Notes under the pieces: model-generated | The model's input: the letters and a program-made list of their open reading frames with translations, nothing else | What the model was told of the DNA's origin: nothing | Databases searched by the model: none | Position numbers and translations under genes: made by a program | Shown here: one piece after another, positions 1-32,529 of the stretch | How the letters are laid out: each line of letters opens with the position of its first letter | How positions within the stretch are numbered: the stretch's first letter is position 1 | Origin: an uncultured Bacteroidales bacterium | GTDB taxonomy: Bacteria > Bacteroidota > Bacteroidia > Bacteroidales > UBA932 | Assembly (NCBI GenBank): GCA_946616285.1 | Contig: CAMOIT010000001.1 | Span: forward strand, 1 to 32,529 | Direction of reading: 5' to 3' | DNA length: 32,529 nt

Positions 1-2
1 GC

Positions 3-587
3 AAGGGCGTTGCCCTGCGTGCAAAGGGTCAGGGCGCCAAGGTGATAGTTACCGAAGTGGATCCCATAAAGGCCATGGAGGCTGTTATGGACGGCTTCAA
101 AGTTATGCCGATGAAGGACGCCGCTCGCGAAGGTGACATCTTCGTCACCGTTACTGGCTGCGCCGATGTAATCGGCCCGGAAGAATTCCTCCTGATGAAG
201 GACGGGGCCATCTGCTGCAATGCCGGTCATTTCGACGTGGAAGTTGCCGTGGCTAAACTTAAAGCGATGGCTGTCAGGAGTTTCCCTGCCAGGAACAACA
301 TTCAGGGCTACGAGCTCTCCAATGGCAGGAAGGTCTATGTCATCGCCGAAGGCCGCTTGGTGAACCTTGCAGCAGGCGACGGGCATCCCGCCGAAATCAT
401 GGACATGTCCTTCGCCATTCAGGCGCTTAGTGCAGCGTATTTGGCATCGCACCGGGGTCAGGTCGGCACTCTTCTCAACAATGTTCCCGTAGAAATCGAC
501 CGCGAGGTCGCTTTCCGGAAGCTTAAGGACTGGGGGATAAGCATCGACTCGCTTACTCCCGAACAGCATAAATATATCTACGGTTAG
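3..587 (+). CDS. ahcY: Adenosylhomocysteinase, C-terminal part (5' end outside window)
   Basis: Open from window start; VIVTEVDPIKAMEAVMDGFKV, VTVTGCADVI, NAGHFDVEV, LAAGDGHPAEIMDMSFAIQAL and C-terminal KYIYG are characteristic of SAH hydrolase. Confidence 0.96.
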   Translation, partial: KGVALRAKGQGAKVIVTEVDPIKAMEAVMDGFKVMPMKDAAREGDIFVTVTGCADVIGPEEFLLMKDGAICCNAGHFDVEVAVAKLKAMAVRSFPARNNIQGYELSNGRKVYVIAEGRLVNLAAGDGHPAEIMDMSFAIQALSAAYLASHRGQVGTLLNNVPVEIDREVAFRKLKDWGISIDSLTPEQHKYIYG

Positions 588-589
588 TT

Positions 590-2002
590 ATGGCACTGAT
601 TCCTATTTACTGGTGGAATAAGGAAGTACGCAACTTCAAAATATCGCAGGACAGTTTCAAAAAGCAGCCCTGGGCCAACGGCGTGATTCTCCTTGCCTGC
701 GTAGTAGTAGCCATGCTTTTGGCTAACCTTCCCTTTACGAAGCAGCTGTATCACGATTTCCTGCATACTGAGCTTACCATCCATATAGCCTCGCCCGACG
801 GCATAATAGACTGGTTCTTCCCGCGGGACATGACCATGGAGAAATTCATCAACGACATACTGATGGTGATTTTCTTCTTTACAGTAGGCCTGGAAATCAA
901 GCGTGAGGTGGTGTGCGGGGAACTGTCGTCCTTCAAAAAGGCAATCCTGCCAGTCATTGCGGCTTTCGGCGGCGTCATTGCTCCTGCCCTAATTTTCACT
1001 TTCGTCAATAAAGGCACCCTGGCCGCTTCTGGCTGGGGAATTCCGACGGCTACGGATATCGCTTTCGCAGTCGGAATTTTGTCCATTCTTGGCGACAAAG
1101 TGCCGGTGTCTCTTAAGGTTTTCCTTACGGCCCTGGCCATTGCCGACGACCTTATCGCCATCCTTGTGGTGGCGCTGTTCTATGGCGGCAAAATCAACCT
1201 GCTGCTTCTGGGTCTGGCCATTCTGGTGATTCTTTTTGTCGCCCTTATGAAACGCCTTGGCGAAAAACGCATCGGCTTTTATGTCGTGCCGGCCATAATC
1301 GTCTGGTTCTTATTCTATTACAGCGGCATTCATGCCACTATGACAGGCGTTGTCATTGCTATGCTCATCCCAATGGACGCCCGCTACAACAAAGCAAAGT
1401 TCCACAGGCGCGCACGTATTCTGTATGAGGGACTTATAGGCGCCGAAGAGGTTCGGCTCCCCGAAGCCTTCCCCAACGGCCCGGAGCGTTACTATCTGCG
1501 CCGGCTCAGTAGCCTTACCAAGAAGACCATACCACCGTCTTACAGGCTGGAGCACAAGCTCAATCCTTTCGTCAATTTCTTCATAATGCCTATCTTCGCA
1601 CTTGCAAATGCAGGCGTGGAAATAACTGATATATCGTACTTTAACGTTTTCAAAGCAATAGACCCCGTGACTGGAAGCGTTGGGCTTGGCGTTTTCCTCG
1701 GGTTGCTTCTTGGCAAACCTGTCGGAATTACCCTTGCCTCGTGGCTGGCGATTAAGTGTAAAGTTGGCGCTATGCCTGCAAAAGCTTCCTGGCCGATGCT
1801 CTTTGCGGTCGCCTGCCTTGGCGGTATCGGCTTCACCATGTCCATATTCGTAGACACTCTGTCTTTCGCAGGGCCTGGCATCGATCCCGCCGTTACTCAT
1901 CATCTCCGGGACGCCGGCAAGATTGCCGTTCTGCTGGGATCACTGTGTTCAGGGGTTCTGGGGTCTGTGCTTATAACTCTGGTATCAAAAATTAAGAAAT
2001 AA
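590..2002 (+). CDS. nhaA: Na+/H+ antiporter NhaA
   Basis: Polytopic protein with NhaA motifs (FFFTVGLEIKREV, GWGIPTATDIAFAVGIL, ALAIADDLIAILVVALFY, GGIGFTMSIFV). Confidence 0.96.
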   Translation: MALIPIYWWNKEVRNFKISQDSFKKQPWANGVILLACVVVAMLLANLPFTKQLYHDFLHTELTIHIASPDGIIDWFFPRDMTMEKFINDILMVIFFFTVGLEIKREVVCGELSSFKKAILPVIAAFGGVIAPALIFTFVNKGTLAASGWGIPTATDIAFAVGILSILGDKVPVSLKVFLTALAIADDLIAILVVALFYGGKINLLLLGLAILVILFVALMKRLGEKRIGFYVVPAIIVWFLFYYSGIHATMTGVVIAMLIPMDARYNKAKFHRRARILYEGLIGAEEVRLPEAFPNGPERYYLRRLSSLTKKTIPPSYRLEHKLNPFVNFFIMPIFALANAGVEITDISYFNVFKAIDPVTGSVGLGVFLGLLLGKPVGITLASWLAIKCKVGAMPAKASWPMLFAVACLGGIGFTMSIFVDTLSFAGPGIDPAVTHHLRDAGKIAVLLGSLCSGVLGSVLITLVSKIKK

Positions 2003-2003
2003 T

Positions 2004-2750
2004 ATGGGACTTTTAGACGGAAAAGTGGCGCTCATCACCGGAGCGGCCAGGGGCATCGGCAAGGCCATCGCCCTAAAATTTGCGGCCGAAGGGGCCGATG
2101 TCGCCTTCACCGACCTTGTAATCAACGAAGCGGCCGAAGAAACCATCCGCGAGATTTCGGCTTTCGGCCATAAGGTCAAGGGCTATGCGTCCAATGCTGC
2201 GTCTTTCGATGAAACGCAAGCTGTTGTGGAGCAGGTGGTTAATGATTTCGGCCGGATCGACGTCCTGGTCAACAATGCCGGCATTACCAAGGACGGTCTT
2301 GTAATGCGCATGAGCGAAGCCCAGTGGGATGCAGTCATTGCCGTGAATATGAAATCGGCCTTCAATTTCCTGCACGCCGTGGTGCCCGTGATGGCCCGGC
2401 AGAAAGGCGGCAGCATCATTAACATGGCATCCATCGCCGGACAGACCGGAAATCCCGGACAGGTGAACTATTCCGCCTCCAAGGCCGGTCTCATCGCCAT
2501 GGCCAAGTCCGTTGCAAAAGAAATGGGCCCCCGCGGCATCCGTGCCAACTCCATTGCCCCCGGTTTCATCATTACCGAAATGACCGACGCCCTCCCGCAG
2601 GCAGTAAAGGACGAATACATCAAGCTCATCCCCCTCAAGCGCGGCGGCACCGTGGAAGACATCGCCAACACCGCTCTCTTCCTGGCCTCCGACCTCTCGA
2701 CTTACGTCACTGGCCAGGTCATCGCCGTCAATGGCGGTATGTACTGCTAA
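2004..2750 (+). CDS. fabG: 3-oxoacyl-[ACP] reductase (SDR family)
   Basis: TGAARGIGKAIA cofactor motif, NNAGITKDGLVMRM, catalytic YSASKAG, C-terminal VTGQVIAVNGGMYC. Confidence 0.95.
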   Translation: MGLLDGKVALITGAARGIGKAIALKFAAEGADVAFTDLVINEAAEETIREISAFGHKVKGYASNAASFDETQAVVEQVVNDFGRIDVLVNNAGITKDGLVMRMSEAQWDAVIAVNMKSAFNFLHAVVPVMARQKGGSIINMASIAGQTGNPGQVNYSASKAGLIAMAKSVAKEMGPRGIRANSIAPGFIITEMTDALPQAVKDEYIKLIPLKRGGTVEDIANTALFLASDLSTYVTGQVIAVNGGMYC

Positions 2751-2768
2751 GTTTTTGCCTACAATCCT

Positions 2769-2807
2769 GTTACCGGCCCCGGCTGCTTTCGGCTGCGGGT
2801 CGGTAAC
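2769..2807. terminator. Strong hairpin downstream of fabG (possible terminator or processing hairpin)
   Basis: GTTACCGGCCC...GGGTCGGTAAC, an 11-bp stem with one G.U; the loop contains CGGCTGC-TTT-CGGCTGC. No U-tract follows, so terminator function is uncertain. Confidence 0.4.
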
Positions 2808-2810
2808 TGC

Positions 2811-2888
2811 TTGATATTCATTGTGTTCCTGGTTTCATGTCTGTTCTGTTTGCGCAGACATGATTCCGTGAAGTGCTTGACTATCAGG
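2811..2888. repeat. Intergenic stem-loop repeat, copy 1
   Basis: TTGATATTCA-N14-TCATGTCTG(TTCTGTTTGCG)CAGACATGA-TTCCGTGAAGTGCTTGACTATCAG; aligns without gaps to 4967-5044. Confidence 0.8.
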
Positions 2889-2913
2889 CGAGTGGGTTCT
2901 CGGGCCGATAATT

Positions 2914-2928
2914 TGCAACCAGGTTGCA
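2914..2928. promoter_or_regulatory. Perfect palindrome TGCAACC-A-GGTTGCA upstream of the metal ATPase, candidate metalloregulator operator
   Basis: 7-bp perfect inverted repeat with 1-nt centre, about 12 nt upstream of a TATCTTTG -7 box at 2941-2948. Confidence 0.5.
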
Positions 2929-2970
2929 GCAGCGGTGGTGTATCTTTGCAGCCAGAAAACTCAAAGCATT

Positions 2971-4944
2971 ATGATACACGACGATAATCATTGCGAACAT
3001 TGCCACCATGAGCATGAACATGAAGGGCATGAGCATCATCATCACCATCACGAGCACGAGGGACATGAGCATCACCATCACCACGACGAAGGCGAGGGGC
3101 ATGGCCGGCTGGTAAAAATCATTGCTTCTGCGGTGCTTCTGGCAGCAGCTGTAATAATTGAAAAGCGTACTGACTGGGCAACTTGGCAGTATCTGATGCT
3201 GTTTTTGGTGCCTTATTTAATTGTTGGCTGGGATACTTTGAAGGAAGCGGCCGAAGGCCTGATCCATGGCGAAGCGCTTAGCGAGGATTTCCTGATGAGC
3301 ATTGCAACTCTTGGCGCTTTGGGTATTGGCTTTATGCCAGGGGCCGAAACTCAATTCCCTGAGGCTGTGTTTGTTATGCTTTTCTTCCAGGTCGGTGAGC
3401 TGTTTGAGGAAATGGCCGAAGGAAGATCCCGTAAGTCGATATCTCACCTTATGGATATCAGGCCCGACACGGCTCATGTAATACGCGACGGTGTAGAACA
3501 AACGCTTAATCCTGAGGAGGTTGCAATCGGCGAAATAATACTTGTGAAGCCCGGAGAAAAAGTCCCTGTAGATGGTATCGTAATTGAAGGCTACTCCAGC
3601 CTCGATACAGTTGCCCTTACAGGCGAAAGCGTTCCCCGCAGTATCGCCGAAGGTGACCAGATTCTGTCAGGGTGCGTGAATCTGAACGGAGTTGTGAAGG
3701 TTCGCACTACCAAGGCCTTCGGCGAATCAACTGCCGCTAAAATTTTGGATCTTGTCGAAAACGCTGCCGAAAAGAAGTCCCGGAGCGAGAGCTTCATAAC
3801 CCGTTTTGCTAAAGTCTATACACCTGTGGTTGTGGCACTTGCGCTGATTGTCGCTATTGTTCCCGGCATAATAACAGGCGAATGGGCTACCTGGATATAC
3901 CGTGGTCTGATGTTCCTGGTAGTGAGCTGCCCTTGCGCCTTGGTAATATCCGTTCCGCTCACTTTCTTCGGCGGCCTTGGCGGAGCCTCCAGAAAGGGCA
4001 TACTGATCAAGGGCTCCAACCTTCTTGATACTCTTTCCAAGATAGATACTGTTGTCTTTGATAAGACCGGAACCCTTACCGAAGGCGTGTTTGAAGTGAC
4101 CGCCGTACATCCGGAAGTACTTGATAAAGAAGAGCTTTTGCATCTTGCTGCGCATGTCGAGAGGCATTCGACCCATCCTATAGCGATGGCTTTGCGCAAC
4201 GCTTTCCCCGGGGAGGCCGACGGCTGCGAAGTGACTGGGATTGAAGAGCTGGCCGGTCATGGTGTAATCGCCAATGTCAATGGCAAGCGCGTGGCGGTTG
4301 GCAACAGCAAGCTGATGGAAAAGGAAGGCGCCGCCTGGCATCCCTGCCACCATGCCGGCACCATCGTACATGTCTCAGTAGATGGCACTTACGCCGGACA
4401 TGTTGTGATTAGTGACCGCGTAAAGGAGTCATCGGCCGATGCCATTAAGGCATTGAAAGGTGCTGGTGTGCTCAGGACGGTCATGCTGACCGGCGACCAG
4501 GAGACCGTTGCTTCGGCGGTGGCGTCCGAACTTGGCCTGGACGAGTTCCATGCCGGTCTTCTCCCCGCCGACAAAGTGTCTGAGGTTGAGCGACTTATCG
4601 CAGAAGGTACTCTGGCTTTCGTCGGCGACGGCATCAACGATGCACCCGTTTTGACCCGGGCCGATGTCGGTATCGCAATGGGCGCACTCGGCTCAGACGC
4701 CGCCATCGAAGCTGCGGACATAGTGCTGATGGACGATAATCCCTCGAAGGTGGCATCGGCCATCCGTATTGCCCGCCGAACCCTTCGCATCGCCAGGGAA
4801 AACATCTGGTTCGCGATTGGCATCAAGGTTCTGGTACTGCTGCTTGCCGCTCTGGGCATTGCAACGATGTGGATGGCAGTCTTCGCCGATGTGGGCGTCA
4901 CCGTCCTGGCCGTCCTGAACGCCATGCGCGCCCTCCGCGGCTAG
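2971..4944 (+). CDS. Heavy-metal-translocating P1B-type ATPase (Zn/Cd/Pb class likely) with His-rich N-terminus
   Basis: SCPCAL, DKTGTLTEG, STHPIA, GDGINDAPVL, terminal DVGVTVLAVLNAMR. The ORF track start (2935) lies upstream of the -7 box, so ATG 2971 (MIHDDNHCEHC) is preferred. Confidence 0.93.
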   Translation: MIHDDNHCEHCHHEHEHEGHEHHHHHHEHEGHEHHHHHDEGEGHGRLVKIIASAVLLAAAVIIEKRTDWATWQYLMLFLVPYLIVGWDTLKEAAEGLIHGEALSEDFLMSIATLGALGIGFMPGAETQFPEAVFVMLFFQVGELFEEMAEGRSRKSISHLMDIRPDTAHVIRDGVEQTLNPEEVAIGEIILVKPGEKVPVDGIVIEGYSSLDTVALTGESVPRSIAEGDQILSGCVNLNGVVKVRTTKAFGESTAAKILDLVENAAEKKSRSESFITRFAKVYTPVVVALALIVAIVPGIITGEWATWIYRGLMFLVVSCPCALVISVPLTFFGGLGGASRKGILIKGSNLLDTLSKIDTVVFDKTGTLTEGVFEVTAVHPEVLDKEELLHLAAHVERHSTHPIAMALRNAFPGEADGCEVTGIEELAGHGVIANVNGKRVAVGNSKLMEKEGAAWHPCHHAGTIVHVSVDGTYAGHVVISDRVKESSADAIKALKGAGVLRTVMLTGDQETVASAVASELGLDEFHAGLLPADKVSEVERLIAEGTLAFVGDGINDAPVLTRADVGIAMGALGSDAAIEAADIVLMDDNPSKVASAIRIARRTLRIARENIWFAIGIKVLVLLLAALGIATMWMAVFADVGVTVLAVLNAMRALRG

Positions 4945-4966
4945 TTCTTGCTCCGAACGTAAAGCG

Positions 4967-5044
4967 TTGATTTTCAGCTAAATCCTTAGTTCATGTCTGC
5001 GCAAATAGAGCAGACATGAATACGTGAAGTGGTTGATTATCAGC
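4967..5044. repeat. Intergenic stem-loop repeat, copy 2 (loop inverted relative to copy 1)
   Basis: TTGATTTTCAG-N13-TCATGTCTG(CGCAAATAGAG)CAGACATGA-ATACGTGAAGTGGTTGATTATCAG. Confidence 0.8.
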
Positions 5045-5054
5045 GTTTTGCGTT

Positions 5055-5085
5055 TTTGCCGGTTGTCGGGAAAGCGGTATTTTTG
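5055..5085 (+). promoter_or_regulatory. Bacteroidetes-type promoter for comF
   Basis: TTTG (5055-5058) - 19 nt - TATTTTTG (5078-5085), matching TTTG/TAnnTTTG; ATG at 5093. Confidence 0.6.
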
Positions 5086-5092
5086 TGCCGAT

Positions 5093-5875
5093 ATGATACG
5101 TGAGATGCTGGATTTGATGATGCCGAGGGAGTGCCTGGTGTGCGGGAGGCGGCTGGGCGCTAAGGAGGAGCATTTGTGCCTGTACTGCGCGGTGGATTTG
5201 CCGATGACGTACTTCTGGGAGAGGGCGCATAACCCTATGGCCGATCAGTTCAATGCGCTTTTGGAACAAATGCGTCAGGCCGAAACTGAGGAGGGTGATG
5301 TAGGCCGGGTAGACGAGGCCGAGTGGGGGACCGATAACGATACCGGGGCGAGAGAACGGATGGAGTATGCAAGGGCTTGTGCGTTAATGTTTTACCATCA
5401 TGAGAATCCTTTCAAACACATTCCGAAGGCGTTGAAGTACGACGGGAATATTAAGGCAGGGCGGTATTATGCGACGATGCTTGGGAGAAAGATGGCGGAA
5501 AGCGGCAATTGGGGGGATGTGGATTTGGTTATTCCGGTGCCGCTGCATTGGTTCAGGCGATACAGGCGCGGCTATAATCAGGCGGAGGTTATAGCAAAAG
5601 CTGTCGCAAGGGAATTAGGTGCCAGATTCCGGTCCGACATTCTGTGCCGAAAGCACAGGACGAAATCGCAGACTAAGCTGGATGCAGCCGCGAGGTTAAG
5701 GAATGTGCAGGGGGTGTTCGGGGTGAAGAAGCGATGCGCTGCAACGCATGTGCTCATTATCGACGACACGTTCACGACGGGAGCCACATTATGTGCGTGC
5801 TATTTTGCTGTGAGACAGGCGTTTGGGCCGAATGTCAGGATTTCAGTGGCGACACTTGCCGTGGTGCAGGCATAA
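5093..5875 (+). CDS. comF: ComF family phosphoribosyltransferase-like protein
   Basis: N-terminal CLVCGRR...CLYC zinc-binding pairs, VIPVPLHWFRRYRRGYNQAE, PRTase motif VLIIDDTFTTGAT. ORF track start 5024 lies upstream of the promoter; ATG 5093 preferred. Confidence 0.88.
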   Translation: MIREMLDLMMPRECLVCGRRLGAKEEHLCLYCAVDLPMTYFWERAHNPMADQFNALLEQMRQAETEEGDVGRVDEAEWGTDNDTGARERMEYARACALMFYHHENPFKHIPKALKYDGNIKAGRYYATMLGRKMAESGNWGDVDLVIPVPLHWFRRYRRGYNQAEVIAKAVARELGARFRSDILCRKHRTKSQTKLDAAARLRNVQGVFGVKKRCAATHVLIIDDTFTTGATLCACYFAVRQAFGPNVRISVATLAVVQA

Positions 5876-5951
5876 ATATAGCGGTGCCATAGGCATAACG
5901 TGCACAAACAAGGGCCGTGGACCTTGGCGTGGACTGCCGATGCTGTGTGGG

Positions 5952-6764
5952 TTACATGTACCTGAAATAAACGGCTTCGGCGGCGGTGACGGCGGCGGTT
6001 TCCGTCCTGAGGCGGGATGTGCCAAGGTGCACGGGGATGTATCCGTGCTCAAGCGCAAGCTTGGCTTCGGCGGGGGAGAAGTCCCCTTCGGGGCCGATTA
6101 ATACCGTCACGTCCTGTCCGGAATACCCCTCCAGGGCCTCCCGGATGCTGATCCGAGGCACGGAAGGGTCCTCGAAGCAGTAGGCTATGAGGCGAAGCGG
6201 GGCGGCGGTGCTATGGCCGTCGCCAGTCCCGACGTTGCTGTGGGAACCGGCGGCATCAGCATCGCCATGCGAACCGCGGGTGTCAGTACCGGCCTTGTCG
6301 CCGGAAAGGATAAAATCCTTCACGCTCACGGGTTCCATAATCTCCGGAATCCGCGCCTTAAGCGACTGCTTGGTGGCGGATAGTGCAATGCGCAAGGCCC
6401 TTTCGGTCTTATAGACCTTCCTTTCCGAATGTTCCCCGATAAGCGGTGCAATCACGTCTACGCCTATTTCAGTGGCTTTTTCTAGGAACCACTCGAAGCG
6501 GTCGTTGTTCTTGGTGGGGCAGCAGCCGATGCAAAGCCTGTACGGATGCCCGCCGAAGCCTTCCTCGACAGAAAGCACCCGGGCCGAAGCACCTTTGGGG
6601 CTGTCGTCAAGCAACTGGCAGTGGTAAAGCGTTCCTTTGCCGTCAATCACGTCTATCGGATCCCCGGTGCGGTGTCGCAGTACCCTGACGCAGTGGGCGC
6701 TTTCCTCGGCGTCCAACCTGCACTCCAGCGGAGATACTTCGTATGCGTAAAACAGTTCCATCAC
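5952..6764 (-). CDS. rsmE: 16S rRNA (uracil1498-N3)-methyltransferase RsmE
   Basis: HCVRVLRHRTGD, CCPTKNNDRFEWFLEKATEIGVD, VLIGPEGDFSPAEAKLA, LGTSRLRTETAAVTA. Confidence 0.93.
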   Translation of the reverse strand: MMELFYAYEVSPLECRLDAEESAHCVRVLRHRTGDPIDVIDGKGTLYHCQLLDDSPKGASARVLSVEEGFGGHPYRLCIGCCPTKNNDRFEWFLEKATEIGVDVIAPLIGEHSERKVYKTERALRIALSATKQSLKARIPEIMEPVSVKDFILSGDKAGTDTRGSHGDADAAGSHSNVGTGDGHSTAAPLRLIAYCFEDPSVPRISIREALEGYSGQDVTVLIGPEGDFSPAEAKLALEHGYIPVHLGTSRLRTETAAVTAAEAVYFRYM

Positions 6765-7363
6765 TTACGGATAATCTCTATTTCGCCGCGAAGCCCCACT
6801 TTCAGAATCTGGGACGCTTTCCCGGTGGAATCAGTGTCCACTGACGGCGGAACCACGAAATCGACAGCCTCCTTAATCTCAGCCGGAATCTCCGAAAAAC
6901 GTTTGGGCGTAGGCTCTCCGGAAATATTGGCCGAAGTGCTCACAATGGGTCTTCCGAACTTGAAAACCAGCTGCCTGCACCATTCCATCAGTGGAATCCT
7001 GATACCCACGCTGCCGTCTTCGGCAACCGTTGACGCGGCAAGGTGCCAGCGGTCCCCGGCGTCTCCCGGCAAGCCGCAAATGGCTGAAGGATAGATGATT
7101 GTCATAGGTGCATCGTTCACTTCCACAAGGTCCACCGCAATTGAAGGAATCTCCTTGACGTACTTAGCCACCATGTCCAGGTCCGACGCCAGCAGCACCA
7201 GCGACTTTGAATCGGCCCGCTTTTTAATTTCAAATATACGGGCCACTGCGGCAGGGTTGGTTGCATCGCAGCCGAGACCCCACACCGTGTCTGTGGGATA
7301 AAGTATTGTGCCGCCTTCGCGCAGTGTCTTAAGTGCTTCAGCGAGAATTTCTTCCGGTTTCAT
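6761..7363 (-). CDS. L-threonylcarbamoyladenylate synthase (Sua5/YciO/YrdC family)
   Basis: GGTILYPTDTVWGLGCDATN, KKRADSKSLVLL, STSANISGEPTP. Start at 7363 (MKPEEILAEALKTL) preferred over 7432. Confidence 0.92.
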   Translation of the reverse strand: MKPEEILAEALKTLREGGTILYPTDTVWGLGCDATNPAAVARIFEIKKRADSKSLVLLASDLDMVAKYVKEIPSIAVDLVEVNDAPMTIIYPSAICGLPGDAGDRWHLAASTVAEDGSVGIRIPLMEWCRQLVFKFGRPIVSTSANISGEPTPKRFSEIPAEIKEAVDFVVPPSVDTDSTGKASQILKVGLRGEIEIIRK

Positions 7364-8420
7364 AATAGCTTGCGGTAATGGGATAGTGATCCGAATATTC
7401 CACCCGCCCCACGTCGCAGGATACGATTTCAAGATCGGCGGGATAGAGTATATAGTCGATTCTTAGCATGGGCCAAAGTGCGCGATGCGTTGCGCCCAGC
7501 CCGTGGCCGGCCTTTGCAAAAGAGTCTTTCCTGCCTCTGAGCAGGCGAAAATAAGTATATGAGAGGGGAGTATCGTTAAAATCGCCCACAACAAGCGAAC
7601 GCACAGGTGCGCTGTCTATTCCGCGAAGGACCTCGGCCACCTGTTTCGGCCGCTCGGTAATGGAGCGTTTCATTTTCCTTTCGGTCTCCTCTACAGCGCC
7701 GTTGCGCGTTGCAAGTGCCGATAACGAAATATTGTAACTCTCTAAATGACAATTGTATATGCGAACGGTGGAGCTGTCCAGCTTTACGTCGGTCCAAAGA
7801 GCCAGGTTAGTGGATTTTTCGAAGGAAATCTTTCCTTTCCCAACAATCGGCCGCTTGCTGAGAGTAAGGTTTCCGAACCGGCCTGTCTTTCCAACAAACA
7901 CGTAATACTCAGCGTGATATCCGGGGAAATGCTTGCTTATCCACTGGTCGGCCGACACCCCTGTAGGGAGGAAAAACTCCTGCAGGCAAATAATGTCGGC
8001 GTCGGTGGACATGAGATAACTGCTTACATCTTCGGCCAGATCCATCCTCTTCGCGTCCTTCGGCCCGTGCGCAAACAGACCGGCGTTATAGGAAACCACC
8101 TTAAGGCTGGGCTGGGCTTCGTCGGCCCGCGAATTGCCGAACTGGATATATCTGCCGGCAAAAAACAGCGAAGGCAGAAGCGCCAGGAACAGCAATGTGC
8201 GCATGTGCGAGCGCCTGATAAGCGCCCACACGAAAAGCACCAGCGCCATCGGGAGAACGACAGGATAAAGCAGGCCGAAAAGCGTGAAAAACCAGGCTTT
8301 CGCGGGGTCTATGAATATTGATAAATAGCTGAGTATCAGAAGAACCGACAGCGTCAGGGCGACACTGCCAAAAGACAGATGCGACAGCCAGTGCCGCGAC
8401 TTCTGCTTCTTTTGGGGCAT
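7338..8420 (-). CDS. Endonuclease/exonuclease/phosphatase family protein with N-terminal membrane helices
   Basis: VVSYNAGLF, ICLQEFF, YNCHLES, VVGDFNDTP, SDHYPITASY; hydrophobic N-terminal region. Confidence 0.88.
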   Translation of the reverse strand: MPQKKQKSRHWLSHLSFGSVALTLSVLLILSYLSIFIDPAKAWFFTLFGLLYPVVLPMALVLFVWALIRRSHMRTLLFLALLPSLFFAGRYIQFGNSRADEAQPSLKVVSYNAGLFAHGPKDAKRMDLAEDVSSYLMSTDADIICLQEFFLPTGVSADQWISKHFPGYHAEYYVFVGKTGRFGNLTLSKRPIVGKGKISFEKSTNLALWTDVKLDSSTVRIYNCHLESYNISLSALATRNGAVEETERKMKRSITERPKQVAEVLRGIDSAPVRSLVVGDFNDTPLSYTYFRLLRGRKDSFAKAGHGLGATHRALWPMLRIDYILYPADLEIVSCDVGRVEYSDHYPITASYYETGRNSR

Positions 8421-9074
8421 TTATCTGTAAATCTGCTTTGTCTTGCGCCAGTAAAGAATTGTGAGCCAGCCGAAAAGGGCGCCTCCAAGGTGAGCGAAAT
8501 GCGCAATGCCCATTCTGGTTCCCGTGATTCCGGTGAACAGTTCTATGCCGATGAAAATCAGCACCCACCACTTTGCATCGAGAGTTATGGGCGGGAAAAT
8601 GAGGGTGAGCCTGGCCTCCGGATACAGCATTGCGAAGGCCACCAGCACGCCGTAAACTGCGCCTGATGCGCCCAGAACGTTGGGGATGCTGTTGTAAATG
8701 GTCTGAGGATCTATCCCGGGATACTGCTTAAGCAGCCCCTGTACCTGTAAAAACTCAACTCCGGTATGCAGAAGCACTGCTCCGAAGCCTGTAATAAGGT
8801 AGAATACAATGAATTTCTTTGTTCCGAGGACCCTTTCCACAACCATGCCGAACATAATCAGCGTGTACATGTTGAAGAAGATGTGCAGGAAATTGTCGTG
8901 CATGAACATGTGGGTTACCACCTGCCACCAGCGGAAGTCCGTCGCCAGGGGGAAGGCCATGGAAAAAGTGTCGATCATGAACGGGCGGTTGATAAGTGTC
9001 GCCACGAACATTATCACGTTCAGATACAGGAGGTTGCGGGTTACAACCGGTATGTTTTCAAGAAATCGTGCCAT
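8421..9074 (-). CDS. Rhomboid family intramembrane serine protease
   Basis: HMFMHDNFLHIFFNMYTL, GASGAVYGVL (GxSG), FAHLGGALFGWL; multiple TM segments. Confidence 0.93.
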   Translation of the reverse strand: MARFLENIPVVTRNLLYLNVIMFVATLINRPFMIDTFSMAFPLATDFRWWQVVTHMFMHDNFLHIFFNMYTLIMFGMVVERVLGTKKFIVFYLITGFGAVLLHTGVEFLQVQGLLKQYPGIDPQTIYNSIPNVLGASGAVYGVLVAFAMLYPEARLTLIFPPITLDAKWWVLIFIGIELFTGITGTRMGIAHFAHLGGALFGWLTILYWRKTKQIYR

Positions 9075-10852
9075 TAAAATCTTTTTTCAAGTTCTTCGGC
9101 CGGGACTATTGATATTATCCGCCTGCCATTGGATGTGAATTCCGGATTGTCGCTTTGCAGGAGGCTGTCCACAAGGCGCTGAGCCTCAAGGGGCGAAGTG
9201 ATTTTGGCGGCTCCGGCGGCGCCAAGTGCTGCAAACTTCTGAGCCATAGCCTGTTCCATCACTCCGGGGAGTGCAGTCTGGTCCTGCTCCAAAAGCAGTT
9301 GAAGCTCGCCGACTAAAGCTTCGGCCTTTCCGGTTTCGGCCGAATAACCCTCAGGGACGCCGTTAACCACCACAGTATCAGTGCCGAAAGGCGTAATGTC
9401 GAAGCCGAGCGTGCGCAAAAGCTCAGCGTGCTCTTCGAAAAGCAGCCTGCCTTTCACGCCCACAGTCACCTGAACGGGGAACAGCGCCTCCTGCGACACA
9501 TGCGCATTGGCGGTGAGGGCTTTGAGGAAGCGGTCGTACATCAGCCTCTCCCGGGCGCGGGCTGCATGCACTATCATAAGGCCCGAAGCGCTTTGCGTAA
9601 GTATGTACTGCCCCTTCACCACCAGAATCTGGGCCGAAGGCATTGTCCTTTCCTCGAACAGAGCACCATAGTTCTGGCTTGGCTCCACATAGCGTCTGGT
9701 TTCATAGGAACGGCTTCCGGCCGCTGGTCCAAGGTCCTCAAAAGGATTGAAATTCAAATCCACTCCTGCCGTGGGCACGCTGGAGGGGCGATATTCGTCG
9801 AAACGCGTTCCCACAACAGGGATGTCCTTGTCCTCGGGGTTATCGAAGTCGATGGCCCCTGCCACGCTTCCACGGCCCATCGCCTCCTTGACGGCGGCGA
9901 AAAGCGACTGGAAAACGAGTTGCTCTTCTTCGAACTTTATTTCCGTCTTTGTGGGATGTATGTTCACGTCTATCGCTGCGGGGTCAAGTGACAGATAGAT
10001 GAAATACGAAGGCGTCACTCCGTCGGGAATCAGGTTTTCGTATGCCTTCATCACCGCCTTGTGCAGGTAAGCGCTGCGAAAATACCTTCCGTTTACGAAG
10101 AAAAACTGGTTTCCAAGCGTTTTCCTGGCCGATTCGGGCCTTCCCACATAGCCTTGGATGTCAACTATGCTGGTGTTGGCCTGAATATCCATCAACTCGC
10201 CCACTAGCGACGTGCCCAGAAGGTCCTGGATGCGGAACTTATGGCTTTTGGCGGGTTTTACGACATGTATGTCCCTGCCGTTGTGGGTAAGCGTAAAGGC
10301 AATGTCCGGCCTTGTGAGGGCTACTCTTTGGAATTCCTCCACTATGTGCCGAAGCTCAACGTTGTCAGATTTCAAAAACTTCCGCCGGGCCGGGATATTG
10401 TAAAATAGGTTGCGTACGGCAAAATTGCATCCGACAGGGCAGGATACTTCACGTGAGCCTGTCTGTTCCGATGCGGCCACTGTAATTTCAACGCCGGATT
10501 CCTGGTCGGCCGTGCGTGTCCTTAAAGTGACTTCCGCTACGGCCGCGATTGACGCAAGAGCCTCTCCGCGGAAGCCGAAACTGAGGATATGATGCAGGTC
10601 TTCGGCCGAAGAAAGCTTGCTTGTAGCATGCCTTTCGAAGCACAGGACTGCGTCGTCGGGAGTCATGCCGCTGCCGTTGTCAATAACCTGGATTAACGTG
10701 CGTCCGGCGTCGGTTACCACCACTTTTATGTCGTTCGCCCCTGCATCAACGGCGTTTTCCATCAGCTCTTTTACCACGGAAGCGGGTCTTTGGACCACTT
10801 CTCCCGCGGCAATCATGTCCGAAATATTCCTTGGCAGTATCCTTAGTTCCAT
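9074..10852 (-). CDS. mutL: DNA mismatch repair protein MutL
   Basis: MIAAGEVVQRPASVVKELMENAVDAGA, DNGSGM, TSKL, GFRGEALASIA, NVHPTKTEIKF-like segment. Confidence 0.96.
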   Translation of the reverse strand: MELRILPRNISDMIAAGEVVQRPASVVKELMENAVDAGANDIKVVVTDAGRTLIQVIDNGSGMTPDDAVLCFERHATSKLSSAEDLHHILSFGFRGEALASIAAVAEVTLRTRTADQESGVEITVAASEQTGSREVSCPVGCNFAVRNLFYNIPARRKFLKSDNVELRHIVEEFQRVALTRPDIAFTLTHNGRDIHVVKPAKSHKFRIQDLLGTSLVGELMDIQANTSIVDIQGYVGRPESARKTLGNQFFFVNGRYFRSAYLHKAVMKAYENLIPDGVTPSYFIYLSLDPAAIDVNIHPTKTEIKFEEEQLVFQSLFAAVKEAMGRGSVAGAIDFDNPEDKDIPVVGTRFDEYRPSSVPTAGVDLNFNPFEDLGPAAGSRSYETRRYVEPSQNYGALFEERTMPSAQILVVKGQYILTQSASGLMIVHAARARERLMYDRFLKALTANAHVSQEALFPVQVTVGVKGRLLFEEHAELLRTLGFDITPFGTDTVVVNGVPEGYSAETGKAEALVGELQLLLEQDQTALPGVMEQAMAQKFAALGAAGAAKITSPLEAQRLVDSLLQSDNPEFTSNGRRIISIVPAEELEKRF

Positions 10853-10855
10853 CCT

Positions 10856-11167
10856 TTACAGAAGTTCAAAGAATTTGGCGATGAAAACGAGCACCACCAC
10901 AATCAGAATCAGGGTTACAATAGAGATTATGGTATGCGCTACGCCCATGTCCGAGCGGGTTTTCATATAATTGCCGTTGCGGAAGGCTCCGCGAAGACTG
11001 CTGCCCGGGACATATTCTCCGCTCTGGCGCGCTTTCTCGTTGGTGCCGTCCACCTCGCCGAACATCTGGCGGCGCTTCTCCTCCTCCGGATCATAGTACC
11101 GGGGCTTGTAATTGAAAACCCTGTGCGGCTGGTTGCCGAAAAAGCCGAAATTGAAAAAACTGGCCAT
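10856..11167 (-). CDS. Small protein with single C-terminal TM helix, function unknown
   Basis: 103-aa ORF between mutL and radA; C-terminal IISIVTLILIVVVLVFIAKFFELL; TATATTTG -7 box upstream (complement of 11188-11195). Confidence 0.75.
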   Translation of the reverse strand: MASFFNFGFFGNQPHRVFNYKPRYYDPEEEKRRQMFGEVDGTNEKARQSGEYVPGSSLRGAFRNGNYMKTRSDMGVAHTIISIVTLILIVVVLVFIAKFFELL

Positions 11168-11202
11168 AATCCATATCCTTTATCCTACAAATATACCAAA
11201 AA

Positions 11203-12555
11203 TTACTTAAACAGCGCCCTCACAAGGGCCGGGATGTCGGCCACTTTCACCACCTCGATGCCCTGGGGCTTGCGGTCGAAGTGGGTGTAGGAGCTTACGA
11301 AGATTCGCTTGAAGCCCAGGCGAGCGGCTTCGGTGGCGCGGCGGGCGGCCTGGGAGACGGGGCGTATTTCGCCGCTTAGGCCCACTTCACCGGCGAAGCA
11401 GACGTCGGAGGGGATGGAGTAGTCGAAGTTGGAGGAGAGTACGGCGCAGATTACGGCAAGGTCGCAGGCGGGATCGGTGATTCTTAGGCCGCCGGCCATG
11501 TTCAGGAACACGTCCTTCTGCCCCAATTTGAAGCCTGCACGGCGTTCCAGCACTGCCAGGAGCATATTCAGGCGCCTTACGTCGAAGCCGGTAGCGCTTC
11601 GCTGGGCGGTTCCGTAAACTGCACTTGAAACCAGGGCCTGGACTTCGAATAGGAAGGGCCGGTTGCCGTCCAGCATAGCGCTGATGGCGGTGCCGCTGAG
11701 GCCTTCCTCATGCATTGGAATCAGCATTTCGGAGGGATTTTCGACCTCCCTGAGGCCAGTCCCCGTCATTTCGAAAACGGCCAGTTCCGAAGTAGAGCCG
11801 AAGCGGTTCTTGATGCTCCGGAGCACCCTGTACGCGCCCCGGTTTTCGCCTTCGAACTGAAGCACGACATCCACGATGTGCTCCAGGATTTTGGGGCCGG
11901 CGATGGTGCCTTCCTTGGTAATATGGCCTATCAAAATGACCGGGATACCGCTGGATTTAGCGAAGCGGAGCAGCTGCGCTGCCACTTCTTTAATCTGGCT
12001 TACGCTGCCTGCCGTGGATTCCACATGCTGGCAGTACATTGTCTGGACGGAGTCAACTATAACAAGGTCCGGTGCAGCTTTTTCGGCTTCGGCAATAATT
12101 GTCGACATGTCCGTCTCGCTGAATATAAGGCAGTTGGAGGCATCGCCGCCGAGGCGGTCGGCCCGCATTTTTACCTGCTTTACGCTCTCCTCACCGGTGA
12201 CGTACAGCGTCTTGAGATTGGGACTGTTTAGCGGAAGCTGGAGTGACAGTGTACTTTTGCCGATGCCTGGCTCGCCGCCCATCAGCACCAGCGAGCCTTT
12301 CACGATGCCGCCGCCGAGAAGACGATCCACTTCCTTTGAGCCGAGGGATACCCTGTCCTCCTGGCTTGAGGAAACGTCCTTGAGCGGCATGGGCTTACGC
12401 GATGCACCAGGGATCGACATGGGGGCAGTCTTCCCGGTTACCACTTCCTTTTCCACAAAGCTGTTCCACTCGCCGCAGGCAGGGCACTTGCCCATCCATT
12501 TAGGATACTCGTTCCCGCAGTTGGAGCAGAACCACACGGTCTTACTTTTCGCCAT
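11203..12555 (-). CDS. radA: DNA repair protein RadA
   Basis: Zinc finger CSNCGNEYPKWMGKCPACGEW, Walker A GGEPGIGKST, KNRFGS motif, Lon-like C-terminal region. Confidence 0.96.
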   Translation of the reverse strand: MAKSKTVWFCSNCGNEYPKWMGKCPACGEWNSFVEKEVVTGKTAPMSIPGASRKPMPLKDVSSSQEDRVSLGSKEVDRLLGGGIVKGSLVLMGGEPGIGKSTLSLQLPLNSPNLKTLYVTGEESVKQVKMRADRLGGDASNCLIFSETDMSTIIAEAEKAAPDLVIVDSVQTMYCQHVESTAGSVSQIKEVAAQLLRFAKSSGIPVILIGHITKEGTIAGPKILEHIVDVVLQFEGENRGAYRVLRSIKNRFGSTSELAVFEMTGTGLREVENPSEMLIPMHEEGLSGTAISAMLDGNRPFLFEVQALVSSAVYGTAQRSATGFDVRRLNMLLAVLERRAGFKLGQKDVFLNMAGGLRITDPACDLAVICAVLSSNFDYSIPSDVCFAGEVGLSGEIRPVSQAARRATEAARLGFKRIFVSSYTHFDRKPQGIEVVKVADIPALVRALFK

Positions 12556-12558
12556 AAT

Positions 12559-13038
12559 CTATTCGCTCATTATCAGTGCATTGGCCCATACTTCGCAGCC
12601 TTCGCATCGGCCCACGAAGCCCAGGCGTTCGGTGGTAGTTGCTTTGACCGAAACACGGTCTTCTTCGACCCCCAGGATCGGGGCCAAAGTTTGTCTCATA
12701 GTTAGGATATGCAGTGCCAGTTTAGGCTTTTGCAGGGCTATGGTTATATCCACGTTCCCCACTTTATACCCTTTCTCATGGACAATGGCAACCACTTTCT
12801 CCAGAAGGATTTTGCTGTCGATTCCCTTCCACTCATCCGACGTATCGGGGAACAGGTGGCCTATGTCACCGAGGGCCAGGCAGCCCAGAAGGGCGTCACA
12901 CAGTGCGTGTATAGCTACATCCCCGTCCGAATGGGCTACAAAGCCGGTGTCCGAAGGGATGCGAACACCTCCGAGCCACATTGGAAGCCCTTCCTTAAGG
13001 GCGTGTACGTCATATCCGTTACCTGTTCTAATATCCAT
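12559..13038 (-). CDS. ispF: 2-C-methyl-D-erythritol 2,4-cyclodiphosphate synthase
   Basis: GNGYDVHALKEG, HSDGDVAIHALCDALLGCLALGDIGHLFPD. Start MDIRTGNGYD at 13038; TATATTTG -7 box at complement of 13055-13062. Confidence 0.95.
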   Translation of the reverse strand: MDIRTGNGYDVHALKEGLPMWLGGVRIPSDTGFVAHSDGDVAIHALCDALLGCLALGDIGHLFPDTSDEWKGIDSKILLEKVVAIVHEKGYKVGNVDITIALQKPKLALHILTMRQTLAPILGVEEDRVSVKATTTERLGFVGRCEGCEVWANALIMSE

Positions 13039-13169
13039 GGCACGTCTGTTTTGACAAATATAAGGATTTTTTGGCATCTTGGGTCCATCCGGGGCAGTGT
13101 CTTCAGGTCAAATCCACGCGTTGTCTGCTTAGACCTAGCCGTTCCTATTCTGAAATTTTTTAAAGTATA

Positions 13170-13201
13170 GTTGCATGTATCTTAAACTTTACATATCTTT
13201 G
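13170..13201 (+). promoter_or_regulatory. Bacteroidetes-type promoter of the XRE-MNT/HEPN operon
   Basis: GTTG (13170-13173) - 20 nt - TATCTTTG (13194-13201), 15 nt before ATG 13217. Confidence 0.6.
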
Positions 13202-13216
13202 TAAAAAACAAAAAGT

Positions 13217-13717
13217 ATGGTAGTCCCCAACATAAAACAACTGAGAGAATCAAGAGGGATGACCCAGGAGCAACTGGGCCTTCTCATCGGTATGGGTAAG
13301 TCTCAGATATCCAGAATGGAGCATGGTACCCTTGGTAGTATTGAAACTTATTCAAGGGTTCTTCAGGCTTTAGGATACAGGCCGGAAGTAAGGTATGTAG
13401 ATGAACGCCCTGGGAATAATCTGAATAGGGACTCCGTATTGTCGCTTTTAAAAGTTTACTATTTATACAACAATAGCGTGTTGGGGATTGAAAGAATGGG
13501 ATTGTTTGGCAGTTTCGCCAGAGATGAAGCAAATGAAGAAAGCGATATCGATATTCTTATCTCGCTGCATAAGCCCAGTCTGTTGAAGTACTCTTCCATA
13601 TCCCGACAACTGGAATATATTTTCGGCCGAAAAGTAGACCTTGTCTCCGAAAAAGCAATCCATACTGATGAATTTGCAAAGCAACTGTCAAAAGACGTTA
13701 TCTATGTTTCCGAATAA
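13217..13717 (+). CDS. XRE-family HTH fused to minimal nucleotidyltransferase (MNT) antitoxin
   Basis: N-term IKQLRESRGMTQEQLGLLIGMGKSQISRMEHG (XRE); C-term GLFGSFARDEANEESDIDILI (GSX10DXD) plus KVDLVS third Asp. Confidence 0.9.
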   Translation: MVVPNIKQLRESRGMTQEQLGLLIGMGKSQISRMEHGTLGSIETYSRVLQALGYRPEVRYVDERPGNNLNRDSVLSLLKVYYLYNNSVLGIERMGLFGSFARDEANEESDIDILISLHKPSLLKYSSISRQLEYIFGRKVDLVSEKAIHTDEFAKQLSKDVIYVSE

Positions 13718-14102
13718 GGCCAGAATTGTTTCTCTTCTTGATGCGTCAATAAAAGAGATGGAGCTTCTACAGCAGATGAGCGCCGGGATAAACATCCCTG
13801 ATGACTTCATCTCTTCCATTTCCGGCCTTACTGTTTACCGGGCATGCGGAATGAGCCTCCAGTACATTACCGAGAATTTTATAAAGGTAAGAAATATTCA
13901 GGGGCGCGACTTTTTCTCACCTTACAAAGAAATCCCCTGGGAAGACGTTTTCGGAATGAGAAATTTTCTGTGTCACGAATACGGCGACTCGGATCCCGAA
14001 GGCATATTCAACACGGTTAAGGAGGATGTTCCCATTCTTTTAGATGTTACCCGGAAGATATTGAAAGATATAGATGCAAACCCAGGCAATAGTGCTATTT
14101 AA
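13704..14102 (+). CDS. HEPN-domain (DUF86-like) toxin RNase candidate
   Basis: Overlaps MNT stop by 14 nt; RNFLCHEY matches RX4HXY; helical DUF86-like sequence. Start 13704 (MFPNKARIV) preferred over 13641. Confidence 0.88.
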   Translation: MFPNKARIVSLLDASIKEMELLQQMSAGINIPDDFISSISGLTVYRACGMSLQYITENFIKVRNIQGRDFFSPYKEIPWEDVFGMRNFLCHEYGDSDPEGIFNTVKEDVPILLDVTRKILKDIDANPGNSAI

Positions 14103-14120
14103 GTAGGGATCTTCCGGTCC

Positions 14121-14183
14121 CGGTCACGTTTTTGCCCGTTTTCTTTCCCTTCGTCGTCACGATTTACGGCGACGGTCACGTTT
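14121..14183. repeat. Short imperfect direct repeat in intergenic region
   Basis: CGGTCACGTTT at 14121-14131 and 14173-14183, each followed by a similar GCCCGTTTT / GGCAGTTTTT segment. Confidence 0.4.
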
Positions 14184-14262
14184 GGGGCAGTTTTTCGACC
14201 CGAGGCCGTTGTGATTTATGCTAAAATTTCAGTATATTAGCGGAAATTATATACTGGAAAGT

Positions 14263-17154
14263 ATGAAACGATTCTTCTTGTTTGCCCTGGCCATGGCGGC
14301 CGTGATGGGGTGCGAAAAAGGACCGGCGCTGCTGGACCCTGCAAAGTTCGATGGCGAAGTTGACGGAAAAAAGGTGGCTCTGTACACCATCCAAAACGGG
14401 GATGTGAGCGTGCAGGTGACCAATTTTGGCGCCCGCGTGGTCTCGACATTTACCAAGGACAGGGACGGAAAATGGGCTAATATCGTGGTGGGCCACGACA
14501 ATCTGGCCGATTATGTGACGCCTCCCGGAGAGCGCTTCCTTGGCGCTACGGTGGGTCCTGTGGCAAACCGCATCGGCGCGGCTCAGTTCACCGTGGACGG
14601 GGAAACGTACAATACCCCTGTCAACGACAACGGGAAGAATACGCTGCATGGCGGATTCATAGGCATCGACAACCTGGTATGGGATGTGAAAGCCGTGACG
14701 GACAGCTCCTTAACACTGGGTTTGCTGCATCCGGACGGCCTGGAGGGCTATCCCGGCAACCTGGACATCACCCTCACCTATAGCGTCAGCGCGGCTTCTG
14801 AGTTCGGCGTGTACGTTGAGGCTGTGACAGACAAGGCCACTCCGGTGAACATCACGCACCATCCTTTCTTCCGCTTGGGAGAGGGAAGCGTGGAGGATTA
14901 CCGGATGTGGATCAAGGCTTCGGCCTATCTGCCCATCGACCCTCTGAGCATTCCCACCGGGGAAATTGCGCCTGTGGAGGGTACGCCCTTTGATTTCCGC
15001 ACGCCCCACGCTATAGGCCAGTTCATCGGCCAGGATAATGAGCAGCTGCGCAACGCCAGAGGGTACGACCACAACTGGTGCCTGGATAAAGAAACCGACG
15101 GCGTGGAGCTGGTGTGCAGCGTTGTGGACAACGAAACGGGCCGTTTCGTGGAGGTCCTGACCGACCAGCCAGGCCTGCAGTTCTACAGCGGCAACTTCTT
15201 TACCGGGGACGAATATCGCGGCTCCCTGGCCCTGGAAGCCCAGCGCTGGCCGGATGCCGTGAACCATGAGAATTTCGGCCAGGTACTTCTGCAGCCCGGC
15301 GAAAAATATACTTCCACTACCCTTTACCGCTTGGGCGTGAAACCCGTCTGGGAGCCCGCGGGGGAGCGTATCCGCACCACCTGGGCCGATGAAGTGTCCC
15401 CGCAGAATGCCCGTCCGGAATATCCCCGTCCGCAGCTTGTGCGCAAGGATTGGAAGAACCTGAACGGCCTGTGGGACTATGCTATCGTCCCGGCCGACGC
15501 CCCCAAGCCTTCCTACCGCGACGGTCAGATCCTGGTGCCCTTCTGCGCTGAATCGGCCCTTTCAGGCGTAGGCCTGAGGGTGGGAGAAAAGAACGCCCTC
15601 TGGTACAGGACTTCCTTCGACGTGCCCAAGGCATGGAAGGGCCGTGTGCTGCTGCACTTTGACGCTGTGGACTGGAAGACGCAGGCCTGGCTCAACGGCA
15701 AGGAATTGGGCATCCATACCGGCGGCTATACTGCTTTTTCCTTCGACATAACTGACTTCCTGGCCGAAGGCTCACAAGAGCTGGTAGTGAAGGTGCTTGA
15801 CGGCACCGACAACGGCGAGCAGCCCCGCGGGAAGCAGGTTTCCAACCCCCACAGTATCTGGTACACGCCTGTCACCGGCATCTGGCAGACGGTCTGGCTG
15901 GAGCCCGTTGCCGCGGCCTACGTAAAGGACTACAACGTGGTGGCCGATATCGACGCCGGCACTATTACCGTCCTGGCTGATGTTGAAGGCCCCGCCGACG
16001 AAGTTTCCATAGTCCTGAAGGAAGGTGGGGAGGGCTATTCCACGCTTGACGGAAAGGCCGGGGAGAAGATTGCCGAAGTAAGCGTAAAGCCCGGCGAGGC
16101 AGCTGTGCTGGAGGTCCCCGGCGCCGAGCTCTGGTCTCCAGAGCATCCTTACCTCTATGCGCTTGAAATCCAGACGCTTGCCGACGGAAAAGTGCAGGAC
16201 AAGGTATCGGCCTACACAGCCCTTCGTAAAAGCTCCGAAGTGAAGGACGCAGCCGGTTACCGCAGGCTGGGCCTTAACGGCAAGCCGTACTTCCAGTTCG
16301 GCCCGCTGGACCAGGGCTGGTGGCCCGACGGCCTTTACACTGCCCCCACCGACGAAGCTATGGTCTATGACATCGTGAAGACGAAGGACTGGGGCTGGAA
16401 CATGATACGCAAGCACATCAAGGTGGAACCCGCCCGCTGGTACTGGTACTGCGACCGCATGGGCGTTGCCGTGTGGCAGGACATGCCGTCCCTCGCCGGC
16501 AACATAACGGCGGAAAAAGGCGATCCCAATCCTCAGTGGGGACAGTGGGGCTACGACACCGGCTGGGACTATCCGCTCACGGAAACCGCAAAGGCCACAT
16601 ATTATAAGGAATGGGGCGAAATAATGGCACAGCTCAAGAAGTACCCGTGCATCCTGGTGTGGGTGCCCTTCAACGAAGGCTGGAGCCAGTTCGACACCGA
16701 AAAGGCCGTTGCATTTACATACGAACAGGATTCAACCCGCCTGGTGAATTCCGCATCCGGCGGCAATTCCCGCCTCTGCGGCGATATTCTTGATGGCCAC
16801 AACTACCCCAGGCCCACCATGAAATTCCGTTCCGAGGGCCGCCAAATCGACGTCCTTGGCGAGTACGGCGGCATTGGCTGCGCCATTCCGGACCACCTGT
16901 GGCAGGCCGACAGGAACTGGGGCTACAAAGGCCTATGTGCCAATGGAGAGGAAGTCCTTGCGAAGTACGAAAAATACGCCGACATGTTCATCCCTACCAT
17001 ACTTGATGGTGTATCGGCCGGCGTTTATACCCAGACCACCGACGTGGAGATTGAAGTGAACGGCATCATGACCTACGACCGCAAGGTGATCAAGGTGGAC
17101 GAAGAGAAATTCCGCGCCATTAACCAGCGTGTGCTTTCCACGCTTAAGGATTAA
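14263..17154 (+). CDS. Lipoprotein fusion: aldose 1-epimerase domain + glycoside hydrolase family 2
   Basis: Signal MKRFFLFALAMAAVMGC. N-half: NFGARVVSTF, GATVGPVANRIGAAQF, LHGG, THHPFFRLG, YDHNW (GalM). C-half: LVRKDWKNLNGLWDYAI, WYRTSFDVP, WVPFNEGWSQFD (acid/base Glu), LGEYGGIG (nucleophile Glu). Confidence 0.9.
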   Translation: MKRFFLFALAMAAVMGCEKGPALLDPAKFDGEVDGKKVALYTIQNGDVSVQVTNFGARVVSTFTKDRDGKWANIVVGHDNLADYVTPPGERFLGATVGPVANRIGAAQFTVDGETYNTPVNDNGKNTLHGGFIGIDNLVWDVKAVTDSSLTLGLLHPDGLEGYPGNLDITLTYSVSAASEFGVYVEAVTDKATPVNITHHPFFRLGEGSVEDYRMWIKASAYLPIDPLSIPTGEIAPVEGTPFDFRTPHAIGQFIGQDNEQLRNARGYDHNWCLDKETDGVELVCSVVDNETGRFVEVLTDQPGLQFYSGNFFTGDEYRGSLALEAQRWPDAVNHENFGQVLLQPGEKYTSTTLYRLGVKPVWEPAGERIRTTWADEVSPQNARPEYPRPQLVRKDWKNLNGLWDYAIVPADAPKPSYRDGQILVPFCAESALSGVGLRVGEKNALWYRTSFDVPKAWKGRVLLHFDAVDWKTQAWLNGKELGIHTGGYTAFSFDITDFLAEGSQELVVKVLDGTDNGEQPRGKQVSNPHSIWYTPVTGIWQTVWLEPVAAAYVKDYNVVADIDAGTITVLADVEGPADEVSIVLKEGGEGYSTLDGKAGEKIAEVSVKPGEAAVLEVPGAELWSPEHPYLYALEIQTLADGKVQDKVSAYTALRKSSEVKDAAGYRRLGLNGKPYFQFGPLDQGWWPDGLYTAPTDEAMVYDIVKTKDWGWNMIRKHIKVEPARWYWYCDRMGVAVWQDMPSLAGNITAEKGDPNPQWGQWGYDTGWDYPLTETAKATYYKEWGEIMAQLKKYPCILVWVPFNEGWSQFDTEKAVAFTYEQDSTRLVNSASGGNSRLCGDILDGHNYPRPTMKFRSEGRQIDVLGEYGGIGCAIPDHLWQADRNWGYKGLCANGEEVLAKYEKYADMFIPTILDGVSAGVYTQTTDVEIEVNGIMTYDRKVIKVDEEKFRAINQRVLSTLKD

Positions 17155-17162
17155 GCTTTTTT
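17142..17162 (+). terminator. Possible weak intrinsic terminator overlapping the epimerase-GH2 stop codon
   Basis: GCTTA-AGGAT-TAAGC followed by T6; only a 5-bp stem. Confidence 0.35.
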
Positions 17163-17186
17163 ATTCGTCGACTCGTATTCCCGCAG

Positions 17187-17436
17187 GGCCTGTATGGCCT
17201 TGGGCAAAACCACGAAGCGGGCCAAGGAATCCTGTAAATCGGCCTCTCAACGCAGGCCGAAGAGAAAATTCGCAGGGAAAACATAAAAGGAAAAGGCAAA
17301 CAATGCTCACTATGAAGTGGATAAAAAGGTACGGAAAGCCATTGCCGATATAGGAGGCACCATGCCTGAAGACCTGCCATCGGCAGAGAGCATTAAGCAG
17401 GTGGAAGCAAAACAAAAGAATCTTTTGAAAGAGTAG
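17187..17436 (+). pseudogene. Remnant of DinD-like DNA-damage-inducible protein (C-terminal end, stop and frameshift)
   Basis: Frame 1: GLYGLGQNHEAGQGIL*IGLSTQAEEKIRRENIKGK; shifted frame: KEKANNAHYEVDKKVRKAIADIGGTMPEDLPSAESIKQVEAKQKNLLKE*. Resembles the DinD C-terminus (TQTEEKLKRD...ANTTHFDVGRKVRQTIQELGGTMPEELPTP, recalled from the E. coli protein). Confidence 0.7.
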
Positions 17437-17443
17437 ATTACCG

Positions 17444-19699
17444 TTATCTACGGGCGTCGATGATGCGTCCGTTCCAGTTTAAGCCGAAGGCGAAGTCATA
17501 TACTGAGCCTTCGGCATCTGTATAGCAGCGCATGTCTCCAGGAGTGTCCTCGAACTGCTCCTCAACAGTGCGCATATCGGCCGGAAGCTGGCACGGGAGC
17601 TTGCCTACAGGAGCGAACTTGCCGCTGATTACGTCAAGCAGGGCGTTGTTGCATACGCCGAAGCCCAGCAGGATAGCATCGGCATAGGGCTCGACCTCGG
17701 CGGGAACAAAGGGACGGTCTACATGGATGACCAGGACAACGGGTTTGTCCCCCATCAGGGCCTTAGTATCCCGGACCATGTACATATCAGGCTCGTTGGA
17801 AGAGTATTCTGTCCGGCCTTTATAGCTGCGGTTGGCAGATGCCTCGGAAGGATCCCCGCCGGCAAGGCTGACCTCGCGGGCATATTCGGCCGTGTAGGGG
17901 CCCCACTGCAGGGAAATGGGATTGTAATGTCCTTCCTTTTCTCCATCGCCAGGCTGGATATAACCCCAGTGACCGTAGGGAGTCTTGATGGAAACAAGGG
18001 CGAAGTCGGCTTCTTCCGGGGATTCGGCAATGTCAAAATACCTCGACAGAAGTTCATGGGAGAAAGGATATTCGTCATACTCTTCCGTGGGCTTCATCCA
18101 ATGTGTAAGGCCGGCAGGGACGTGACGAAGCGGCTCCCAGACCTTGGGACGAGATGCCCGGTCGGTGCCGGGCATGACAGGTAGCACATGCCCATGGTTT
18201 TTCAGCATGACTATGCTCTTGAGCTGGGCATCATAACCGGCGGCGACGAATTCCTTGCAGCCCACGATCTCATCGGCCTTTACGGGGTCCACGTAAGGGT
18301 TTTCAAAGAGGCCCACGCGGAAAATGTTCAGGAGCAGGCGGCGGGCGCTGAGCTCAAAGCGTTCACGGGCGCTTTCGACCCCATACTTCTCTTCCCAAAG
18401 CTTGTAAGCCTCCAGGCTTGGGCCATTGTCATAGACACCACCCAACTGGTCGCAGCCGGCCTCGAAGGCCTTCAGACGGCGCTCGGCGAGGCTGGCAGTT
18501 TCCATCCCCCAGGGGGTGCCCTTGTGCTGCCAGGCAACGGTATAGTCCTTTACAATGCCCCAGTCCGTGCAAACCACGCCTTCAAATCCATATTTGTCAC
18601 GAAGAAGGTCCTGAATAATGTACTTGCTGAATCCGTTACCAACATTCTCTCCGCTCGGATCCTGATTGTAAGAAATTGTATAATAAGGCATAACGGCCGA
18701 CGCCGAGGAGGTTTTGCCCTTCAGCTTGAAGGCCCCTTCGGTGAAAGGAATAAGCCCCAGCGCAAAGTTTCCACCTGGGTATACGGCATATTTGCCAAGG
18801 GAGAAATGGGCATCGCGGCCGCCTTCGCCACTTCCTCCGCCCGGCCAGTGCTTGACCATACAGTTGACACTCTGGTTACCCCAGCCGTCTTTACTTCCAG
18901 GTGTGGTCTGGAAGGCGTCGCAATATTCGCGGGCAATGGCGGCATTAAGCTCCGGATCCTCGCTGAAAGTGCCGTAGAAGCGGCGCCAGCGCGGATCGGT
19001 GGCAATGTCGATTTGGGGCGAAAGTGCCGTTGCGATGCCAAGCGCACGGTATTCGGCCGATACAACCTCACCGTGACGACGTATGACATCCATGTCAAAA
19101 GTGGCGCCCATACCCAGCTCACGCGGCCAGCGGGAAATACTGCTGCTGCCGTCCGGGTCGAACTCCCCGTCAGGCTCGTGATTGTAGGTGCTGGTATTGG
19201 TTTTCCCGTTAGTGTAATTGCGAGGGTCGGTTGAATTGTTGGCCGGGATGCCAAGGGGCATTGATTCGCACAGCGCCTGTACTTTATTGGCCCATGCTGC
19301 GCCGGCTCCGGGAGAAGAGATTCCGGCCACCAGAACATGGCGTACGTTGTCTTCAGAGAGGAATTTAATCTGTTTCTCACTGAGCTCCGGCTTATCAATC
19401 GTAACCGACGAAGAATAAATCATCAGTCCGCAAATCTGCTCCACGCTCATCTGTGAGGCAAGGTCCGCCGCCCGTTTTTCGGCCGGAAGCCGCCAGTCCT
19501 CATAAGGGTCCAGCGCACCGTTGCGGTTAAGGTCCTTGAACAGCAGATCCTTCTCCATTATTGTTGGAGCGCTGCTGTATCCCAGTACAGGGCCCTTGGT
19601 CTGGATTGCGAGCGTGTAGCCGTCGTGCGGCTCAAAATTAATCCTATTAGGCGTGCAAGAGACTGTCGCCGCAAAGCAAAAGATAAACAGTTTTTTCAT
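17444..19699 (-). CDS. Glycoside hydrolase family 3 lipoprotein (paralog A)
   Basis: Signal MKKLFIFCFAATVSC; SPQIDIATDPRWRR, KHWPGGGSGEGGRDAH, GVVCTDWGIV (nucleophile Asp). Confidence 0.92.
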   Translation of the reverse strand: MKKLFIFCFAATVSCTPNRINFEPHDGYTLAIQTKGPVLGYSSAPTIMEKDLLFKDLNRNGALDPYEDWRLPAEKRAADLASQMSVEQICGLMIYSSSVTIDKPELSEKQIKFLSEDNVRHVLVAGISSPGAGAAWANKVQALCESMPLGIPANNSTDPRNYTNGKTNTSTYNHEPDGEFDPDGSSSISRWPRELGMGATFDMDVIRRHGEVVSAEYRALGIATALSPQIDIATDPRWRRFYGTFSEDPELNAAIAREYCDAFQTTPGSKDGWGNQSVNCMVKHWPGGGSGEGGRDAHFSLGKYAVYPGGNFALGLIPFTEGAFKLKGKTSSASAVMPYYTISYNQDPSGENVGNGFSKYIIQDLLRDKYGFEGVVCTDWGIVKDYTVAWQHKGTPWGMETASLAERRLKAFEAGCDQLGGVYDNGPSLEAYKLWEEKYGVESARERFELSARRLLLNIFRVGLFENPYVDPVKADEIVGCKEFVAAGYDAQLKSIVMLKNHGHVLPVMPGTDRASRPKVWEPLRHVPAGLTHWMKPTEEYDEYPFSHELLSRYFDIAESPEEADFALVSIKTPYGHWGYIQPGDGEKEGHYNPISLQWGPYTAEYAREVSLAGGDPSEASANRSYKGRTEYSSNEPDMYMVRDTKALMGDKPVVLVIHVDRPFVPAEVEPYADAILLGFGVCNNALLDVISGKFAPVGKLPCQLPADMRTVEEQFEDTPGDMRCYTDAEGSVYDFAFGLNWNGRIIDARR
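18154..18175. repeat. Hairpin ATGCCCGG(TCGGTG)CCGGGCAT inside GH3 paralog A
   Basis: 8-bp perfect arms, 6-nt loop; translated as MPGTDRAS on the minus strand. Confidence 0.8.
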
Positions 19700-20622
19700 C
19701 GTATTGTATTCCATACAAGTTTCCGTGCTTCGTCCGCATCATCTTCGGTCCCGGGAGGACAGAAGATGATGTCTTCAGGTTTTATGTCCAAGAGAGTATA
19801 GGCGTAACAAAGGGAGGCGATGTACTTGGGCATACCCTCCGCCAGGTGAGTGTTGTCCTGACTCCGTTGGAGAAGATAGCCGTATTGTGAAAGGGATTCA
19901 TCGGCACGACAGGCCTCGATGGCCTTTCCCACGTTAATGCAGGCGTCCATTCCCAGTTCCCGGCATGCCTTTGGGGCGGCCTTCTGAATCAGCCTATACT
20001 GCTTACGGTAAAGCTTGTCCCATCCGGCCTGGTCCTTCGGCGTGCGACCGCCGTTATAGGCATCCACGGCCGCCTGCCGATAGTCGGTATTGCCTTTGGG
20101 ATATGCAAACGGAACCATGAGCGCGGTCTTCATGCTATAGCCGCACATTGCCTTCACTTCGGCCATCAGCTCCTTTATGCCGCAGGATTCCCAAATGCCG
20201 CCGAAGGTGGCTTCCGGCTGAAATACAATCCAGTCCCAGGGCTCGTCCTTTACGATGCTTTCCAATGTGACTCCTATGCCGGCCAGGCCGTTTTCATAGC
20301 CCTCTGATGGCGTTTTTCTGGGATCTTCTGTTGCGGTATACTTCCAATACTGATAGGTAGAATGCACCTTCTGCTCCTGTCCGTTGTGAATATATACGTA
20401 GTTGGTATCGCTGATTCCATGCCACTGATCTACCAGCGTGCTGCCGCCCAGATAGCCGTGGCCTACAATCACCGGCTTTCCTGCGCTGGAAGCTATTGCA
20501 CTTAGGTAGCGCATACTGTCACGGGTCCAGCTGTTTCCTACGCCCAGGATACGCAGGGTGTCAGACTGCTGCGCCGATGCGATGCAGGAAATCAGCAGAA
20601 CCATTATTGTCAGCCGTTTCAT
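19696..20622 (-). CDS. Secreted SGNH-like / DUF4886-like hydrolase
   Basis: Signal MKRLTIMVLLISCIASAQ; LRILGVGNSWTRDSMRYL (GNS) and C-terminal DNTHLAEG (DxxH). Confidence 0.8.
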   Translation of the reverse strand: MKRLTIMVLLISCIASAQQSDTLRILGVGNSWTRDSMRYLSAIASSAGKPVIVGHGYLGGSTLVDQWHGISDTNYVYIHNGQEQKVHSTYQYWKYTATEDPRKTPSEGYENGLAGIGVTLESIVKDEPWDWIVFQPEATFGGIWESCGIKELMAEVKAMCGYSMKTALMVPFAYPKGNTDYRQAAVDAYNGGRTPKDQAGWDKLYRKQYRLIQKAAPKACRELGMDACINVGKAIEACRADESLSQYGYLLQRSQDNTHLAEGMPKYIASLCYAYTLLDIKPEDIIFCPPGTEDDADEARKLVWNTIR

Positions 20623-22091
20623 TCTGAGTAAAGTTTGATGCGGTATATTCCAGAGACTTTGAAGCGTTCGTGGGCGGCTTTTTTGAATCGGCGCTGGTAA
20701 GAAAGGCCGTACATTGGGGCGGGTATGATTGTTCCGTCCGGCGCGGTGAAGTCATCCTGGTAAAGACGTCCGCGCAGGTAGAGCATATTGTGATGGCCGG
20801 TTTCATCACCGTTCAGCACCTGCCATACCTTTCCGTCGCGGAGTTCCTCGCATGATGCAAGATGTCCGCTGAAGCTGATCCAGGCGCCCACGCCGGCGAT
20901 GATATATTCGTCGGGCGCCGTTTGGACGATGATTCCATGGGCGTTCTTCTCTCCATCAATGCAGTGAACGTAAAAAGTGTAATTACCCAGGGGAAGTGAT
21001 AATTCAGCATCTTCCGGATCTACTTTGGGCTCCCTGTAGAAAGCGCGCATTGGATGGTCTTCGCAAAGAAGAGGCATCATCTCGGAAATGACACGGCACT
21101 CCTGAACATAATATGGATTATCGTAATTCTCCTCATAGCCGAAGGAGAAAATCCCTTTGGCGCCGGCTTCGCCCAGGGCGTACCAAAGCCTGCCGGCATC
21201 GCATTTGGTTTCAGGAATAAAGAGCGGCTGACCTTCAGCATACGCACCGCAGATGCGGCCAAAACCGGGATTGTAGATGTCAGGCGACACCCAGTCGAGA
21301 TGTGGTGCGTGCTCTTTCCAGACGTCCAGGACGCATTCCCGAGGGCCGCCGTTGGGGTATTTCCCATAGGGGGCATCGGCCGCCTTGAGCCATGCGTTGG
21401 AGAACATAGGAATATCGTAGACTTCCTTACCGGCTACGGCAACTTGGTCGATATACTTTGCAAAAGCCTGAGCCATAAAGCGCTGCGGAGCAAGCGGGTC
21501 GGTATCGGTCTCCCAGCCGCCTTCCTGCCAGGCTTTCAGCCCTTCCGGACAGCAGTCCCTTTCGATAAAGGCGCCACATTCGTTTTCAACTTGAATACAT
21601 ACCACCCTGTGATCTTTGTCCGCCTTTTTTAGATGCGCCATCAAAGCAGAAAATGCAGCTTTGTCGGCTTCCAGAGCCTCTTTGCAAAATGGTGAAATGG
21701 CCGTAGAAACAGACCCGTCAGGGGCAACCGCGTAGAAACTGTTCTGCCTTATCCATAACGGCGGGTAAGAGGATTCACCGTTTTTCCAGGTGCCGAACCA
21801 GAGAAGGCCAAGGTACAGATCCCGCTTTTCGGCTGCTTTCAGCAGGTGGTCCACCAGCGAGAAATCAAACACTCCCGGTTCGATTTCTGTCTGTGCCCAG
21901 CTTACTGGCGCAAGAACAGCGTTGTAGCTCAGCGCTACAGCTATATCCAGGGAAGAATCCATGGATTCCGGCGTCGAGGCGTTGGAATTGTGCATCTCCC
22001 CTCCGAACAGCACTTGGGGGGCTTCTTGCCGTATCGTGCAAGACGCGGCGAGAATCATAAAGAGCAGGATAACAATCGTGTATTTTTTCAT
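20619..22091 (-). CDS. Secreted beta-galactosidase-like enzyme (GH35-type with DUF5597-like C-terminus)
   Basis: Lipoprotein signal; GGEMHNSNASTPESM, APVSWAQTEIEPGVFDFSLVDHLL, VCIQVENECGAF (NE acid/base), LFIPETKCDAG. Confidence 0.82.
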   Translation of the reverse strand: MKKYTIVILLFMILAASCTIRQEAPQVLFGGEMHNSNASTPESMDSSLDIAVALSYNAVLAPVSWAQTEIEPGVFDFSLVDHLLKAAEKRDLYLGLLWFGTWKNGESSYPPLWIRQNSFYAVAPDGSVSTAISPFCKEALEADKAAFSALMAHLKKADKDHRVVCIQVENECGAFIERDCCPEGLKAWQEGGWETDTDPLAPQRFMAQAFAKYIDQVAVAGKEVYDIPMFSNAWLKAADAPYGKYPNGGPRECVLDVWKEHAPHLDWVSPDIYNPGFGRICGAYAEGQPLFIPETKCDAGRLWYALGEAGAKGIFSFGYEENYDNPYYVQECRVISEMMPLLCEDHPMRAFYREPKVDPEDAELSLPLGNYTFYVHCIDGEKNAHGIIVQTAPDEYIIAGVGAWISFSGHLASCEELRDGKVWQVLNGDETGHHNMLYLRGRLYQDDFTAPDGTIIPAPMYGLSYQRRFKKAAHERFKVSGIYRIKLYSE

Positions 22092-24061
22092 GGCAATTCT
22101 ATAATCAAAACAGCATCTGCGCGAAGGGGACGCGAATCAGTCTCGCCCGTGAGTGTAATCTTTACGGGGCCGGCCTCAAATTCATATTCTCCGAGAGGTG
22201 CCCATTCCCCTTTGGTCTGTCCCACAAGCGGGATGGAGCGGGCATCCACGGTGATTTGATTGGCCTGGCCGGAGTTTTCTATTCGGTAATGCGTAATGGG
22301 CGCAAGCGGATCTTTCAAATTCAGATAAGAATACAGGGCGTAGTGTCCCGGTCTGGAAAGCTCACCTTCAAAGATAACAGGGGCATCTGGTTTCGAGGCC
22401 TGGAGTTCCAGATAGGTGGGACCGTAACCACGGTTTTTGCGGACGCGTTCCCAATTCGGCGCAGAAACCTTCCCGTCCAGGTCGTCAATCAGGATATCAG
22501 GTGCGGAACCGTCCAGGCAGGGATCGGCCATTATCCGGTCCCGAATATCGGCCGCCGGCACGTCCTGGAGCGGAATGCCTTCGGCTATAGCTTTGTCTGC
22601 AACCATGGCTGCCACCTGCCCCAGCGTCATGAATACGGGTTCCATACGGATGGAACCGAAGGCGATATGGCTGGCACTAAGGCACACCGGAACGGCAAGA
22701 TTGGTACACTCGGCCCGTTTTGGGAGGATGGCACGAAGGGGAATCGGGTACGGTCCGGGTGTCTTGATCTGGACGTCCCCTTCGTTGCGCACCTGTCCGT
22801 CCACGACGATCCTCCTGCAATTGTGGGAATCCATCTGGTAAGCAGCCATGGCGACAGCGTCAGGGATATCCGTCCTTCCTTCACAGTCGGCCTGGGTGAT
22901 GACATAATCCGAGACCATCCGGCGTCCTTCCCTAACGTACAGTTGCGGCGTCCAATGGCCGCTGCAGGGATACTCGTCCTTCGGAAGTCCCCAGCGCATG
23001 TATTCCGCCTGCAGAGATGACGGCACACGCGGATCCGTCTGCATAAACCACAGGAGCCCAATCGTATAGTCGTAATGCGCCTTCCAGATTTCGTGACGCC
23101 GCGCGTACGAGGCGGTTGGCCAGTCGTAGTTGCCGCCAATCAAATCGGTGGAAAAGCCTCCGAAGTTGTTGATGTCGGTCTTGCGGCAGGGCATATTGTC
23201 CCAGATAAAATATCTCGTTCCGTCGTCCTGTACCGCCAAAAGCCTTGCGAGGAGTTCGTAACGGGATGCATCGTATCCTTCCGGCTTCCGGAGGGGAATC
23301 TGATTCTCCAGGCTGTCGGTAAGGCAGATGCGAAAGTTGTATGCCTGCAACAGTGAGTCTCCTTCGCCTTCCTCGCCTGTCTTATCTGCCGATATGCCCC
23401 ACAGCAGACCGCTTGTGCTGTCTCCGGGCTGTTTGTAAGGGTCTATCCCGTCCGGGAACTGATGATGCCTGGAAAGGTGACGGCCGTTCCAGGATTCGCC
23501 GTAGGTGATGGCGCTTTCGCGGCCGATGGTGTGGCTGACATCTGCGGCAGCCATCAGATCGCCTTCGTAACTGGCATCGATGAACATTCCGGCGCGGATG
23601 GTCTGCCGCTTCCCGCACCAATGCCCGTCCTCCCTTAAGGATTTGACACCTAAGGAAATGATGCGGGTATCCTGCTTTTCGACACCGCAGAGCCCGGTGC
23701 AGGTACGGATTGTTATGTGCGGATCGTCCAGATATCCATCAAATATTTCCGTGGCGACATGTGGCTCGAACACCCATTTCTCCAGAGTTCCATAATGCCC
23801 GCCGAGGTCCCGGTAGAACTTCCGTGAGAGTCCTTCCACGACTTGTTTGTTGCCAATGTCAGTCTGGCCGAGTCCGCCGGTAGTCATTCCTCCGATATGC
23901 CCCGTAGGCTCGATAATGACGACGCTACGCCCCAAAAGGGCGGCTGACTTTGCTGCAATCACACCGGAAGATGTGCCGCCATAAATGCATATATCATAAT
24001 CGTCCACCTTAGCCGCGCAGGCAGTCAGCAGCAGGGACAGTATGACAGCGAGGTATTTCAT
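22088..24061 (-). CDS. Secreted FAD-dependent oxidoreductase (FAD_oxidored-type lipoprotein)
   Basis: Signal MKYLAVILSLLLTAC; YDICIYGGTSSGVIAAKSAALLGRSVVIIEPTGHIGGMTTGGLGQTD; MFIDASYEGDLMAAADV. Confidence 0.88.
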   Translation of the reverse strand: MKYLAVILSLLLTACAAKVDDYDICIYGGTSSGVIAAKSAALLGRSVVIIEPTGHIGGMTTGGLGQTDIGNKQVVEGLSRKFYRDLGGHYGTLEKWVFEPHVATEIFDGYLDDPHITIRTCTGLCGVEKQDTRIISLGVKSLREDGHWCGKRQTIRAGMFIDASYEGDLMAAADVSHTIGRESAITYGESWNGRHLSRHHQFPDGIDPYKQPGDSTSGLLWGISADKTGEEGEGDSLLQAYNFRICLTDSLENQIPLRKPEGYDASRYELLARLLAVQDDGTRYFIWDNMPCRKTDINNFGGFSTDLIGGNYDWPTASYARRHEIWKAHYDYTIGLLWFMQTDPRVPSSLQAEYMRWGLPKDEYPCSGHWTPQLYVREGRRMVSDYVITQADCEGRTDIPDAVAMAAYQMDSHNCRRIVVDGQVRNEGDVQIKTPGPYPIPLRAILPKRAECTNLAVPVCLSASHIAFGSIRMEPVFMTLGQVAAMVADKAIAEGIPLQDVPAADIRDRIMADPCLDGSAPDILIDDLDGKVSAPNWERVRKNRGYGPTYLELQASKPDAPVIFEGELSRPGHYALYSYLNLKDPLAPITHYRIENSGQANQITVDARSIPLVGQTKGEWAPLGEYEFEAGPVKITLTGETDSRPLRADAVLIIELP

Positions 24062-24070
24062 TGTGATTAT

Positions 24071-25729
24071 TTACTCTTTGACAGACAGGAATCCGGCATT
24101 CCAGGCACCAAGCTTAGGGAGAGTAACGAATGCAGAGCCATCCTCCCTTTCAACGCGAAGCCCCACCGGCTTTCCCTTCATTTCATGCCAGGAGACATTT
24201 ATGACGCCTTCCGGCAACCCTGTAAGGCGCAGCTTAACGGGACCCTGGCTGTCGATCCGGACATTCAACAGCCCCACAGTCCGCAGATTCCCCTGTGCGT
24301 CAATTCGTGGAATCACGAGGCCGATAAAGGGCGAACAACATGTAACTGGGGAGTCAAATGCCTCGCGCAGTTGCTGCACTTGGGCGGATGTTTGTTTCGT
24401 CAGATTCGGCCTGCCCAAATCTACATCGTCAAGCGCGCCCAGTTCTTTCCCGGGGCCGGGCAGGACGGGAATTCCAGTACAGCCGAAGGCATAAAGCCTC
24501 TCGCAGCCAGCCTCTGTGCCGAGCCCGACGGGGATGGTTCCCTCATTAGCCCTTGCATAGGCCCTAAGCATAGGAATTCCCTCAGCAATAGGCTGTAGCA
24601 TAGTCTTAGAATAAACCTCAGCGCTCTCTCTTTCCGGCGCCATCACGAATAGGCTCAGCTTGTCAAGGCCGTAGGCGAGAGCCGTAAAGCCCTCCACCAG
24701 CACGCCCTGCGGGGTGCGTGAACCGTAGACTCGGGGCGAAGTCTCTATCTCGGGGCACCACTCCGTAATCCAGTCGTGGTCGCCCATCAATTCCCGGAAA
24801 CGGGCCGATTCCATACTTTTTATTACCTGCGGCGCTGCATTAACGTCATCAAAGTAAGAGCCTCCGCCGGGCCTGTAGCCGCATTCCTTGCCGCTGACCT
24901 CATGCAGCGTGCGCAGAATTGCGGTCTGTACCTTAACTGTTTCGGTCTTTCGGCTGCCCTGCAGACCGAATGTGGTTTCCGGGGAGATACGGGTGAATTC
25001 TTCGGCGATGATGCGGGCAATATTTATAAGGGAAGATGTGCAGAATGATTCCCATTGTTCCGCGACGGCGGGATTATTCTCCACAGCCTTAAGCAGCGTC
25101 TGCGCCGTCCAATGTGAGTTGCTGAAATAGTTGAAATCAGTGATACATCGCTTGCACCAGCATCCTATAGGAGACTCCTTGGTGGTGGAAGGCTGATGAT
25201 TTCCGTAACGCAGGTCATCGTCGATCCAGACGCTGCGGGGGTGGCATTCTGCGTAGATCTGTGACATCCGGTGGATATATTCAAGAAACTCCGGATCGCG
25301 CGGGCAGCTGGAGAACTTGTTTACAAGACCGGAGTAACCGATCCAGTGGGTCCATGTGAGCGCGCTGTACAAATGTTCCTCACCCACCGCCAGTTGATCT
25401 CCATGTCCGATGGTCATCTGAATCTGGAGGGATGTGCCAATCCCAAGTTGCTTAAGCTGATCTGAACCGTGCTTAATCCGTTCTGCCCTCTCGTGCATAG
25501 TTTCGTCATCGGCAAACCCCAGTCCGGTGGAAAACCACACCTCGTCGCAGCACCCCGGGCTGTCCTTGATGGCCCGGTACGATTTCTCCCAATTCTCGTC
25601 GGAATAAGTCGCCGTTCCGCGAAGCCGAAGCATCACCAGAGGGTCGCTCTCCTGCTCTGCCGAAGGATGGCTGCATGCGAAGAGTAAAGCTATAGAAGCT
25701 AAAATAGAAAAGATGTGAAGTCTCGGCAT
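24071..25729 (-). CDS. Lipoprotein of unknown function, putative TIM-barrel glycosidase-like
   Basis: Lipobox IALLFAC; VWIDDDLRYGNHQP, GCWCKRCITDF, WITEWCPEIETSPRVYGSRTPQG resemble hypothetical glycosyl hydrolase-like TIM barrels. Confidence 0.65.
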   Translation of the reverse strand: MPRLHIFSILASIALLFACSHPSAEQESDPLVMLRLRGTATYSDENWEKSYRAIKDSPGCCDEVWFSTGLGFADDETMHERAERIKHGSDQLKQLGIGTSLQIQMTIGHGDQLAVGEEHLYSALTWTHWIGYSGLVNKFSSCPRDPEFLEYIHRMSQIYAECHPRSVWIDDDLRYGNHQPSTTKESPIGCWCKRCITDFNYFSNSHWTAQTLLKAVENNPAVAEQWESFCTSSLINIARIIAEEFTRISPETTFGLQGSRKTETVKVQTAILRTLHEVSGKECGYRPGGGSYFDDVNAAPQVIKSMESARFRELMGDHDWITEWCPEIETSPRVYGSRTPQGVLVEGFTALAYGLDKLSLFVMAPERESAEVYSKTMLQPIAEGIPMLRAYARANEGTIPVGLGTEAGCERLYAFGCTGIPVLPGPGKELGALDDVDLGRPNLTKQTSAQVQQLREAFDSPVTCCSPFIGLVIPRIDAQGNLRTVGLLNVRIDSQGPVKLRLTGLPEGVINVSWHEMKGKPVGLRVEREDGSAFVTLPKLGAWNAGFLSVKE

Positions 25730-25731
25730 AT

Positions 25732-27012
25732 CTACAAATTCAGCAGCATATTTGGGAGAATGGTTTGTATCATCTTCTCCGGAACACCGCAGTTGCGGGC
25801 AATTTCGGGCCAGCGTGCTGCGCTATCACAGACCTGGTCAATGATTTCTGGAGCATTTTTGATATTGTTGGAACTGGCGAATGCAAGTAAATCGGTGCGG
25901 CCGATTCCATCAAACTTTCCGTTTATAGACATTTGATGAGTGGATGTCCAGGCTCCCTCAGGGTTATATGCATAACCCATGTCGTATGCGGGAGAGAGTC
26001 GCCACTTCCCGTCCATTCCCATCAGAAATGATATGTTTTTGGTATGGTCATCCTGATTCCGAACCACTACATTGAACACCATGCGGCGGAACATCTCGGC
26101 TGCTTCGGCGTACGTCAATTTAAGGCGTCGCATTACATTAAATGCCTGTTCATACGAATAAGCCCTGTGAATCCGATGGTCGAAGTGGGCTAAACCGCAA
26201 AGTGTTTGCATATGAATCTTTTTCCCATCCCTGCGGTCGAAGCGTTTTGTAAGGAAATGGGCCCTCCCGTTTTCCTCAATAAGGGAGCATCCCGTCATGT
26301 CTATTCCACACTCGCGGACCAACTTTGCGAAAGAATACTCCAGCCTGCCATAGTTTTGGGTGTCGCGAAATCCAGCTTGGGCAGACACGCCGTCCAACTT
26401 TATTAGATAATAATCAAAGCCTTCCGGAGCATCAATCTGGCCGGAGCGCACCTCGCCAGTTTCTTTGTTATAGGCAATGATTGCTTTTGCACGCTGGCCG
26501 CCGGCCGATGTCCCCAGCCGCAGTATTTCGGCTATTGCCTTTTTCTTATCCTCCTTAAGGTTGGCGCCAAAAGCTTCTTTATTGGACAAGGCCTCACGGG
26601 CTACTTCTACCAGGGAATCAATCTCTATCTTTAGGTTAGGATTGGCGTCCGGCCCTGTGGCTGGCTCAAACTCCATTGCACCCATACAGCGCTTGCCCAA
26701 GAAGCACAGTGACTCGACAGGGTTCCCGGAAGTCCTTCCTGTCAAGGCCAGCCAACGGTCAAACAGCGCACGTCCGTACGTATCCGGCAAAGCGTCGGCA
26801 AGCATTCCTGGAAGTCCGTTGAAGGTGTCCCAGTTCAGAGAGCCGAAGGAATATACACGTCCAGTCTGAACAGGCATCATCAACGGCGACGGCTCTAGCC
26901 CCCTTTCGACAAAGGAAGGGTCATACTCAAATCTTGCCAGATTGTACTGGCTGTCCCATACGAATGTTCCGACATCGGGGCCGAACATTCGCAGCCTGGC
27001 GCTGTTTACCAT
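25732..27012 (-). CDS. hipA: HipA-family serine/threonine kinase toxin
   Basis: LPDTYGRALFDRWLA, GTSAGGQRAKAIIAY (Gly-rich loop), YYLIKLDG, catalytic NVVVRNQDDHTKNISFLM, LSPAYDMGYA. Confidence 0.93.
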   Translation of the reverse strand: MVNSARLRMFGPDVGTFVWDSQYNLARFEYDPSFVERGLEPSPLMMPVQTGRVYSFGSLNWDTFNGLPGMLADALPDTYGRALFDRWLALTGRTSGNPVESLCFLGKRCMGAMEFEPATGPDANPNLKIEIDSLVEVAREALSNKEAFGANLKEDKKKAIAEILRLGTSAGGQRAKAIIAYNKETGEVRSGQIDAPEGFDYYLIKLDGVSAQAGFRDTQNYGRLEYSFAKLVRECGIDMTGCSLIEENGRAHFLTKRFDRRDGKKIHMQTLCGLAHFDHRIHRAYSYEQAFNVMRRLKLTYAEAAEMFRRMVFNVVVRNQDDHTKNISFLMGMDGKWRLSPAYDMGYAYNPEGAWTSTHQMSINGKFDGIGRTDLLAFASSNNIKNAPEIIDQVCDSAARWPEIARNCGVPEKMIQTILPNMLLNL

Positions 27013-27350
27013 TCAGACTCCTCCTCTTTTGCTTTAATACTTCCAGAGGCCCTCTTTCTACTATGCTTCACAGTCGAATTCTGGAGTGCATAAATCTCCG
27101 ACGGGCTCATTTGCCGTTCGTTTACCAAATCTTGTAAGCTGTCCAGAAAACCAAGAGTTCGGATTATGCGGAGAAACGATTCAAACGAGCCTATCTCTCC
27201 TCCCTCGATTTTCTTAATCGAGGACAGAGAGACTTGCGAAGAGTTTGCCAGGCTTTGCTGCGTGATGTTTTGCTTAAGCCTTGCCGACTTGAGTCTGCTG
27301 CCCATACGCCACTGAATCTGAGTGTCCGAAAGCATGTAAATATCTTCCAT
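27006..27350 (-). CDS. hipB: HipB-like XRE antitoxin/autorepressor
   Basis: LKSARLKQNITQQSLANSSQVSLSSIKKIEGGEIGSFESFLRIIRTLGF (XRE); overlaps hipA start by 7 nt (ATGGTAA). Confidence 0.88.
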   Translation of the reverse strand: MEDIYMLSDTQIQWRMGSRLKSARLKQNITQQSLANSSQVSLSSIKKIEGGEIGSFESFLRIIRTLGFLDSLQDLVNERQMSPSEIYALQNSTVKHSRKRASGSIKAKEEESEW

Positions 27351-27358
27351 AATAGACT

Positions 27359-27405
27359 AAAATTAAACTATTACGCGGCAAATATAATAATTATAGTTTA
27401 ATTTT
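27359..27405 (-). promoter_or_regulatory. hipBA operator/promoter: 13-bp inverted repeat bracketing the -7 box
   Basis: AAAATTAAACTAT (27359-27371) / ATAGTTTAATTTT (27393-27405), perfect arms, 21-nt spacer. On the minus strand GTTG (27409-27406) - 19 nt - TATATTTG (27386-27379). Confidence 0.8.
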
Positions 27406-27418
27406 CAACCATTGCTCG

Positions 27419-29563
27419 TTATAAACCGAAACCGAAATCGTAAACGTTGCCGTCGGAATCGGTCCAGGGGGCCATATCCTGAGGAACATCTTCAAGCTGG
27501 CGCTCCACTTCTGCCATGGAGGCGGGGAACTGCATTGGAAGGCGGCCGGAAGGGGTGCGGGCGCCGGAGACCAGCTCCAGGAGGGCCTTGCTGCGAACGC
27601 CAAAGGCTACCAGGATGGCATCGGCCCAGGGCTCGAATTCCATAACAACGGGACGGGTGGTCTGGAGCAACACGACGACGGGCTTGGCGCCCATCGCGGC
27701 CTTGGTATCCTTTACAAGCGCAAGGTCGGTCTCATTTTCCACCTTGATTGTACAGCCCTTGTAGGAGCGTTCGCCTTCGCGAGCTTCTGTGGCCGTATAA
27801 GGTGAATACTGAAGAGAAATCGGCATATACTGCCCGTCCTTATAGCCGATACCGCCTTCCGGCTCGGTAATGGCCACAAGTGCAAAATCGGCCTCTTGCG
27901 GCGCTGGGACGAGGGTATAATACTTGGCAACTACAGACGTATCCACCGAATAACCCACGTACGGAGCTTTTTTCAAACGTCCGGTCATGGAATATACGCC
28001 AGGAATGCGGCGCTGGGGCACGTAGACCTTTGGACGAGATGCCCGGTCGGGGCCGGGCATGACGGGAATTACGCCGCCGTGGTTCTTCAGCATCACAACA
28101 GATTTTACCTGCGCCTCTTCGCCCCGGGCAAAGGCCTCAGGGTCGGAAAGCACTGCTTCTGCATTGTCGACATCCACATACGGATTTTCAAATACCCCCG
28201 TGCGGAACATCGCTTCAAGCACTTTCCGGGCCGAACACTCCCAGCGTTCCCTGGCCGATGCTTCACCATATCGGGCGCACCAAAGCGGCCATGCCTGCAT
28301 GATTTCGTCAGCCATGACCGAGCCGCCAAATTCGTCAATTCCTGCCTCCAACGCCTTGAAGATGCGCTGCCCAACGGTCAGATCTTCCACTCCGTAGCAT
28401 TTGCCGCCCGTGGTGAGAGGGTTTCCGTTGTAGTCCGGCACAATGCCCCAGTCCGTACAGACAATACCCTTATATCCATAACGCTTAATCAGCAGGGAAT
28501 CAATCATAAAAGAACTGTAGCTGTTGCCAACGTTCTCCCCGCAAGGATCCTGCCTGTATGAGATTGTATAGTACGGCATGATGCCGGCGGCGCTCAAGTC
28601 AAAGACATCCATGTGCGTTTGCAACCTGCCTCCGGGGAACACCCCGTATTTGCCGATGGCGAGGTGCGCATCCCTTCCGCCTTCTCCTGTACCGCCGCCC
28701 GGCCAGTGCTTCTCTATGCAGTTTATCTCCGGCTGCATCTCGTCAATATAGGCCGATGCCATAGCGTGTACAAGATCCGGATTTTCTCCGAAAGTTCCGG
28801 GAACGCGCCTCCAGCGCGGTTCCGTTGCAAGATCAGCTTGAGGCGACAGGGCAGTGCGGAAGCCCAGTGCCTGATACTCCAACTTCACCGTAGCAGCAAA
28901 ATCGCGCACTACGTCTGTATCAAATGTGGCTGCCAGTCCCAGCGGCGTAGGCCACTGAGAACATACGCCCCCGCTTCCCGCATTGTACTCGTCCGTGGCC
29001 TTGATCTCATTACGGGGGTCCGTCGAATTGGCGCAGGGAATGCCGAAAGGCTGTGCCTCCACAAGAGCCTGCACTTTGTTGTTCCAGCGGGCGATGGTCC
29101 CGGGGCCGTCAGAATGGGCCAACAAAACTTGGCGAGTGTCAAAATTCACCAGAGCGTCCCGCAGACGGTCGCAGATATCGGAAGGCTCAGCTCCGCTCTC
29201 TGAATACGGCAGTCCGTTGTAAGTAATGCCGGAAACGCTCATGGACGAAATGCCAGGAACGTTTACGGTGTGTCCGTTGGTCATCATGCCGGAAAGATAT
29301 TCGGGAGGCAGCTTTGCGGCCAGATCTTCCGCCCTTTCAGCGGGCGTGAGCCTCCAGTCCTCGTATTTGTCAAGTACCCCGTTGCGGTTGAGGTCCTTGA
29401 ACATGAGGCCCTTCTCCATTATCGTCGGCACACTGCTATAACCCAGAACCGGTCCCTTAGTCTGGACAGCGAGCGTATATCCGTCGTGCTCTTCCAGACT
29501 GACTTCATTTGGCGTGCAGGATACCACCGTCGCCAGAAAAAGGATAATGCTAGTCTTTTTCAT
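27419..29563 (-). CDS. Glycoside hydrolase family 3 lipoprotein (paralog B)
   Basis: Signal MKKTSIILFLATVVSC; SPQADLATEPRWRR, KHWPGGGTGEGGRDAH, GIVCTDWGIVPD; closely similar N-terminus to 17444-19699. Confidence 0.92.
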   Translation of the reverse strand: MKKTSIILFLATVVSCTPNEVSLEEHDGYTLAVQTKGPVLGYSSVPTIMEKGLMFKDLNRNGVLDKYEDWRLTPAERAEDLAAKLPPEYLSGMMTNGHTVNVPGISSMSVSGITYNGLPYSESGAEPSDICDRLRDALVNFDTRQVLLAHSDGPGTIARWNNKVQALVEAQPFGIPCANSTDPRNEIKATDEYNAGSGGVCSQWPTPLGLAATFDTDVVRDFAATVKLEYQALGFRTALSPQADLATEPRWRRVPGTFGENPDLVHAMASAYIDEMQPEINCIEKHWPGGGTGEGGRDAHLAIGKYGVFPGGRLQTHMDVFDLSAAGIMPYYTISYRQDPCGENVGNSYSSFMIDSLLIKRYGYKGIVCTDWGIVPDYNGNPLTTGGKCYGVEDLTVGQRIFKALEAGIDEFGGSVMADEIMQAWPLWCARYGEASARERWECSARKVLEAMFRTGVFENPYVDVDNAEAVLSDPEAFARGEEAQVKSVVMLKNHGGVIPVMPGPDRASRPKVYVPQRRIPGVYSMTGRLKKAPYVGYSVDTSVVAKYYTLVPAPQEADFALVAITEPEGGIGYKDGQYMPISLQYSPYTATEAREGERSYKGCTIKVENETDLALVKDTKAAMGAKPVVVLLQTTRPVVMEFEPWADAILVAFGVRSKALLELVSGARTPSGRLPMQFPASMAEVERQLEDVPQDMAPWTDSDGNVYDFGFGL
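28039..28060. repeat. Hairpin ATGCCCGG(TCGGGG)CCGGGCAT inside GH3 paralog B
   Basis: 8-bp perfect arms, 6-nt loop; translated as MPGPDRAS on the minus strand. Confidence 0.8.
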
Positions 29564-30620
29564 ACCTGTGAAGTATTTCCATAATCGGATCCTTCACGGA
29601 TTCCATCCAGAGAGTGTAGCCGTAAGAGTCGGGGTGCGTACCGTCGGAGGTGGCTTCGTGGCGCTCCGAAGTGGCATTTGTGGTATTGACCCAATAGACA
29701 TTGGGATACTTTGCGACCATCTCGGTCATTAGTTTTTCGGCATTCTCACGTTTGGCGTGCTCCTTGGCGTCGTATGAGTCGCTGAAATTGCGTTTTTCCC
29801 TCCGGATGGTCTGCAGGAAAATAAGCGGAACGCCAGGCTTGGCCTCTACAAACTTCCGGATAAACGGTTCCAAACGCTCCTGAACTTCTGCCGGAGTAGG
29901 ATTTGAGAAAGCATCAAAAACATACGCGTCCACATCGGCCTTCACCAGGGCATCGGCGAAGTATGGTTGGAGCTTGCAGTTGCCGCTGAAGCCGAAGTTC
30001 ATGAAATTCATGCCACTCTCACGGCTGAGCTGTGCCTCCCAGGTCATCGCGCATCGGCCTGCACCGGAGCCTTGGGTGAACGACGAACCGAAGCAGGCAA
30101 TTCGGCCTTTGAAGGGAACGGGGGCCGATTCTATCCATGTCCCGTCGTCGGTAACTATCTCCAGCGATGCAATCCTGGAAGATAGGGGCAGGTAAAGGAT
30201 GCACTGCTTCTCTTCACTGCCTGAATCCGGAATCAACTGCACCTCATGCGGGACATCGGCATCATACTTTTTGGGGTATCCGTTCCCGGCCCACATCCAT
30301 CGGCCATCCGGTGCCTTCATATAAAGGTCGAAGCCGCGGGCTGCGATAGTGGCGCTGTTGCCTCCTACGGCCCCGCTGCCGCGATAAACGACCCTTACGC
30401 CGATGCTTTTGGAATTAGTGGAAAAGGCAACAGCCAGGCCGCTGCTCTGCTTTGCCTGGTTCTTCTCTCCGTCAATCATCCCGGGAAGCGGATCTACACG
30501 GTCATAAGGATGCACTGTCTGAAAAACCTTTCCGAAAAATGTAAGGTTCTGTACATCAGTATAATTCTGCGCCGATGCAAGGCATGAAATCAGCAGTGCA
30601 AGTATGGTCAGGCGTTTCAT
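29550..30620 (-). CDS. Secreted SGNH/GDSL-type esterase with N-terminal beta domain
   Basis: Signal MKRLTILALLISCLASAQ; IACFGSSFTQGSGAG, GTHPDSYGY (catalytic Asp/His). ATG 30620 preferred; GTG at 30629 is an alternative. Confidence 0.88.
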   Translation of the reverse strand: MKRLTILALLISCLASAQNYTDVQNLTFFGKVFQTVHPYDRVDPLPGMIDGEKNQAKQSSGLAVAFSTNSKSIGVRVVYRGSGAVGGNSATIAARGFDLYMKAPDGRWMWAGNGYPKKYDADVPHEVQLIPDSGSEEKQCILYLPLSSRIASLEIVTDDGTWIESAPVPFKGRIACFGSSFTQGSGAGRCAMTWEAQLSRESGMNFMNFGFSGNCKLQPYFADALVKADVDAYVFDAFSNPTPAEVQERLEPFIRKFVEAKPGVPLIFLQTIRREKRNFSDSYDAKEHAKRENAEKLMTEMVAKYPNVYWVNTTNATSERHEATSDGTHPDSYGYTLWMESVKDPIMEILHRYEKD

Positions 30621-30625
30621 TCTGT

Positions 30626-31789
30626 TCACTTATTTGCGGGAAAAACTCTGTCGATTATAAGGGCGATTGCTCCGTCGCCGGTGACGTTGCACGCGGGGCC
30701 GTATCCGTCAAGAGCAAGATATATGGTCATAAGGAGGGCTGTCTGCTCAGGGCTGAAGCCAAGGATGCTTTCGAGAAGTCCGACGGATGCCATAAGGACG
30801 CCGCCCATCACGCCGGGCGAAGCCACTGTGGCGATGGCCTGCATCAGTATAAAGTTGAAATACAGAGCAAAGGGGATGGGAGTTCCGGTGATATAGGCAA
30901 CGGCGGTAGCGGTAGCGGCCAGTTTGATGGTGGAGCCGCACATATGCACGTTGGAGCACAGTGGAATGGTGAAATCGGCTATGTCCTCACGTACGCCGTT
31001 CTTAAGTGTGCAGCGCGTAGTAACTGGAATAACTGCGCTGGAAGAGCAGATGGAAAAGCCCGTCAGGTAGGCCGGGAACATATTCCAGAGACACTTTAAA
31101 GGATTCTTGCGGGCAATAGCGCCGGCTATGCAATACTGAATCACCAGGTATAGGATGGAAAGGGCTACTCCAGTCAGGATAATCTTGGCCCCGGAGCCCA
31201 GTACAACTGCAATCACGCCCTTTGCGCTCATCTCGCAGATCATGGTGAAGATGTAGAAGGGGAGCAGGGGAATGATCACCTTTTCCATCGTAATCTTCAC
31301 AATTTCGCCAAACTCGTCAAAGCCTTTCTTCAGCTTTTCAGTACCGGTATAGATAATTCCGAGTCCGATCATAAAGGAAAGGCAAAGGGCCGTCATGATG
31401 TCGCAGATAGGCGGAATCTTAAGGTCGACGTATGGCTCAAAGGTCTTTGCCGCTACAGCCTCGGTGGAAAGCTCGCCCGGCGTAAGGTAATGCGGAAACA
31501 GGATGCTGCCGCTGCCGTATGCGAACAGGCCCGCGCAAACGGTCGATGCATAGGCGATAAGCACTACCGCAAGCAACATTTTCCCGGCGCCTTTTCCCAG
31601 ATTGGCAATGGCCGGAGTGACAAGGCCTATTACCAAAAGCGGCACGATGAACTTCAGGAGCTGGGCTATCAGGACGTTGAAAGTCTTGAAAATGCGCACT
31701 ATTACATCTGGAGCGACAAGCCCCAGAAGCGCCCCCAGTAAGATGGCGATAAGTACCTTTACAAACAGGCTGAGTTTAATCTTTTTCAT
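30626..31789 (-). CDS. Dicarboxylate/amino acid:cation symporter (DAACS family)
   Basis: About 8 TM segments; SSAVIPVTTRCTLKNGV, CSNVHMCGSTIKLAATATAV, ALDGYGPACNVTGDGAIALIIDRVFP. Confidence 0.9.
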   Translation of the reverse strand: MKKIKLSLFVKVLIAILLGALLGLVAPDVIVRIFKTFNVLIAQLLKFIVPLLVIGLVTPAIANLGKGAGKMLLAVVLIAYASTVCAGLFAYGSGSILFPHYLTPGELSTEAVAAKTFEPYVDLKIPPICDIMTALCLSFMIGLGIIYTGTEKLKKGFDEFGEIVKITMEKVIIPLLPFYIFTMICEMSAKGVIAVVLGSGAKIILTGVALSILYLVIQYCIAGAIARKNPLKCLWNMFPAYLTGFSICSSSAVIPVTTRCTLKNGVREDIADFTIPLCSNVHMCGSTIKLAATATAVAYITGTPIPFALYFNFILMQAIATVASPGVMGGVLMASVGLLESILGFSPEQTALLMTIYLALDGYGPACNVTGDGAIALIIDRVFPANK

Positions 31790-32529
31790 CTAGTACTTCA
31801 AATCAGAAATAAGAGGGAAATGGAAAGCCGGATAATGCAGTGTGCCGTCTGCGGTAGGGAATTTCTTCCTTAGGACGGCATAGCTTTCTACGGTAAATCC
31901 GTCCTCGAAGATATGGTCGGAGCGTCCTCCCTGGATTTTGCCCTCGTCCACCGAATTGCTGCAATCCTTGACTTTTATGGCGCCCTCGTCCAGGGTACCC
32001 TCGTCATTCATTACATTGTGCACGTCCAGCCAGACGGAAGAATTCATCATCTTGCCGCCGTCAGAGCCGGGAGCATTATGGGCCGATACTGCAATGATGG
32101 ACGGCATTCCGAATGGCACTACGTCGTTACGCATCAGATCCAGCAGATTCTTGGCCGTGGCCACGTTAATCTCCGGATACACAACCTTTTGGCCTTTATC
32201 GTACTGAGTAGGGCCGGCCAGAGACGCACTTGTGAATATCAATTCCTTTCCAGCCGATTTATCGTACAGCTTCACCCACATCATCGAGGTGTTGGCCGAG
32301 CCGTATTTCAATTCAGGAGCCCTTCCCGGCTTGTCGAAAATGCCGCTGAGCCAGTATATCCCCCAGTCCCGGAGTTCGAAGCGGGAGGCGCGCCAGATAA
32401 TGGCATTGCCATTGGCCATAGTCCCTTCCAGAGGGTAGTTCGGGTTGGCATTGGAAAGCGCCAGCCACTCGTAGTCGCCACCTCTTTCCTTAAGGATGTC
32501 GATAAACGGGCTCACTCCGTCCCGGCGTC
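31790..32529 (-). CDS. Endonuclease/exonuclease/phosphatase family protein, partial (N-terminus outside window)
   Basis: Open to the window edge (RRDGVSPFIDIL...); WLSGIFDKPG, ELIFTSASL, GRSDHIFEDGF, FHFPLISDLKY. Confidence 0.7.
   Translation of the reverse strand, partial: RRDGVSPFIDILKERGGDYEWLALSNANPNYPLEGTMANGNAIIWRASRFELRDWGIYWLSGIFDKPGRAPELKYGSANTSMMWVKLYDKSAGKELIFTSASLAGPTQYDKGQKVVYPEINVATAKNLLDLMRNDVVPFGMPSIIAVSAHNAPGSDGGKMMNSSVWLDVHNVMNDEGTLDEGAIKVKDCSNSVDEGKIQGGRSDHIFEDGFTVESYAVLRKKFPTADGTLHYPAFHFPLISDLKY

Follow-up and report, generated by a model that had tools for sequence, protein, structure and literature searches.

The hipBA pair described here is inserted midway through a polysaccharide utilization locus (PUL) of an uncultured Bacteroidales bacterium. 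It is probably an ordinary, autoregulated HipBA cassette that inserted at a PUL gene junction, where related bacteria either lack the cassette or have lost it. The window (the whole analyzed stretch of 32,529 nt) forms the first part of a 104-kb contig (C1) in a 1.6-Mb draft genome of 112 contigs that is 71% complete. The features around hipBA are listed in Table 1; the first PUL gene shown there runs past the window edge to C1:32800.

Table 1. Genes and predicted regulatory sites at and around hipBA, in window coordinates.
Feature	Position	Strand	Remarks
EEP-like (endonuclease/exonuclease/phosphatase-like) secreted protein	31790..32529	-	PUL member; assigned by similarity to neighbours
SDF-family (sodium:dicarboxylate) transporter	30626..31789	-	PUL member
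SGNH/GDSL esterase	29550..30629	-	PUL member
GH3a	27419..29563	-	GH3 glycosidase; same strand as hipB and upstream of it
Operator O1, AATGGTT-N8-AACTATA	27392..27413	-	Predicted HipB site (sequence match); begins 63 nt upstream of hipB ATG
hipB promoter, TTG-N19-TATATTTG	27379..27408	-	Predicted (consensus match); Bacteroidetes sigma-ABfr type
Operator O2, AATAGTT-N8-GTCTATT	27351..27372	-	Predicted HipB site; abuts the start codon
hipB	27006..27350	-	Putative HTH antitoxin/autorepressor, 114 aa
hipA	25732..27012	-	Putative HipA-family kinase toxin, 426 aa
Lipoprotein gene	24071..25729	-	Putative TIM-barrel, glycosidase-like
FAD-dependent oxidoreductase	22088..24061	-	With Golvesin_C domain
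GH35-like glycosidase	20619..22091	-	With DUF5597
DUF4886 protein	19696..20622	-	
GH3b	17444..19714	-	GH3 glycosidase; final PUL gene

The first-pass annotation had placed hipBA at the head of a glycan operon. Beyond hipB, however, same-strand PUL genes continue upstream as far as C1:67408, and the nearest of them, GH3a, stops 68 nt from hipB, so hipBA is internal to the PUL. The PUL spans about 50 kb on one strand, with minus-strand genes from C1:67408 down to 17444. From its far end it encodes an MR/MLE enzyme, an SDR, an MFS transporter, a DUF6377 protein (C1:60852-62414), two beta-helix lipoproteins, a SusC-like protein and SusD, followed by BACON and Big_2 proteins, EEP-like secreted proteins, a GH97 fusion, the SDF transporter, SGNH and GH3a, then hipBA, and finally the lipoprotein, FAD, GH35, DUF4886 and GH3b genes. 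Several related EEP-like proteins lie in tandem, one of them fused to GH97 (G000:C1:31790-41220). At the other end, the PUL converges with a plus-strand gene for a fused aldose 1-epimerase and GH2 glycosidase of 978 aa (window 14218-17154). The SusD and SusC-like genes, the surface lipoproteins and the many glycosidases on one strand are typical of Bacteroidetes PULs, but this locus differs in being interrupted by a toxin-antitoxin cassette. It also differs in its regulators, with IclR and DUF6377 proteins and no hybrid two-component or ECF regulator among the proteins scanned. The IclR gene is divergent and lies at the cluster's far end (C1:67523-68272). HipB is thus the sole DNA-binding protein within the window, as had been proposed, but not in or beside the cluster, since the IclR and DUF6377 genes lie outside the window.

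The tight gene junctions that had been read from the sequence agree with the coordinates: hipB and hipA overlap by 7 nt, the lipoprotein ATG lies 2 nt past the hipA stop, the FAD gene follows after 9 nt, and 4-nt overlaps are present at 22091/22088 and 20622/20619. A third such overlap (19699/19696) is obtained with the second Met of GH3b (19699) as the start, but not with the longest ORF, which starts at 19714. Pfam likewise recovered the HipA, HTH, FAD_oxidored, GH35, DUF4886 and GH3 domains. No family was matched in the Pfam scan of the lipoprotein; its AlphaFold model resembles TIM-barrel glycosidases in the PDB (mean pLDDT 80 in the best of five models, 56-64 in the others), which is consistent with its description as a putative TIM-barrel protein. 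The GC contents of hipB (46%) and hipA (51%) are lower than those of the neighbouring genes (53-56%). Codon usage is atypical in hipB and in some hipA genes, and automatic gene calling overlooked them; gene calls around hipBA in the relatives were made with the hipBA coordinates forced.

HipA consists of an N-terminal Couple_hipA domain (PF13657, 2.3e-14) and a HipA_C domain (PF07804, 4.3e-49), and the HTH protein (HTH_19) encoded immediately upstream is HipB; both the gene order and the HipA domains are those of E. coli HipBA. The kinase motifs are intact, as first noted: GTSAGGQRAK, NxDDHxKN and PAYD are all conserved and, aligned to HipA and HipT, comprise the Gly-rich loop with the phosphorylated Ser, the catalytic motif and the metal-binding Asp (invariant residues G167, S169, G171, G172, N319, D321, D322, H323, K325, N326 and D344). 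Among solved structures, the kinase core is closest by sequence to HipT of Legionella (8ezr, 7vkb; profile E 4e-17), with E. coli HipA only distantly similar (profile E about 1e-6). HipT of the HipBST system lacks the N-terminal domain, which is supplied by a separate HipS, whereas here this domain is fused into a single HipA. A reading of hipBA as a defence system was rejected, with PADLOC returning only weak HTH and kinase matches. The contig also carries another, distant hipBA pair some 72 kb away, whose HipA is about 34-38% identical (G000:C1:99484-101071, L063).

Upstream of hipB, two predicted HipB-type palindromes flank a TAnnTTTG box, O1 being placed between the -33 and -7 elements. 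Each operator has two mismatches to the consensus AATAGTT-N8-AACTATT, which is found exactly in some relatives, and their joint match level was reached by none of 300 shuffles. The geometry is fixed across most members of this HipBA subfamily, with O1 at -63, O2 at -22 and the TAnnTTTG box between them at -36 (nearly all members); conservation begins at O1, which delimits a promoter/operator unit of 63 nt. The half-site spacing of N8 is shared with the E. coli HipB operators, TATCC-N8-GGATA (PMC3920265, PMC3376134), but the operator sequence differs, there are four sites in E. coli and two here, and the present cassette is embedded within a metabolic operon. As a sigma-70 scan is unsuited to Bacteroidetes, promoters were sought with the -7/-33 consensus of PMC7366714 (TTG-N18-21-TAnnTTTG, coding strand, 17 to 68.5 kb), and the hipB promoter was the only full match on the PUL coding strand. 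No terminator-like site was found in scans between GH3a and hipB or between hipA and the lipoprotein gene.

To place the cassette in a comparative frame, orthologous PULs were sought in 400 congeners with the GH97 fusion as the query, and about 15 were found. Only three of these contain hipBA, which is absent from at least eight. The occupied site is the GH3|lipoprotein junction in the window and the GH35|p475 junction in two other species (G348 and G275). The first junction is empty in G271, with a short gap, and in G106, where both genes lie in one frame; the latter forms an open frame of 1246 aa that may be a natural fusion of GH3a and the TIM-barrel lipoprotein (L109 11855-15571). The second is a direct ATGA junction in G011, G262 and G420 and an equivalent tight junction in G385. 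In G348 and G275, HipA is 79% identical and the ATGA overlap with p475 is retained despite the insertion. A strong truncation of GH3a by the insertion was considered and rejected, as GH3a of the relatives stops only a few residues later or continues into the lipoprotein.

The sister species G175 has the closest PUL (GH35, SGNH and GH3b 81-82% identical), and its GH3a|lipoprotein junction of 178 nt carries hipBA-like ends (L105 14190-14400). The left end matches the hipB promoter (46/57 nt, E 4e-10) and the right end the final codons of hipA (44/63 nt, E 7e-6); the two keep their order, and the interior is gone. By this sequence match, the junction is a scar, the remnant of a lost hipBA whose neighbouring enzymes were mostly kept. 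About 90 nt of other sequence occupy the scar interior. An assembly or binning artefact could be imagined in a draft as fragmented and incomplete as this one, but an independent genome shows the same junction as a scar, and two further genomes carry hipBA embedded within the same PUL family, making the joining of unrelated DNA highly improbable.

In the HipA tree, the window HipA, G379, G338, G348 and G275 form one clade (97/98), within which G338, G348 and G275 group to the exclusion of the window HipA (99/95). As the two PUL insertions do not come out as sisters, they are probably separate events, although a single old insertion that later moved may also account for them. By a back-of-envelope estimate (about 20 insertions, these PULs amounting to about 0.06% of the sequence searched), the chance of a second landing would be near 1%. 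Since two sites in one PUL family are more than random landing readily gives, the association of hipBA with the PUL may be non-neutral. One such role is that of an addiction guard, in which loss of a PUL segment would also remove the antitoxin and be punished, stabilizing an accessory locus. Two different positions within one PUL family, reached by insertions that are not sister, would fit such a role, but G175 lost hipBA and yet kept the PUL, indicating that hipBA loss is tolerated, and other cassettes adjoin batD, capsule-type and housekeeping-type genes. We regard the addiction guard as improbable.

The cassette is not confined to glycan loci. HipA proteins with 66-75% identity and the same promoter geometry occur in records from Bacteroides, Prevotella, Muribaculaceae and Paludibacteraceae that lack these enzymes. 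In most embedded cases the upstream gene stops at -61 to -69, and in five (the window, G348, G275, G114 and G296) the next gene also lies within 5 nt. A co-directional upstream gene is more frequent in the subfamily (22/25) than for distant HipA (8/17; p 0.006, rows not all independent), whereas tight embedding on both sides does not differ significantly (7/26 versus 1/20; p 0.11, rows again not all independent). In G158, a distant HipA (38%) pair is also placed tightly between same-strand secreted/lipoprotein genes, at 72 and 45 nt (L201 4501-6089). It is conceivable, but doubtful, that the Bacteroidales subfamily is a plug-in promoter cassette that lands co-directionally at the junctions between operon genes, repeatedly within glycan loci, and brings downstream genes under HipB/HipA control. 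If so, tight coupling to the next gene would be kept, and growth arrest and glycan use would be linked.

The first-pass annotation had further suggested that hipBA and the enzymes share one promoter and that HipB autoregulation sets enzyme expression. Of the shared promoter, the physical coupling, the lack of a terminator-like site in the scan and a hipB promoter with two palindromes still stand, but not the position at the PUL head. Transcription from this promoter could plausibly spill over into the five genes that follow, because it is the sole full consensus promoter on the PUL coding strand and no terminator-like site follows hipA. A domesticated regulator would go further: the HipB-repressed promoter would set the five enzymes and tie glycan degradation to the HipA/HipB balance and growth state. 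Besides the promoter and the missing terminator, such a role could explain the well-kept operators and the 2-nt and ATGA junctions with the downstream gene at the two PUL sites. Against it, hipBA is missing from most orthologous PULs, the closest PUL lost it and kept the neighbouring enzymes, the downstream genes differ between the two PUL types, and the cluster has a gene for another regulator, IclR, at its far end. The adjacent hipB pair makes up two of the four best operator matches in the genome; other matches are no more numerous than expected by chance and fewer than those of a reversed control pattern, and the PUL scan found no operator beyond chance at any other PUL gene. The survey of relatives also spoke against conserved linkage, since most congeners with the PUL keep the glycan genes but have no hipBA, hipBA copies with this promoter are mostly located elsewhere, and where hipBA does occur in an orthologous PUL it is internal rather than at a conserved operon head. 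Relatives without hipBA, or having lost it, suggest that the enzyme genes are independent of it. Domestication thus appears unlikely. The comparative record weighs against a dedicated HipB circuit for the enzymes; local control as a side effect could nevertheless occur.

The reading that we prefer remains that of an inserted, self-contained cassette. The 63-nt promoter/operator, hipB and hipA (about 1.7 kb in total) would constitute a complete type II HipBA toxin-antitoxin unit that inserted along the direction of transcription at a mid-PUL gene junction, in an ancestor common to G175. The analysis found neither a transposase or integrase nor a clear target duplication that accounts for its movement. 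The pair would function like other HipBA systems: HipB, with HipA as co-repressor, would bind the palindromes that surround its promoter, while unbound HipA would act as a growth-arresting serine kinase. As no terminator follows the hipA stop, where the cassette ends, read-through into and out of hipBA is possible: PUL transcripts may run on into hipBA, and those started at the hipB promoter may continue into the lipoprotein, FAD, GH35, DUF4886 and GH3 genes.

Overall, this is a known kind of system, a HipBA type II toxin-antitoxin, in an instructive setting, and its coupling to the PUL is real at the level of the DNA sequence. Our literature search found no paper treating both hipA and a polysaccharide utilization locus. 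At base level, this locus and its relatives offer a toxin-antitoxin insertion in a metabolic operon in occupied, empty and scar form, at two sites in one PUL family. With this set it becomes testable whether chromosomal toxin-antitoxin pairs ride along neutrally, serve as addiction guards or regulate downstream genes by accident.
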